From an uncultured Schlesneria sp. (GTDB taxonomy: Bacteria; Planctomycetota; Planctomycetia; Planctomycetales; Planctomycetaceae), in contig CAILLA010000087.1 of assembly GCA_903834925.1 (NCBI GenBank), positions 1 to 57,960 on the forward strand: a DNA stretch of 57,960 nt, given 5' to 3'. Made by a program: the position numbers and the translations under genes. Positions 1 to 57,960 of the stretch are shown here, one piece after another; within the stretch, counting starts at the first letter, position 1; each line of letters begins with the position of its first letter. The notes below the pieces were generated by a model. The model did not search any database, was not told the origin of the DNA, and was given only the letters and a program-made list of their open reading frames with translations.

Positions 1-661
1 GAATCCCGACATTTTCGAAAACCGTCGATCGTCCAAGGCGTTCAAACCAACCCAAGAGACTCAACGGAAATTCGTTTTTGGTTTTGTTATATGAGTGAAC
101 AATATGGGAAGACGGTGGGACTTCGAAGGCTTGTCCGAGCCCTACCTTGTTTCTTTGATCTTTGACAATTCGGTATCAATTCATATGGCTGACCCCGTCG
201 TCGTCGAATTGAGGCGACGGGCCAGCTGTGAGCGGTTCGATATGCGCCTTGAGGGGGCGGCGCCGAAGCAGCGGAAGAGTCGTTCTAAGAAAGTGGCAGA
301 TAGGCAGACCAGGAATTCAAAGTTGTTTTTTGGTCTAGAGTACATTCCATTCGCTTCAGACCAATTTTGCCGCTGCTTCGGCTGGCCGCTTACTGCATTT
401 TGAGAATGCTCGCCCAAGGTACGCAAGCTGGTGACCAAGGCACTTTCTTTTCCAGAAATAATTCTCGCGTTCTATAAAGAACCATTGGCGCAGCCTGAAC
501 GAATGCTATTTTAACGCGGCGAAAAAATGAGAATTAATCTTAATTTAATGAAAGTTGGTTGTTCTGGTGATGTTTCTCCGATAGATTTCTCGATAAAATG
601 AAGGGAGGAAAAATAATTACCATTGAGGAAGTGTTTTTTCCATAGTTGATTCTTCAATCTA
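1..661. other. gap without a convincing gene
   Basis: Open frames in this stretch (for example 95-403) lack a ribosome binding site, are rich in Arg/Ser/Cys and show no recognisable domain, so no gene is called. The only clear structure is the inverted repeat at 262-382, listed separately. The region from 500 to 660 is AT-rich and may hold the promoter of the small membrane protein that follows. Confidence 0.5.
262..382. repeat. inverted-repeat element, 13-bp arms
   Basis: GCCGAAGCAGCGG at 262-274 is matched exactly by its reverse complement at 370-382, with 95 bases between. Flanking bases partly continue the symmetry (GCGGC beyond the outer ends). The overall size, about 120 bases with short terminal arms, resembles the other REPIN/MITE-like elements in this window, although the arm sequence differs. 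Confidence 0.6.
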
Positions 662-1036
662 TTGGCCGAATTAATGATCACCTCAATAAATCGGAAATTG
701 AGCTTGAGACTGCCTCGAGACAGCTGGGGATTTCTTCGATCAACGCTGATTGGCTTGATTGGCGGTACAATTTTTCTTCCAGTGTTTTTTGCCATTTGGA
801 TTGGCATTAGCTTCGATAAAGATTTTGTCCGCAGCTGCGATGAACACGGTGCTCGAAAAGCGGATTTCGATCACTATCTGGTGGTTCTTCTCTTTGTCGT
901 ATGGCTGGTGGGAATCGTGTACGGATACCTGTGTTGTGGCATCCACGGGGTCATTTTGGCAAATTTTGCCAACGGAGCCATCTCAGGGGCCTGTCTCGGC
1001 TTTTGGCTACATCTCCAAGAGAATTCCGGCAAGTAG
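662..1036 (+). CDS. small multi-pass membrane protein, unknown function
   Basis: No family was recognised. The frame opens with TTG at 662, and an ATG at 674 is the more ordinary alternative. Three hydrophobic segments are visible: residues about 25-50 (LIGLIGGTIFLPVFFAIWIG), 70-92 (LVVLLFVVWLVGIVYGYLCC) and 95-117. Short charged loops and a charged tail separate and follow them, which fits an integral inner-membrane protein of about 120 residues. It stands alone, with no operon partner; the tRNA-Ala gene downstream is on the other strand. There is no strong Shine-Dalgarno sequence, so the call rests on the regular hydrophobic pattern alone. It could be a chance open frame. Confidence 0.45.
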   Translation: MAELMITSINRKLSLRLPRDSWGFLRSTLIGLIGGTIFLPVFFAIWIGISFDKDFVRSCDEHGARKADFDHYLVVLLFVVWLVGIVYGYLCCGIHGVILANFANGAISGACLGFWLHLQENSGK

Positions 1037-1120
1037 TAGCCAAGCCCGTTATTCTTGATGAGTGAATTCCTGACTGCGGCCCAGGGCTCGACGACGAGAC
1101 ATTCCAGGGAAACCAAGCAA

Positions 1121-1157
1121 AAAAGCCTTGTCCACAGAGTTTGTGAACAAGGCTTTT
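1121..1157 (-). terminator. intrinsic terminator of tRNA-Ala
   Basis: An 11-bp perfect stem (AAAAGCCTTGT at 1121-1131 with its complement at 1147-1157) encloses a loop that itself contains CACA/TGTG. Read on the minus strand, the stem ends in a run of six T. It lies 5 bases beyond the 3' end of the tRNA gene, where a rho-independent terminator is expected. Confidence 0.85.
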
Positions 1158-1161
1158 CGAG

Positions 1162-1234
1162 TGGAGCGGAAGGGAGTTGAACCCTCGACCTCTGCATTGC
1201 GAACGCAGCGCTCTCCCAACTGAGCTACCGCCCC
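1162..1234 (-). tRNA. tRNA-Ala (anticodon CGC)
   Basis: The minus strand folds into a full cloverleaf of 73 bases. It has a 7-bp acceptor stem GGGGCGG/CCGCTCC, D-stem GCTC/GAGC, anticodon stem CTGCG/TGCAG around the loop TTCGCAA, and a T-arm with TTCAACT. The anticodon CGC reads the Ala codon GCG. The acceptor stem has the G3-U70 wobble pair, the classical alanine identity element. The 3' CCA is not encoded: the discriminator A is followed by CTCG. It has its own promoter (1267-1294) and terminator (1121-1157), so it is transcribed alone. Confidence 0.95.
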
Positions 1235-1266
1235 ATGTTTGCCGCATCGCGTTGAATGCGAAACCG

Positions 1267-1294
1267 AATGTAACAGAAATCGGTTTCTGTGCAA
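1267..1294 (-). promoter_or_regulatory. sigma-70-type promoter of tRNA-Ala
   Basis: On the minus strand TTGCAC (1294-1289) and TACATT (1272-1267) are spaced by 16 bases, and the -10 box lies about 32 bases before the tRNA 5' end. The spacer contains an inverted repeat, ACAGAAA-TCGG-TTTCTGT (1273-1290), which may be a protein-binding site or chance. Confidence 0.55.
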
Positions 1295-1400
1295 AAGCGA
1301 TTTGTAGGATTTTTCGCTTTGGGGCTGTGCAACGATTAAACGCAGGGCATTGGAGTGTTGTTTGTTCTTGCGATGGGTGTGGTTCGCTGGCGATTTTGTG

Positions 1401-1427
1401 CGCACGGGCTAAAGCCCATGCTACGGG
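1401..1427. repeat. dispersed palindromic repeat GGGCTAAAGCCC
   Basis: This 27-base block, centred on GGGCTAAAGCCC, matches the reverse complement of 24762-24788 at 26 of 27 positions. In the second location it is part of the 117-bp element inserted at 24722-24838. Here no terminal arms or target duplication are apparent, so this may be a solo or decayed copy. Confidence 0.7.
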
Positions 1428-1592
1428 GGCGTACTTCGGAGAGACGAGAAAGCTGGAGTTGACGGCGGTGGGAAGGTTGCTGTCATTGGTTCCCGCGAGT
1501 ATCGTTTCCGTTTGTTGCCGCAAATGAGTCGATTTGGGCGATTGACACTGTTGATCGGGGCTGGGAGGCTTCGCTTTGAAAGTCACTCGGAG

Positions 1593-1611
1593 GGTGGAAG
1601 CCTCCGCTACG
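1593..1611. repeat. solo end of the GTAGCGG-type inverted repeat
   Basis: GGAAGCCTCCGCTACG matches the right arm of the inverted-repeat element at 33475-33612. A weak partner (GGGAGGCTTCGC, around 1563-1574) lies about 20 bases upstream. It sits 44 bases before the thioredoxin reductase start. The rest of the 1235-1654 gap shows only the tRNA promoter and the 1401-1427 repeat. Confidence 0.5.
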
Positions 1612-1654
1612 AGGATTTTTCGCTTTAACGCATTAGATATAGAGGAGTTTCAGC

Positions 1655-2704
1655 GTGACGGAACGCGTGGTCATTATCGGGTCCGGCCCAGCCGGTTGGT
1701 CGGCAGCGATTTATGCAGCAAGAGCGAATCTTGATCCTCTCGTCATTGAAGGGGCGATTACGGAAGATAATCGCATCCGGGGGACATTGCCGCTTGGTCA
1801 ACTTTCGATGACGACCGAGGTCGAAAACTATCCTGGCTTTCCGGCTGGCGATTTGTCGCCATACCTTAAGTCCGCACTTCCTGAAGACAACGTCCCATAC
1901 CGCGACAAACATATGACGGGCGTCACCGGGCCGGAATTGATGGAATTAATGCGGCAGCAGGCCAAGAACTTCGGAACTCGGATTATCACTGACGACGTGG
2001 TTTCGGTCGATCTGTCGAAAAAGCCGTTCGAATTGAAGTTGCTCCAAGACGAGAAAGTACTGTCGACTCATTCGCTGATCATTGCCACAGGTGCCAGGGC
2101 GAATTACCTGGGACTCCCTTCCGAAGATCTTTATAAGAATCGAGGGGTTTCCGCGTGTGCCGTGTGCGATGGGGCACTTCCCCGATTCCGCAACAAGCCT
2201 CTTGTTGTCGTTGGCGGCGGCGACAGTGCGATGGAAGAAGCGAGCTATCTTTCCAAGTTCGCTTCAACGGTTTACCTCGTTCATCGACGGGGTGAATTTC
2301 GGGCGAGCAAGATTATGGCTCAGCGAGTTCTTGAAAACCCCAAAATCACGGTGAAGTGGTTTTCGGCGGTAGACGAAGTGCTCGGTGACGAACAACGAGG
2401 AGTGACTGGTGTCCGGTTGAGAAACCTGCAGGATTCGTCGTCGGAAGTGATCGAGGCGACTGGGATGTTCTGCGCGATTGGACATACCCCGAACACGGAT
2501 TTCCTGGCCGGTCAAATCAAGACCGATGACAAGGGGTATATCGTCTATTCTCAACCATTCCGGACGAATACCAGTGTCGATGGAGTCTTCGCGGCGGGTG
2601 ACGTTGCCGACAGCTATTACCGTCAGGCAATCACTTCGTCAGGAACAGGGTGCATGGCCGCTCTGGACGCCGAGCGATGGCTTGGAAGCCACGGGTTTCA
2701 TTGA
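1655..2704 (+). CDS. trxB: thioredoxin reductase
   Basis: An FAD/NADPH-dependent enzyme that reduces thioredoxin in the cytoplasm. The start is GTG at 1655, preceded by AGAGGAG at 1641-1647. The FAD Rossmann motif GSGPAGWSA is at residues 9-17. The redox-active pair CAVC is at residues 168-171, followed by DGALP. The NADPH motif [10 protein letters not shown] is near residue 187, and the C-terminal FAD contact [10 protein letters not shown] is present. At 349 residues it is about 30 longer than usual. The extra residues lie between ENYPGFP and TGPELM (roughly 66-90), where the common form has only a few residues. No partner gene adjoins, and the next gene starts 86 bases on. Function is confident; the role of the insertion is unknown. 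Confidence 0.93.
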
Positions 2705-2790
2705 TGGGTTTGAGAGATACCACAAGCATTTGAAACTTACTGAAAAACATCGATAACAACGCAAACAACACAGTTTGAAAGCCATTGTAA

Positions 2791-3969
2791 ATGCTGACCA
2801 AAGAAGGATGTCTGGCTCGTCGTTCTCAGTTGTGGGATGCCGTGCCGACGGCGTGCGAGTGGCTGCTCATTGCCGACCCGAGGCACGTGTTGTATTTGTC
2901 GAACTTCTGGATTCACCCGCTGACCTTTTCGGCCGGTGAGCGTTGCTGGCTGCTGCTGGAACGCGATGGCAAAGCGACCCTCCTTGGCGACAACTTTTCG
3001 CTCAGATCTCGTTCCGCCGATCCGTTTGTGGATGGCGAGGTCATGGTCAAGTGGTACGACCACAAGCATTCGGTAATGAACCGGGATCATGCGTTGCTGA
3101 AGGCTGCCGAACTGATTGCCGACCGATTATATGGACGGAGTGGAGCGGTTGAAGCCGAATGGCTTCCGGTCGGGGCGTTCGAGCTACTTGGATTGGATCA
3201 TGAACAACACTCGGTAAAAGCCGAAGCAAAGGACATTGGCAAACCGGGGGCGATCGATCTGGGGACGATCCTGCGGTCGCTGAGACGTCAGAAACATCCG
3301 GACGAAATTGCCTTGTTGAAAGAATGTATGCGAGCCGGTGAAGCAGGGATGCTCAGGCTTCGGGAAATCATTCGTCCAGGGATCAGCGAGTTCGAGATTT
3401 TTTGTGAAGTGCAGCATGCGGCCATCGCCGCAGCGGGCCGCCCAGGTCTGATCTATGGCGACTTCCGAGCGGCAACGGCAACGGCTCCGAAAGTCGGTGG
3501 GTTGCCGACTCATCACAAACTGCAAAATGGCGACATGTTCACTCTGGACTATTCCGTCGTGCTGGAGGGATATCGGTCTGACTTCACCAATTGCATGACC
3601 GTGGGTGAACCGAATTCGCAACAGAGACATCTTTACGATCTGGTTTCGGCGGCTCAGCGCGGAGGCGAATCGGTGCTAAAGGCCGGAACGCGAGCAAAAG
3701 ATGTGTTCCATGCGGTCAACAAGCCGATCCTTGAAGCGGGGTTGGCAGACAAGTTCGCTCATCATGCAGGACACGGGATCGGGTTGGCTCATCCTGAAGC
3801 ACCGATTCTTGTTCCAGACAGCGAAGACGTGCTGCTGGAAGGGGATGTGATTACGCTAGAGCCCGGCCTGTATGTCGAAGGGATTGGCGGCATTCGCATT
3901 GAACACAATTATTTAATTACGGAAACCGGATATGAACGGCTGAGTAACCACGTGATCTCGCTGACCTAG
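2791..3969 (+). CDS. M24-family metallopeptidase (Xaa-Pro aminopeptidase-like)
   Basis: A cytoplasmic dinuclear-metal peptidase of the Xaa-Pro dipeptidase/aminopeptidase P type. An N-terminal creatinase-like domain covers about residues 1-160 and the pita-bread catalytic domain about 170-392. All five expected metal ligands are visible: D253 and D264 ([14 protein letters not shown]), H328 (HHAGHGIGL), E357 (ITLEPGLY) and E371 (GGIRIEHN). It has no signal peptide. The sugar ABC ATPase starts 8 bases after the stop codon, so the two are probably co-transcribed, though no functional link is obvious. It could equally be a creatinase-family amidinohydrolase; the peptide substrate is inferred from the family. 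Confidence 0.85.
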
Positions 3970-3977
3970 GATACGCC

Positions 3978-5531
3978 ATGACGCAGCCGCTGATTCGATT
4001 TGATCGCGTGACCAAGCGATTTCACGCTGTCACGGCGCTCGATAGCGTCAGCTTCGATGTGTTGCCGGGCGAGTTTCACGCGCTGTGTGGCGAGAACGGA
4101 GCTGGTAAAAGCACGTTGATGAAGATCCTGTCGGGTGTCATCACCGAGTACGACGGGCAAATCGAGCTGGCTGGTAAGCCGCTGGTGGTAAGTGGGACTC
4201 GTGATGCGGAGTCGCGCGGCATCAGTATCATTCATCAGGAATTGAACCTCGTCAGCGACTTGTCCGTGGCGGCGAATATCTTCCTCGGTCGCGAATTGCG
4301 GACGCCGTTCGGTCTACTCGATGACCGCCAGATGGAACGGGAAGCGGGCAAGCTGTTCGAACAACTCGATTGTCGGATCGACCCGCGTGCGGCCGTCCGT
4401 TCGCTTCGGATTGGCGATCAACAACTGGTTGAGATCGCCAAGGCGTTATCGTTGGAGGCAACCGAACAAGGTGATTCCAGTACAGTTCCGACGCGGCGGA
4501 CGCTGATTATGGATGAACCGACCAGTGCTTTGACGGAGTCGGAAGTCGAGCGATTGTTCCGAATCATTGGGCGATTGCGCAGTCAGGGCGTCACGATCGT
4601 TTATATCTCGCACAAAATGGACGAGATCTTTCAGCACGCCGACCGGATCACCATTCTGCGAGACGGCCAAGTCGTCAAGACACTCGACAGGTTTGCGACA
4701 TCGCCGCGTGAGGTGACTCATCTGATGGTCGGGCGCGAGATTGGTGCCAGTGATTTCGGGGCGAATCGATCTACCGGAGCCGAGGTATTGAAGGTTGAGC
4801 AACTGTCGCTCCCGTGGCGAGGCCATGTCCGACAATGGCGATTGAAGGATGTGAATCTTACCGTTAGACGGGGTGAAGTGCTTGGAATTGCAGGACTGAT
4901 GGGGGCGGGAAGAACTGAGTTACTGGAATGCTTGTTCGGCGCGAGTGCCGAACCACCGCTCGGTCGAATCGAACTCGAAGGCCAACCCGTCCAGTTCGCT
5001 CACCCGAATCAGGCTTTGCGAGCAGGAATTGGCCTGGTGACCGAGGATCGCAAGCGTTACGGCATCTTCACCGAAATGTCGGTTCGCGAGCACATCACCT
5101 TGTCGTCGTTATCAGAAGTCGCCTCAGCCGGTTTCGTGAACGCTAACGCCGAAAACCGCGCGGCAGACGAATCGATTGGTTCGTTACGAGTGAAAACGGC
5201 CGGTCGTGAAGCAGCCATCACCAGTCTCAGCGGAGGAAACCAACAGAAGTGCATCATCGCCCGCGCACTGAGGACTCGGCCCAAGCTTTTGTTGCTGGAT
5301 GATCCCACGCGAGGGATCGATGTCGGTGCCAAATCCGAGATCTATCGTCTGATTGATGAACTTTGCGGACAAGGTCTGGCAATCATTATTACTTCCAGTG
5401 AATTACCCGAACTGATCACTGTTTGTGATCGCATCATGGTACTGTGCGAAGGCCGAGCAACTGCCGAATTCAAGCGAGGTGAGTTCACCGAACACAAGCT
5501 GATGGAAGCGGCGACGACGGTTGTGGCATAG
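3978..5531 (+). CDS. sugar ABC transporter ATP-binding protein (RbsA/XylG type)
   Basis: A duplicated ABC ATPase that would power uptake of a monosaccharide (CUT2 class). The first nucleotide-binding domain has Walker A GENGAGKST (residues 38-46) and Walker B LIMDEPTSALT. The second has the degenerate P-loop GLMGAGRTE, usual for this class, plus signature LSGGNQQK and LLLDDPTRGIDVG. At 517 residues its length is normal. It follows the M24 peptidase by 8 bases. Neither a permease nor a periplasmic binding protein is present nearby, so it is an orphan ATPase here and must work with subunits encoded elsewhere. The sugar cannot be named from this sequence. Confidence 0.9.
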   Translation: MTQPLIRFDRVTKRFHAVTALDSVSFDVLPGEFHALCGENGAGKSTLMKILSGVITEYDGQIELAGKPLVVSGTRDAESRGISIIHQELNLVSDLSVAANIFLGRELRTPFGLLDDRQMEREAGKLFEQLDCRIDPRAAVRSLRIGDQQLVEIAKALSLEATEQGDSSTVPTRRTLIMDEPTSALTESEVERLFRIIGRLRSQGVTIVYISHKMDEIFQHADRITILRDGQVVKTLDRFATSPREVTHLMVGREIGASDFGANRSTGAEVLKVEQLSLPWRGHVRQWRLKDVNLTVRRGEVLGIAGLMGAGRTELLECLFGASAEPPLGRIELEGQPVQFAHPNQALRAGIGLVTEDRKRYGIFTEMSVREHITLSSLSEVASAGFVNANAENRAADESIGSLRVKTAGREAAITSLSGGNQQKCIIARALRTRPKLLLLDDPTRGIDVGAKSEIYRLIDELCGQGLAIIITSSELPELITVCDRIMVLCEGRATAEFKRGEFTEHKLMEAATTVVA

Positions 5532-5770
5532 CTAATAGCGCGTGGGTAAATTGGCGAGAGTTTTGTCCTCAAACCAATAGAATGGCGACGTTCCCGCTAA
5601 ATTGACGCGTGTACCGAAGGGGGGCGGGCGTTCAAATTTCAAGATTGGCCGATCAAGCGAACTCCGTTGATAAGATCGGCCTTCCTGCCAATTTCGAAAT
5701 TATGGCACCGGACCCCAGGCCATTACGCTACGTAAAGGCGAGGCGGCTTTCGTTTGATGGGCTAACGTTC

Positions 5771-6136
5771 ATGGGCGATTTTTTCCACGGTTGGAGACGA
5801 AAGGTCGGCGCTATGGCGCTTGTCGTAGCGTGTCTGCTGTCGATCGCATGGACCCGTAGTTACTACTTCAGTGATTGGATCATCGTTAAAGATGTTGGCT
5901 TTGGTTTGACATCTCGCTTGGGAGGTTTTGATTACGGTTTTGATTATCGGCATGAAGTGCCTGATTCAGTCTTCGAATGGATTGCTACCGATGTTGCCAG
6001 GGAGGTGAGGCCGAGATATCGCGAACCTGGCGGAATTCCCTACTGGTCCATCACCATCCCATTGACTCTCTTCTCGGCGTATTTGCTGCTCACCAAACCG
6101 CGAGTTGCGAAACCAAAAACAAATATCGAGAATTAG
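5771..6136 (+). CDS. planctomycete short membrane protein, unknown function
   Basis: No function is known. The call resembles a recurrent planctomycete protein type: a short N-terminus with GWRRKVG, one membrane segment ending in W-x-R-S (residues about 12-35), a variable exported region, then GGIPYWSITIPLTL leading into a second membrane segment and a lysine-rich tail. ATG at 5771 puts GWRRK at residues 7-11, as I recall for this type. Longer readings starting at GTG 5609 or ATG 5702 add a stretch that does not look like part of it. About 121 residues. It stands alone, with no close partner. The family resemblance is from memory and untested. Confidence 0.6.
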   Translation: MGDFFHGWRRKVGAMALVVACLLSIAWTRSYYFSDWIIVKDVGFGLTSRLGGFDYGFDYRHEVPDSVFEWIATDVAREVRPRYREPGGIPYWSITIPLTLFSAYLLLTKPRVAKPKTNIEN

Positions 6137-6249
6137 ACTCCTTTCCAACCGATAACATAGACTAGGGCTGATGCGTTATTGAAAATCGGTTACAATTACC
6201 GATCGAATAGAATGGGCGTGACTCCTCTTGATTCCAAGTGTGTACCTGC

Positions 6250-6305
6250 TTCGCGGCTCGGCAGGAGCATCGCCCTCCCAAAGACGAAGCCTCGTGGCGC
6301 GAGGC
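6250..6305. repeat. dispersed repeat with GCCTCG hairpin
   Basis: A block CGGCTCGGCAGGAGCATCGC is followed by a short hairpin, GCCTCG-TGGCG-CGAGGC (6289-6305). I recall this block as a type of interspersed repeat in planctomycete and cyanobacterial gaps. It lies between 6137 and the DUF1501 start at 6343. A longer open frame runs through it, but nothing there looks coding. Confidence 0.45.
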
Positions 6306-6342
6306 AACAAATTGTTATTACCAAAAACTTCGGACAATCGTT

Positions 6343-7758
6343 ATGGCGTTGACAACTCGATTCTGCTCGGGACCCGTAAGACGACGAGAATTCCTGTCCG
6401 CTGGGATGCTGGGCGCCGGTGGTCTGTGTCTGCCCGATCTATTCCGTTTGCAAGCCAGTGCTGCTGACGCCGGAAAGCCCATCGATCAGGAGACGTCGGT
6501 CATCTTCGTGTGGCTGCCAGGCGGTCCACCGCACATGGACATGTACGACATGAAGCCCAACGCAGCTGCCGAATATCGCGGTGCGTTTCATCCCATTCCA
6601 ACAACTGTTTCCGGGATTGATGTCTGTGAACTGATGCCTCGACACGCGGCAATGGCCGACCGTTATTCGGTCGTTCGATCAGTGGCACATACGTTTGCCG
6701 ATCACGGTGGTGGCCATAAACGGATGATGACAGGTCGAGTTCCCTTGACGCCGGTTGACACCGTCAATGACGCACCGGCGACCGGTTCGATCGTGGCCAA
6801 ATGTCGCGAACGCCAGAACAACGGTATTCCGAATTATGTCTCATTGAACCCGGGCGGTCGTACTGGCGACGTGTTCGCTCAAGGTGCTGCTTATCTCGGC
6901 CAGTCTTACCTGCCATTCACCGTCGAAGGTGATCCAACTACTCCCAATTTCGTCGTTCCGAATATCAGTCCGCTGGAAAGCGTCGGAAAACGGGTCGGCG
7001 ATCGAATGTCGCTGCTAGGAAGCCTCGACCGTATCGAACGTCAGATCGATGCCTCGCGGCTGATGGAATCGATGGACCGATACCAGCAGCGAGCGGTCAG
7101 CATGTTGACCAGTGACCGGGCAAAGAAAGCGTTTGACCTGTCGCTGGAATCCGACGCAACGCGAGATCGATACGGTCGGCATTGCTGGGGCCAGCGGGCA
7201 CTGATGGCTCGACGCCTGGTTGAGGCCGGGGTCAATTTCGTCACCGTGATCATGGAAAACCCGTATCAATCGGGAGTGCCACAGCTCAAACAAGGGGTCT
7301 ATAACTGGGACTCGCACGCGGTGAACTGTCACATCTGGGACGACTTGAAAGTCCGGTTACCGATCTACGATCAGGCGGTCACGGCGTTGATCGACGATAT
7401 TCAACAGCGAGGCATGAACCGTCGAACGCTGATCCTGATCACGGGTGAATTTGGTCGAACTCCACGAATGGAAAGTTCGGTCGGATCACAAACGGGTGTC
7501 ATGCAGCCCGGACGCGATCACTGGCCTCAAGCGATGTCATTCATCATGGCGGGTGCTGTTAACACCGGTCTGGTCGTTGGTTCCACCAATTCCAAGGGAG
7601 AACATCCGGCAGACCGCCCGTTAACGCCGAACGATCTTTGGGCCACTGTCTATCGGCACCTGGGAATCGACCATTCTGATTCGTTCCCGGATCATCGTGG
7701 TCGCCCGATGCCAATCCTTCCTTTCGGCGAGCCAATTAGCGAACTATTGCGCGGATAA
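6343..7758 (+). CDS. DUF1501 exported protein (sulfatase-like fold)
   Basis: A member of the DUF1501 family, abundant in planctomycetes and related by fold to alkaline phosphatases/sulfatases; the reaction is not established. The start is placed at ATG 6343, giving 471 residues, because the twin-arginine motif RRREFL (residues 13-18) with a hydrophobic stretch behind it then sits at the N-terminus. The longer frame from 6238 would cross a dispersed repeat. Family motifs include FVWLPGGPPHMDMYD near the start, LITGEFGRTPRME and GRDHWPQ in the C-terminal half, and a late HRGRPMP. No PSD1 partner lies beside it, which is unusual because these families often pair. No clear Shine-Dalgarno sequence is seen. 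Confidence 0.88.
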   Translation: MALTTRFCSGPVRRREFLSAGMLGAGGLCLPDLFRLQASAADAGKPIDQETSVIFVWLPGGPPHMDMYDMKPNAAAEYRGAFHPIPTTVSGIDVCELMPRHAAMADRYSVVRSVAHTFADHGGGHKRMMTGRVPLTPVDTVNDAPATGSIVAKCRERQNNGIPNYVSLNPGGRTGDVFAQGAAYLGQSYLPFTVEGDPTTPNFVVPNISPLESVGKRVGDRMSLLGSLDRIERQIDASRLMESMDRYQQRAVSMLTSDRAKKAFDLSLESDATRDRYGRHCWGQRALMARRLVEAGVNFVTVIMENPYQSGVPQLKQGVYNWDSHAVNCHIWDDLKVRLPIYDQAVTALIDDIQQRGMNRRTLILITGEFGRTPRMESSVGSQTGVMQPGRDHWPQAMSFIMAGAVNTGLVVGSTNSKGEHPADRPLTPNDLWATVYRHLGIDHSDSFPDHRGRPMPILPFGEPISELLRG

Positions 7759-7870
7759 GTGCGACCGTTTTCTGACTAATCATTCGTTAGCCCGACGCGC
7801 AGTTTTGAAGTTGCGCAATTGGGGTTTGGATTACGGGTTCCGTAAAAAATCAAGCAAAACCAATCAGGAT

Positions 7871-7905
7871 TTAACGCAAAGACGCCAAGGCGCAGAGACG
7901 CAAAG
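7871..7905. repeat. short repeat ACGCAAAGACGCCAAGGCGC
   Basis: A tandem-like sequence (AACGCAAAGACGCC...GACGCAAAG) whose near copy is at 24632-24668. In both places a CAAAGTAGCC inverted repeat begins 30-35 bases further on, suggesting the two parts travelled together. Confidence 0.65.
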
Positions 7906-7935
7906 TAAAGAAACCAAAGAGGTTCATTATCAGAC

Positions 7936-8106
7936 CAAAGTAGCCATCATCGCTCCGCGTGATGAGCATTGTTCGAGAACCTACCAAATTCCAATCCGCA
8001 TGGTCTCAAATCAGAAATTCAACCGGAATATCTGTCCCGATGCGTCGGCAACGCTCAAATCGTTTCCGACACATGCTCATCACGCGGAGCGATGATGGCT
8101 ACTTTG
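7936..8106. repeat. REPIN-like element with 34-bp perfect arms
   Basis: The left arm (7936-7969) begins CAAAGTAGCC and is repeated without mismatch as its reverse complement at 8073-8106. Inside each arm is a small hairpin, TCATC-GCTCCGCGT-GATGA. Two REP-like hairpins in inverted order around about 100 bases of unique sequence is the architecture called REPIN. Related copies are at 33254-33386 and, interrupted, at 24700-24860. No coding frame of note lies within. Together with 7871-7905 and 8113-8134 it fills the 7759-8189 gap. Confidence 0.85.
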
Positions 8107-8112
8107 AGCACT

Positions 8113-8134
8113 GCGTGACCGAAGACGGTCATGC
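8113..8134. repeat. REP-like hairpin GTGACCG/CGGTCAT
   Basis: The hairpin GCGTGACCG-AAGA-CGGTCATGC lies 6 bases beyond the REPIN-like element and 55 bases beyond the stop of the large oxidoreductase on the other strand. The reverse complement of 19502-19523 differs by one base. It may act as a terminator for the minus-strand gene or simply be a mobile REP copy. Confidence 0.6.
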
Positions 8135-8189
8135 AGTGGCACACTCCGGGCTTTAGACGATTGGCAAAGCAACGGTTCTTCACACGATA

Positions 8190-11100
8190 TTATTGCTGGG
8201 CGTTCTTCAGATTCTGGCCTTCGTGGTCCCCGTGAGCGATGAGCAGGTCGAGGAAACGGTTGGTCAGCTTTTCCGCGAGGCTATTGGTTCGAAGCCGTTG
8301 CCTTAAGTTTGCGAAATCAACGCAGTCCATTTCCTGGTCCTGGTTGAAACACGAGAAAACGACTTCGGTTGGAGACTTGGTTGTCGGATCGACGTGTTGC
8401 TGGACACATTGCCCGCAGACTTCTTTCATCATGCACTGCATCATCGAGTTGATCGAGGCGATGCCGACATGATTCGGCTTAAGATAGGGCTTAAGGACCG
8501 TGTGCCGGGCTTCCGAGACGGCGGCCATCATGCGATCTGAGCCGATGGCAATGATACGGTCGACTTCATTCAATGGGATCAAGGGTGTGCCTGAAAGTTC
8601 CCCCTTGGCATAGGCCAGCATCGATTGCACGATGTTTCCGACAAATGACAAATCGGTCTTTCGGCGCGGAACGATCGGCTCGCCCTTATCGACGGACCAG
8701 ACGACTTGATCGGTGGCCTCTTCGAGTGCTTCTTGAAAGAAGAGTCCTTCGTGATCCTTATAACCTGCAAAATAGATGACACGCGAACCGCGAGCACGCA
8801 GGGCTTTGCCAATAGAGAACAAGACGGCGTTACCCAGTCCACCACCGGCCAGCAGCACGGTTTCTCCGGCCGGAGTTTCGCTCGGTGTCCCCGTTGGTCC
8901 CATAACGACAACAGGTTCGCCGGGTTTCAGTACGGCACAAAGCCGTGAACTGACTCCCATTTCCAGCACGATCATACTGAGCAGGTCACGTTCGGGATCG
9001 ACCCAGGCACCGGTCAAGGCGATCCCTTCCAGCGTCATTCTGATTCCGTCGACCAGCGGTGCTCGTGATTCATAGTTTTGCAGACGGTAAAACTGGCCAG
9101 GTTGAAACCGTCGAGCGGCGTAAGGAGCCTTAACGATGACTTCGATGATCTTCGAGTTCAATCGTTTGACCTCAACGACCCGAGGAACAAGGGCTTCGTC
9201 CAGACGTTGAGTCAAATTATTGAATTTGTCGAGCGAGGTTGTTTCGTGTTCGGCATCCGCGATCTCTTTGGCAAACAGACGCGTGACCTGGCGGATTCCA
9301 TGCTTGGCCGAGGCCATCGCTTTCACGACGTTTCCAGCAAAGTCGGGGTGATTATCACCGTAGAACGAAACGAATCGGCCTTCGTTTTCGTAGGACAAAA
9401 AGAACGCCTCCCGCGACGGGTTATGAACGGGCTCCAGCTTCCATCCGTCGGCGTCAGGGACGAGTTTGTGCTTTTGAAAGAATCGGCCTTCGGGATCGAG
9501 TTGAAACGTCCCCGGTGCCTCACGCTCGCAGACGGTATTCGGGGTCGTCCCCGCAGCATAGCAGACGGCTTTGGCAGGAAGTGTCACTTCTTGACCGTCA
9601 GCCCGCTTGAATCGAATTGCCGAGACCGCGTTGTAGGAATCGGGAATCGCCTCGATCGGGACAACGTTTTCGACGAACCGAATCCCTTCTTCCAAAGCCT
9701 TGGCAACTTCTTCGTGATTCAATCGATACGCAGGAGAATCAACCATCCGCTTACGATAGGCGACCGAAACACCACCCCATTTGTCGCACAAACCTGCAAG
9801 GTTGGGGAGACGTTCGTCCCGTCGAGCCGACTCTCGTTCGGCGCGCACGGCCCGGCCATGTTCCAAAAACGTTTGAAGGATTTCGCTCTCTTCGGGATCG
9901 CATAGACTCCAGACGCCCTGTTCGCCGAATTCGGTTGTGAGTTTCTCGAACTGTTCCAGGGTCTTTTCAACTTGTACTGGGTAGTAGGCCAGCATCTCGG
10001 TCGCGGTATCGATTGCGGTCAAGCCACCGCCGATAACGATTCCCGGCAGTCGGACTTGCAGATTGGCCAGAGTCGTCTTCTTAAAGGCACCCGTCAATTG
10101 CAGCGCCATGAGAAAATCGCTGGCTGTCCTGATCCCACGAAGAATGTGGTTCTTCATGGGGACGATCGTCGGTTTGCCGGCTCCTGTGGCCAGTGCCACA
10201 TGGCGGAACCCAAGATCCCAGGCATCGTCAATCGTCAGCGTTCCACCAAAGCGAACACCACCAAAAAATCGGACATTACGCCGCCGCAACAGAGTCAGAT
10301 ACATCACGGCAAGAAAGGTTTTGTCCCAGCGAACGGTAATGCCATATTCGGATACACCTCCGAACCCCGCGAGAACTCGCTCATCCAACTCTTGCTTTAA
10401 GATTGAAAAGTCTCGAATCGGGCTGGCGACGGATTTTCCTTTGCCGGTCAGGGAATCCGAAATCGGTTCCAGTTTAAGACCATCAATACCGACGACTCCG
10501 AATCCTTCGTTGGCCAGGTAATGAGCGAGCGTGTACCCCGCAGGCCCCAGTCCGACGACCATGACATCGACGCCATTGTAGGGAAGTGCATACGGACGAT
10601 GTCGATTGAGCGGATTGAATCGGGTCAAAAGGCTGTAGATTTCGAATCCCAAGGGAAGGTTCAGTACGTCGCTGACAACGCCCGTCTCCGCTTGCGGAAT
10701 GTTGACGGGGTCTTGTTTTTGAAAGATGCAGCCTTTCATGCAGTCGTTGCAGATCCGATGTCCCGTTCCAGGACACATCGGGTTGTCGAGCATGATCATG
10801 GCCAAGGCGGCAATCGCCGCCCCCTGTTTACGTAACTGATGCATCTCTGAGATACGTTCTTCGAGTGGGCATCCCGCCAGAGCAATCCCCAGTGGGTTAC
10901 GCTGCAATCCACCAGACTTGTCGCGAGAACCGTGGGAGCATGAGTCCTTTTCACGTGGATGACAGATGATGCAATAGTCGATCTCACGCAGGTACTCTTT
11001 GCGAGTCATGCGGGCATCGGTCAGCTTGAATCCATCGCGTAGACGCCGATGCTCGTTCGGCCCCACGATCAGTTCTTGAAGATCCTGTTGCGGTCGCTCA

Positions 11101-11807
11101 ATCTGGACGAGGTGTTCGTAATCGAGCGTTTCTGGTCGCGTAAACGAAACCCAACCTTCAACAGGCCGACGGCGCTCAGGTGTCGCATTCACTTGAACGC
11201 ACCACTCGGCCAGTTGATCGAGAGCCTCATTGACATTCCCCTCCAGCGTCGCTTCATTTCCGTGGGCACAAATCAGTTCGGCCGCAGCATTCTGCGAGTC
11301 ATCAGCCTTACCTGCGAAATAATTCTGGCAATGCAGAAGCGTTAAGACGGTATCAGAAAAACGGATTTCAGGGTCAAGCTGAGGGGGGACTGCTGAAACC
11401 AGATGCCAGACATCGTCGTCGAGAGATTGAAACGCATCGTCGTTGATACACGATGTTCCAAAGAGTTTGAAGACCCGAGGGCGTAAGAACTGCTGCTTGA
11501 ACTGAAATATTATCTCGTAATTGAACGTGTCGTTTGCCAGGTTCTGAACGTCGCTACGAATATCGAACAAGCGTCCCAGAAAATCGCCAAGAAGCCCGGC
11601 GACATCGATCAGCACTTCGGATACTTCCGGTTTTGCTACCGATGGATCGTCGAGATTGTTGAAGCGTGTGGCGAGATCGGGACTGACATTGCCCGCATAC
11701 TTCCAGAACTCGTCATGCAAAGCACGCAACCGCCGTGGTTCGTAGAGGTCGGCAAACGAGAATCCAGCAATTCCCAGTGGAAAATCATCCTTGATTGCGA
11801 CAGTCAC
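8190..11807 (-). CDS. NfnAB-like fused flavin/iron-sulfur oxidoreductase
   Basis: A 1205-residue cytoplasmic redox protein with three parts. Residues 1-270 match nothing I know. About 275-890 resembles GltD/NfnB-type NAD(P)-FAD oxidoreductases. It has a Cys-rich entry (C279, C282, C290, C313 and C345, C353, C356, C360), then the FAD fold VMVVGLGPAGY (about 415-425) and a second nucleotide fold GIVIGGGLTAIDTA. About 900-1140 resembles ferredoxin-NADP reductase/PyrK/NfnA, with FQPGQFYRLQ, LAGGGLGNA and a [2Fe-2S]-type Cys cluster CMMKEVCGQC. Electron transfer between NAD(P)H and a second carrier is inferred. The start is GTG at 11807, overlapping the upstream stop as GTGA; longer readings run into the TAXI gene. 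Confidence 0.82.
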   Translation of the reverse strand: MTVAIKDDFPLGIAGFSFADLYEPRRLRALHDEFWKYAGNVSPDLATRFNNLDDPSVAKPEVSEVLIDVAGLLGDFLGRLFDIRSDVQNLANDTFNYEIIFQFKQQFLRPRVFKLFGTSCINDDAFQSLDDDVWHLVSAVPPQLDPEIRFSDTVLTLLHCQNYFAGKADDSQNAAAELICAHGNEATLEGNVNEALDQLAEWCVQVNATPERRRPVEGWVSFTRPETLDYEHLVQIERPQQDLQELIVGPNEHRRLRDGFKLTDARMTRKEYLREIDYCIICHPREKDSCSHGSRDKSGGLQRNPLGIALAGCPLEERISEMHQLRKQGAAIAALAMIMLDNPMCPGTGHRICNDCMKGCIFQKQDPVNIPQAETGVVSDVLNLPLGFEIYSLLTRFNPLNRHRPYALPYNGVDVMVVGLGPAGYTLAHYLANEGFGVVGIDGLKLEPISDSLTGKGKSVASPIRDFSILKQELDERVLAGFGGVSEYGITVRWDKTFLAVMYLTLLRRRNVRFFGGVRFGGTLTIDDAWDLGFRHVALATGAGKPTIVPMKNHILRGIRTASDFLMALQLTGAFKKTTLANLQVRLPGIVIGGGLTAIDTATEMLAYYPVQVEKTLEQFEKLTTEFGEQGVWSLCDPEESEILQTFLEHGRAVRAERESARRDERLPNLAGLCDKWGGVSVAYRKRMVDSPAYRLNHEEVAKALEEGIRFVENVVPIEAIPDSYNAVSAIRFKRADGQEVTLPAKAVCYAAGTTPNTVCEREAPGTFQLDPEGRFFQKHKLVPDADGWKLEPVHNPSREAFFLSYENEGRFVSFYGDNHPDFAGNVVKAMASAKHGIRQVTRLFAKEIADAEHETTSLDKFNNLTQRLDEALVPRVVEVKRLNSKIIEVIVKAPYAARRFQPGQFYRLQNYESRAPLVDGIRMTLEGIALTGAWVDPERDLLSMIVLEMGVSSRLCAVLKPGEPVVVMGPTGTPSETPAGETVLLAGGGLGNAVLFSIGKALRARGSRVIYFAGYKDHEGLFFQEALEEATDQVVWSVDKGEPIVPRRKTDLSFVGNIVQSMLAYAKGELSGTPLIPLNEVDRIIAIGSDRMMAAVSEARHTVLKPYLKPNHVGIASINSMMQCMMKEVCGQCVQQHVDPTTKSPTEVVFSCFNQDQEMDCVDFANLRQRLRTNSLAEKLTNRFLDLLIAHGDHEGQNLKNAQQ

Positions 11808-13150
11808 TTGGCAGCTCCAGTTACAACGGGGTGGGTTGGATTGAGGATCAAATTGACGTGCGTCCGCACAAGATGCAGATGCAGTCTTAAGTTGTAATAT
11901 TCTTCCATATAACTGAGAGGCACACCGACTCGCGCGATCCGTTGTTCCAGCCGTTGAAGGTGTTCTAAAGACTTCGCGGCTTCTTCTTGAGACATTCCCT
12001 TGATCGTCTGCTGGTCGATTTGCCGAAGCTCTGCATACCACTTATAAATCTTGCGACGGGTCTGCCACCGGACAAGCGGAGGTGTCACTCGCAATAAGGG
12101 CATTAACAGCATGATCAAGGGGATGATCATGATCTTCAGTCGATCAACAAGAGACGCAAGCCAGAATGGCAAGAACTGTTGTAGTACGGGAGGCCCGGAA
12201 CGAAAGAATCGTTCAGCATCCTCGCTTAGCGGAAGATCGGTCATCTTCGGGGAAGGGAATTCGCCCACATTCGATAAAAGATCTCCCTTCTGGTGAATCT
12301 TGCCAGCGATCTTTAGTAGCAACGACACGAGTGCGGGATGTAATGAGTGATGAGCGACAAGCGTTGCTGCCGGGGCGATTAATTCAATGTCTTTAGAGGG
12401 AATGTTGTGCTCAAGATCAAGCAGACCCTCGTGGATTGTTACTGACGTCAGGAACCGGAATTGACGTTCGTACGCTTCGACATGCGCCAATTCAATCAGG
12501 TGAACGTCCTGGTTTGTAATCAGTCGTTCAATATATTTGGCATCGATACCAGCCACAAAGAACGCGGCGTCAATCTCGCTTTTTTCAAGAGCATCTGCGG
12601 CATCGTTGCTACCCAAACTTAATAATTTGTCTGATTCCTCATCGAATCCGTTGGCTTTCAGTAGCTGAAGCGCGATCCCGTGAGTTCCGCTTCCCGCCGA
12701 ACCAATTCCAATTCGCCGCCCCTTGAGCTGGGTCAATCGGTCGATCCCTGTCGGCCCTCGATAGAAGATCCAAAGCGGTTCTCGATAGAGGCTGGCAAGT
12801 GCGTATAACGAGCCACTGTGCTCAGGATCAGCAATTCCCGTTTGAACAAACGCAACACTCACATCCGAGTGTTCATCCATCAGGAGTTTCAGGTTTTCGA
12901 CCGACCCCTGAGTCGTTCGAATATCGAGAGTGACTCCCTCACGTTTCAAGAGTTCCGCATAACGTTCAGCAAAGCGGTAATAGGCCCCTTCCCTGGCACC
13001 AGTCGCAATGACCAGCCTCCGTGGAGGCGGCGCTTCAACGAAGAGATAGTAGGTCGTGACCAGCCCGCCAATACAGACAAGTAATATGGCGAGCCAGGTC
13101 AACCAGGGAGACCGACCAGTGTCGACGTTCCGTGTCACGACGCCCCCCAT
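11804..13150 (-). CDS. TAXI-family solute-binding protein, membrane-anchored
   Basis: A 448-residue protein of the TAXI (TRAP-associated extracytoplasmic immunogenic) family. One membrane anchor is at residues about 15-37 (WLAILLVCIGGLVTTYYLFV). The binding domain follows: LVIATGAREGAYYRFAERYA, SVENLKLL and GRRIGIGSAGSGTHGIALQLL are typical. A second hydrophobic segment lies near residues 335-360 (MIIPLIMLLMPLLRV), then a helical, charged cytoplasmic tail. No TRAP membrane subunits are present, so transport is not certain; a sensor or scaffold role is possible. It lies between the RraA-like gene (3-base gap) and the giant oxidoreductase (4-base overlap), so the three are surely one transcript. 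Confidence 0.85.
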   Translation of the reverse strand: MGGVVTRNVDTGRSPWLTWLAILLVCIGGLVTTYYLFVEAPPPRRLVIATGAREGAYYRFAERYAELLKREGVTLDIRTTQGSVENLKLLMDEHSDVSVAFVQTGIADPEHSGSLYALASLYREPLWIFYRGPTGIDRLTQLKGRRIGIGSAGSGTHGIALQLLKANGFDEESDKLLSLGSNDAADALEKSEIDAAFFVAGIDAKYIERLITNQDVHLIELAHVEAYERQFRFLTSVTIHEGLLDLEHNIPSKDIELIAPAATLVAHHSLHPALVSLLLKIAGKIHQKGDLLSNVGEFPSPKMTDLPLSEDAERFFRSGPPVLQQFLPFWLASLVDRLKIMIIPLIMLLMPLLRVTPPLVRWQTRRKIYKWYAELRQIDQQTIKGMSQEEAAKSLEHLQRLEQRIARVGVPLSYMEEYYNLRLHLHLVRTHVNLILNPTHPVVTGAAK

Positions 13151-13153
13151 GTT

Positions 13154-13885
13154 TCAGTCGCCTCGCAATCGCTTGCCAAGGTTATTGATGGCGTCACCAC
13201 ATTCTTTTCGAGCGGCGTTGTAACCCGCGACTGTGACTGTGTCTGTTTTCAGATAATCGAGCACGATCGCTTCAGCCCGGGCAATCTCACGGCAGACATC
13301 GGGAACTTCCGTGGCGATTTCGGTGGGGATTGTCGTGACTCCATTCAAGTCGCCGTGCAGGAGGTCGCCGGGATAGATGATCATCCCACCAACCGTAACC
13401 GGGCCGTTGATTGTCAGAATATGACAGTAACCATGTGCCGCACAGGCCCCATTCGTGAAGGTGGGAAAACCGAGAGCTTCGACCTGGGCGAGGTCGCGTC
13501 CGGTTCCTGAAGTGATCAGACCTTGTGCTCCAAACCGCTTATAGGTGGAACACATGACCTCGCCAAACGTCGCTGAAGCACTCGGTTCGTCGAGATCCTG
13601 GAACACGATCACCGGTGGTCCCGGGATCTCCTCAAACGCTTCAAGCTGTGCGCCGATGCTTGCATATGCGTCGCCGCCTCGTGGTGGTGCCATGCTTCGA
13701 AAGGTGGATGTCAGGGCATATCCGACCATTGGGGGAAAAGTCGGAAAACAGGCCTTGATCGCCAAGCTCATATAGCCGGTGTTACGAGGTCGCAGGTTCC
13801 ACAATTCAACCGCATTACAAATCGTCGGCGAATCAAATTGTCTAAGGGCGTCTAATTGTTCTTTTGTCAATCCCGTGGCAGCCAT
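13154..13885 (-). CDS. RraA-family protein (possible HMG/CHA-type aldolase)
   Basis: A 243-residue cytoplasmic protein of the RraA-like fold, which includes 4-hydroxy-4-methyl-2-oxoglutarate/oxaloacetate aldolases and the RNase E inhibitor RraA. Family marks are [13 protein letters not shown] near the start, [17 protein letters not shown] in the middle, and [18 protein letters not shown], where the aldolases have GD...D.DGV. Start ATG 13885 has AAAGGG 7 bases upstream; a TTG lies directly in front. It is the first gene of an operon with the TAXI protein and the NfnAB-like fusion. Aldolase activity is more likely than RNase control because many free-standing relatives are aldolases, but this is inference. 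Confidence 0.8.
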
Positions 13886-14070
13886 CAAATCCCTTTCAAT
13901 ATCAGGAAGGTCTATCGGTTAAACGAACAAAATCGGTTTCAGCTCAAACTCTCGAACTGCTCTTCTCATGATTCCAAACATTCTTTCGACAAGTGGCATT
14001 ACTCAACTCATTCACGCTCGCAGATCGTAGCGGAAAGTGTCCAGCTTTCAGAGGTGTCCGGAGTCTGTAT

Positions 14071-15513
14071 TTAGGACAAGATTTCATGTACCACTTTCCC
14101 GTGGACATCCGTCAGTCGAAACTCGCGGCCAGCATGTAATGCAGTCAACCGTTCGTGGTCAAGTCCCAGCAGATGCAGAATTGTCGCCTGTAGATCATGC
14201 ACATGGATCGGTTTATCGACGATGTTAAATCCCAGCTCGTCCGTGGCTCCCCATGTCAATCCGCGTTTGACTCCGCCTCCGGCCAGCCACATCGTAAAGG
14301 CCTGAGGATGATGGTCCCTGCCGAGACGTCGACCCAATGCAGTGTTGGATTCCACCATGGGAGTCCGACCGAACTCACCTCCCCAGACGACGAGTGTTTC
14401 GTCCAATAGCCCGTGTCGCGCCAGGTCCAGTATCAGGGCTGTCGAAGCCTGGTCAGTGTTCTTACAGTTGTTCCGCAGGTTTCCTGCAACATCCGAATGA
14501 GCATCCCATCCTTCATGATAAATATTGATGAAGCGAACGCCCCGTTGAACCATTCGGCGAGCCAGCAGGCAGGCGCGAGCGAAAGAGGGCTTGTCTGGAT
14601 CGCAACCATAAAGATCCAGCGTCTCCCGGGTCTCACTCTTCAGGTTCATCAGTTCGGGGGCTGATGTCTGCAATCGAAATGCCATTTCATACGAGGCAAT
14701 TCTCGTCGCGATTTCCGGGTCGCCGACGCTAGTTAATCGTTGTTGATTCAGGTTTCCGATCAGATCGAGCGTTTCCCGCTGCAATTGAGAATCAATTCCG
14801 GCTGGACTGGAAACATCAAGAATCGGATCTCCCTGGTTTCGCAAACGAACGCCCGCATAATTGGTTGACAGAAATCCGCTGGACCAGTTCGCAGCACCGC
14901 CACTGATTCCTCCTCCGGTCGACATTACGACGAACGCGGGAAGGTCGTCGGCAACCGCTCCCAAGCCATACGTAACCCAGGAGCCAATACTTGGACGCCC
15001 CGGCTGTGAAAAACCCGTGTTCAGAAAGATTTGAGCCGGTGCATGGTTGAACTGATCCGTATGGACTGCTTTAAGAATCGTGATTTGATCAACGATCTTG
15101 GGGAGATGAACCAGCACCTCAGAAAGCTCAGTCCCCGATTCCCCGTGCCTGGCGAATTGAAATTGTGGACCAAGGCAATGTGCATCGGGGCGTATGAATG
15201 CATATCGCTGCCCACCGACAATCTCAGGAGGAACGGGCTTTCCTTCGTACTCTTTTAACTTTGGCTTGTAATCAAACAGGTCGAGTTGGCTGGGCGCTCC
15301 TGCCATAAAGAGGTGAATGACCGCTTTTGCCTTTGGAGCATAGTGAGGTGCTCGTGGTGCCATCGGATTCAAAGGAGGCGCAACCCCCGAAATCTCGGCC
15401 CGTGCTGCACCTTCTGCCATTAGCGAGGCTAATGCCATCTTTCCAACCCCGACGGCGCAATTCTGAAAGAAGTGGCGTCGGGTGATTTCGAGGTTTTGAT
15501 CGAAAAAAGTCAT
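14071..15513 (-). CDS. DUF1501 exported protein (sulfatase-like fold)
   Basis: A DUF1501 protein of 480 residues with unknown reaction. ATG 15513 is preferred: AGGAG lies 9 bases upstream and the twin-arginine motif TRRHFF then falls at residues 11-16, ahead of a hydrophobic stretch ending in AEGAARAE. Downstream motifs are VIHLFMAGAPSQLDLFDYKP, VVMSTGGGISGG, VVWGGEFGRTPMVE and GRDHHPQAFTMW. The C-terminal HDLQATILHLLGLDHERLT is typical of the longer subgroup. It is isolated: no PSD1 gene lies upstream within 200 bases. Export by the Tat route is inferred from the motif. Confidence 0.88.
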   Translation of the reverse strand: MTFFDQNLEITRRHFFQNCAVGVGKMALASLMAEGAARAEISGVAPPLNPMAPRAPHYAPKAKAVIHLFMAGAPSQLDLFDYKPKLKEYEGKPVPPEIVGGQRYAFIRPDAHCLGPQFQFARHGESGTELSEVLVHLPKIVDQITILKAVHTDQFNHAPAQIFLNTGFSQPGRPSIGSWVTYGLGAVADDLPAFVVMSTGGGISGGAANWSSGFLSTNYAGVRLRNQGDPILDVSSPAGIDSQLQRETLDLIGNLNQQRLTSVGDPEIATRIASYEMAFRLQTSAPELMNLKSETRETLDLYGCDPDKPSFARACLLARRMVQRGVRFINIYHEGWDAHSDVAGNLRNNCKNTDQASTALILDLARHGLLDETLVVWGGEFGRTPMVESNTALGRRLGRDHHPQAFTMWLAGGGVKRGLTWGATDELGFNIVDKPIHVHDLQATILHLLGLDHERLTALHAGREFRLTDVHGKVVHEILS

Positions 15514-15726
15514 CTCACATTCTCCTGGGCAGGAAAGCGCCGAGGGATCACGTATCTGAGGTTTGAAGACACTGGTTTTACAGTATTGTCGCTTCAATTG
15601 CATTCCGATCACATGAGGTCACAGTAACAATTGAGTCGACTCACTGGAAATACGAGTGTCCTCCGCCGAAGATGACGGCTTGAAACAGAATCCGACTGAA
15701 GATCAACATCATCTGGAACGACTCCA

Positions 15727-16410
15727 ATGACATCCCCCACGACACTTGTCGTTGAACAGCTGACGAAAAGTTATCAAACCGCCGAAGGCCCTTTATCGAT
15801 TTTACGTGGTGTTAATCTTGCCATGAATCGTGGTGATGCCTTGGCTGTGACCGGACCATCGGGTTCAGGCAAGAGTACGTTACTTTACATTCTTGGTGCG
15901 CTCGACTCGCCGACATCCGGTCGAGTCGCTCTGAACGGCCAACAATTGGATGGCCTTAATGACGTCGAACTGGCTCAATTTCGAAACAGTCAAGTCGGCT
16001 TCATTTTTCAGGATCATCATCTACTACCTCAATGTTCGGTTCTTGAAAATGTGTTGATTCCCACGTTAGCGGGCCAAGGAGCTGATGCGGCGGCCGAATC
16101 GAGGGCTCGCGAGTTATTGCGGCGAGTCGGTTTATCCGATCGCCTGACACATCGTCCCGCACAACTGTCAGGCGGCGAACGGCAAAGGGTGGCTGTCTGC
16201 AGATCTCTGATCAATTCGCCCGTACTGTTGCTGGCCGACGAACCGACCGGAAACCTTGATCGCACGACAGCCGAAAGCGTCGGATCACTGTTACTGGATT
16301 TGAACCGCGAACAAAACACCCTATTGATCTGTGTGACGCACAGCCCGGAACTGGCAGGCCGCTTTCCAAGACATTGTGCTTTAAAAGACGGATTGCTCGA
16401 AGAGCAATAG
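15727..16410 (+). CDS. ABC transporter ATP-binding protein (LolD/MacB type)
   Basis: A 227-residue ATPase with Walker A GPSGSGKSTLL (about residues 40-50), signature LSGGERQRVAV and Walker B LLADEPTGNLD. The EPTGNLD form and short length place it among LolD/MacB/FtsE-like ATPases. These drive lipoprotein release or efflux through a permease with a large periplasmic domain. No such permease is adjacent: the next gene is a secreted amidohydrolase 114 bases downstream. Substrate and partner are therefore unknown. The spacing before ATG 15727 shows only a weak Shine-Dalgarno sequence. Confidence 0.88.
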   Translation: MTSPTTLVVEQLTKSYQTAEGPLSILRGVNLAMNRGDALAVTGPSGSGKSTLLYILGALDSPTSGRVALNGQQLDGLNDVELAQFRNSQVGFIFQDHHLLPQCSVLENVLIPTLAGQGADAAAESRARELLRRVGLSDRLTHRPAQLSGGERQRVAVCRSLINSPVLLLADEPTGNLDRTTAESVGSLLLDLNREQNTLLICVTHSPELAGRFPRHCALKDGLLEEQ

Positions 16411-16524
16411 CCGGTCGCCAGCTTTCGTTCAGGCTGAAGGCCAGATGGCAATGAATTGATTCGCATACTCAAGACGAACCGTAAGACATGCGGTTTAAAC
16501 ATCAACAAATGCCAGGGGATTTCG

Positions 16525-17961
16525 ATGTTGATTCGTTTCATCACAGCCTTCGCCTTTCTAGTGCTGCTGGCTCAATCGGCATTCGCCCAAAAAGAGGCCC
16601 TGTCGACCAGCATCCGGCAGCGTGAACAGGCGACATGGGAAATTGCTCTGAAGATCTGGAATCTGGCGGAACCTGGCTATCAGGAGGTCGAATCCTCGAA
16701 GTTGCTTGCCAACCTGTTGGAACACGCTGGCTTTCATATGGAACGGGGAGTTGCCGACATCCCCACCGCGTTCACCGCGACATACGGAACAGGAAAGCCG
16801 GTCATTGCCATTCTTGGCGAATACGATGCACTGCCTGGGCTTTCGCAGCAGGCTGTTCCAGAACAATTGCCGCGGGATCGAGCCACCTACGGTCACGCCT
16901 GCGGCCATCATTTGTTCGGAACCGCGTCGGCATCAGCAGCCATCGCCGTTGCGGAGCAAATCAAAGCTGGCAATCTGAGCGGAACTGTTCGCTTTTATGG
17001 CTGCCCTGCTGAGGAGGGAGGTAGCGGCAAGACGTTTATGGTCCGAGCCGGGTTGTTCAACGATGTCGACGCTGCTTTCCATTGGCATCCGTCTGGAAGA
17101 AATACCGCCGGTGATTCGTCGTGTCTGTCGCGTGCCGCCGTAAAGTTCCGTTTTCATGGACGAAGTGCTCATGCCGCTGGCGCACCGGAACAAGGTCGTT
17201 CGGCCCTGGACGCCATCGAACTGGCCTGTCATGCCTCGGAATTGCTGCGTGAGCATACCCCCGACTTTACTCGTATTCATCATGTGATCACCAGCGGCGG
17301 ATCGGCTCCAAACGTGGTTCCCGATTTTGCCGAAGTCTTCTTCTACGTCCGTCACCCCAAAGCCGAAGTCGTTCGCGAGTTGTATCCGCGGCTGGTGAAG
17401 TGTGCACAGGCTGGAGCACTCGCCACCGAGACGAAACTGGAGGAAATCTATCTTGGCGGGACGATGGAACTGCTTCCAAACGACCGGCTGGCTCAGGTGG
17501 CCCTCGTCAACCTTCGACAATTGAACGACTTGAAGTATGACGCTCAGCAGATGGAATTCGCTCAACGGATTAAACAGTCGCTGGTGAAGCCTCAGCCTCT
17601 GGAATCGATCAGTCAGGTTGCAGATACCAGCGGCGAAGTTGGGAAAGGCTCGACCGATGTCGGGGATGTATCGTGGGTTGTCCCCACAGCCGGTTTCACC
17701 ACCGCTTGCTTCGTCCCAGGGACGACGTCCCATTCCTGGCAGGCGGTTGCGACGAGTGGCACATCGATCGGAAAACAGGGAATGCAGCTCGCCGCTCGTA
17801 CTCTCGCAGCAAGTGTCTGGGATCTGATGAAGCAGCCTGATGTAATCGTCCAGGCAAAGGTGGAGCACACTCAGCGACTTGCCGGTCGAAAATATGAACC
17901 GCTCCTGTTGCCGGGCCAAAAACCACCGCTCGATTATCGAAACTCGCCGGGAGTCCAATAG
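16525..17961 (+). CDS. M20-family amidohydrolase (AbgB-like), exported
   Basis: A zinc amidohydrolase of the M20D group, closest in pattern to p-aminobenzoyl-glutamate hydrolase subunit B. ATG 16525 is chosen because AGGGG precedes it and it gives a clean signal peptide (IRFITAFAFLVLLAQSAFAQ). Metal and catalytic motifs are GHACGHHLFG, YGCPAEEGGSGK, AAFHWHP and FRFHGRSAHAAGAPEQGRSA. Near the C-terminus SHSWQAVATSG supplies a further conserved His. About 478 residues. Periplasmic location is inferred from the signal. AbgB acts with AbgA in E. coli; no AbgA is seen here. The true substrate may be any N-acyl amino acid. Confidence 0.85.
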   Translation: MLIRFITAFAFLVLLAQSAFAQKEALSTSIRQREQATWEIALKIWNLAEPGYQEVESSKLLANLLEHAGFHMERGVADIPTAFTATYGTGKPVIAILGEYDALPGLSQQAVPEQLPRDRATYGHACGHHLFGTASASAAIAVAEQIKAGNLSGTVRFYGCPAEEGGSGKTFMVRAGLFNDVDAAFHWHPSGRNTAGDSSCLSRAAVKFRFHGRSAHAAGAPEQGRSALDAIELACHASELLREHTPDFTRIHHVITSGGSAPNVVPDFAEVFFYVRHPKAEVVRELYPRLVKCAQAGALATETKLEEIYLGGTMELLPNDRLAQVALVNLRQLNDLKYDAQQMEFAQRIKQSLVKPQPLESISQVADTSGEVGKGSTDVGDVSWVVPTAGFTTACFVPGTTSHSWQAVATSGTSIGKQGMQLAARTLAASVWDLMKQPDVIVQAKVEHTQRLAGRKYEPLLLPGQKPPLDYRNSPGVQ

Positions 17962-18271
17962 TTTTAGTCTGCTGCTGAGATTGGAATTGGTCCCAGCAAC
18001 CTGTTTTGTCGAGTTCATTGAAACCTCGCTCGAGTCTTCGGAGAAGCAGTGGCCCTATCTGACTGAAAGACAACGCAACGGATGCGAAATTGTGGCTCGC
18101 CTGTTTATAATGGACATTCCGTTGTCGAAAGATCGTTTTTGGTGGTCTCGCAAGCAAATTTGGCTAGTGTTGAGCCTTCTGCCAGACTCGAAATTGTTTT
18201 TTGATTTCAAATAACCTCCGTTCATCGATCCAAAACGCAATCAAAACCCTCCATTTTCATTCGAGCCTTAC
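17962..18271. other. gap without a gene
   Basis: I see no domain-bearing frame, repeat or strong hairpin here. The stretch presumably holds the promoter of the aminotransferase starting at 18272. Confidence 0.5.
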
Positions 18272-19465
18272 ATGACAAATTCAACTCCGATTCCCGGCCC
18301 GGTTGCACCACCTCGACGAATTCTGATGGGGCCTGGCCCGAGTGACATTCATCCACGCGTTCTGCTGGCAATGGCGGCTCAAACGGTCGGACACCTTGAT
18401 CCGTACTTTCTGAAGATCATGGACGAAACCCAGACCATGTTGCGGCAAGTCTTTCGGACCCAGAATAAGTTGACGCTCGCGGTTAGCGGCACCGGTAGTG
18501 CCGGGATGGAAACCGTTGTCGCCAATCTGATCGAACCAGGCGATAAAATGATTGTCTGCGTCAACGGCGTCTTCGGCGGGCGTATGGCCGATGTTGCGGG
18601 CCGCTGCGGAGCCGAAGTGATCAAGCTGGAACGCCCCTTTGGCGAAATCTTCACGTCGGAAGAAATCGAAGCGGCCGTCAAACTGCATCGCCCCAAAGTG
18701 CTGGGGATCGTTAACGCAGAAACATCGACGGGGGCATCCCAGCCTGTCGAAGACATCGCTCGGATTTGTCACGAACATGGTGCATTGATCGCCGTCGATT
18801 GCGTGACGTCGCTTGGTGGGCAACCTGTCGAAGTCGATGCGTGGCAGCTTGACGCCGTTTATAGCGGGACACAAAAGTGCCTGAGCTGCCCTCCAGGACT
18901 GGCCCCCGTAACATTCAGTGATCGAGCTGTCGCGGCAATCGATGCCCGTAAAACAAAGGTCCAAAGCTGGTACCTCGACATGCAAATGGTTAAGGATTAC
19001 TGGGGAAGCAACCGAGCCTATCACCATACAGCTCCGATCAACATGAACTACGGCCTTCACGAAGCATTGCGGATCGTGCTGGAAGAAGGTTTGGAAGTAC
19101 GGTTTGCCCGCCACCAGCGAAACCACCTGGCTCTGAAGGCTGGACTGAAAGCCATGGGGCTGGAGTATTCCGTCAAGGAAGGACAACAGTTGCCCATGCT
19201 GAACGCCGTCTGGATTCCCAACGGAGCCGATGATGTCGCCGTTCGCAAACAATTGCTCAACGAATTCGGGATCGAAATCGGTGGTGGTCTCGGTCCGATG
19301 AAGGGGAAGACATGGCGAATCGGCTTAATGGGTTCAGGGTCCAGTGCCACTAACGTCCTGGTATTTCTCGCCTCGCTGGAAAAATGTCTGCTGGATCAAG
19401 GTTTAAAGGTCCCCGCAGGTGCAGGTGTTGGTGCCGCCAACGCAGCCTATCGCGCCACGGCGTAA
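18272..19465 (+). CDS. class V aminotransferase (alanine-glyoxylate / serine-pyruvate type)
   Basis: A 397-residue cytoplasmic PLP enzyme that would transfer an amino group from alanine or serine to glyoxylate or pyruvate. The N-terminus has [17 protein letters not shown]. The PLP phosphate-binding region contains [11 protein letters not shown] (about 71-81). [14 protein letters not shown] carries the Asp that contacts the PLP ring nitrogen. The Schiff-base lysine is K202 in YSGTQKCL. The C-terminal domain ends with [15 protein letters not shown], including the carboxylate-binding Arg. Length and motifs are complete. It stands alone and converges on the hydrolase operon. Which amino donor is used cannot be told. 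Confidence 0.9.
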
Positions 19466-19501
19466 AGAGTTGTCCTTCGGCCATTCCTTGGATGTGCCAC
19501 A

Positions 19502-19523
19502 GCATGACCGCCTTCGGTCACGC
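19502..19523. repeat. REP-like hairpin, second copy
   Basis: GCATGACCGCCTTCGGTCACGC forms a 6-bp TGACCG/CGGTCA stem and is the near-identical reverse complement of 8113-8134. It lies between two convergent genes (stops at 19465 and 19605), where it could also help termination. Confidence 0.6.
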
Positions 19524-19604
19524 AGCGTCGAGTTACAAAACGACCCTATGATGTCAGCCGGCAGGAAAAATGTGTTGCCACTTTGCCTGCCGGGCCGTTT
19601 AAAC

Positions 19605-20633
19605 TTACTTCGCCGATCCATCTCGAGATGCCAGTTCTTCACGAATCTTTTTCGCAATGTCGGCCACGATAAGGGGTGTATAAACAATCCCCGAATAGTG
19701 GTCTGCAGGAAGAATCATCTCGTGATCGACATCAAGTCCCGCCGCCTTGCGTAAAGCGGTGGCATGCTCCGGCGGGACAACCTGGTCCTGGCTGGCGGTG
19801 TACAGCCACGTGTTCTTGCGGTCATAACGATGAGCTAACCGCAGTGGTTCAATCGGTGCGAATAATTGCTTTAACTGATCACCGGTAATACCGGCGGCAG
19901 CGAGGGTTTCTCGCAGCTTGCCCGCTTCTCGATTGCCATTCGCAACAACTTCATACAGGTTTCCGCCAGCAACCATGATATGCACCGTCGTGAATCCGTG
20001 GTCCAGGCCGGCCGTCGTCGCGGTGACGAAACCCCCGAGACTTGTTCCCTGGATACTGATTGACCGGGTATCAACATGCGGCAACGCTGCCACGGCATCG
20101 CGAGCACGCCGGGCATCGGCAATTCCCTGCTTCATGACGGCAAAAACCAACTCCTGAGGGGGCTGCTCACCAGTTGGTTCGGGACGACGCAATCCATACG
20201 TGGGAAGATGGATCATGAACGCGTGCAGGCCCTGTGCATGCAGGGCTTTCGCAATCAGGCGACCAACCGTCATGCCTGAACCCGATTCATGCACCACGAT
20301 GATGGCCGGCGCATCGATCACCTCGTTCGCTTCGTTTTTGGCTGAATACCACTCCAGAGCGACGAGGTCATTGACGGCAACACCACTGGGACGTGGCGAG
20401 GGAAACCGCACGATCGCCGGATCAAGAGGATGCACGTTCGGTTTGACAGTGACTTCGAATGATCCTGTTTTCCAGACCAGTTCATTCAGACACTGCTTTG
20501 CATCCTCTGACGGTTCATCACCGGGAGCCAGCCTGTCCTTGGCCTGATATGTCTGAAGAGCAGGTTTTTCCTGCGACCAGACAGACATCGGAACGACCAG
20601 CAACATCACGCAGCAGACGGTTCGCAGGAACAT
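19605..20633 (-). CDS. exported alpha/beta hydrolase
   Basis: A 342-residue secreted or periplasmic hydrolase. The signal peptide is residues 1-20 (LRTVCCVMLLVVPMSVWS). Oxyanion-region HESGSGMTVGR precedes the nucleophile elbow GTSLGG with Ser198. The likely acid is Asp in YTASQDQVVPPEH, and the His is in LPADHYSG near the C-terminus, completing a Ser-Asp-His triad. It resembles the acetyl-xylan-esterase/dienelactone-hydrolase broad group, so an esterase acting on a polysaccharide or small ester is plausible but not shown. It is the last of three minus-strand genes; the thioredoxin-like lipoprotein ends 11 bases before it. Confidence 0.8.
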   Translation of the reverse strand: MFLRTVCCVMLLVVPMSVWSQEKPALQTYQAKDRLAPGDEPSEDAKQCLNELVWKTGSFEVTVKPNVHPLDPAIVRFPSPRPSGVAVNDLVALEWYSAKNEANEVIDAPAIIVVHESGSGMTVGRLIAKALHAQGLHAFMIHLPTYGLRRPEPTGEQPPQELVFAVMKQGIADARRARDAVAALPHVDTRSISIQGTSLGGFVTATTAGLDHGFTTVHIMVAGGNLYEVVANGNREAGKLRETLAAAGITGDQLKQLFAPIEPLRLAHRYDRKNTWLYTASQDQVVPPEHATALRKAAGLDVDHEMILPADHYSGIVYTPLIVADIAKKIREELASRDGSAK

Positions 20634-20644
20634 CGGAAGTCTTT

Positions 20645-21325
20645 CTATTTTTCTGGATCGCGTTGAACCAGATCGCCGATAAACGGAGTCACCTGTTTTT
20701 CATACGAAACACCTTCAGAATCGCCCGTTGATCCGTTGAAACGCTTCAGCAGCGCCCCGTCGCGCCCGTAAACATAAACTGCGGGAATGGAATCAAGCTT
20801 GATTGCATCAAACAAATCTTCGGCAGCCGTTGTGGACATTCGATGCAGCACCGAGTTCTCAATTTGCGAACCGAGAAACTTGAGGACTCTTTCGCGGTAA
20901 TACGCAGGCGGCTTGCTCTTAATCCCGGCATAATCGACATCGAACGAAATCGCGATCACGTCGTTCGGAAAACGCTGGTGTAAGGCGATCAGATGAGGGA
21001 ACTCTTTCATACATGGTTCGCAAGCCGTGGACCAGACGTCAACAACAACGACCTTTCCTTTGTGCTGTTCGACCAACGCTTGAAGCCCGGTCCAATCCGA
21101 TTCAACCAGATCGACGGGTCTGATTGGCATCTCATTTTCTTTTTCTGCCGAATCGGCGTCTGAGGGAGTTGCCACAGAAACTGCGTCCCCGGCAGTCGTC
21201 GATGTCACGTCCGATGTCTCCATGTCAGGTCGCGTTGGACGAACCGGTCGAGGAGGCGGTCCACCGCACCCGACCGAGAACTCGGCCGCAATCAGTAAAA
21301 CCCAGACAAATCGCGATCGGAACAT
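20645..21325 (-). CDS. TlpA-like thioredoxin-fold lipoprotein
   Basis: A 226-residue extracytoplasmic thiol-disulfide protein. It begins with a lipoprotein signal (lipobox SVGC, Cys20), a Pro-rich, acidic linker to about residue 65, then a TlpA/ResA thioredoxin fold: VVVDVWSTACEPCMKEFP with the active CEPC at residues 102-105. The cis-Pro region is SIPAVYVYGRDG. The WCxxC tryptophan is shifted (W-S-T-A-C), as in some TlpA relatives. The role is probably cysteine reduction in the periplasm, as for cytochrome c maturation. It is the middle gene of the operon 22249-19605 (gaps of 21 and 11 bases). Confidence 0.85.
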   Translation of the reverse strand: MFRSRFVWVLLIAAEFSVGCGGPPPRPVRPTRPDMETSDVTSTTAGDAVSVATPSDADSAEKENEMPIRPVDLVESDWTGLQALVEQHKGKVVVVDVWSTACEPCMKEFPHLIALHQRFPNDVIAISFDVDYAGIKSKPPAYYRERVLKFLGSQIENSVLHRMSTTAAEDLFDAIKLDSIPAVYVYGRDGALLKRFNGSTGDSEGVSYEKQVTPFIGDLVQRDPEK

Positions 21326-21346
21326 GACGCAAAACCTTTCGGTAAG

Positions 21347-22249
21347 TTAACGATTAATCTCAGCAATCTCGGCTTCGATCTTCTCAACGATCGGGTCGAA
21401 TTGAGCAATTTCGACGGCGTTGTTACCCTGTTCGTGCTTTCGAAAGCCGGTCAGATATGTAATGTTTTGGGGCCGCCAGCGGTGAAAGAACTGCATGTTC
21501 TTTTCCACGACCTTACGCCGAACAGCTTCTCCCTTTTCATCACTGGGAGAGAGCCTTGGCCAGTTTTGCTGGGTCTGTATCGCGGCGACGAGTGTCGAAT
21601 AACCTCTTTCGCTGAAATGAATCCCGTTCTCGGTGAGATTGGTGCCCGACGCTGGCAATTGAAACAAATCGATCACAGGTGAATTCCTACGAGCAGCCAG
21701 TTCTCGAATCGAAGCTGCATACCTTGCAAGAACAGGATTCTGCCGACTGGCGTCTGGCAGTGGAGTGGGTGGTCGTTCCCACTTGTGCGGCGTAATAAAG
21801 GCGAGTCGCGCACCCGTCACTTTCACATCGTCGCAAAGCTTTTCGTATTGAGCCACGAATATCGGCATGCCTGCTTCACCCGCAAACGATTCGTTCTGAC
21901 CATAATTCAAAATGATCAGAGTTGGTTTCAGTTCCTTGACCAGTTCGATCATGCGTTGATACCCAGCCTGAGCCGGATCAAAAATCCCTCGGCTTTCCGC
22001 CCAGACGGTATCACCGCTCCAGCCAAGATTCCGAAACGTCGCATGCCGATTCGGCCACGCGGTTGTCAAAGCTGTTTCAAGATATCCGAACTGGCCTTCA
22101 CGTTCGATAAATGTGCCCCCCAGAAGGATGACTCGGTCGCCATCGACCAGTTCCAGCCTGGTCCGAGAGTCTTGTCCTGTCACGGTTGAAACAATTGCCA
22201 GCAAGCAAAAAACGGAAACGGGCAGCAAACCCAACCGACGACGTATCAC
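21347..22249 (-). CDS. exported SGNH/GDSL-type hydrolase
   Basis: A 300-residue SGNH-fold esterase-like protein with a signal peptide (LLPVSVFCLLAIVSTVTG). GTG 22249 is chosen because GAGAGG sits 6-10 bases before it; a longer ATG reading begins at 22285. Block I reads LLGGTFIERE, so the usual GDS serine position is altered. I recall a similar T-F-I-E-R motif as common in a planctomycete subgroup. Block II has LGWSGDTVWAE, block III YGQNES with the Asn, and block V ENGIHFSERGY with the catalytic His. Whether it is active without the canonical Ser is open. It is the first gene of a three-gene operon. Confidence 0.8.
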   Translation of the reverse strand: MIRRRLGLLPVSVFCLLAIVSTVTGQDSRTRLELVDGDRVILLGGTFIEREGQFGYLETALTTAWPNRHATFRNLGWSGDTVWAESRGIFDPAQAGYQRMIELVKELKPTLIILNYGQNESFAGEAGMPIFVAQYEKLCDDVKVTGARLAFITPHKWERPPTPLPDASRQNPVLARYAASIRELAARRNSPVIDLFQLPASGTNLTENGIHFSERGYSTLVAAIQTQQNWPRLSPSDEKGEAVRRKVVEKNMQFFHRWRPQNITYLTGFRKHEQGNNAVEIAQFDPIVEKIEAEIAEINR

Positions 22250-22502
22250 GATGAATTTCCTCTCGTTGAACTGAAAAGGCAACATTGCCCTGACACATGC
22301 AACATACGAATGTTTGCCGCAGGTGCAACCGTACCCTGGAAAAAACCGGGGGAGCGAATCGAAAGCGGTCCTGACGACCTTAAGAAATAGGACTTATACG
22401 ACGTATGGGACCTATGGGATGGAATAGCGATACGGGAGCTGTCCGTAAGTCTTTGAGCGTCCACCAATCCCAATCCTTCCGTCCCGGCCAAACATCCCAA
22501 AA

Positions 22503-22583
22503 AAAGTTGGCCAAGTTCGACTGAGTTGGCCAACATCCCTGTTTTGTAGTGTTTCCCCGGTGTCGAACTTGGCCAACTTCGCC
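22503..22583. repeat. TTGGCCAAC repeat element, copy 1
   Basis: Three TTGGCCAA cores occur in about 80 bases, the outer two in inverted relation (AAAAAAGTTGGCCAAGTTCG against ACTTGGCCAACTTCG). The reverse complement of 31121-31182 aligns with this stretch, including the middle part TTTCCC.GGTGT. It is a dispersed non-coding element. Confidence 0.65.
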
Positions 22584-22742
22584 AAACGTGATCAAGTTCC
22601 TGCCCGCATGAAGCGATCCATGGTGCTGTCGAGACTAGCGTTGCCGCCCTCAGGGCCACGTCGTGACGCTCGCTCGTCCGGGGAACCAATGAGCTCCCAA
22701 AACAACTACACGACCGGATGCCGAAGGCATGACAGCTATTAG

Positions 22743-22772
22743 CCGGTGGCTGAGCGAAAGCGACGCCACCGG
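22743..22772. repeat. REP-like hairpin CCGGTGGC/GCCACCGG
   Basis: An 8-bp perfect stem CCGGTGGC (22743-22750) and GCCACCGG (22765-22772) encloses a 14-base loop with its own AGCGAAAGCG symmetry. Preceding bases ATTAG complete a motif I recall as a planctomycete dispersed repeat. Confidence 0.6.
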
Positions 22773-23104
22773 AATTGATCCCGTCTACGGCATTCGAATC
22801 CTAAAGTGATTCCAGACTCATCCGTCGGGTTGGTGTCGGTCTGTTAATGTCATTGGCATCGGGGGCAAACCCGATGTCGCCGCATCCACCATTAAACCGT
22901 GAACTCTTCGTCGAAATTACCCGTGGTCCACTCGTCATCTTGCTCCTCTTCCATCCGGTGACAACCCCTCGATCGTCTTTGCCTGCAAGAAAGCGATAAG
23001 ATAACGACAACAATACATATGTTACATCCGCGTTTCAAGCTGTCAAGCCCCGACTTCCAAACGTTAAGAAACAAAATGAAAATATTGTCGGTTGTCCTTG
23101 TCGT

Positions 23105-24556
23105 GATCTGCGGATCTTTCGCGACAAGGATGGGATCTTGATAGACGAGACCTGGCGGGACAAGATTTTAAAGGGATTGCAGTCGTCGAAGATGATGCTG
23201 GCCGTCGTTTCCGAAAATTATTTTAAAAGCGAATATTGCAAACTCGAATGGGAATATTACGTCGAGACCGAACGCGACCACGCCCTGCCAGGCGAAGGGA
23301 TCACGCCAATTTACATTATCCGGTATCCCGATTTTGACCAGATGAAATTGGATGAACGCTTAAGGCGCTGGGGGCGGGAGTTGCATCAGCGACAAGCCCA
23401 GTACGAGTGGCAGGATTGGTGGCCGCTTGGCCATGCGGCGCTCGAACGGGAAGACGTCGTTAAACGTCTGCGTGAGATTGCGTCCGTCGTTCATAATCGG
23501 GTAGGTCTTTACGAACAACGCGAACGCTCGCCGACGAATCAGATGCCGCTGTTTTCGAGGCATTTCAAGGGGCGGCAACGCGAATTACATGAATTGCGCG
23601 CGAACCTGGCGATAAGAAACGTGGGCGGGATCACTGCTGTCAACGGGGTAACCGGTATCGGCAAGACAGAACTCGCCCTGGCTTACGCGTGGGGTTACGG
23701 CGGGTATTATCCCGGCGGCCGGTTTTACCTGAATCTCGCCGGCCAATTTCCCGATGGCAAAACGGCTCTTGAAGCCTTACGGAAAAAGGTGGCCGATATC
23801 GCCGCGTCAAAGGGAATCGCCGTTTCCGATGCCGAACTTCAGACACCGGGATTTGTCTACGGCAAGGTCTGTGCTGCATTTCAGGATCATTCGCAAGAAC
23901 CGGCGTTGTTTCTGCTCGACAACATCGACGATCCCGTTTTGCTGCATCCGCAACTGCTGGTGCAAGGCTTGCCGCAGGGATCCCATATTCACGTCATTCT
24001 GACGAATCGAAAAAGGGAGTTCGATCAAGATCGACTGGCGTGGGTTTCGATCGATTCGCTCGAACCCGAAGAGGGAGTGACAATCCTCGACAGCTTTGTT
24101 CCCATCCCCGAATCGCCGACTGACGAGGAATGGAACGCCGCGTATCAGATCGCCGAACGGCTTGGCGGGCACGCACTGGCACTGAACATCGTCGGTGCCT
24201 ATCAGCGATGGAAAAAAGAGTCATACCCAAGGATGCTCGCCTTCATCGACAAACTGGGGTTGCCGTTGCTCAATCAGGCCGGTCGCGAAATCGAAGGGGC
24301 AAAAATCGGACTCGATTCACAGTACCAGGAATCGGTGTTGGAACGACTGCTGGAACCGACGCTCAACGATCTCGCATGCCAGTCACCCGCCGCTTATCAA
24401 GCGTTGCAGTTCGCAGCACTCTGTCCGCCAGATAACGTCCCGCTCCCTTGGCTGGTCGCATTGATGTCTGCTGAAAACCCCGAATGGAATACAGATCAGC
24501 CGGGTGGTACGCTCGCGTCGCAAGCGGTGACGTTGCTGAAGGGGTTGCGGCCGTGA
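23105..24556 (+). pseudogene. TIR / NB-ARC (STAND) protein, truncated at both ends
   Basis: The frame reads into the middle of a TIR domain: RDLRIFRDKDGILIDETWRD, LLAVVSEN-like MMLAVVSENYF, and SEYCKLEWEYYV. The first strand and helix of TIR and any ATG are missing; the first possible start is TTG at 23138. An NB-ARC ATPase follows: FKGRQRELHELR, P-loop VTGIGKTELALAYAW, ALFLLDNIDD, HVILTNRK and GGHALALNIVG. The frame stops at 24556 soon after the winged-helix-like part, where helical repeats would be expected. Such proteins are often immune or signalling NTPases. Repeats flank both sides. I call it a remnant; expression of a shortened TIR-NB-ARC protein from TTG cannot be excluded. Confidence 0.7.
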
Positions 24557-24631
24557 CACACCTCCCGAGTCTGTTAAGGACAATTCCGACCCAACAACGA
24601 CGATCCCGAGAACGGTACGGAAATCAAGAAT

Positions 24632-24668
24632 TCAACGCAAAGACGCCAAGGCGCAAGTACGCCAAGAC
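24632..24668. repeat. short repeat ACGCAAAGACGCCAAGGCGC, copy 2
   Basis: It matches 7871-7905 over its first 24 bases and, as there, precedes a CAAAGTAGCC element (24700). It lies 76 bases past the end of the TIR/NB-ARC remnant. Confidence 0.65.
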
Positions 24669-24699
24669 TTCAAAAGACAGGAGCGCCTTGGACTACGTC

Positions 24700-24875
24700 C
24701 AAAGTAGCCATCATCGCTCCGAGGTTGTCAGTTTTTGTAAGTCGAAAATGGTGAGCCACAACCCGTAGCATGGGCTTCAGCCCGTGCGACACAACATCTT
24801 GTGTGGGCTAAAGCCCACACTACAAAAACTGACAACCTCTCCGCGTGATGAGCATGTGTCGGCAACGATTAGAGC
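24700..24875. repeat. CAAAGTAGCC element half-copy, interrupted
   Basis: Bases 24700-24721 (CAAAGTAGCCATCATCGCTC...) and 24839-24875 (CTCCGCGTGATGAGCATGTG...) rejoin perfectly into one arm plus neighbouring sequence of the 7936-8106 element read from its right end. The homology continues past the arm (GTGTCGG.AACGATT.GAGC). A 117-bp element splits the arm. The opposite arm is not found. Confidence 0.8.
24722..24838. mobile_element. 117-bp MITE-like element with 5-bp target duplication
   Basis: The terminal inverted repeats AGGTTGTCAGTTTTTGTA and TACAAAAACTGACAACCT are 18-bp perfect mirror ends. CTCCG occurs once on each side (24717-24721 and 24839-24843) but only once in the uninterrupted homologue at 7936-8106, so it is a target-site duplication. 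The interior holds two GGGCT(T/A)AGCCC-type palindromes; one is 26/27 identical to 1401-1427. It has no coding capacity, so a transposase must act in trans. Confidence 0.85.
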
Positions 24876-25252
24876 AATTCCATTATGGCGTTCCCCCGCT
24901 GGGTAAGTGATCGACACCAAAACAGGTCCATGACATTCGATTAAGTTTCCGTCACCGAACCTGAGATTTTCGATTTCAGCTGATTCAGTTGAATTAGACT
25001 TGTAAACTTTTTGATTTTTCTGATTAGTGAAAATTAGTGCGGATTAGTGTTCCAGTCTTTCTTTTCACGAATCCGAAACTTCCAATCCCCGCCATCTCTG
25101 CGAAGTCCCGTCCGTGTGACCAAACCAGTTCGCACTCCCGACTTTTACGGCAGGTTGTTAACATCTCATTAACGCTTGGAAACTTTCCACGATGACCAGC
25201 GGCGGGCATCTAGATTACACTACATTCACCACAACATAACGACAGGCTTTCA

Positions 25253-26143
25253 ATGGCGAATTCGGATCGATTCTCGACGGGTATCCCGGCACTTGATGAC
25301 CTTTTGGGAGGGGGCCTCATCCCCGGAACATTGACCGTCGTCATGGGGGCGACCGGGATCGGGAAGACTCAGTTGGGGCTTCAATTCGCCAATGCCGGTC
25401 AGCAACAGGAAGGCGAACGAGGCATTCTGTTCGATATGACCTCACGCGGTGATGCTCAAAATCACTCCGATTATGCCAAGCGTATGTGTAACTGGGCCTT
25501 GAAAACTCGATTAATGGATGCGCCGAATAACCCCGAAGACGTCTGGAACCGGAATCAGATTCGCACCGACTACTTTCATGTGTTTGACCGCACGGGGCGT
25601 CGAGTCACCATGCGTGACCTTGATAAAGAACAATGGGCGGAATGGCGAGCCGAACTCAATAAGAAACTCGATCAGGCGATCGCCTTTTTCTATGGGAATT
25701 TCGCACATGGGGTTCGTCGAGCGGTAATTGATGGAGTCGAACCGGTCGATCGAGCCAGCGATTCCTTTCAGTTCCAGCTCTTCGATTACATTTATCACCA
25801 AATTCTTCACAAGGACCACGACTGGGTCGCTCGTGACCTGTTTCGAGTGAACTTTCGAGCGAATGAAGCGACGGTCGCTCAACATTCCTATGACCACAGC
25901 AAACTGGCGACAATGTTGATGTACACGTCGCACGAAGTTCGGCTGGATGATCTGATCAACCGACCGTTGGAAAGTGGCGACGAACTTTGCAATGCGAATA
26001 CGATCATCCTGATGGGCAAAGTCCGGGAAGGAAATCGCATGCGACGCGCACTGCACATCGCCAAACACCGGGGAAGTGCAGCCGACGATGGCATCATCCC
26101 GTTCGAAATCGATGATTCGGGACTTGTCTTTCCGAAGGCATAA
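25253..26143 (+). CDS. KaiC-like RecA-fold ATPase, single domain
   Basis: A 296-residue cytoplasmic ATPase. The N-terminus FSTGIPALDDLLGGGLIPG is the standard KaiC/RadA entry. Walker A is GATGIGKT (residues 32-39), and a probable Walker B is RRAVIDG with D160. The central part (90-150) carries an insertion with no known motif. Only one domain is present, so it is not a clock KaiC; such single-domain relatives are often regulators with unknown partners. The DUF5722 gene begins 28 bases after it with its own strong ribosome binding site, so they may share a transcript. Preceding sequence 24876-25252 shows no gene. Confidence 0.8.
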   Translation: MANSDRFSTGIPALDDLLGGGLIPGTLTVVMGATGIGKTQLGLQFANAGQQQEGERGILFDMTSRGDAQNHSDYAKRMCNWALKTRLMDAPNNPEDVWNRNQIRTDYFHVFDRTGRRVTMRDLDKEQWAEWRAELNKKLDQAIAFFYGNFAHGVRRAVIDGVEPVDRASDSFQFQLFDYIYHQILHKDHDWVARDLFRVNFRANEATVAQHSYDHSKLATMLMYTSHEVRLDDLINRPLESGDELCNANTIILMGKVREGNRMRRALHIAKHRGSAADDGIIPFEIDDSGLVFPKA

Positions 26144-26171
26144 TGCGACAGCGTGTTCAGGAGGCTTCGCG

Positions 26172-28181
26172 ATGTCGCGATTGGTTGATTTGTTTCCGTC
26201 ACAACTGTTTCGCTGCAAGTTCCCTTGGGCGATCGTTTTGATCGCAATGCAGCTTGGCGCAACGCCACAGTTCGATTTCACTCGATCGGGAGCTGCCAAA
26301 AACTGGCGTCCGACTCATGATGTCGGGCCGATAAAAGTCGACAATGACGGACTGGTCATCAACATCACCGGTAACGACCCCTTCATTGAAGGGCCTGGTT
26401 TGAAGGTTGGGATTCCGAAGCCGGTGCAATTACGAGTGCGACTGAAATCCGAGTCGACCGGCCTCGCGCACATTTTCTGGTCCCAGGACAAACATTTCAA
26501 AGAAGGTCATTCGGTTCACTTTCCGGTCGATACAAACAACTGGACCGAAGTGAGTGTACCGCTTCCGTCGCTCGAAAAAGGGACCAGGTTTCGATTCGAC
26601 CCACCCGGAAAAAGCGGAACCTGTACGATCGCCTGGCTGCGATTTGAGGAAATCGGTGCGACGGGAATCACGCAAATCACCGCCACGGACGACGAGCTGA
26701 AATTCACCTACAGCGGCCTGGCAGACGAATTTGATCTCGTCGAAATTGCTCCGTTTCAACCCCTGGGTGATGCTGCATCCGCCCCTGTCTTAACTCACGT
26801 CCTGCCAGACAAAAGTGGCATGGTTTCCGTTCCTCGATTCGATGAGACCAACGCCGTGAAGCGAGACCGGATCTATTCGGCATTCGTTCCGGTGCTGGTT
26901 CATCCCAAGTCAGGACGAGTCCCCGCAGCGGGTGCAAGATTTGTCGACGGCTTTTCCGACGTATCGAAATACGAAGCACCCTTCCCCGTTTCGAAAAGCA
27001 AAAAAGGTTTGCAAATCCAGATGCCCGACGATGCACTGAAGTTGGGAGTGCAACACGCCGCCATCAATGTCAATTTGAACAGCCTGGTCGATCTGACAAA
27101 GAACCCTGCCAATCTCGAATGGATCATGGATGGGGAAACCTACTATTTCCATCGAAATCAGATCGAGAATATGCCGGTTAAGCAATTGAGCGATGCGGGA
27201 TGTACTGTGGCGATGATCATCCTGAGTTACGAGAGTGGTGATCCCGCCAAAGACGCCCTGATGCTGCATCCAAAGCGAGCTGCCGTTCTGCCGAATCATT
27301 TGGCCGCTTTCAACACGGTGACGCCAGACGGAGTCCGTTATTACAAGGCGTGTCTCGAGTTTCTCGCCGATCGCTTTTCACGTCCCGACAGCACGTATGG
27401 TCGCGTGGCGAATTACATTATTGGTAACGAAGTCACCTCGCACTGGGAATGGTTCAACGTCGGGCCGATGCCTGGCGAGCTTGTCGTGGCGGAATACGAA
27501 CGAGCCGTGCGGATCGCCCACACAGCCATCAAAAAGTTCTCGACAAGTTCACGCGTCTATTTGTCAATTGACCATCACTGGTCAACAACATACGGGAATG
27601 ATCCGCAAAAGGGACTTGCGGGCCGCAGGTTGCTGGATGAGTTCAGTCGTCGAGCGCGAATGGGAGGCGATTTCGACTGGCACCTGGCTCACCACCCGTA
27701 CCCTGAAAATCTGTTCGAACCCCGAACCTGGCTCGATAAAACAGCCGTTTCAAACTTCGACAGCCCCCGGATTACGTTCAAGAATCTTGAGCAACTGACA
27801 CGCTACTTTCGCCGCCCCGAAATGATGTTCGACGGTCAACCACGGCGGATCATTCTTTCCGAACAGGGTTTTCATTCCGACAATACGGAAGCGGGCGATG
27901 CCGCACAGGCTGCCGCGTATTGTTACGCATGGACCAAAGTCAGCCAAGAAGACGGCATCGATTCTTTTATTCTTCATCGACACGTCGATCATTCGGGCGA
28001 AGGAGGATTGAACCTGGGCCTTTGGCGACGGCAGCCCAATTCCATCGCTGATCCCTCCACCCCTCGACCGATGTATGAGGTCTTCATGAAAGCGGACACG
28101 CCAGAACGAGAAGAAGCATTCCGGTTTGCACTTCCCGTGATCGGGATCAAATCCTGGAAAGAATTGGATTCCAAGCGGTAG
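26172..28181 (+). CDS. DUF5722-family exported protein, probable glycoside hydrolase
   Basis: A 669-residue exported protein. ATG 26172 follows AGGAGG at 12 bases and gives a signal peptide (about residues 13-36); the earlier frame overlaps the KaiC-like gene. An N-terminal beta-rich domain (to about 220) precedes the DUF5722 region. There YIIGNEVTSHWEW (E420) and IILSEQGFHS (E564) sit where clan GH-A glycosidases carry the acid/base and nucleophile glutamates, with HHPYPENLFEP between. Glycosidase activity is my inference from this spacing and the TIM-barrel-like pattern; the family itself has no named activity that I know. A strong hairpin follows (28237-28272). Confidence 0.75.
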   Translation: MSRLVDLFPSQLFRCKFPWAIVLIAMQLGATPQFDFTRSGAAKNWRPTHDVGPIKVDNDGLVINITGNDPFIEGPGLKVGIPKPVQLRVRLKSESTGLAHIFWSQDKHFKEGHSVHFPVDTNNWTEVSVPLPSLEKGTRFRFDPPGKSGTCTIAWLRFEEIGATGITQITATDDELKFTYSGLADEFDLVEIAPFQPLGDAASAPVLTHVLPDKSGMVSVPRFDETNAVKRDRIYSAFVPVLVHPKSGRVPAAGARFVDGFSDVSKYEAPFPVSKSKKGLQIQMPDDALKLGVQHAAINVNLNSLVDLTKNPANLEWIMDGETYYFHRNQIENMPVKQLSDAGCTVAMIILSYESGDPAKDALMLHPKRAAVLPNHLAAFNTVTPDGVRYYKACLEFLADRFSRPDSTYGRVANYIIGNEVTSHWEWFNVGPMPGELVVAEYERAVRIAHTAIKKFSTSSRVYLSIDHHWSTTYGNDPQKGLAGRRLLDEFSRRARMGGDFDWHLAHHPYPENLFEPRTWLDKTAVSNFDSPRITFKNLEQLTRYFRRPEMMFDGQPRRIILSEQGFHSDNTEAGDAAQAAAYCYAWTKVSQEDGIDSFILHRHVDHSGEGGLNLGLWRRQPNSIADPSTPRPMYEVFMKADTPEREEAFRFALPVIGIKSWKELDSKR

Positions 28182-28236
28182 CGCCTCGCCTCTCCAATAA
28201 GTAACGTGTAGGAAATACTACGGAGAATGATCGTCG

Positions 28237-28272
28237 AGAGCACTGGCGTGCGTCTTCGCTCGCCAGTGCTCT
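28237..28272 (+). terminator. hairpin after the DUF5722 gene
   Basis: A 12-bp perfect stem, AGAGCACTGGCG (28237-28248) and CGCCAGTGCTCT (28261-28272), with a 12-base loop is followed by TTTAAA. The loop sequence GCGTGCGTCTTCGCTCGC recurs, reversed and degraded, near 39428-39448, so it is also a dispersed repeat. Confidence 0.6.
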
Positions 28273-28297
28273 TTAAATCGCGGTCTGCTTTTTGAAG

Positions 28298-28331
28298 ACA
28301 CTTGCGGCTCAAAGCTGCCGCCAGTGGCACA
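28298..28331. repeat. GCGGCTCAAAGCTGCCGC repeat
   Basis: This block with TTGCGGCTCAAAGCTGCCGC and GCCAGTGGCACAC is the near reverse complement of 39363-39393. Both lie next to a copy of the CGTGCGTCTTC sequence, so the two probably form one composite dispersed element. Confidence 0.6.
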
Positions 28332-28360
28332 CAGTCAAAGTCCGATGGGGCGTAACCCCT

Positions 28361-29101
28361 TCACGGAACCAGATTCGGCAATTTCGGCTTGGCGTCTTTA
28401 CCATGGTCCTGCAATGTGGCGTGGATAACAACTTTGACTGGCGGACCACCACCGAAATCAAGGCTCATGTCCTGATGCAACCCACCAATTCCAAATGGAA
28501 TATCACGATTCACAAACAATCGATGGACCATCTTCATCGTCATCTGGCCCAGGCTTTTTTCGTTTTCGCCCGAGATCACTCGACACTTTAATTCGCCCTG
28601 TTGCCACACGATCTTTTCTTCGGCCGTCTCGAACTTCAGGTTTTTCTGAGGGCCTTGAAAAAGAGTTGCAAAAATGGGGTCCTTGAGCTGAAGCGATTCG
28701 ACCGCCTCCGGTTCCTGAGTGCCGTACTGCACCCACTTAAGTGTCGCCTTGCTGACTGGATCCTTCCCTTCGCCAAACGCTTCTTCAGGGATCAGAAGCC
28801 TCCAGGTCAAATTGCCAAGCTGTGGAATATTGATGTCTGATGCGGTTCCCACCGTCTGCTCGTATTCAATAAACCGGCTTTGTTTTCCGTCAGACATGGC
28901 CTGCCCAACCGATCGCCCGGTGATGGTCATGATGGACTCTTGCTCATTCACCTTGACGTTGACATTAAATGTGACCCAGACCCCGTCGGCTGGCAGAGTC
29001 TGCATGAGCGCCCCAGATTTTGGTTCATCGGCGAATGTCAGCAAAGGTAATAATGCGATCAAATGCCAGACGATCATCAACGAAGAAAGGCAACGATTCA
29101 T
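28361..29101 (-). CDS. exported protein of unknown function
   Basis: No family was recognised. It has 246 residues with a signal peptide (SLMIVWHLIALLPLLTFA, cut near residue 25). The mature part is beta-rich with few cysteines: WVTFNVNVKVNEQESIMTITGRSVG, then LTWRLLIPEEAFGEG and a late FGGGPPVKVVIHATL. This looks like the recurrent planctomycete exported proteins that measure or modify a 'parameter' value. AAAGAG lies about 9 bases before ATG 29101. It stands alone; the C-terminus converges on the DUF5722 gene. Confidence 0.7.
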   Translation of the reverse strand: MNRCLSSLMIVWHLIALLPLLTFADEPKSGALMQTLPADGVWVTFNVNVKVNEQESIMTITGRSVGQAMSDGKQSRFIEYEQTVGTASDINIPQLGNLTWRLLIPEEAFGEGKDPVSKATLKWVQYGTQEPEAVESLQLKDPIFATLFQGPQKNLKFETAEEKIVWQQGELKCRVISGENEKSLGQMTMKMVHRLFVNRDIPFGIGGLHQDMSLDFGGGPPVKVVIHATLQDHGKDAKPKLPNLVP

Positions 29102-29201
29102 GAATTAATCTCTTTCCCGAACGCGGACAACTGAGTATGGGGATGCACGCAATCGTATCGTTTATCGTCAAGGTATAAAGCCGGGTTTGCAAAAGATTTC
29201 A

Positions 29202-29326
29202 GCCACAGATACACGCAGAACCACACAGATAACGAGGAGTAAATCTCAAGAAATCCAATTGAACGTCTCCTTTGCCCGTGTTTTTACCTTTGCATTTGTC
29301 CGTGTGCATCTGCGTGTATCCTTGGC
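29202..29326. repeat. inverted repeat GATACACGCAGA / TCTGCGTGTATC
   Basis: The left arm GCCACAGATACACGCAGAAC and right arm TGCATCTGCGTGTATCCTTGGC are imperfect inverted copies about 125 bases apart end to end. I recall the sequence type 'CACAGATACACGCAGA' as widespread in planctomycete and cyanobacterial gaps. The rest of the 29102-29558 gap shows nothing else clear. Confidence 0.65.
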
Positions 29327-29558
29327 AAACTCTCGTCGCTTGAGCATCGCTTTCAGGAAATCGTTGACACGCTCTCCGCACATCTTGACACCCTGGTAAA
29401 TTCCCGGGATGTTTCCGCTGTTTTACAAATCAGGCAATTGAAATGTCGTTGACAATCACATCGCCTTGAGCTCCAGTTAGAGCTTGGTCTTTGAATGCTC
29501 GAAGAGACGTTCAACGCACGTTTTTCTTACAAAACCATTCCGAGAAAAGGTAGAAGAG

Positions 29559-30248
29559 ATGCACGACGGACTTACGTTTCTGCTTCAAACAGGAGCCGCC
29601 CTCGTAATGGGAGTGGCAATTGGATCGGAACGCCAATTCCGCCAGCACACGGCTGGCTTACGAACCAACGCTTTGGTTTGTGTGGGTGCAGCAATGTTTG
29701 TCTCGTTGTCCCATATGGATCACGAAGGTAGCCCCACTCGGATCGCGGCCCAGATCGTCAGCGGGATCGGATTTCTGGGTGGAGGTGTGATTCTTCGCGA
29801 GGGTTTTAATGTACGCGGAATGAACACGGCGGCCACCCTGTGGTGCAGTGCCGCCGTGGGGACGATGGCTGGTGCGGGGTACGTCCTGCAAGCGGCATTG
29901 GGAACTGGAATCGTTCTGTTCGTGCATTTGGCTCTACGTCCACTCGTACGCATTATTGATGCAAACGCACGAGCCTCACAAGATGTCGACATGCTTTACC
30001 GCATCCGCGTTCTTTGCGAAAAACAGCATGAAGGGGTGATCCGGCTGGTTCTATTGCGGCACGTGAATTCCGATCCGAATTCGGCAATTCAAGGGATCAC
30101 GAAACAAGATGAAGATGCGCCCGATGAAACGTCTGTCGTTGCAGAAGTGCATTGCACGACCAGAAATGACAAATTTCTTAACGACCTTGTTTCCCGCGTC
30201 AGTATTGAGCCAAGCGTCACGAGCGTCAGTTGGGAGCGGGTTCAATAA
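29559..30248 (+). CDS. MgtC/SapB-family membrane protein
   Basis: A 229-residue inner-membrane protein. ATG 29559 is preferred over the upstream frame because AAAGG lies about 10 bases before it and the first membrane helix then starts at once (LTFLLQTGAALVMGVAIGSERQ). Family hallmarks are IGSERQFRQHTAGLRTNALV, GIGFLGGGVI and NTAATLWCSAAVG. Four to five helices are followed by a soluble C-terminal domain (about 150-229). MgtC proteins counter acid/Mg stress by acting on the ATP synthase in pathogens; here the role is unknown. It stands alone, with repeats on both sides. Confidence 0.9.
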   Translation: MHDGLTFLLQTGAALVMGVAIGSERQFRQHTAGLRTNALVCVGAAMFVSLSHMDHEGSPTRIAAQIVSGIGFLGGGVILREGFNVRGMNTAATLWCSAAVGTMAGAGYVLQAALGTGIVLFVHLALRPLVRIIDANARASQDVDMLYRIRVLCEKQHEGVIRLVLLRHVNSDPNSAIQGITKQDEDAPDETSVVAEVHCTTRNDKFLNDLVSRVSIEPSVTSVSWERVQ

Positions 30249-30734
30249 GATTCGTGGTACGTCGTCTCCACTCCCGCACTTTACGCAACCGAAGATGTCC
30301 TCTTTTGAAATCCTCGAATCGCTCAGTCTGCCATACATCAACTTCGTCAGCGGCTCGGAGAACCCCTCTCTCTCACTGGAACGCAGACCCCATGCCTCAA
30401 GACCTCTTCTACCGCCTTGAAGAGGATGTACGTGTGACCGAAGATACGAATCATAACCGTTATTACAACGCTCCCCATGCCGACCGAATACGAACTCACT
30501 ACGAAAACTTGCCTCAAAAACTGAGAAAAAACGGAATCGCGACGGTGATTCCCTGGCTCTACAACTACAACCTCGACTTTCGTTTCCGATAATCTTTGGA
30601 AGTCAAATCGATAGGCCCAGAAAAATCGCTGTTGAAACGGTGAGCTCTTATCGGCTATCCCAAAGGGACAAAGAAGCCAGTCCAGTTTTTCGTTGATTCC
30701 GTCAAGACTCGCGTTTTGGCACGACGATCTAGTT

Positions 30735-30890
30735 TTTGATTTCACCGACGGGCACTCCTGCATGAATCGGTCCCAATCGTAAGAGGTGATCAGTTTTTTG
30801 CCGTCATCATCTACCACGGCCCAATTCAAAATGTCAGTGACAGTGCAAATTCTTAATGATTCGCTTCCAAACGTTAATAACGTATGTATG
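30735..30890 (-). pseudogene. C-terminal gene fragment, unrecognised
   Basis: Read on the minus strand, about 50 residues look protein-like: LRICTVTDILNWAVVDDDG, then KKLITSYDWDRFMQECPSV. A stop codon (TAG) lies immediately upstream in the same frame and there is no ATG or ribosome binding site. A longer frame continues to 30347 but loses protein-like character. I infer the tail of a lost gene; the family is unknown. Confidence 0.35.
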
Positions 30891-31120
30891 TTTTTCTATT
30901 TACGTGCGACAAGTGTTATTGCGTTGTTATGTTGCTGTCTGTCCGGCAGCGAAATCTGCAAGGACGAGGAGAAAACCTTGATCAAAAGTTAACGAAGGTA
31001 ACGAAGTGATGAAAATCAAAAACAAAAGATTGTCGTCAGATTTACCCGGGAATATTGGAATTGGTTGGACTCGAAGACTCGACCGCACCCTACGAATCCG
31101 CAAAACGCATAAACCTGGTC

Positions 31121-31182
31121 GAAGTTGGCCAACTTCAACACCTGGGAAACCCTGCGAAATAGCGAAGTTGGCCAACTTTTTT
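31121..31182. repeat. TTGGCCAAC repeat element, copy 2
   Basis: Two AAGTTGGCCAACTT cores lie 37 bases apart, each a 14-base palindrome. The reverse complement aligns with 22503-22583. Confidence 0.65.
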
Positions 31183-31267
31183 CGAGGATTTCAAAAAAGG
31201 TGTCCTTCGGTCGGGCTGTTGTCAGGAGGCCCGCATTGCGAGGCGAACGAAGTGTCCGAGGGCTTAC

Positions 31268-31335
31268 GCACCCCGGCTCACCAGGTCAACGCGCGAACGA
31301 TTTCCCTATTTTAAACCCATCATCCGACGCCCGTG
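31268..31335. repeat. CGTCGGATGATGGG repeat, reversed copy
   Basis: The reverse complement (GGGCGTCGGATGATGGGTTT, then CGTTCGCGCGTTG and CCTGG) aligns with the direct copies starting at 32980 and 33045. Confidence 0.55.
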
Positions 31336-31509
31336 AACCGTTTTTACGGAACACCGAGTTGACTTAAGGTGCTGCAACATATAGATAATATGTGATGTGT
31401 TCTGCTGTCGCGGTTCGATGAAATAGTGTCGTTTTCGGTTTTTCGATTGAGAAACTTAACTCGATGCCATCAAACGGACTGTGACTGTAGCCGATGAAAT
31501 ACCCAACGC

Positions 31510-31533
31510 CTGAATTGGCGGACGCCAATTCAG
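31510..31533. promoter_or_regulatory. hairpin CTGAATTGGC/GCCAATTCAG upstream of DUF1501
   Basis: A 10-bp perfect stem with a four-base GGAC loop lies 54 bases before the DUF1501 start. It may be an operator, a leader hairpin or a REP remnant; the position is the only hint. Confidence 0.35.
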
Positions 31534-31587
31534 AACAGACTTGATAACAATGCATTGTGGAATGCTAACGCTAAGGTGAGGAATTCC

Positions 31588-32961
31588 ATGCTGACAATCC
31601 TGGGTCGTCGACCTTCGTCCATGAAGGGGTTCTGTGACGGAATCTCACGTCGTGATTTTCTCACTGTCGGTGGAATGGCGCTCGGGGGAATCTCCCTGAC
31701 AGATACACTTCGAGCAGAATCGCTGGCGAAGGCGGGGACGTCTCACAAGGCGATCATCAATATTTATTTGCCAGGCGGGCCACCGCATCTCGATATGTGG
31801 GACCCCAAGCCGCAAGCGCCGGTCGAAGTCCGAGGCGAATTTCAGGCGATCCAGACCAACGTTCCAGGGATCGAAATCAGCGAGATGTTCCCGCGAATGG
31901 CTCAGATGATGGATAAGTTCATCCTGGTGCGATCACTTTCGGATTCAGATGGCGGACACGATGCTTATCAATGCATGACAGGTCGGAGGAAGGGTGGCCG
32001 AACTCCGCCTGGAGGTTGGCCTCAGGGGGGAGCCTGGGTTTCGCGGATGAAGGGCCAGGTCAATCCGGCAATTCCCGCGAATGTGGCCCTCATGTATCAG
32101 ACGGGCAATCGGACCTGGGGTGAAACCGGCGACGGCGGTTTTCTGGGTGTCGCCCATTCCCCGTTCAACCTGCTGGGCCGGGAAGCTCGCAGCAGTTCTG
32201 AAAACATGACGCTTCACGGGATTACTCTTGATAAGCTGCGTGATCGTACCTCGCTACGCGCCTCATTGGACAAATTCCAAAAGACTGCGGATCAACGCGG
32301 TCAGATGGAAAGCATGGACGTTTATGCTCAGCAAGCAATGGGAATCCTGACCACATCGAAACTGGTCGACGCACTCGACTTGTCAAAAGAGGATCCTCGG
32401 ATTGTCGCTCGGTACGGCAAAAGTCGCGAAGAGTTTCAGCGAGACGGCGCTCCGCCGATGATCGAGAATTTCTGTGTGGCCCGGAGATTGGTCGAAGCGG
32501 GAGCACGATTCGTCTCATTGAACTATAGCCGTTGGGATTGGCACGGCGGTGACGGGATGAATTATCCAAAATGCCGTGAAGAGTGTCCGTTGCTGGATCA
32601 AGGTTTATCAGCATTGGTGACTGACCTGCATGAACGGGGTCTTGATCGCGATGTTTCGGTTGTTGTCTGGGGTGAATTCGGTCGAACACCGAAAATCAAT
32701 AACATGAACAGTCGCGATCACTGGCCGCAAGCGAATACCGCCGTCCTGGCGGGGGGAAGCATGCAGACGGGTCAGGTTGTCGGTTCGACAAACCGGAATG
32801 GCGAGCATCCGCAGTCTCGCCCGGTCAAATTCCAGGAAGTCTTCGCAACGCTTTATAAATGTGCCGGGATCGACGTCCAAAACGTGCGAGTCTTCGACCT
32901 TGCAGGCGTACCACAGTATCTGGTCGACCCCGGTAACGAACCATTACACGAAGTCGTCTAA
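31588..32961 (+). CDS. DUF1501 exported protein (sulfatase-like fold)
   Basis: A 457-residue DUF1501 protein. ATG 31588 follows GGTGAGG at 7 bases; the twin-arginine motif SRRDFL begins near residue 20, with hydrophobic VGGMALGGISL behind it. Motifs include INIYLPGGPPHLDMWDPKP, RSLSDSDGGHDAYQCMTGR, VVVWGEFGRTPKIN and SRDHWPQANT. The Gly-rich insert GRRKGGRTPPGG near residue 135 differs from the other three copies here. A short hairpin, ACCGGC-ACA-GCCGGT (32961-32975), overlaps the stop codon and may end transcription. The PSD1 gene lies on the same strand but 680 bases downstream, so it is probably separately transcribed. Confidence 0.88.
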   Translation: MLTILGRRPSSMKGFCDGISRRDFLTVGGMALGGISLTDTLRAESLAKAGTSHKAIINIYLPGGPPHLDMWDPKPQAPVEVRGEFQAIQTNVPGIEISEMFPRMAQMMDKFILVRSLSDSDGGHDAYQCMTGRRKGGRTPPGGWPQGGAWVSRMKGQVNPAIPANVALMYQTGNRTWGETGDGGFLGVAHSPFNLLGREARSSSENMTLHGITLDKLRDRTSLRASLDKFQKTADQRGQMESMDVYAQQAMGILTTSKLVDALDLSKEDPRIVARYGKSREEFQRDGAPPMIENFCVARRLVEAGARFVSLNYSRWDWHGGDGMNYPKCREECPLLDQGLSALVTDLHERGLDRDVSVVVWGEFGRTPKINNMNSRDHWPQANTAVLAGGSMQTGQVVGSTNRNGEHPQSRPVKFQEVFATLYKCAGIDVQNVRVFDLAGVPQYLVDPGNEPLHEVV

Positions 32962-32979
32962 CCGGCACAGCCGGTTTAT

Positions 32980-33085
32980 GCGCGTCGAACGATGGGATTA
33001 GAATCGGATGTTCGTTTGCGCGTTGCCGGGCACACCTGGTTAGCGCGCGTCGGACGACGGGTTCAGAATGGTGTGATCGTTCTCG
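32980..33085. repeat. two direct copies of the GCGCGTCGGACGACGGG repeat
   Basis: GCGCGTCGAACGATGGGATT (from 32980) and GCGCGTCGGACGACGGGTTC (from 33045) are 65 bases apart, each followed by AGAAT and a TGTTCGT/TGATCGT-type tail. A reversed copy is at 31268-31335. The repeat flanks the DUF1501 gene on both sides. Confidence 0.6.
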
Positions 33086-33253
33086 CTTTGATTTGGGAGA
33101 GCCTGACTGGACCGATGATATGACCAATCCGACCTGCGAGAATTTTTTTTTACGGGCTCTGAGCAGAACAGGCATCGAAACTCGAAGTGACACGGTCTCG
33201 CCCTCATTTGGTTTCGAAATTTGACTTATTGAATCAAAGTTAAGGATTTCCGC

Positions 33254-33386
33254 CAAAGTAGCCTTCTCGCTCCGCCGAGAAGAAAGCCGAATTGCCATTT
33301 GCCGAGTGATTGATCGGCGCTTACAAGTGCCAGCCGAGGACTGTTGCGATTCGGCTATCCTCTCGCGGAGCGAGAGGGCTACTTTG
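33254..33386. repeat. REPIN-like CAAAGTAGCC element, second variant
   Basis: The ends CAAAGTAGCC (33254-33263) and GGCTACTTTG (33377-33386) are perfect inverted repeats. The inner hairpins are TTCTCG-CTCCGC-CGAGAA on the left and its counterpart CTCTCGCGGAGCGAGAG on the right, followed by GCCGAAT/ATTCGGC. The loop GCTCCGC is shared with 7936-8106, but the stem bases have changed on both sides together, which keeps the pairing. Confidence 0.8.
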
Positions 33387-33474
33387 AACAGAGGCAAAGC
33401 CTCTCATCAGTCTTCGACAAAGCCGTGTATTTTAAGCTTGATCGTTCGCGCGTTGTTCGGCTGGGCGATGACTC

Positions 33475-33612
33475 GTAGCGGCAGCTTCCAGCCGCCGATG
33501 TCTTTGCAATGCGAATTGACTGTCGTCAGTCGGATCGACATTCGTTATATTTTGACTTTGAGTACTTCCACACTGCGGCTGCATTTCGCCGAGGCTGGAA
33601 GCCTCCGCTACG
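33475..33612. repeat. inverted-repeat element CGTAGCGG...CCGCTACG
   Basis: The left arm CGTAGCGGCAGCTTCCAGCC (33475-33494) pairs with the right arm GGCTGGAAGCCTCCGCTACG (33593-33612), 18 of 20 positions. A related solo end is at 1593-1611. It lies just before the PSD1 gene. Confidence 0.75.
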
Positions 33613-33638
33613 TTAGGCCCCCCCAGAGATCTTCACCA

Positions 33639-36074
33639 TTGATTACTCATCGATTATTCACCGCGTTTTTTGTCGGTTTTTGCATGTCGAGTGCAACCGT
33701 TGCGTATTCCGCGCCGCCTGATTTTGCTCATGATATTGCTCCGATCCTTCGTGAGCATTGTGGCAAATGTCATATCGGGGCGAATAAGAAGGGAGGGTTG
33801 TCGCTGAATACTCGTGCGACACTTCTTACTGGGGGTGATGATGGCAAGGTGATCGTTCCGGGAAAAAGTGGCGAAAGCCGGTTATATGCGGCGGTGATCT
33901 CGCGCGATCCTGATGTCCAGATGCCGCCTCAAGGGGCTCGGCTGACTGATGCTCAGGTGGCGAAATTGAAAGAATGGATCGACGCCGGAGCCAACTGGGA
34001 CGAAGGATTTGTTTTCCAAAAGCCCAGTTATGAGCCGCCGCTGAAACCGAGGCGTCCTGAACTTCCTCCAACGGTGTCACAACGCTCTCACCCGATCGAT
34101 CGGTTAATCGATGCGGATCTTGCTAAACAGCGACGTCAACGACCTGCTGCTCTGGATGACATTGCGTTCGTCCGCAGAACGGCACTCGATCTGACCGGAC
34201 TGCTTCCTTCGGTTGAATCCATCAAAGAGTTCCTGGCCGACAAAAGTCCAGATCGGCGAACGAAGTGGATTGACCAACTTCTGGCGGATGAGACAGCGTA
34301 CGCCGAACACTGGCTGACATTCTGGAACGACCTGCTGAGAAACGACTATGGCGGAACAGGCTTTATCACTGGCGGACGCAAACAAATCAGCAAGTGGTTG
34401 TATCAGGCATTGATTGAAAACAAGCCTTACGATCAGATGGCTCGGGAATTGATTTCACCCAGTCCCGAATCGGCCGGTTTCAGCGAAGGGATTCGATGGC
34501 GCGGGACTGTCAGCGCCGGCCAGACGGTGGAAATTCAATTTGCCCAGTCGGTCGGACAAGCATTTCTGGGAATTAATCTCAAGTGTGCCTCATGCCATGA
34601 CAGTTTTATCGATCGCTGGAAGCTGGACGAAGCGTATGGCCTGGCCGCGATCTATGCGAACCAGCCGCAAGAGATTCATCGCTGTGATAAGCCGATTGGA
34701 CGTCAAGCAGTCGCGAGTTGGTTGTTTCCAGAATTGGGCCAGGTCGTTGCCTCAGATCCTCAGCCCGAGCGACTGAAGCAATTAGCAGAGCTCATGACTC
34801 ATCCCGACAACGGGCGATTTACTCGTACGATCGTTAATCGATTGTGGCAGCGCATGATGGGGCGAGGAATCGTGCATCCGGTCGATGCGATGCAGTCAGA
34901 GCCGTGGAATGCCGATTTACTCGATTATCTCGCAGTGAACTTTGCCGAGAATCGTTATGACTTAAAGCAAACCATAAAGTTCATTGCGACGTCAGCGGCG
35001 TATCAGTCGCAATCCGAGGTCATCGACCCTCAAGCGGATCAGCAGAACTACACGTATGGAGGACCGCGAGCCAAACGGATGACGGCCGAGCAATTCGTGG
35101 ACGCGGTTTGGCAGATTACCGGTTCGGCTCCCAGGACATACGACGCTCCGGTTGTTCGAGGCAAAGCGGACGGATTATCTCCCGAATTGAGTAAACTAAC
35201 CGCCCAATGGGTCTGGTCGACAGCCGAAGGTTCGTCAGCGGTCCCTAAAGCAGGGGAAGCGATCACCATTCGCAAGCAATTCACGTTACCCGCCGCGCCG
35301 ACGAGGGCCGGGGGGGTGTTCACGTGTGACAATTCATGCGACTGTTACGTCAATGGCAAGAAAGTTTTTGCCTCAACCAGTTGGGAACGGATCGAAGGGG
35401 TTTCGCTGGAGTCTTCACTTCGAGCCGGGAATAACGAAGTTCTGATCGTGGGCAAAAACGGCGGCAGTGATCCGAACCCCGCAGCCATCTTGTGCGAAAT
35501 TTTTGTGCGGTTGCCGGATGGAACTTCGCAGACGATTGCGTCTGATGCGACCTGGGAATGGAGTTCAACATTGCCGAAGCCAGACGGGAAGTTCGCCAAA
35601 GCTCCGCAAGACTGGGCCAAGGCGGTCCCTGCTGCCAATCAAGGCGTCTGGGGAAGTCGAATCAATGGCGAAGTTTTGACGCAACTGACACATGTCGCGT
35701 TAAAACCTCAGCGAATGGTTCGCGCCTCGTTATTGAAAGCGGACTTTTTGCAGAAAATGCTGGGACGTCCGAATCGGGATCAAATTGTGACGACCCGCCC
35801 GAATGAATTAAGTACACTGGAAGCGATTGATCTGAATAATGCTCAACCCCTGGCGGACAGCCTTGTTGCGGGTTCAAAAACATGGGTGCAGAAATACGCT
35901 TCACAGCCGGATAGACTTGTCGACAACATCTACCTGACGCTGCTTTCGAGAATGCCGACGACCGAGGAACGAGCGTTGTCGGTCGAAGCTCTTGGGCCGT
36001 CGTATGATGAGCAGAGTGTTCAGGATCTTTTATGGGCCGTCTTGATGCAGCCTGAGTTTCAACTCGTGCGATGA
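33639..36074 (+). CDS. PSD1-type cytochrome c / DUF1549-DUF1553 protein
   Basis: An 811-residue exported planctomycete protein. The N-terminal cytochrome-c-like module has CGKCH (41-45) and ends with ARLTDAQVAKLKEWIDAGA. DUF1549 follows (HPIDRLIDADL to about 330) and contains a second CASCH (316-320). Then comes DUF1553 with RTIVNRLWQRMMGRGIV. Between about residues 520 and 665 a beta-rich domain is inserted (FTCDNSCDCYVNGKKVFAST), resembling a galactose-binding-like fold. Start TTG 33639 gives a signal peptide (LFTAFFVGFCMSSATVAYSA); ATG 33684 is the alternative. The function is unknown. The DUF1501 gene 25 bases downstream is the usual partner. Confidence 0.85.
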   Translation: MITHRLFTAFFVGFCMSSATVAYSAPPDFAHDIAPILREHCGKCHIGANKKGGLSLNTRATLLTGGDDGKVIVPGKSGESRLYAAVISRDPDVQMPPQGARLTDAQVAKLKEWIDAGANWDEGFVFQKPSYEPPLKPRRPELPPTVSQRSHPIDRLIDADLAKQRRQRPAALDDIAFVRRTALDLTGLLPSVESIKEFLADKSPDRRTKWIDQLLADETAYAEHWLTFWNDLLRNDYGGTGFITGGRKQISKWLYQALIENKPYDQMARELISPSPESAGFSEGIRWRGTVSAGQTVEIQFAQSVGQAFLGINLKCASCHDSFIDRWKLDEAYGLAAIYANQPQEIHRCDKPIGRQAVASWLFPELGQVVASDPQPERLKQLAELMTHPDNGRFTRTIVNRLWQRMMGRGIVHPVDAMQSEPWNADLLDYLAVNFAENRYDLKQTIKFIATSAAYQSQSEVIDPQADQQNYTYGGPRAKRMTAEQFVDAVWQITGSAPRTYDAPVVRGKADGLSPELSKLTAQWVWSTAEGSSAVPKAGEAITIRKQFTLPAAPTRAGGVFTCDNSCDCYVNGKKVFASTSWERIEGVSLESSLRAGNNEVLIVGKNGGSDPNPAAILCEIFVRLPDGTSQTIASDATWEWSSTLPKPDGKFAKAPQDWAKAVPAANQGVWGSRINGEVLTQLTHVALKPQRMVRASLLKADFLQKMLGRPNRDQIVTTRPNELSTLEAIDLNNAQPLADSLVAGSKTWVQKYASQPDRLVDNIYLTLLSRMPTTEERALSVEALGPSYDEQSVQDLLWAVLMQPEFQLVR

Positions 36075-36099
36075 CCTTGATAAATGGATGATAAGTGCC

Positions 36100-37566
36100 A
36101 TGACCCGTCCAGTTTTGGAATCTTTAGATTTGTTTGGTAGTGAGTCCGAAGCCTTTGCCCGGCGTTCATTCCTGAAGCAATTGGCGATGGCCGGTGCGGC
36201 GACGCTGGCGATGAACGAGCCGAAGTTGCTTCGCGCCGAGTCTGTTGAGCATCCGCGTCCAACCGCCGATTCCTGCATTCTGCTTTGGATGGGTGGCGGG
36301 ATGGCGGCTCCGGATACGTTCGATCCGAAGAAGTACGTGCCGTTTGAAGTTGGCGTCCCCGTAAAAGAGATTGGCAGTACATTCCCTGCGATCGACACGG
36401 TGGTCGACAACATCAAGATCACCAAAGGGTTTGAGAACGTAGCAAAGATCCTGGATCGCGGCACGTTGATCCGCTCGCACGTGTTGCCCGATTTGGGCAG
36501 CATTCTGCATTCGCGACATCAATATCACTGGCACACAGGATACGTTCCGCCTCAGACGGTCGCGTGCCCACATCTGGGTGCGTGGATGGCTCGTGTGCTC
36601 GGACCGAAGAACCCGGTGATGCCACCGTTCATTACGATCGGTCAGCGATTGGAGGGTGTTGGCGAATCGGAAGAATTAAAGGCGTTTACCACGGCTGGAT
36701 TTTTCGGCAGTGAATTCGGGCCGATGGTCTTGCCGTACCCGGATCAAGCGGCTCAATCGGTCCGGCCGCCGAAAGGGATGGAAGCTGGCCGCTTTGAAAG
36801 TCGGCAACGTCTATTTCAGAAGCTGCTCGACCGATCGCCTCAACGTGACCGGATGAGCGACTTCCAGCAGCAGTCCTATTTGCGTTCGCTCGACGGAGCA
36901 CATCGGCTGCTCAGTTCCAAAGATCGGGCGGCGTTTGATCTGAGCTTGGAACCGAAAGAGAGTGCCGAACTTTACGGAGCCAGCCAGTTCGGACGAGGTT
37001 GCCTACTCGCAAGGCGACTTGTCGAGTCGGGCGCACGGTTTGTGGAAGTGACAACGGAGTACGTCCCGTTCCTGAACTGGGACACTCATGCCAACGGCCA
37101 CGAAACCCTGGTCCGCATGAAGCAGGAAATTGATCAACCGATTGCCCGATTGATTCTCGACCTGGAATCGCGAGGGTTACTCGACCGGACGCTGGTGATT
37201 CTGGCCAGCGAGTTCAGCCGTGACATGATCATGGAAGGAAAGCCCGGTTCAACGGCCAATGATCAGACATCATTTCCGGTTGAGAAGCTGGCCGAGATGA
37301 AACATTACGGTCAACATCGACACTTTACGGGCGGATCGTGCGTGCTGATGTTCGGTGGCGGAATGAAGCGAGGCGTGTTGTACGGTGCCTCGGCACAAGA
37401 ACGTCCCTATGTGGCGATCGAAAAACCGATCAGCGTGATGGATCTGCATGCCACGATCTTTACCGCGATGGGAATCAGCCCTAAGACAACATTCGAAGTT
37501 GAAGGTCGACCATTTTATCCTACGGAAGATGGCCAGGGGAAAGCCGTTCGCGAACTGTTCCTGTAA
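36100..37566 (+). CDS. DUF1501 exported protein, PSD1 partner
   Basis: A DUF1501 protein of about 488 residues following the PSD1 gene by 25 bases, the recurrent gene pair of planctomycetes. ATG 36100 is used; ATG 36088 in the same frame is equally possible, as neither has a clear ribosome binding site. Twin-arginine motif ARRSFLK and a hydrophobic stretch come early. Motifs include CILLWMGGGMAAPDTFDPKK, LPDLGSILHSRHQYHWHTGY, VILASEFSRDMIMEG and GGSCVLMFGGGMKRGV. The C-terminus has SVMDLHATIFTAMGI. It may act on sulfated or phosphorylated polymers, given the fold, but no substrate is known. Confidence 0.88.
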   Translation: MTRPVLESLDLFGSESEAFARRSFLKQLAMAGAATLAMNEPKLLRAESVEHPRPTADSCILLWMGGGMAAPDTFDPKKYVPFEVGVPVKEIGSTFPAIDTVVDNIKITKGFENVAKILDRGTLIRSHVLPDLGSILHSRHQYHWHTGYVPPQTVACPHLGAWMARVLGPKNPVMPPFITIGQRLEGVGESEELKAFTTAGFFGSEFGPMVLPYPDQAAQSVRPPKGMEAGRFESRQRLFQKLLDRSPQRDRMSDFQQQSYLRSLDGAHRLLSSKDRAAFDLSLEPKESAELYGASQFGRGCLLARRLVESGARFVEVTTEYVPFLNWDTHANGHETLVRMKQEIDQPIARLILDLESRGLLDRTLVILASEFSRDMIMEGKPGSTANDQTSFPVEKLAEMKHYGQHRHFTGGSCVLMFGGGMKRGVLYGASAQERPYVAIEKPISVMDLHATIFTAMGISPKTTFEVEGRPFYPTEDGQGKAVRELFL

Positions 37567-37686
37567 TCAACGAATCATCTCAAAGTCGGTTGATTGGGAT
37601 GCCTCGCGACGCGAAGATATTCGTTCGTATTATTCGACATTGAAAATTCTCGACCCAGATTGAATGGGTACGAAGAAGGAACTGAC

Positions 37687-39279
37687 ATGACGACGCATCC
37701 AGTACTGATTGACGGGCAGTGGAAAGCTTCAGCCGGTAAGAAAACTTTTCAGGCCGTGAACCCAGCCACGAAAGAACCACTTCCCGGCGATTATCCGGTC
37801 AGCCCCTGGTCTGAAGTCGAAGAAGCCATCAACGCCGCCGCGCGGGCCGCCGAGGCGGTACGAGGCTGGAATGGTTCGCGGTTCGCCGAGTTTCTGGAAG
37901 AATACGTTAAGCGAGTCGAACAGCGTGCGCCTGAACTGATTGCCATCGCCAATTTGGAAACAGGCTTGCCGGTTGTTCCGCGACTGCAAGACGTCGAACT
38001 TCCTCGAACAACGAATCAATTGCGTCAAGGAGCGAAAGCCGCCCGAGACGGATCGTGGGTCGAAGCGACGATTGATACCGCTTCGAACATTCGTTCGATG
38101 TTTGGACCAATCGGTCCTGTAGCTGTGTTTGGTCCGAACAATTTCCCGTTTGCGTTCAACGGAATTGTGGGTGGTGACTTTGTTGCAGCGGTTGCAGCGG
38201 GAAACCCGGTGATTGCAAAGGGTCACTCATCACATCCGTCAACAACCCGATTGTTCGCGGAAATTGCACATCAAGCGGCAGAAGCCACCGGAATGCCAGC
38301 AGGGTTCGTCCAGCTGATCTATCGGACAGAACATAGTGATGGCGTGAAATTGGTTTCACACCATTCTCTGGGTGCCATCGGTTATACGGGAGCACGTTCT
38401 GCCGGTGTCGTCTTAAAGGAAGCGGCCGATAAAGTCGGTAAACCGATTTACCTGGAACTTTCCAGCATCAATCCCGTCTACTTTTTGCAGGGTGCGCTAT
38501 CCGAACGAGTAACCGCATGTGCGGAACAATTCTCGACAAGCTGCCTGATGGCGGTGGGCCAATTCTGCACGAATCCCGGACTGATCTTCACACTGGCCGG
38601 CCCCAACACCGAAGCGTTTATTAGTCAGGTCACTGAAAAGTTTGCGGCGGCTCCTGTCGGAACATTGCTGAGCGAAGGGGTTCAAAAGAACCTGCATTCA
38701 GGAATCGAGACACTGGTCAAAGCCGGGGCACAGTTGTTGACCGGCGGTTCGCTCGGTGGAAGTAAAGGATTTTCTTGTCAGAACACATTGCTTCGCGTTA
38801 CAGGCGAACAGTTCGTAAAAAATCCAGACCTGCTTCAGACGGAAGCGTTCGGCAATTCGTCACTGATCGTCGTCGCAAACAGCGAAGCGGAATTGCTGGC
38901 AGCAACCCGGTGTCTCGAAGGGAATTTGACCGGAAGCGTCTATTCCGCGAATGATGGTTCTGACGATGTGTTGTATCGGAAGATCGCCACCATTCTCCGT
39001 CAGAAAGTCGGACGCCTGCTGAATGACAAAATGCCAACAGGCGTTGCCGTAGTCCCGTCGATGAATCATGGTGGCCCATTTCCCGCAACCGGTCATCCCG
39101 GATTCACGGCCGTCGGAATTCCGTCGTCGATCAAGCGATTCGCGATGCTTCAGTGCTATGACAACGTCCGCCCTCAGCGATTGCCGGCAGCACTTCAAAA
39201 CAAGAACCCAACCGGTTCGTTGTGGCGACGAATTGATGGAACATGGAGCCAGGCAGACGTTCCAGCTCCAACGACTTGA
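37687..39279 (+). CDS. aldehyde dehydrogenase, 2,5-dioxovalerate (KGSA) type
   Basis: A 530-residue NAD(P)-dependent dehydrogenase. The pattern VFGPNNFPFAFNGIVGGDF, AKGHSSHPSTTRLFAE and GQFCTNPGL is that of alpha-ketoglutaric semialdehyde dehydrogenases. These give 2-oxoglutarate at the end of pentose, hexarate or hydroxyproline breakdown. The catalytic Cys is C294 and the general-base Glu is E257 (LELSSINP). AAGGA precedes ATG 37687. No other pathway gene adjoins, so the actual pathway is open. The carbohydrate-facing DUF1501/PSD1 pair upstream is suggestive but 120 bases away. Confidence 0.88.
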   Translation: MTTHPVLIDGQWKASAGKKTFQAVNPATKEPLPGDYPVSPWSEVEEAINAAARAAEAVRGWNGSRFAEFLEEYVKRVEQRAPELIAIANLETGLPVVPRLQDVELPRTTNQLRQGAKAARDGSWVEATIDTASNIRSMFGPIGPVAVFGPNNFPFAFNGIVGGDFVAAVAAGNPVIAKGHSSHPSTTRLFAEIAHQAAEATGMPAGFVQLIYRTEHSDGVKLVSHHSLGAIGYTGARSAGVVLKEAADKVGKPIYLELSSINPVYFLQGALSERVTACAEQFSTSCLMAVGQFCTNPGLIFTLAGPNTEAFISQVTEKFAAAPVGTLLSEGVQKNLHSGIETLVKAGAQLLTGGSLGGSKGFSCQNTLLRVTGEQFVKNPDLLQTEAFGNSSLIVVANSEAELLAATRCLEGNLTGSVYSANDGSDDVLYRKIATILRQKVGRLLNDKMPTGVAVVPSMNHGGPFPATGHPGFTAVGIPSSIKRFAMLQCYDNVRPQRLPAALQNKNPTGSLWRRIDGTWSQADVPAPTT

Positions 39280-39362
39280 AATTAGCGCTGATACATGGTC
39301 TGCAACTGTCCCCGCAACTGCGTTCGTCGTTGCGGGGCAATCCCGTGAACAATTTTGAACGT

Positions 39363-39450
39363 GTGCCACCGGCGGCAGTTTTGAGCCGCCAGTGGCTTCA
39401 AACTGCCCTCGAAGATTGAAGACAATCGCGAGTGAAGACGCACGCTATTG
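39363..39450. repeat. GCGGCAGTTTTGAGCCGC composite repeat
   Basis: The hairpin GGCGGCAGTTTTGAGCCGCC is followed, after about 40 bases, by GTGAAGACGCACGC. Both parts occur in reversed order and orientation around 28249-28331. The 39280-39543 gap holds nothing else. Confidence 0.6.
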
Positions 39451-39543
39451 GCACACAAACACCAAGGCCGCTGTTTTCCAAACGAAAAGTCCTTTACATC
39501 GCTACGGGGCGTTTGAGCGTGTTACAACGGTGATCACCCATCC

Positions 39544-40716
39544 TTACAAAGACGCGATGATGCTTAATGTTTCCATGACTGTGGAAGCCCCACTTGCTGC
39601 TTTGAGAAGATCGATTTGGCGGGCTGTTATCGGGATTGCGGTTCCTTGTGATGGGACGACAGGAATCAATCGGTTTACGATTTGCTGTTGCAACTCGACA
39701 ATGCCCTCACCCGAAAGTGATGACGCTCTAATCGCTTGAGCGGGCAAGCGATTGTGCCATTGGTCTGGCAGATCGCACTTATGTGCAATGACTAACGCGT
39801 CTGGCCATTGACTAAGCAGTTCGTCGTCATCCGATGTGGGCGACTGGCTGAGATCGATCAGAACCAGTCGCAGGTCAGCCCCCCTCAACCGTTCGCGCGC
39901 GAATGCAATCCCGGCAGACTCTAACTCACCGGCACCGTGTCTGATGCCAGCCGTATCCGCAAAAACGATGGGCCAGCCTTCTAACGCAGTGTCACCGGTC
40001 ACAACATCTCGCGTCGTTCCCGGTTCGTCAAATACAATGGATCGTTGATATCCAAGCAACGCGTTGATGAGACTCGATTTTCCGACATTCGGTCGACCGG
40101 TTAGAGTAACACTCCACGACGTTGCAAGATGCAGCCCGAAATGAGCCCATTGCAGCAGATCGTCAAGTTCGCGATGAATTGACCAGCCGGAGTCGGCATC
40201 AAATGTTTTCAGCTTTGCAAACGCAGTCTCCAGTAAGCCATTTGACTGCTCAAGAACGATCTCGGTCGTTCTTAATGTTGTCGTACGACTGAGAACGTCG
40301 AGACATTCCATTTTGAGAATGCCATCGGTTAACGCGTTTTGCTGTCGCCAATCGATGACGTCACAGTCGGCTGCTGACAAATCACGCAGGACTCGTTGAA
40401 CGGCCGCATCACCGCCGTGGCAATGAATCTCGAGGAGATCGCTTGCAAGACGGCAGATCACCAGATCTTCGCAATCAGTCATTCCCCACTGACCGAATGC
40501 GATCTTGTTTAACGGCTGCTGTTGGACTGGTAACCGATTCGCAGCTCGAAAGAGGGCCTCGATTGCAATCGATGAAGAGCCTTCGACTGGCAAAGACAAG
40601 TCTCCAACGACGCGGATCGTGGCGACCGCACCGCGACCGAAAGGAGTCAAAACAGAGGCTGTTCGACGTACTTTCGAATTCAGAGAGTCATCGGAACGGT
40701 TGGTTTCACACGGCAT
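39544..40716 (-). CDS. MnmE-like GTPase lacking the C-terminal Cys motif
   Basis: A 390-residue homologue of the tRNA-modification GTPase MnmE, shorter than the usual 450-460. The N-terminal tetrahydrofolate-type domain is recognisable (VLTPFGRGAVATIRVVG; LLEIHCHGG), but the SYTGED stretch is gone. The G domain is intact: G1 GRPNVGKSS (207-215), G2 GTTRD, G3 DTAGIR. G4 reads HKCD instead of NKxD. The protein ends at SIIASL with no C-x-G-K tail, the cysteine needed for tRNA wobble-uridine modification. It follows coaX by 3 bases. I infer a specialised paralogue; alternatively a decaying mnmE. Confidence 0.75.
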   Translation of the reverse strand: MPCETNRSDDSLNSKVRRTASVLTPFGRGAVATIRVVGDLSLPVEGSSSIAIEALFRAANRLPVQQQPLNKIAFGQWGMTDCEDLVICRLASDLLEIHCHGGDAAVQRVLRDLSAADCDVIDWRQQNALTDGILKMECLDVLSRTTTLRTTEIVLEQSNGLLETAFAKLKTFDADSGWSIHRELDDLLQWAHFGLHLATSWSVTLTGRPNVGKSSLINALLGYQRSIVFDEPGTTRDVVTGDTALEGWPIVFADTAGIRHGAGELESAGIAFARERLRGADLRLVLIDLSQSPTSDDDELLSQWPDALVIAHKCDLPDQWHNRLPAQAIRASSLSGEGIVELQQQIVNRLIPVVPSQGTAIPITARQIDLLKAASGASTVMETLSIIASL

Positions 40717-40719
40717 GAA

Positions 40720-41583
40720 TCACACGAGTTTCTGTTTCCATGCGGTCAAAACCAGTCCGTGCATACCAAGCGATGGCAATGCAAGGAAGCCAGGGAATTG
40801 AGAGCTGAGGACAGGTCCGCCGCCGCCCGTGAGGATCATCCACGGGGAATCAGCCGTGTCGTTGATTCCGCTGAAATCGGGTTCTTGTAGCTGTTGATGT
40901 CGACAGACCTGCCGAACGAGTTCGCGGATTGCTCCAACCTGCCCCCAGAACAAACCGTTGCGAATGGCTTCCCGCGTATTTCGACCAGGGGTCACCGGCG
41001 TATCTCCACCGAGATCATGCACGGGAATCAACGGCAAGACAGCCGTGTAGTAATGCAGCGCCTTGGCAGACATTTCCAGACCTGGAAGAATTGCTCCACC
41101 GCAGAAGACACCCGTCTTCGAGACGAAATTCACGGTGGTCGCAGTTCCTGAGTCAACCACAATCGCAGGCCGGGATGCGGGTCGCAATGCATTGGCGGCG
41201 ACTGCATTTAACAGACGATCAAGTCCCACAGTCTCGGGAGAATCGACGTCAACCGTGACTGGAATCAACGATCTTTCGCGAATGACGATCGGGGTCTTGC
41301 TACCAATCTGCTGCCAATCCTTCAGGACTCGGTCGACGGCGCGCGGGTTTGAACCGGCAATAATCGCGCCTTCGGGTTTCCAGCTTGCAAGGGTTTGCCA
41401 GGGGATCTCATCATCAACAGGAATCGCAAGAAACCGAAGGCAACTTGGCCATTCTTCTGCGACGTCAATGACTTTGGAGATTGTCACGCCGTGACGTCGA
41501 TAGAACGAGCTGATTGAAGGAACAAACAGCCCGAACTTCAATCGGCTGTTTCCTGCTTCAACGACCAGCAACGGGAACGACAT
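40720..41583 (-). CDS. coaX: type III pantothenate kinase
   Basis: A 287-residue ASKHA-fold kinase that phosphorylates pantothenate in coenzyme A synthesis. The phosphate-1 motif, usually DxGNT, reads VEAGNSRLKFG, with Glu for Asp. Further motifs are VGLDRLLNAVAAN, the phosphate-2 stretch VVDSGTATTVNFV and GGAILPGLEMSAKALH. Near the end comes WMILTGGGGPVLSSQ, the usual adenosine contact. ATG 41583 is chosen; a TTG precedes it. The MnmE-like gene follows 3 bases downstream, so the two are co-transcribed. The E-for-D change may weaken or alter metal binding but is conservative. Confidence 0.85.
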   Translation of the reverse strand: MSFPLLVVEAGNSRLKFGLFVPSISSFYRRHGVTISKVIDVAEEWPSCLRFLAIPVDDEIPWQTLASWKPEGAIIAGSNPRAVDRVLKDWQQIGSKTPIVIRERSLIPVTVDVDSPETVGLDRLLNAVAANALRPASRPAIVVDSGTATTVNFVSKTGVFCGGAILPGLEMSAKALHYYTAVLPLIPVHDLGGDTPVTPGRNTREAIRNGLFWGQVGAIRELVRQVCRHQQLQEPDFSGINDTADSPWMILTGGGGPVLSSQFPGFLALPSLGMHGLVLTAWKQKLV

Positions 41584-41586
41584 CAA

Positions 41587-41887
41587 ACGGTCTCCAATGA
41601 AAAAAGAATGGCAGGCGAATAATACTCGGCTCGCGAAATCAAAACAGCCCTGGATACCGTCAAATCCTCGACCAATGTCTGGGTCAATTTTGATTGGATT
41701 CCCGCAAAGTCACGTTGAATTGAAGAATCTTTAGAAGAAAATTGCGTTGGCAGTGGTCGAATTCCGTTTTGCCTTCAACAATGTGATACGTATTGCTCGT
41801 ATCTGGGAAACGACGTGCAGTGTTTGGAACGGATCAGAGGCTCGTATTTGTTGAATCTGATCTAACGCATCCAATAGAGAAGACTTT
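41587..41887. other. divergent gap between coaX and the ABC importer
   Basis: It carries promoters for both sides. No thiamine-pyrophosphate riboswitch motif is present, although the importer resembles thiamine-precursor systems. GATACG-N7-CGTATC (41785-41803) is an inverted repeat of operator size, about 85 bases before the importer start. Confidence 0.45.
41785..41803. promoter_or_regulatory. operator-like inverted repeat GATACG-N7-CGTATC
   Basis: A perfect 6-base dyad with a 7-base spacer lies in the divergent promoter region upstream of the ABC importer operon. A regulator-binding site is a guess from form and position. Confidence 0.3.
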
Positions 41888-42667
41888 GTGGCTGATCCTC
41901 AAAATATACTGATCGAAACTCGGGATCTCGGGATGTCGTTCGGGGCATCGCGACAGGTATTGACCGGAGTTTCCTGCGACATTCAAGCGGGGCAATTCGT
42001 GTCGCTGCTAGGCCCATCGGGTTGTGGGAAATCGACACTGCTGAAGCTTGTTGCGGGACTTGTGTCTCCTACAGATGGAACATTGACCGTGCAAGGGTTA
42101 GCACCAGAAATCGCGAGGCGATCGACATGTCGTGTCGCCTTCGTGTTTCAAGAACCGAATTTGCTCCCCTGGCGAACCGTTGCTGAGAATATTCGCCTAC
42201 CTCTCGAATTACAACGTGTTCCGCGTCAAGAACACCGGGAACTGATTGAGAACTCATTGCGTTTGATCGGACTGAATCTGGACGATTCCCGCAAGCGCCC
42301 GAGAAGCCTTTCTGGTGGGATGCGTATGCGTGTCTCTCTGGCACGAGCCCTGGTCACAAAGCCGGATATTCTTCTGATGGACGAGCCGTTTGCGGCTCTC
42401 GACGACGTTCTGCGACAGCAGTTAAACGAAGAGCTCGTCCAGATCTGGATGCAATATTCCTGGACAGGGCTATTTGTGACGCACAACGTTTCAGAAGCAG
42501 TCTTTCTGTCGCAACGTGTTTTAGTCATGAACAAACGACCGGGAACGATTGCGGCTGATATTCCGGTTCCGTTCCCGTATCCGCGTAAACCGGAACTGCG
42601 AGCCGACCCTGATTTTGCTCGGCTTTGCGGCGAACTGAGTCTCAGACTTCGCGAGGCCGCACGATGA
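41888..42667 (+). CDS. ABC importer ATP-binding protein (SsuB/TauB/ThiZ type)
   Basis: A 259-residue ATPase with GTG start at 41888. Walker A is GPSGCGKST (about 46-54), the Q-loop FQEPNLLPWRTVAENI is typical of the nitrate/sulfonate/thiamine-precursor class, the signature is LSGGMRMRVSLARAL and Walker B is ILLMDEPFAALDD. The gene overlaps the permease start by 4 bases (ATGA), so the two are translationally coupled. The third gene is an NMT1-type binding lipoprotein. Together they form a complete importer; the solute is a small organic compound, perhaps a pyrimidine or sulfonate, and cannot be named. Confidence 0.9.
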   Translation: MADPQNILIETRDLGMSFGASRQVLTGVSCDIQAGQFVSLLGPSGCGKSTLLKLVAGLVSPTDGTLTVQGLAPEIARRSTCRVAFVFQEPNLLPWRTVAENIRLPLELQRVPRQEHRELIENSLRLIGLNLDDSRKRPRSLSGGMRMRVSLARALVTKPDILLMDEPFAALDDVLRQQLNEELVQIWMQYSWTGLFVTHNVSEAVFLSQRVLVMNKRPGTIAADIPVPFPYPRKPELRADPDFARLCGELSLRLREAAR

Positions 42668-43467
42668 CATTCAAAAAGATGAGTGCGTGGCTGGCCATCA
42701 ATGTCCTCCCGCCACTCGTTCTATTTTCTATCATCGCAGCCATCTGGCAGGCGAGTGTCGTCGGCTTTCGACTGAAGCCGTACGTGCTTCCATCTCCAAT
42801 CGCTGTTGGGCAAGCACTTTTTCACGATGCCCCGTTACTCGGGCGAGCCGTTATTTATACGGGATCGGCCGCCTTATGTGGCTTCTTTGCCAGCTTGATT
42901 GTCGGCACGTTGATCGCATTCGTGTTCTCTCAATCACGAATGATTCGATCAAGTGGATATCCCTATTTCATTTTTCTGCAAACTGTTCCAATTGTCGCGA
43001 TTGCGCCGTTGATTGTTCGCTGGTGTGGTAATGGCTTTCAAAGCGTGGTGCTGGTCGCAGCGATTTTAAGCCTGTTCCCGATCCTTTCGAATGGAACTCA
43101 AGGGTTACTCGACATTGATCCCGACTTGCTGGATCTGTTCCGTTTGAACAACGCCTCACGATGGCAGACGCTTATCAAGTTGCGATTTCCCAGCGCCGTT
43201 CCTGGGCTACTGGCAGGAGCACGTACCTCAAGTGGGCTGGCGGTGGTCGGGTCAATCGTCGGCGAGTACTTTGTTGGTCATGGGACGAAACGGTTCGGCC
43301 TTGGCTATTTGATCAACGTTACAAATGATCATTTACAGATCGACCGATTGTTTGCTGCGGTTTTAACATCAACTCTGTTTGGCATCGCCATTTTTGGATT
43401 CGTGAATCTGATCAGTGTCACGATTCTAAAACGGTGGTACGCTGGTCCCGTCGAGCATCGCAGGTAA
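42664..43467 (+). CDS. ABC importer permease (SsuC/ThiX type)
   Basis: A 267-residue inner-membrane protein with about six helices: VLPPLVLFSIIAAIWQASV, then the SPIAVGQAL linker and SAALCGFFASLIVGTLIAFV. The ATPase-coupling loop is in the region around LDLFRLNNASRWQTLIKLRFPSAVPGLLAGAR (the EAA-like sequence). C-terminal helices include FGIAIFGFVNLISVTILK. ATG 42664 lies inside the end of the ATPase gene; an upstream in-frame start would run inside it. The binding-protein gene follows after 48 bases. Confidence 0.9.
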   Translation: MTFKKMSAWLAINVLPPLVLFSIIAAIWQASVVGFRLKPYVLPSPIAVGQALFHDAPLLGRAVIYTGSAALCGFFASLIVGTLIAFVFSQSRMIRSSGYPYFIFLQTVPIVAIAPLIVRWCGNGFQSVVLVAAILSLFPILSNGTQGLLDIDPDLLDLFRLNNASRWQTLIKLRFPSAVPGLLAGARTSSGLAVVGSIVGEYFVGHGTKRFGLGYLINVTNDHLQIDRLFAAVLTSTLFGIAIFGFVNLISVTILKRWYAGPVEHRR

Positions 43468-43515
43468 GACACAGGGTGACGACAACAAGTCATCCACTTT
43501 AATCGAGGATAAAAG

Positions 43516-44535
43516 ATGAAATTGGAAAGTCTTTGGCTTTTGTTGGTTGTCAGTCTCACGATCGGATGCCAGTCAGAAAAGCCAACAACTCAGGGATCAG
43601 ATCCTAAAGCGTTTACTTCGGGGACGGTCGACAAGCCGGTTGATGTCAGTCTCGCCTTGAATTGGTTTCCTGAGGCGGAACATGGCGGTTTCTATGCAGC
43701 TCTGGTTCACGGCTATTTCGCCGAAGAAGGCCTTAACGTCACGATTCAGCCCGGTGGACCTAAGGTTCCCGTCATTGCCAATGTGGCGGAAGGCAAGGTC
43801 GATTTTGGAGTCGATAACGCGGACAAATTGCTTTTGTCTCGCGCACAACAAGCGGATGTCATCTCATTGATGAGCCCTCTTCAAAACAGCCCTCGATGTA
43901 TCATGGTCCACAAAACGAGTGGCATCACTCGACTGGAAGATCTTGCTCAAAAGGGGAAATTCACCCTGGCGATAAATTCGGGGCAACCATTCGCTCAATA
44001 TCTTAAGAGCAAGGTGAATCTCGACGCCGTTCAAGTAGTCAATTATCCCGGGAACATTGCGCTGTTTCTTGAGCAAACCGACTACGGTCAACAGGCTTAC
44101 AGTTTCAGCGAACCATTCACGGCAGAGCGAGAAAAGAGCGACCCGCTTTGCCTGATGCTTTCGGACCTTGGTTTTAACACCTATACGAGTATCCTGATCG
44201 TACGCCGTGAATTGACCGACAAAAATCCCGAACTTGTGACAAAGATGACACGGGCGTCGATTCGAGGCTGGAAGAAATACCTTGCTGAGCCTGATGAGAC
44301 CAACAAGTATATCCACGAGCAAAATCCCGAGATGGGACTGGAAATCCTTGCATTTGGAACCAAGGCCCTTCGTCCGCTCTGCGTACCGGAAGGGTTTGAC
44401 AAGGGTCGTCTGGGTGAAATGACTGCGGAACGATGGCAGACGCTGGTCACTCAGTTAACCGAGGTTGGTTTGCTGAAACCTGGAGCCATCAAGGCTGAAG
44501 ACGCCTTCTCACTGAAGTTTATTCAAACGCCCTGA
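43516..44535 (+). CDS. NMT1/THI5-like substrate-binding lipoprotein
   Basis: A 339-residue solute-binding protein of the importer. The lipobox LTIGC puts the lipid on Cys18. The mature domain opens VSLALNWFPEAEHGGFYAAL, close to the 'DWFPN..H.G...A' start of ThiY/NMT1 proteins, then VDFGVDNADKLLLSRAQ, where many relatives have 'vdfg...l..ar..g'. Ligands in this family include formylaminopyrimidine, nitrate-like anions and sulfonates. No thiamine gene or riboswitch is near, so thiamine precursor uptake is possible but not supported by context. GAGGATAA precedes the ATG. Confidence 0.85.
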   Translation: MKLESLWLLLVVSLTIGCQSEKPTTQGSDPKAFTSGTVDKPVDVSLALNWFPEAEHGGFYAALVHGYFAEEGLNVTIQPGGPKVPVIANVAEGKVDFGVDNADKLLLSRAQQADVISLMSPLQNSPRCIMVHKTSGITRLEDLAQKGKFTLAINSGQPFAQYLKSKVNLDAVQVVNYPGNIALFLEQTDYGQQAYSFSEPFTAEREKSDPLCLMLSDLGFNTYTSILIVRRELTDKNPELVTKMTRASIRGWKKYLAEPDETNKYIHEQNPEMGLEILAFGTKALRPLCVPEGFDKGRLGEMTAERWQTLVTQLTEVGLLKPGAIKAEDAFSLKFIQTP

Positions 44536-44549
44536 TGATAATTCGAGAA

Positions 44550-46820
44550 TCAATTTTCGACCGGTACCGCAATGACACGCGGTGGCTGCCGCGTACCGAG
44601 GGTCATCATTACGAAAGCAACGGCGACCGTGAAACCTGCAGCGATGATCCACGACGTCGGCAGGTGTTCTTGAGTTTCCGTCCCGATCCCCAGCGTCGCT
44701 AGCTCTTTGGTGAATGATGACATCGACAGCAACAACCCGTTATGAAGCGTGTGCAGCAACATTCCTGGCAGCACACTACCTGTGCGATAGCAAACCCAGC
44801 CGAGGATGATTCCCAGAAAACATGTCGGAACGAATCGCTCGAAAAAGAGTGATTCCATCACGATGACGTGGAACAATCCGAAGAGACAACCGGAAAGGAC
44901 AATCGCGAGGGGGGTCGACATTCCCGTCCTCAACGAAGTCAATAAGTAGCCTCGAAAAAACAATTCTTCGCAGACTGCGGGAATTAGTGCGAGCGCCAAT
45001 AATTTGACCGGCAGGGGAATCGCATCGAGTGTCGTTTTGATCTGCTTGAACAGATCTTTCATCACTTCGAGCCGATCGGGCGAGATGGCTTGCAGTTCCA
45101 GCTCGTAAGCAAACGGCCATAGCGAAAGTCCAAGTAATGCGGCAGCAATAAAGGAGATGATGCTTGATCCTCGCAATCGAAATCCGTCGCCCCATTCGAC
45201 TCGGGTCCAACTTGCCAGTGCAAGCGGACCAATGGCAAACAGCAGAATCGTGAGGAGGGCATTACCGATTAGTCGACCTTCGATCCACTGGCCGAGCATG
45301 CGACCCGGAAGACCGCTTAAGATTAAAAATGCCGGGAACAACAGGGCCAGACAGAACATCGCTTGTGACAACGAAGCGGCTCGTTGTCGTGTCGCGGGAC
45401 GGCGAAAGAGATCACCCCAACTTCCTTCGCTCCCATACAGCACCGCATCCGTTCCAAAGATTCGGGCGGCAACGGAAAGGGCTACGGCGGAATAAAGCAC
45501 GGTCGACAACAATGCCGCGAGCACCCATGCAGAACGTGCTCGGCCATCAAAAATATCTCGCGCAAGAATCACGATGTTCACAAGTGGTGTGACCGACATC
45601 CATCCGGTCATCTCGATTCCAGGCAAAAGACAAAGGACGCCTGGCGCAAGCGATACCAGCATGACCGGGATCAAATAGGCCTGCGCTTCTTTAAAACTGC
45701 GAGCAAAACTAGTCAGGATTAAAATGACGGCTGCGAAGAAGCCGGCAAAGACGATCAACAACCCGAAAATTAATCCGAGCATCCGCAGGCTGATTCCCCC
45801 TGGCGCAAACATCAAATGTTCCAGGCCGAGTGAGTAAGCAGTGATCACCATCGAAAGCAGGTTGGCAAGAGCCGTTAAAAGTGCAACGGCCAAAACGGCG
45901 AGATACTTGGCGAATAACAATTCATGTCTGGGAACGGGTGCCGAGATCAACGCTTCCAGCGTGCCTCGTTCACGCTCACCGGCGGTTAAATCGATGGCGG
46001 GATACACCGTTCCCGTGACCGTCATCAGAATCAAAATCAATGGAATCAACGAAGCCATCGTGAATTGCGGACCGGAATCGACCGTCGAAATCGGTTTGGG
46101 ACTGTACAGGATCGGAATTTGAAAAGCTGGTTCGAGTTCCCGCAGGCGTTCTGTCATCACTAAGTCGTTGACCGCACGTAACCGATCTTCAATGATCCGG
46201 CGAGCATCAAGACTGAATGGAGACGCGACACGATAACTCAATTCAAAGTGCCACGGACCTTCATCCTTACCATCTTTGAGTTGTACTCCGATTTCTGCCG
46301 TATGATCGGCCACAAAACTTCCGACGTCGACAATTGTTTCCTGGTCGTTCGACATCATAAATTGCCAGATAGGATCATCCGGGGTTCCTGATGCTTCATG
46401 GTTCGCTAGATCTGGCGTACCCGCTCGCTTTGCCTGAATCACGGCCCCTTCGTGAAACAATCGACGAAATACTCGACTGTCGTGCTGATTCGCAAAGGCA
46501 ATGCGGTATTCCGTCTTGGCCTTGTTTGTGGCTTGTGTGACCAGCAGTGTCCGAAATGTCACGCCAAGCAAAGGATAGATCAGTAGCGGCATGCCGATGA
46601 GCGTTATAATCGTTCGTCGATCCCGCAAAATCTCTCGCAATTCCTTCTGCGTCATGCGCCACCAACGGAGTGACGAAAAGGGATGCAGTTGGATTTTGGG
46701 GCCGATCTGATTCGTTGGATTCATCCGTCCAGACTTCGCGGTTAGGGATTCGCAATCTGACGACGATGTCGTTAAAGAGGAATCGGTTTGATTGAGGGGT
46801 GAGTTAGTGTCCATCGGCAT
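44550..46820 (-). CDS. ABC-2 permease fused to a CPBP intramembrane protease
   Basis: A 756-residue inner-membrane protein with two halves. Residues about 50-480 form an ABC-2/NatB-type permease: [19 protein letters not shown], a periplasmic loop, then [21 protein letters not shown], the hallmark before the core helices. From about 500 on a CPBP (CAAX-protease/bacteriocin-processing) domain follows with [12 protein letters not shown] (EExxxR), [10 protein letters not shown] and [11 protein letters not shown]. The start is ATG 46820; GTG 46823 and ATG 46814 are also possible. All overlap the end of the ATPase gene (46804), so the pair is one transporter. A sodium/drug exporter of NatAB type with attached protease is inferred. 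Confidence 0.85.
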
Positions 46821-47580
46821 CACCCTTGATCAAACTGGCGGAAACTGATTGAGATTGTTTCATCAATTGGAGAAACATGTCGAACAGCGTCGAGCAACCG
46901 GTCGCCTGCTGCAGCTCGGCAAATGTTCCTTCATGACGCAAGGTCCCGCGATGTAAAAGGCCCATGCGATCGCAAATTTGCGATGCTTCATCCAATCGAT
47001 GCGTAGAGACCACAACGGCCTTTCCGAGAGAACGCAGATGTCCGATGTATTCGAAGATGACGTGTGTCCCGACGACGTCCAATCCGCGCGTCGGTTCGTC
47101 GAGCAACATGATGGGCGGATCGTGCATGAGCGCACGGGCAAGCGTCACTCGTTGTTTCTGACCTGTACTGAGCGTCGAACATCGCTGGTCAATGAATCGC
47201 CGAAAATCAAGCAGATCTGCTAATGATTCCAATCGATCGCGGGCATTGGCAGGATCAACACTGTAAAGGTCAGCGAAGAACAGCAGCATCTCTCGAGGCG
47301 TCAGCCATTGATACAACCCCGCGCTGGCCGAAACCAGACCAATTCTTCGTTTTACTTCGTCGGGATATTGAGAAACTTGAAAACCGTCCACGACAGCATC
47401 GCCGCTGGTCGGTTGTAGCAATCCCAAAATCATTCGAAGTGTCGTCGTCTTTCCGGCGCCGTTGGGACCGAGTAGACCGTAGACCTCACCTGCCTTCACT
47501 TCAAATGACAGACAGTCGACTGCGACAATAGTCTTGCCGCCTGCATTGAAGTGGCGAGTCAATTTATCGACGGTAATCAT
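46804..47580 (-). CDS. ABC transporter ATP-binding protein (NatA type)
   Basis: A 258-residue ATPase: [21 protein letters not shown] (Walker A near residue 39-46), [19 protein letters not shown] as signature region and [15 protein letters not shown] as Walker B. The signature is STGQKQ rather than SGGQ, common in NatA/CcmA-like exporters. A D-loop and switch His follow ([11 protein letters not shown]). It is the first gene of a two-gene operon with the ABC-2/CPBP fusion, which overlaps its end by 17 bases. It faces the divergent LamG gene across a palindrome-bearing promoter region. Confidence 0.9.
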
Positions 47581-47640
47581 CGTCTATCCGCAGAGATTGT
47601 GATACGTCCCGGCGCATAATAGCGAGTCTGTCATGACGTC

Positions 47641-47700
47641 GCGAACGATCGATTACGATCGTTCGCTGGAGTTTTTGCATATGGATCAAAATATTTTGAT
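47641..47700. promoter_or_regulatory. two perfect palindromes in a divergent promoter region
   Basis: GCGAACGATCG-ATTA-CGATCGTTCGC (47641-47666) is an 11-bp dyad; ATCAAAATATTTTGAT (47685-47700) is a 16-base palindrome. They lie between the divergent NatA-type ATPase (start 47580) and LamG protein (start 47795). With no gene ending here, a terminator role is unlikely and regulator binding is the better guess. Confidence 0.5.
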
Positions 47701-47794
47701 ATTCTCGGCTGGGGATATCTTCAAAACGGTCAGAATCGGACATAGAATGACCAGTCTCTCCCCGCATATGTTTTAGATCGAGGACTTCCCGCTG

Positions 47795-50700
47795 ATGCTG
47801 ACTTACGCTCGTAGATTTGCTTTCGTTTTGCAATTCATCTTGTTGGCGGAGATTTCTGTCGGGCAAGATCAGAACTCCCCAATCGCTTCTCAAGCGGTGG
47901 TCCATTTCACGTTTGCAGAAGAAAACGGGTCTGCAAAGGATGCAGCGACGGTCGGGCAGGTTCTTGACGAGGGAAAGTTGATCAATGACCCGATTCGAGT
48001 CGCCAGCCCATTTTGGAATCAGGCTGGGAAAAAGGCTTTGCAACTCGACGCTTCGAAACAGCAATATATCGAAGTTGCCGATGGCGCTGACGTTGATTCT
48101 CCTGTGGGAGTCACCGTTGCGATGTTTCTGGTCAATCTAACGGAACCTGCGGACGCAGCCTTCCACGGACTTTTCGCAAAACGAGGAATGGCAGACGGTA
48201 AGTATTCAACCAATTACGGAATCAACTTTGTCGCGGCGGGCGACAATTTTCAGGTCTATATTCACGATGGAAATGAATATCGAGTGGCAACGTATGGATC
48301 GAAAGACGCGGTCCCATATCGCAAGCTCACCTATATCACAGCGACTTACACAGCCGGAGACGCACCCGGCCAGGACGCAGATACAGATGTCGACGACGTC
48401 AGGATGCAGTACTTTATTAATGGGGAACCGCTCGTTCCCAAATCCGCCACGAAAGGTTTTATCAACGGTAGCGAAGCGTGGACACTTGATGTCAACCTGG
48501 CTGGACTCGTAAATAATCTCCCTTTATCGATTGGTCGAAGTGAAGTCGCGGGCGAATATACAAGCTGCGTCATTGGTGATTTTCGACTGTTCCCCCGGGC
48601 CTTATCGGCCGAAGAGATCAAGAAATTGTTTCTCGAAGTGGCTGGGGCGAATGTCAACGAATTGATTGCTGCCGACAAACCTGTTGCCAGGACGGCCCCC
48701 GTTATCAGCAGCCTCTCTCAACCCGGCCTTCAAGCAGGCCAGACGACGCAATTGGTCATCAACGGGACGGATCTTGGCCCCGATCCGACAGTATTATTCC
48801 CCTTTCCGGAAGTGAAGTTTGACGTTGTCGAAGGGGCCGTACCGAATCGCCTTGTTGTTAACGTCACGATTCCCTCGGAAACCGTACCTGGACTTTACCC
48901 TCTCTGGGTGAAATCCAAAGCGGGTATCAGTAAATCGATTCCGTTGGCGGTCGATCGGTTGCCGCAAGTTGCCATGGGAAGTTCGGCAGAAAAGCCTGCG
49001 ACACTCCCTGCCGCCTTTTTTGGAAGCCTGTCCGGTGGACAACAACAACAGGTTTACTTCGCAGGAACAAAAGGCCAGCGAGTTGTCGCTGACGTGGAGC
49101 TTAAACGGTTAGGTGGAACAGCGAACCCAGTAATCGAAATAAAATCTCCGGCGGGAACTCCGTTAAAGATTGGCTGGGGTCAGAACTCGCTTCGCGGTGA
49201 TGCACGAGCCGAATTGACGTTGCCAGCCGACGGCATTTACACCGTCGAGTTGCACGATCTGACCTTTAATGCACCAGGGACATTTCCGTTTCGGCTGAAG
49301 GTCGGCGATCTCAAGTTGGTCGATGGTTTCCTTCCTGCTGCGGCGGTTCCCGGTCAGATTGAGATCGAGCCGATTGGCAGTGGATTCGCGACGGGGACAA
49401 AACTCGCCGGGACATTCTCGTTGCAAAACTCCAGTGGCGCGGGATCGTTGTCACTGGGTTTGGATGCGGGAGTCGGAGGTAGCCTTCCGTTTGTAGCGCT
49501 CAGTCGTGGAACCGAACTTGTTGAAACGACTCCCAATGCCGGTGGGACTTTCCAGACAATCGACGCAACGTTCACTCTAACACCACCGAAACCGGTCGCC
49601 ATCAGTGGACGAATCGCGACGAAGGGCGAGCGGGATACGTATCTACTGAATGTGACTGCGGGTCAGAAGATCAAGTTCACACTGCAAAGCGATTCCCTAA
49701 GTTCCACGCTGGAGGGCGAAGTCAAAGTGCTGGGGCATCCAGGAGGAAATGTGCTCGCGCAGACGAGCGACCAACCGACGATTGGGGACCCAACATTGGA
49801 ATTTGCCGTACCTGCTGGTATCGGTCAGATTCAAATCCAGGTACGAGATTTGTTTGGTCGCGGAAGTGTGAGGTCATTCTATCGACTGGTGATCGAACCA
49901 GCCGATCAACCAAAGTTCGGCCTGATCCTGAATACGCCTACCGCCGATCTTCCTGAAGACGGATCGGCGATCATTGAACTGCAGGTGAATCGTTCTGGAT
50001 ATGCTGGACCGATTCAGCTAAGTGTCGTTGGCGACGATTCCGTCAAAATTTCCCCCAACCAGATTCCGGCCAATCAACAAGGCAAAGTCCTTTTGCGACT
50101 CGTTCGCGGTGGACCGAACCAGGGAGCAAAAAGCTCTTTAATGCGACTCGTTGGCGAATCCGTCGGCGTTGAGCCACCGATTAAGCGGATCGCAAACTTG
50201 CAAACGGTCGCGACCCCCACCTTTACCGACACCTTGGCGGTTGGAACTTCTGCACCTGCAGGCTTGTCTGTCGAATTATCGCAGCTTCCCACAGTTCTCT
50301 TCAGGGGAACTACTTTCGACTTGGGCTTCGATGTAAAACGTCATGCAGGCCACCCCGCCACGAGTTTACCGGTCAGACTCGCTCTTGATTCGACGGAACC
50401 GGTTCGTAAGCGAGACCCGAACAACCCTGCCGCCGGAACGTTTCCCGTCGTTGCCATCGCGCCTCGCATGATCCTTCCAAATGAACCCGAAAAGTCATCG
50501 GTCAAACTTTTCATCCCCATAGAAGTCGCAGAACCCGTGATCGACTTTGTCATTAAAGTCGAAGCAACACCGCATGCCTATTCTGATCGCGTCCTTTCGA
50601 CGGCCTACTCGCAACCGTTCCACGTTGAAATTAAAATCGGCGTGACACCTAAACTGGACGATGCAACACTCGCCTTTGCCGGGGAAGTCGATCACAAACT

Positions 50701-50944
50701 AAGAGGAGTCCTGCAACGAACACCGGGCTTTACGGGACCCGTTGAAGTAACGCTGGTGGGACTTCCGGCAGGATATACCGTCCAGCCAGGCAACGTTGCT
50801 GCCGATCAAGATGCGTTTGAGATCATCGTGCGAGGACCGAAGGTCGCCGCTGAGACTCCAATCGCCAACGTCAAGCTGCGCGTCACATCGGCTGCCAGTC
50901 TGCTTATTCCTGAAAGCCCGGTTAACCTCAAATCAGTACCTTGA
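47795..50944 (+). CDS. large exported LamG / PPC-repeat protein
   Basis: A 1049-residue exported protein with no catalytic motif. A signal peptide (FAFVLQFILLAEISVG) precedes a LamG/concanavalin-A-like domain (about 30-280; DASKQQYIEVADGADVDSP, IGDFRLFPRALSAEEIKKL). Next comes an IPT/TIG-like Ig segment (ISSLSQPGLQAGQTTQLVIN). The remainder is beta domains of the bacterial pre-peptidase C-terminal (PPC) type (VYFAGTKGQRVVADVELKR; GRIATKGERDTYLLNVTAGQ). Similar proteins occur beside PSD1/DUF1501 genes in planctomycetes and may bind polysaccharide at the cell surface; no such gene is adjacent here. The end overlaps the convergent PhzF remnant by 12 bases. Confidence 0.8.
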   Translation: MLTYARRFAFVLQFILLAEISVGQDQNSPIASQAVVHFTFAEENGSAKDAATVGQVLDEGKLINDPIRVASPFWNQAGKKALQLDASKQQYIEVADGADVDSPVGVTVAMFLVNLTEPADAAFHGLFAKRGMADGKYSTNYGINFVAAGDNFQVYIHDGNEYRVATYGSKDAVPYRKLTYITATYTAGDAPGQDADTDVDDVRMQYFINGEPLVPKSATKGFINGSEAWTLDVNLAGLVNNLPLSIGRSEVAGEYTSCVIGDFRLFPRALSAEEIKKLFLEVAGANVNELIAADKPVARTAPVISSLSQPGLQAGQTTQLVINGTDLGPDPTVLFPFPEVKFDVVEGAVPNRLVVNVTIPSETVPGLYPLWVKSKAGISKSIPLAVDRLPQVAMGSSAEKPATLPAAFFGSLSGGQQQQVYFAGTKGQRVVADVELKRLGGTANPVIEIKSPAGTPLKIGWGQNSLRGDARAELTLPADGIYTVELHDLTFNAPGTFPFRLKVGDLKLVDGFLPAAAVPGQIEIEPIGSGFATGTKLAGTFSLQNSSGAGSLSLGLDAGVGGSLPFVALSRGTELVETTPNAGGTFQTIDATFTLTPPKPVAISGRIATKGERDTYLLNVTAGQKIKFTLQSDSLSSTLEGEVKVLGHPGGNVLAQTSDQPTIGDPTLEFAVPAGIGQIQIQVRDLFGRGSVRSFYRLVIEPADQPKFGLILNTPTADLPEDGSAIIELQVNRSGYAGPIQLSVVGDDSVKISPNQIPANQQGKVLLRLVRGGPNQGAKSSLMRLVGESVGVEPPIKRIANLQTVATPTFTDTLAVGTSAPAGLSVELSQLPTVLFRGTTFDLGFDVKRHAGHPATSLPVRLALDSTEPVRKRDPNNPAAGTFPVVAIAPRMILPNEPEKSSVKLFIPIEVAEPVIDFVIKVEATPHAYSDRVLSTAYSQPFHVEIKIGVTPKLDDATLAFAGEVDHKLRGVLQRTPGFTGPVEVTLVGLPAGYTVQPGNVAADQDAFEIIVRGPKVAAETPIANVKLRVTSAASLLIPESPVNLKSVP

Positions 50945-51490
50945 TCGAGATGTGACGATGACACCGCGCACCGGAAGTTTCTCGAGCTTGCGATAGTCGG
51001 GACTTATGGCCCTGACCGTCTTTGCGGAATCAATTACCGCCAGATAATCAAACCGACTTCGTCCCAAATAAACCGGCTCGACCCCAAGTGAAATTGATAG
51101 TTCGGGTGGTATTTCTACCACAGCTGCCGGGGTTGCCGGGAAATCAAGCTCAATAAAGTCGCCATCTTGTGTACAAGTGAGTACGCCACTACGAGTTTGA
51201 AAGTATAGAGGAACTTGTTGAGGTACGAGGTCTGAAGACCATAATGCATGAGCCGTCGCCAATGTGGCGTGCCCACAAAGATCCACTTCCACAGTGGGGG
51301 TAAACCAACGCAATTCCAGCCCGTCGTCACGTTGCCGCACAAATGCAGTTTCCGAAAGGTTCATTTCCGCAGCCACCGATTGCATCCATTTCGTATCTGC
51401 GTCCTCGTTAAGCCAACAGACCGCTGCGGGGTTCCCTCCAAATGGCTGGTTGGTAAATGCATCGACTTGCCAACATTTGACGGAGGGCAT
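50933..51490 (-). pseudogene. PhzF-family isomerase, C-terminally truncated
   Basis: The N-terminal 180 residues fit PhzF: KCWQVDAFTNQPFGGNPAAV, the catalytic-Glu region EMNLSETAFV and LRWFTPTVEVDLCGHATLA. The match ends abruptly after GVIVTSRS, two codons before a stop. The second half, with the family's D-P-V-T-G-S-A-H region, is missing; complete members have about 260-290 residues. The opposite strand there is the end of the LamG gene, and no other frame restores the rest. A deletion that joined the two convergent genes is the likely cause. PhzF-like proteins isomerise or epimerise small acids; this one is probably inactive. Confidence 0.7.
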
Positions 51491-51723
51491 TGTTTTCCTT
51501 TCAAAGTCTTACTGAGTTTGTTCTATAATCTACGAAAAGGGATTCTACGGCGCGCGACAATACTTCAGAAATGACAAAGGTCTCTTTGGCATTCTTAACA
51601 CAATTTCAGCAGCGTTTTCCGCATTTGTAACAATGGAAGGCCAAAGTACTATGACTTGTTGAGAACGTCGCAGCACAAATTGAGCATTTATGATTGAACA
51701 TCGTAAGTTCACCCTTCGATTAC

Positions 51724-51752
51724 TTGACTCTCACTCGTTTCTTTTATCTAAT
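51724..51752 (+). promoter_or_regulatory. sigma-70-type promoter of the basic 119-residue protein
   Basis: TTGACT (51724-51729), 17 bases, TCTAAT (51747-51752) predicts a start near 51759 and a short leader. A second TATAAT at 51524-51529 on the same strand lacks a good -35 box. The remaining gap 51491-51723 shows no gene. Confidence 0.5.
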
Positions 51753-51785
51753 CAAGCCTTCACACATTTTTAATGGAGACGCGCA

Positions 51786-52145
51786 ATGGCCAAGAAAGCA
51801 TCTAGCATCGATTTCAATATGTCCGAAACCATTCGTGACATCCTGACCGAAAACCCAAAGATGGGTCCAAAAGAAGTCACGGACGCCATTTTGGCCAAGC
51901 ATCCCGGAGCCAAAATTAACAAGAACAGCTTCTCAGTCGCGTTCTACACGGGCCGGAAAAAGCTCGGTATTAAGACGTCGTCTGGCCGTGGCAGAAAAGT
52001 TGGTGTTCGCAAATCAATTTCAGGTGCCGCTCCGAAGGTTGATCTGGCAAGACTGCAAGCCGCTGCCAAGTTCCTCAGCGAAGTCGGTGGCGCCGAAGCC
52101 GCTCTGGAAGCGATCAAGCAGGTTCAGGCTGTTCAAGTTAAGTAA
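51786..52145 (+). CDS. small basic protein of planctomycete type, possible nucleoid protein
   Basis: A 119-residue cytoplasmic protein with GGAG 7 bases before the ATG. It has three parts: a helical N-terminal domain (FNMSETIRDILTENPKMGPK, then EVTDAILAKHPGAKINKNSF), a basic Gly/Arg/Lys linker (GRKKLGIKTSSGRGRKVGVR) and an Ala-rich helix (ARLQAAAKFLSEVGGAEAAL). The first part has the look of a small helix-turn-helix/winged-helix domain and the linker resembles DNA-binding tails. Such small proteins recur in planctomycetes as hypothetical proteins, from memory. DNA binding is inference. A good promoter suggests substantial expression. Confidence 0.75.
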   Translation: MAKKASSIDFNMSETIRDILTENPKMGPKEVTDAILAKHPGAKINKNSFSVAFYTGRKKLGIKTSSGRGRKVGVRKSISGAAPKVDLARLQAAAKFLSEVGGAEAALEAIKQVQAVQVK

Positions 52146-52264
52146 ATAAGCGTTCTTTCGGGATCGTGGAATTCAACTCCACGTATTTCGATTCGGCCTA
52201 ACTGAGTCTGGTCGACATTGTGATCTCAAGATTCTCAATGTTGGCCAGATTTGTTGCTTTGAGA

Positions 52265-52972
52265 TCATGTGTTCATCAACTGAAATACCTGCTCCAGAAA
52301 GTTCATCTGGTCTCGATTTGGTGACGCTTGAGGACGATGGGTTCGAATGAGATTGATCGCTTCGGTTGCGGAATGGCAGATTCCCGAATACCCAAGCCAG
52401 GCCGCAGCGAAAGTCACACTTCGACCGTGACCATTTGCGCAACAGACATATATCCTCTGTTGCCGCTTCAATAGCGATTCATACGCTCGTCGGCACGATT
52501 CCCAATCCAGAATGCATCCGTCGAGCGTCGGAATACAAATTGTTGGAAGCCGCTCTCGAACAGAACACGGGGTCGGAAACTCGGCGGTGAGATCAACGAA
52601 CATCGTGATCCCATCGGGTAGTGATTCGTAATTGCAAATTCGTCCGACAAAGAGATCTGGTGTAACCTCGCTGTAGAGCGGCGAACGAACAATCACGTTT
52701 TGAAGAGTCCACACAAACCGGAAGAATGACAGTAACGGTGTCATCAATACCGCCGGTATCCATCGCAATTTTCCTTGCTCGGTTTTGCCAAAAATCCACG
52801 ATGAGTTCGTGAAATAAGCAAAACTGACGGCAATCGCATTTGCAGTGAACCAGCCAATCATCAAACGGAGTAAGCTTGAGCTTGCAGGATTCGCCTGAAA
52901 CGCGAGTGCCGCACTCAGAGCGGCAAAAACAACTGCAAACAAAATTCTCCGGCTGATGAAACGGCCTTTCAT
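52265..52972 (-). CDS. membrane-anchored Cys-dependent (dual-specificity-type) phosphatase
   Basis: A 235-residue protein with two or three hydrophobic segments (about 9-27, 35-56, 72-90), then a DSP/PTP-fold domain. The catalytic loop is C178-ANGHG-R184 (Cx5R with the usual second-position Gly near the Arg). D151 in TLDGC is a candidate general acid. The C-terminal AINLIRTHRPQASPNRDQM is the standard DSP ending that packs on the loop. It starts inside the stop of RlaP-B (ATGA, 4 bases), so it belongs to the RNA-repair-like operon as its last gene. Substrate may be a phosphoprotein, phospholipid or, as in metazoan capping phosphatases of this fold, RNA; unknown. Confidence 0.8.
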   Translation of the reverse strand: MKGRFISRRILFAVVFAALSAALAFQANPASSSLLRLMIGWFTANAIAVSFAYFTNSSWIFGKTEQGKLRWIPAVLMTPLLSFFRFVWTLQNVIVRSPLYSEVTPDLFVGRICNYESLPDGITMFVDLTAEFPTPCSVRERLPTICIPTLDGCILDWESCRRAYESLLKRQQRIYVCCANGHGRSVTFAAAWLGYSGICHSATEAINLIRTHRPQASPNRDQMNFLEQVFQLMNT

Positions 52973-53727
52973 GCATTCCCTCGCAGTCGAACTCTTACGA
53001 GCAAATCATTCAATGCGGTGACGGCAGACGGCATTTCAGGCAGTTGGCTTTCGTCGAAGGCGGTTTGTAAGACCGATCGAAGCCTTTCGTACTCTCTCTC
53101 ATGAAAACGAAGGTCTGCCGCCTCCAAACGTCCTAACTCTGGTCCACCCGTTTTGCGTGCAATCAGATCCGGGATGAAAGATCGCTTCGCGTCGTCGTTC
53201 AGTCTGATGAGATTCGCTTCAACCGTTCCTGTCCTCATCAGATGAATACCCGTCAGCAGCACCCGATAGACATACAATAAAGGCTTGACGTGCGGCGGGT
53301 CCTCCTTGAGGAACAGTTTCCATTGCGTTTCGGCAAATCCAAAATAGTGATGAGCATGATGTTTTGTGATGCAGTCAGCGGCGATCGTCTTTAACTCGTC
53401 GTGTTCTGGCGTCGTAAAGACGATCAGAGGAGAAAATAATTGTTCCAGGACATAGCCGTTTTTCTTCAGCATCAGCCAAAAGAACTTTTTGGCATCATGT
53501 GTTACGAGGTCAATTTCAAGTCCGTCATGGATGCCCGACTTCTCAACCGTCTCTTCGGATTCGGTCATTCCGATGACATCCCGTAACGGCAAGAGATGCA
53601 CACCGCGCAGGTCGAAATCAGAATCCGGCGACGGAAATCCATAAAGGTGCGCGCCACTGATCGTGGCAAACAATAGTCCATAAGGATGTTCGGCGACCTG
53701 CTTTTGCAGTCGTTTATCGATGTTCAT
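52969..53727 (-). CDS. RlaP-type nucleotidyltransferase B
   Basis: A 252-residue polymerase-beta-fold nucleotidyltransferase of the PF10127 type, described as RNA-repair-associated RlaP. The active-site signature is SGAHLYGFPSPDSDFDLRG with the metal Asp pair D37 and D39; the third acidic position may be in LEIDLVTHD (about 70-78). The rest is helical (KFFWLMLKKNGYVLEQLFSP; HHAHHYFGFAETQWKLFL). It overlaps RlaP-A upstream and the phosphatase downstream by 4 bases each. Nucleotide addition to RNA or to a small molecule is a family inference. It is clearly different in sequence from RlaP-A, so not a recent duplicate. Confidence 0.85.
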   Translation of the reverse strand: MNIDKRLQKQVAEHPYGLLFATISGAHLYGFPSPDSDFDLRGVHLLPLRDVIGMTESEETVEKSGIHDGLEIDLVTHDAKKFFWLMLKKNGYVLEQLFSPLIVFTTPEHDELKTIAADCITKHHAHHYFGFAETQWKLFLKEDPPHVKPLLYVYRVLLTGIHLMRTGTVEANLIRLNDDAKRSFIPDLIARKTGGPELGRLEAADLRFHEREYERLRSVLQTAFDESQLPEMPSAVTALNDLLVRVRLRGNA

Positions 53728-54674
53728 GGAAGTTCCTCCGACATCGCCGCGCGTCTTGCCTTAATTAACAGGGCATTGACCCGTTCATAGTCTGGCCGCT
53801 CGGGCAGTTTGGATTCTGACAACGCACGATCGAATTTTATGTGCAGGCTCAGTCGCCACTTTTCCGTTTCGTCCCAGGATACTTCGCCCTTTTTAATCGC
53901 CAGCAGTTGGTCCCGGTGTTCCTCTACTCGCACAGGAACGAAGCCATGTTTCAGCACGCGAATTCCGGAAATCAATAGTCGAATCAGATGCATCACATGC
54001 TTCCATTTCACTTCGCCCTGATTACGAAGATCTGACTGCATCTTCTTGAACTGCGACATCACGTAGCCGTTGTAGGTCTGGTAAACCAGCCTTGAAAGAA
54101 ACACAGACCGCATTCGCAACAATTCTTCTGCCAGTGGAGTGGCCTTCTCCACCAGTGGTGTATAGAGACATTCCAGTACGTTCGGGTTCGCCTTCAGGGC
54201 CAGTACCAGAAAACGCTGTAACTCCCAGTAATGTTTCTGAGTCTCATAGCACTCGAGTTGATCCGGCACGCCGTACAACGACCAGTGCAGTTCGGCAGAC
54301 GGCAGGAAGATCCCCCGATAGTCGGTGTCTGACTGGTCATCGTCGAGCCCATATGCCCGCGAACCAATCACACATCGAAGAATCACACGGTCGTACAAAT
54401 TACTGCTAGCAGCAGAAATTTTAGCATCGCCGATCTCACCTTCCTTGAAATGAGCCAGCATCACAATGTCTTCCCGCAAAAGAGCATGCTCGCCACCATC
54501 AGAAAAACGGATTCGATAAGCATGATCCAGATCACTCGGCGAACGGACAATCACCCCGACCGCACCCCGTGGATGCAGTGTCCGACCATTTTGACCGACG
54601 ATTTCCCGCAAAGAAACGACTTGCGTCCCTTCGGAAAAAATCAGATTCGGGTTTTGATGAACTCGTTCAGTCAC
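53724..54674 (-). CDS. RlaP-type nucleotidyltransferase A with N-terminal beta domain
   Basis: A 316-residue relative of RlaP-B. GTG 54674 is chosen because AAGGA sits 7 bases upstream; a TTG at 54698 lacks this. Residues 1-80 form a small beta domain (GTQVVSLREIVGQNGRTLHP, RGAVGVIVRSPSDLDHAYRI), like SH3/KOW-type barrels that bind nucleic acid or protein. The catalytic domain has GSRAYGL (104-110) and DQSDTDYRG with D116 and D118. A helical C-terminal part follows (YVMSQFKKMQSDLRNQGEVK; MHLIRLLISGIRVLKHGF). The small conserved protein ends 45 bases upstream; the next nucleotidyltransferase overlaps it by 4 bases. Confidence 0.85.
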   Translation of the reverse strand: MTERVHQNPNLIFSEGTQVVSLREIVGQNGRTLHPRGAVGVIVRSPSDLDHAYRIRFSDGGEHALLREDIVMLAHFKEGEIGDAKISAASSNLYDRVILRCVIGSRAYGLDDDQSDTDYRGIFLPSAELHWSLYGVPDQLECYETQKHYWELQRFLVLALKANPNVLECLYTPLVEKATPLAEELLRMRSVFLSRLVYQTYNGYVMSQFKKMQSDLRNQGEVKWKHVMHLIRLLISGIRVLKHGFVPVRVEEHRDQLLAIKKGEVSWDETEKWRLSLHIKFDRALSESKLPERPDYERVNALLIKARRAAMSEELP

Positions 54675-54719
54675 GTTGACATTCCTTAGCGACGCCAAAA
54701 GGCTCTATTCGCTTGGTCT

Positions 54720-55073
54720 TCAATGGTGCATTTCCAAAAGTATTACGTTGGTATGTCCGTTTTCAGTCCACTCTGAAGCGGTAAAACAGTATTCATTGGG
54801 AAAGTCATCAAGCCGGAATCCGTATTCTACGGCTTTTGGCTCAACCAAATGAGGTTTCACTTCCTTTTTCCAAAAACGGTAAGCGTCCTCGACCGCAATC
54901 CAATTCAGTCTCTCACCCCCGTTGGCAACAGCGAAACTCACCGATCCCTGCCGAAGCAGACTGGATATGTGCTCAATTCCGACGTATTGGCCTCGTTCCA
55001 ATGTCAGATCACCGTGATCGTTCCAGAGTCGCGTAAGAGGTAACTGATTGACGATTCGCTTTTCTGGCCGCAT
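54720..55073 (-). CDS. conserved small protein of unknown function
   Basis: A 117-residue protein. ATG 55073 has GGAG 7 bases upstream; a longer reading starts at 55085. The pattern LPLTRLWND.G, GIEHISSLLRQGSVSFAVAN, GERLNWIAVEDAYRFWKKEV and a final FTASEWTENG...VILLEMHH is one I recall from planctomycete and cyanobacterial hypothetical proteins. It is probably a soluble alpha/beta domain, with no catalytic motif. It sits between the Sir2 and RlaP genes on the same strand. The 217-base gap upstream, with a hairpin, makes a separate promoter possible. Confidence 0.7.
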   Translation of the reverse strand: MRPEKRIVNQLPLTRLWNDHGDLTLERGQYVGIEHISSLLRQGSVSFAVANGGERLNWIAVEDAYRFWKKEVKPHLVEPKAVEYGFRLDDFPNEYCFTASEWTENGHTNVILLEMHH

Positions 55074-55239
55074 GGAAAGCTCCATATACGCAACAACCGT
55101 CTGTCAGTTGTTATTTAACTCGCAATTCAGTGGTTTGTATCACATCCAGCAGGGTCGGCATGCGGCCGCTAGCTACGAATTTCATGGAATTGCTTAACGA
55201 GAATATCGGATCGTACGAAGTCTCGGGTAAGATCGAATA

Positions 55240-55261
55240 GAAGTCGAATCTATTCGACTTC
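55240..55261 (-). terminator. hairpin after the Sir2 gene
   Basis: A 9-bp perfect stem GAAGTCGAA/TTCGACTTC with loop TCTA lies 30 bases past the Sir2 stop on the minus strand. There is no strong T run, so it is at best a partial terminator or processing site inside the cassette. Confidence 0.4.
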
Positions 55262-55290
55262 AGAACATTTAATCTCCCAATCAACCTGAA

Positions 55291-56103
55291 TCAATTTTGT
55301 ATTTCGAACGTATCGTGAATTAACTTCGGCAACACGGTCCCGGCATCCCCTTCCAGCCAGCAGCCGCTGCGGGGTTGCGGGTCAATTGTTACCACTAATG
55401 TTCCGGCAGCTTTGGCGTTGTCTGGCAGCATCGCTGCCGGATAAACGGCACCGGATGTTCCCACTGAGAGTAACACGTCACATTCTTCGACAGCCTCGCA
55501 TGCTTTGGCCCATACCGCTTCTGGTAAACCATCTCCAAACAGGACGACGTTCGGTCGATGACGGCCCATCCAATCGAACGGATATTGTTGTTGCAATTCC
55601 AATATCAAAGTCTCTGCCGACTGCTTTTTACTCGTATATTGATGTAAACAGTCCGCGATCCGCATCAAATCTTTTCGCTCGAATCGCCGGACCAACTTAC
55701 CCGCTGAAGTATCTGAGACTTCTAACAGCGATCCGTGAACTTCCAGGACCTCGCTCGAACCCGCCGACTGATGAAGGCCATCAATGTTTTGTGTGATGAC
55801 CGTTGTTTTGACTCGTTGTTCCATCCGCACAATGGCTTGATGCCCGCTGTTCGGCTCTGCTTTGGCAACAGGCTCAATCACATTGAGAACGAATTCGGCA
55901 ACCGACAACGGTTGAGTGACAACCGTTGTCAACAGACCATTCCAAGTCGCATAGAGTTCAGGCGGAAATCGTTGCCAAAATCCATCCGCGTCACGAAACG
56001 TCGGAATACCGCTTTCGGCAGAGATTCCAGCGCCCGTAAAAACGACGACTCGCTTCGCTTTGCGTAGCGCCAGGACAGCCGCAATCCAGTTGTCGATATC
56101 CAT
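55291..56103 (-). CDS. Sir2-family NAD-dependent protein without the zinc site
   Basis: A 270-residue sirtuin-fold protein. The NAD site is well kept: GAGISAESGIPTFRD (24-38), TQNIDGLHQSAGS and catalytic His in VHGSLLE, then VGTSGAVYPAA and VTIDPQ. The two Cys pairs that hold zinc in classical sirtuins are absent: the region between HGS and RPNVVLFGD is RFERKDLMRIADCLHQYTSK. It could be a deacylase, an ADP-ribosyltransferase or a NADase, as in several antiviral Sir2 proteins. ATG 56103 is chosen; TTG 56109 precedes it. It is 88 bases downstream of the Thg1-like gene on the same strand. Confidence 0.8.
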   Translation of the reverse strand: MDIDNWIAAVLALRKAKRVVVFTGAGISAESGIPTFRDADGFWQRFPPELYATWNGLLTTVVTQPLSVAEFVLNVIEPVAKAEPNSGHQAIVRMEQRVKTTVITQNIDGLHQSAGSSEVLEVHGSLLEVSDTSAGKLVRRFERKDLMRIADCLHQYTSKKQSAETLILELQQQYPFDWMGRHRPNVVLFGDGLPEAVWAKACEAVEECDVLLSVGTSGAVYPAAMLPDNAKAAGTLVVTIDPQPRSGCWLEGDAGTVLPKLIHDTFEIQN

Positions 56104-56191
56104 GGTCAAGTATCCATCTGATACGGAGTTTCATCGAGGCACGTTTAAAGGCAAACATCACATAATAAACCTATCTGGAGCCTCATCGGAT

Positions 56192-56953
56192 TTAAGATTC
56201 GGCAAAGAAGGACTCAATAAACCGGCTGTAGTCATCTTTCATGGGCAGTTCCAAATCTCGTTTGATCCGGCGGCGGCTCGATATCACACCACTGCCAGTC
56301 ACCGGATTGCTAGAGGGCCTTTCGAAATCTTCCCAATAAAGGCCGATTCCTCGCTTTTGCCAAAGAGGAACGTCATTAAAGTTGATCCCCTGCTCGAATA
56401 ACAGTTCATTTTTCTGGCTAATTGATAATCCGAAGAGCTTCTCTGTGGCGGCCTGTTCGGCGAGCCCCTGTTTGCGATACGTCCAATAGCAATAGGCGGA
56501 CAATGCGTTTCTGGCGGCATCCTCGTTCCGCCAGCGGAAGTAGTCGACGACCAGGCCGGCGTTTGGCAATTGCGAGATCCGGCAATCGAACGTGGCCACG
56601 CGGCCGAGCAGCAGCGAGAACTTGGCACTCGCTTCTCCCGCCAGTGTGGAGTTGTATTTCCGCATCTTCCGTCCGAAGTGTTGCTCGTCCCGGTCAAAGA
56701 GTAATGAGATTTCATCGCTTTCGGTATAGGCATAAAGCACTCGAAACCCACAATTCATCAGACTCTCGGTCGTCTCCAGCATCAGGTCACGAAACCGCTC
56801 ATCGAATGGAGCTTCGAATTGACAGACCTCCTTCGTTAATCGTGTGAAACTGCGGCCATCGAGCCGAGCGACGATGAACATTTCTGGTAACACGCAGTAG
56901 TCAGCAGCGGTCTCGAAGACTCTCATTTTCTGGTCAAGGTCGTCAAACTTCAT
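56192..56953 (-). CDS. Thg1-like 3'-5' nucleotidyltransferase (TLP)
   Basis: A 253-residue homologue of tRNA(His) guanylyltransferase. Thg1-like proteins add nucleotides in the 3'-to-5' direction and repair the 5' ends of damaged RNAs. The metal and nucleotide motif VARLDGRSFTRLTKE gives D32, and YTESDEISLLF gives D80/E81, the counterparts of the Thg1 catalytic Asp pair. A C-terminal helical part follows (AYCYWTYRKQGLAEQAATEK). ATG 56953 lies inside the end of the kinase gene (11-base overlap), which argues for joint production. In bacteria TLPs are sparse and found with RNA-processing genes, as here. The substrate is probably a 5'-truncated RNA, not known which. Confidence 0.88.
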   Translation of the reverse strand: MKFDDLDQKMRVFETAADYCVLPEMFIVARLDGRSFTRLTKEVCQFEAPFDERFRDLMLETTESLMNCGFRVLYAYTESDEISLLFDRDEQHFGRKMRKYNSTLAGEASAKFSLLLGRVATFDCRISQLPNAGLVVDYFRWRNEDAARNALSAYCYWTYRKQGLAEQAATEKLFGLSISQKNELLFEQGINFNDVPLWQKRGIGLYWEDFERPSSNPVTGSGVISSRRRIKRDLELPMKDDYSRFIESFFAES

Positions 56954-57389
56954 CGCGCCATTCCTCAACAACAAACCGACCGTCCTCCAATCGGACGTAG
57001 TACAGCTTGTCGAATCCTTCTTTCCAGTTTGGCAGTTCAAGTTTCTTCGCGGTCGAATAGATCGCCACATCGGGAACACGTTCAGCCTCGGGGCGGCCAG
57101 CGTTTCGACGAAGACAACTCTCGATTTCCGATTGAAAATAGTATCCAACGACCTGAAACCGAGCCGCTTTAGCCGCTTCGATATATTTGGCTCGTTCGGC
57201 TCGCACCGAATTGGTGTTGTCAATGACGAATCGCTGATCAGTCTCGAGACAGACCTCAAGCAGTCGTTTTTCACGATTTCGGGTTTTCAGGAGATCGAGG
57301 CTGATTCGGAGGTGGGTCGTGAAGAATCGCTCCTTGAAGAACGACGACTTTCCCGACCCCTGAATCCCGATGAATACAACCGCTTCCAT
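56943..57389 (-). CDS. P-loop kinase resembling the T4 Pnk kinase domain
   Basis: A 148-residue AAA_33/Pnk-type kinase. The P-loop is GIQGSGKSS (8-16). FVIDNTNSVRAERAKYIEAA (from about residue 54) is the 'D-N/D-T-N' element that follows the lid in polynucleotide-kinase-like ATPases, with Arg residues further on (SCLRRNAGRPEAERVPD) for phosphate contact. RNA 5'-kinase activity would produce the 5'-phosphate ends that ligation or Thg1-like repair needs. GGGGTGG precedes the ATG. It is the first clear gene of the cassette and overlaps the Thg1-like gene by 11 bases. A small-molecule kinase is an alternative. Confidence 0.85.
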   Translation of the reverse strand: MEAVVFIGIQGSGKSSFFKERFFTTHLRISLDLLKTRNREKRLLEVCLETDQRFVIDNTNSVRAERAKYIEAAKAARFQVVGYYFQSEIESCLRRNAGRPEAERVPDVAIYSTAKKLELPNWKEGFDKLYYVRLEDGRFVVEEWRDEV

Positions 57390-57440
57390 CGGCCACCCCG
57401 TTTTTTCATTCTCTGAAAAAAGTGATCTCGGTTAACCCCG

Positions 57441-57773
57441 TCAAAAGCCACCTTTGGAAAGGCAGCACTTTTTGAAAAGTCTCCCGGAACCGCAAGGACA
57501 CAAATCGTTGCGCCCTAGTTTTTCTTCAAGCTGTTTATCGCCATGAACGATTCTCACGCCCCGTTTTACGCTCGTTTCCGAAGGAAAACCCTGTCGCCGT
57601 TTGCTCATGGTTTCGAAAGGAATCGTGTTCTTCAAAGTCGTTTGTTCGCATGATTCACCTTCGGTTTCTGGATGATTCATTAAAAAATGAGGATCGAGTT
57701 CTGTAGGAACACCCACGCAGATGCGCAAGTGACAATTCGACCACGCCGCAGGTTCACTGTAACCGTTCAACAA
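57441..57773 (-). CDS. SEC-C motif protein, start uncertain
   Basis: The C-terminus [16 protein letters not shown] is a complete SEC-C zinc motif, as at the end of SecA and many small proteins, where it binds zinc and partner proteins. The rest (about 85-90 residues) has no known domain; it includes [18 protein letters not shown]. The frame stays open toward the window end without an ATG, and the TTG at 57773 is only the nearest start; ATG 57680 is the other candidate. It lies 51 bases upstream of the kinase on the same strand and could be the first gene of that operon or an unrelated neighbour. Confidence 0.5.
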
Positions 57774-57859
57774 ACCGGGAAGCCCTGGGTTCTCAACAAC
57801 AAAAAAGCCGGTTGATTCGATTCTGCACTTTAGGCGATCCTCGGTTGGGGGATCGGATT

Positions 57860-57960
57860 TCAGAAGCAGAGGTTGAAGAGTGATTTCAATTTGCTGAAGA
57901 ATTGTACTGGATCTGGGTCTGCTGGCAGAGGTTTGAGGAATTCTTCGTGCAGCATTTCCC
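57860..57960 (-). CDS. C-terminus of a gene cut by the window edge
   Basis: On the minus strand the last 33 codons read [20 protein letters not shown], then [12 protein letters not shown] and a stop. This looks more like coding sequence than the frame that continues the SEC-C protein upstream. The product cannot be recognised from so short a piece. Confidence 0.35.

What the first reader, a model, noticed from the sequence alone, without database searches (positions are those of the whole stretch)
52265..57389. Candidate RNA end-repair / RNA-damage-response operon
Seven consecutive minus-strand genes encode a Pnk-like kinase, a Thg1-like 3'-5' polymerase, a Sir2 protein without zinc site, a small conserved protein, two RlaP-type nucleotidyltransferases and a membrane Cys phosphatase. 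Three junctions overlap by 4-11 bases. Kinase and Thg1-like enzyme both act on RNA 5' ends, and RlaP proteins are known from RNA-repair gene clusters. Together they could phosphorylate, rebuild and tag broken RNAs, with Sir2 linking the process to NAD. No ligase is visible, so either it lies outside the window or the system does not re-ligate. I do not know of this exact combination.
Basis: partly seen in the sequence, partly recalled or inferred. Interest (0 to 1): 0.85.

Follow-up and report, generated by a model that had tools for sequence, protein, structure and literature searches.

The report
RNA end-repair operon lacking a ligase
A row of planctomycete genes looks like a kit for rebuilding damaged ends of RNA molecules; relatives carry much the same kit together with an enzyme that glues RNA pieces, but here that enzyme is missing and an NAD-using protein sits in the row.

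Summary
The seven minus-strand genes are real and most named roles hold: PNK-like kinase, Thg1-like polymerase, zinc-less Sir2, orphan small protein, two RlaP nucleotidyltransferases, membrane dual-specificity phosphatase. The conserved unit is smaller: PNK-Thg1-Sir2-RlaP1-RlaP2. It recurs at the orthologous locus of one congener (G415, L231), with pairwise dN/dS of 0.11-0.18. Of 163 loci searched, the phosphatase recurs in none, the small protein only at the locus fetched for it.

Context supports RNA repair. Congener G509 has PNK-Thg1-RNA ligase-HD/kinase-RlaP1-RlaP2; G283 has PNK-Thg1-ligase-HD/kinase-Sir2; other planctomycetes and two Deinococcus plasmids place the RlaP pair with Hen1 and Pnkp. 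The window's genome gave no match to the Hen1, Pnkp-ligase and RNA_ligase profiles, but has RtcB on other contigs. Most likely this RNA end-rebuilding operon lost its ATP-dependent ligase and kept Sir2.

PNK-Thg1 pairing, Thg1-ligase linkage and sirtuins in phage RNA repair were already predicted in print. Verdict: new variant of a known kind; biochemistry untested.

The parts
57441..57608 (-). SEC-C motif protein, 55 aa (accessory; recurrent neighbour)
   Evidence: PF02810 2.4e-9 on the longer open ORF 57441-57959; conserved core MSKRR...CCL; at 8 of 80 RlaP1 loci and 11 of 29 Thg1 loci; absent from L231 by tblastn at 1e-8
56943..57389 (-). PNK-like 5'-polynucleotide kinase, 148 aa, single P-loop kinase domain (core)
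   Evidence: AAA_33 5.7e-12; TIGR01663 PNK-3'Pase kinase part 2.8e-13; nearest solved chain is a bifunctional polynucleotide phosphatase/kinase, 7.4e-11; dN/dS 0.176 against L231
56192..56953 (-). Thg1-like 3'-5' polymerase (TLP), 253 aa (core)
   Evidence: PF04446 1.8e-32, PF14413 4.8e-13; nearest solved chain 5axk, a Thg1-like protein, 1.1e-28; overlaps PNK by 11 nt; dN/dS 0.110
55291..56103 (-). Sir2-family protein with NAD/catalytic motifs (GAGISAESGIPTFRD, TQNIDGLH, VHGS) but no zinc cysteine pairs, 270 aa (core in this lineage)
   Evidence: PF02146 6.2e-38; alignments; cysteines; dN/dS 0.127
54720..55085 (-). Small protein of unknown family, 121 aa (window-specific insertion, not core)
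   Evidence: no Pfam, PHROG or PADLOC match; among 163 loci only at L107, fetched for it
53724..54674 (-). RlaP1: SH3/Tudor-like N-terminal barrel plus RlaP nucleotidyltransferase domain with DxD but no conserved third carboxylate, 316 aa from GTG 54674 (core)
   Evidence: PF10127 8.6e-42; column counts; model pLDDT 88; Foldseek
52969..53727 (-). RlaP2: RlaP nucleotidyltransferase with complete DxD...D site, 252 aa (core)
   Evidence: PF10127 3.9e-53; D37, D39, D73 invariant in 45 of 45; model pLDDT 91; Foldseek
52265..52972 (-). Membrane dual-specificity-type Cys phosphatase (CX5R), 235 aa (window-specific, not core)
   Evidence: DSPc 2.1e-8 and PTP-SAK 3e-6 over their cut-offs; no tblastn match at 1e-3 in 163 loci

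Best explanation
The core PNK-Thg1-Sir2-RlaP1-RlaP2 is an RNA (most likely tRNA) end-rebuilding operon, derived from a larger planctomycete RNA-repair operon that also held an RNA ligase and an HD/kinase protein. Proposed steps: PNK phosphorylates a 5'-OH left by cleavage; the Thg1-like protein activates that 5'-phosphate and adds missing nucleotides 3'-to-5' against the opposite strand; the RlaP1-RlaP2 pair, with RlaP2 as the catalytic subunit and RlaP1 as an RNA-binding or structural partner, restores nucleotides at the 3' side; Sir2 uses NAD to remove a terminal 2'-phosphate, as proposed for phage repair sirtuins. With no ATP-dependent ligase found, the products are rebuilt ends rather than re-sealed nicks. 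Shown here: families, gene order, recurrence, low dN/dS, absence of three profiles in the genome. Inferred: every enzymatic step, the pairing of RlaP1 with RlaP2 as a complex, and co-transcription.
For: Orthologous five-gene core in G415 with gaps -11, 71, 7, -4 nt and amino-acid identities 84-91%. Same slot between Thg1 and RlaP1 holds RNA ligase and HD/kinase in G509 (PF09414 5.5e-36). PNK-Thg1-ligase-HD/kinase-Sir2 in G283, visible N-terminal part of Sir2 83% identical over 58 aa. PNK-Thg1, RlaP pair, Hen1 and Pnkp in one row in L147; SECC-PNK-Thg1-ligase-HD/kinase-NIF phosphatase-RlaP1-RlaP2 in L125. RlaP pair between Hen1 and Pnkp in two Deinococcus plasmids. PNK next to Thg1 at 28 of 29 further same-family loci and 14 of 20 phylum loci. 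Thg1 and RlaP pair co-occur in genomes: 9 of 20 with Thg1 against 15 of 267 without, Fisher 3.9e-6. G-1 of tRNA-His is encoded in both tRNA-His genes found, so Thg1 is not needed for it. TLPs repair 5'-truncated tRNAs in vitro (PMC3701042, passages).
Against: The exact five-gene order is seen in only two genomes of one genus. Most RlaP1 loci (59 of 80) show no Hen1, Pnkp or RNA ligase in the stretch held, many cut by contig ends. Sir2 is rarely linked: four homologue loci fetched (L108-L111) hold none of the repair genes. In L115, a syntenic relative, PNK-Thg1 is gone and Sir2 is broken while the RlaP pair stands. Window junctions Thg1/Sir2 (88 nt) and Sir2/small (205 nt) leave room for separate transcripts. 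11 of 15 genomes of the genus lack Thg1. The RlaP folds match drug-modifying and signalling nucleotidyltransferases best. No activity has been measured.
Confidence: 0.62

Rival explanations
1. Remnant: a formerly complete Pnkp/Hen1 or RNA-ligase repair operon that lost its ligase and is on its way out, the remaining genes having no joint role.
For: Ligase and Hen1 profiles absent from the genome; L115 shows decay at the same locus, with PNK-Thg1 missing and Sir2 broken; the window RlaP1 groups with Hen1/Pnkp-linked relatives L117, L116 and L118.
Against: All five core genes are intact in two congeners with pairwise dN/dS 0.11-0.18 (no significance test was made).
Confidence: 0.15
2. Nucleotide-signalling or NAD-depleting anti-phage system: RlaP makes a nucleotide signal and Sir2 is the NADase effector.
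For: Nearest folds of RlaP1 and RlaP2 include the Hailong nucleotidyltransferase HalB; sirtuins are known defence effectors (PMC9503650, passages).
Against: PADLOC gave only a weak pAgo hit for Sir2 (0.0041) and nothing for the other six proteins; the RlaP pair sits with Hen1/Pnkp or RNA ligase at 21 of 80 loci; the Sir2 is a bare domain of 270 aa.
Confidence: 0.1
3. Chance neighbours or at least two transcripts: PNK-Thg1 and the RlaP pair are separate modules that merely lie side by side.
For: Each module occurs without the other: no RlaP relative within the stretch held at 20 of 20 phylum Thg1 loci; the RlaP pair often stands alone.
Against: They share a row or island in L125, L147, L128, L231, L232, L245, G181 and G238, and co-occur in genomes outside the window's family, 6 of 16 against 13 of 256 (p 2.6e-4; sample overlap assumed).
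Confidence: 0.08
4. Thg1 matures tRNA-His and the neighbours are unrelated housekeeping genes.
For: The Pfam name of PF04446 is tRNA-His guanylyltransferase.
Against: Both tRNA-His genes found encode G at -1 opposite C73; only 21 of 294 genomes of the phylum have Thg1.
Confidence: 0.03

Closest known systems
Bacterial Thg1-polynucleotide kinase neighbourhoods (PMC2904730, 2010; abstract and passages seen)
   Same: Kinase next to Thg1, proposed to make the 5'-phosphate that Thg1 uses; some neighbourhoods with RNA ligase or a macro domain
   Different: The passages seen mention no RlaP pair and no Sir2 (0 occurrences of sir2)
Pnkp/Hen1 RNA-repair operons (PMC4411300; only the search listing and start of abstract seen)
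   Same: The RlaP1-RlaP2 pair of relatives sits between Hen1 and Pnkp
   Different: The window's genome has neither Hen1 nor the Pnkp ligase domain
RlaP, RNA-ligase-associated Pol-beta nucleotidyltransferases (PMC7824862, passages; the defining 2016 paper is not held)
   Same: Both proteins score over the PF10127 cut-off
   Different: A tandem pair with one member lacking a conserved third carboxylate, in a genome where three ATP-dependent ligase/Hen1 profiles gave no match
Phage sirtuin RNA-repair neighbourhoods (PMC9503650, section 3.7.3 read whole)
   Same: A Sir2 gene without a macro partner beside RNA end-processing genes
   Different: Cellular, zinc-less, with Thg1 and RlaP instead of 2H, cREC or Nudix; whether it is of the same sirtuin clade was not tested
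Rtc operon (RtcB/RtcA; PMC7790460, search listing only)
   Same: Bacterial RNA-repair operon
   Different: RtcB lies on other contigs here and uses 5'-OH ends (established knowledge), which PNK would remove

Membership tests
Thg1-like protein (TLP) | Thg1 palm and C-terminal domains with the metal-binding carboxylate motifs | tested here: met
   PF04446 1.8e-32, PF14413 4.8e-13; RLDGRSF and TESDEIS align with solved Thg1-like proteins
Thg1-like protein (TLP) | Template-dependent 3'-5' addition to 5'-truncated RNA | not testable with these tools
   Known for homologues in vitro (PMC3701042, passages)
Polynucleotide 5'-kinase | PNK-type P-loop kinase domain | tested here: met
   TIGR01663 kinase part 2.8e-13; solved PNKP 7.4e-11; the scores are far below the equivalog cut-offs
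Polynucleotide 5'-kinase | Phosphorylates RNA 5'-OH | not testable with these tools
   No assay
RlaP (PF10127) | RlaP nucleotidyltransferase domain over the curated cut-off | tested here: met
   144 and 181 bits against 23
RlaP (PF10127) | Complete three-carboxylate active site | tested here: inconclusive
   RlaP2: D37, D39, D73 in 45 of 45. RlaP1: D124 and D126 in 47 of 47, but the position judged equivalent to D73 is Q in 40, E in 5, D in 2 of 47; equivalence set by hand from the modelled strands
RlaP (PF10127) | Linked to an RNA ligase | tested here: not met
   No PF16542 or PF09414 match in the genome; RtcB on other contigs
Pnkp/Hen1 repair system | Hen1 and the Pnkp ligase domain | tested here: not met
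   the control genome Deinobacterium chartae rang in both
Sirtuin | Sir2 fold signature with NAD motifs and catalytic Asn/His | tested here: met
   PF02146 6.2e-38; alignments
Sirtuin | Zinc-binding four-cysteine module | tested here: not met
   Four cysteines at 152, 202, 208, 248, no CxxC pair; alignment
Phage repair-sirtuin clade | Membership of the distinct sirtuin clade of PMC9503650 | not tested
   256 phage records have a Sir2 match under 60% identity; no tree was made
Anti-phage defence system | Match to a known defence-protein model | tested here: not met
   PADLOC: seven proteins, one weak hit

The most novel reading that the evidence does not exclude
A ligase-free, NAD-dependent RNA end-rebuilding pathway: Sir2 strips terminal 2'-phosphates, PNK and the Thg1-like enzyme rebuild the 5' strand in reverse, and a two-subunit RlaP (structural RlaP1 with an SH3/Tudor-like barrel, catalytic RlaP2) rebuilds the 3' strand, so that damaged tRNA acceptor stems are restored at both ends without any sealing step.
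Probability: 0.2. Interest if true: 0.8.

Novelty: new variant of a known kind. Interest (0 to 1): 0.55.

Why it matters
The roles of bacterial Thg1-like proteins and of RlaP in the cell are open; the papers seen call them predictions or in vitro activities. A five-gene operon that joins kinase, reverse polymerase, RlaP pair and an NAD-using sirtuin gives one compact set to test. Congeners with and without the ligase pair offer a natural comparison of rebuilding with and without sealing. A sirtuin inside cellular RNA repair would extend the phage-based proposal to bacteria.

Tried and rejected
Small protein: no Pfam, NCBIfam, PADLOC or PHROG match of weight, one homologue in 60 other same-family genomes; left unexplained. 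Phosphatase as a partner (for example an RNA 5'-triphosphatase trimming Thg1 products): a thought only; rejected as core because it recurs in none of 163 loci. Phage origin: RlaP1 had 6 relatives in viral contigs, one of them close (62%); Thg1 as a single protein had none in viral contigs, but 111 phage records hold more distant Thg1 relatives; not pursued. Promoter and terminator scans: 2 promoter-like sites against 5.2 expected, 7 terminator-like against 7.5 expected; uninformative. PDB sequence search with the RlaP2 alignment: no credible match. First idea that Sir2 replaced the ligase in its slot: weakened by G283, where Sir2 and ligase occur together, so ligase loss is now preferred. RlaP2-Pnkp single ORF in L155: in-frame reading in a metagenome assembly, not relied on. 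L125 and L237 come from contigs of the same length with the same gene spacing and are probably the same DNA, counted in separate tallies. Co-occurrence tests: the RlaP-pair list was compiled by hand, the two samples (294 and 288 genomes) are assumed to be nested, and shared ancestry is not corrected for.
Full report
Observation. The seven reported ORFs are present on the minus strand at 52265-57389. Profile searches give AAA_33/PNK-type kinase, Thg1 with its C-terminal domain, Sir2, two RlaP nucleotidyltransferases and a dual-specificity-type phosphatase; the small protein has no family. Three junctions overlap by 11, 4 and 4 nt; the others are gaps of 88, 205 and 45 nt. The window is an entire contig of a 9.02 Mb draft genome in 307 contigs, 99.99% complete by the tool's figure.

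What is conserved. Among 170 genomes of the same family, 35 have Thg1; I fetched the surroundings of 33 of the 34 besides the window's (G434 was left out). In G415, same genus, the locus is orthologous: the MAKKASSI protein, the PhzF-like protein, the large 1049-aa-type protein and the ABC genes follow in the same order, and the row reads PNK-Thg1-Sir2-RlaP1-RlaP2 with gaps of -11, 71, 7 and -4 nt, without the small protein, the phosphatase or the SEC-C gene. Pairwise identities are 84, 87, 89, 91 and 85% and Nei-Gojobori dN/dS 0.18, 0.11, 0.13, 0.13 and 0.15 (no significance test). The phosphatase has no match in 163 held loci and the small protein only at L107, the locus fetched for it, where none of the repair genes is present.

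The same row with a ligase. In G509, same genus, the row is PNK-Thg1-RNA ligase-HD/kinase-RlaP1-RlaP2. In L125, another Planctomycetaceae bacterium, it is SEC-C-PNK-Thg1-RNA ligase-HD/kinase-NIF phosphatase-unknown-RlaP1-126 aa-RlaP2. In G283 it is PNK-Thg1-RNA ligase-HD/kinase-Sir2; only the N-terminal part of that Sir2 is visible (83% identity over 58 aa; the rest is withheld). In L147, a Pirellulales bacterium, SEC-C-Hen1-NIF-RlaP1-R2K ATP-grasp-RlaP2-PNK-Thg1-Pnkp stand in one row. In G181 and G238 PNK-Thg1 and the RlaP pair lie about 11 kb apart in one island with Hen1 and Pnkp. The simplest reading is a larger ancestral row from which the window's lineage lost ligase and HD/kinase.

How often. 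PNK is beside Thg1 at 28 of 29 further same-family loci and at 14 of 20 phylum loci. RNA ligase is within the held stretch at 13 of the 29, and directly next to Thg1 at 10 of them by my reading; Hen1 and Pnkp at 5; RlaP1 at 5; Sir2 at 1, L231. Of the 80 best RlaP1 loci kept from 582 in GTDB species genomes, 73 have RlaP2, 16 Hen1, 15 Pnkp, 18 either, 4 RNA ligase, 3 Thg1, 2 PNK, 1 Sir2; 21 have any of Hen1, Pnkp or RNA ligase and 59 have none in the stretch held, many being cut by contig ends. The RlaP1-RlaP2 pair is itself strongly kept: of 74 loci where both were called the ORFs overlap or abut in 46, 32 by exactly 4 nt (starts are mechanical), and they form one ORF in L092, L096 and L103, 3 of 27 loci. 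Two Deinococcus plasmids hold Hen1-RlaP1-RlaP2-(one gene in D. ficus)-Pnkp, so the link crosses phyla.

Genome co-occurrence. Thg1 occurs in 21 of 294 phylum genomes, any RlaP in 64 of 288, Hen1 in 23 of 288. Leaving out the window's genome, 9 of 20 with Thg1 have the RlaP pair against 15 of 267 without (Fisher 3.9e-6); Thg1 with Hen1 3.3e-5; pair with Hen1 1.4e-6. Outside the window's family it is 6 of 16 against 13 of 256 (2.6e-4). The pair list was made by hand, the samples are assumed nested, and common descent is not corrected for.

Ligase. The window's genome gave no match at E 0.001 to Hen1_L, PNKP_ligase or RNA_ligase, with controls ringing. RtcB is present as two genes on contigs C135 and C138. 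RtcB joins 5'-OH ends (established knowledge), so PNK would work against it. Other ligase families were not searched, and the genome is a draft.

A relative in decay. L115, titled uncultured Schlesneria, is syntenic: SEC-C-Sir2-RlaP1-RlaP2 with the same downstream genes, but PNK-Thg1, the small protein and the phosphatase are absent and Sir2 is broken by a frame change and has lost the Asn of its NID motif. In a quick tree of 86 RlaP1 sequences the window and L115 are sisters (97), next to the Hen1/Pnkp-linked L117 (84), inside a group of ten with four Hen1/Pnkp-linked rows (99). Ligase context changes at least 18 times on that tree, partly an effect of contig ends.

Proteins. The Thg1-like protein is nearest to solved Thg1-like proteins (5axk 1.1e-28). 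Two tRNA-His genes found in the genome both carry G at -1 and C at 73, so it is not needed for G-1. The kinase matches the kinase domain of PNKP (7.4e-11). The Sir2 keeps its NAD and catalytic motifs but has no cysteine pairs. RlaP2 has D37, D39 and D73 in 45 of 45 relatives; RlaP1 has D124 and D126 in 47 of 47 but Q in 40, E in 5, D in 2 at the position that I judge equivalent to D73. Models: RlaP1 pLDDT 88.1, pTM 0.70; RlaP2 pLDDT 91.2, pTM 0.88. Foldseek finds the Hailong nucleotidyltransferase HalB and the aminoglycoside nucleotidyltransferase ANT(4'') for both, with overall TM-scores of only about 0.3-0.5, and Tudor/SH3 barrels for the RlaP1 N-terminus. So RlaP1 may be a non-catalytic partner; this is inference.

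Mechanism. Inferred: PNK makes the 5'-phosphate, the Thg1-like protein rebuilds the 5' strand, the RlaP pair restores 3' nucleotides, Sir2 clears a 2'-phosphate with NAD. The first coupling was proposed in 2010 (PMC2904730, passages), the RlaP role in PMC7824862 (passages), the sirtuin role for phages in PMC9503650 (section read); in vitro 5' repair by bacterial TLPs is reported in PMC3701042 and PMC6471195 (passages). None was tested on these proteins.

Print. Seven library searches (listings only) showed no paper describing PNK-Thg1-Sir2-RlaP together; the library lacks most subscription papers and the 2016 survey of RNA-repair systems, which may cover parts of this.

Verdict. A real, partly conserved RNA-repair-type operon; a ligase-less, sirtuin-bearing variant of known systems. 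Two of the seven genes reported are probably passengers.

Noticed in passing
window 50933-51490 (-): PhzF-like isomerase gene matches only positions 1-190 of 281 of its profile and overlaps the end of the convergent 47795-50944 gene; the ORF in L231 is longer.
   Followed up: no
L115:2600-6900: Syntenic relative that lacks PNK-Thg1 and has a broken Sir2 next to an intact RlaP pair.
   Followed up: partly
L092, L096, L103: RlaP1 and RlaP2 in one ORF of 499-572 aa.
   Followed up: no
L122:11703-12758: ADP-ribosylglycohydrolase gene (PF03747 2.3e-65) overlapping RlaP2 by 4 nt, another ADP-ribose link.
   Followed up: no
L083, L116, L147 between RlaP1 and RlaP2: R2K-type ATP-grasp genes inserted between the two RlaP genes; an AbiEii-type nucleotidyltransferase in L085.
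   Followed up: partly
L125:10930-11310 and L152:2359-2733: 125-aa protein without a Pfam family, 68% identical between the two, between RlaP1 and RlaP2.
   Followed up: no
L162, L175, L181-L182, L184, L186-L187, L189-L194: Cyanobacterial RlaP1 genes, most with RlaP2 beside them and without Hen1 or Pnkp in the stretch held.
   Followed up: no
window 54720-55085 (-): Orphan 121-aa protein with one 43% identical homologue, in G412.
   Followed up: partly
L098:11086-12105: Gene upstream of an RlaP pair that reads like an RNA 3'-phosphate cyclase (RtcA); recognised by eye from recall, no profile run.
   Followed up: no
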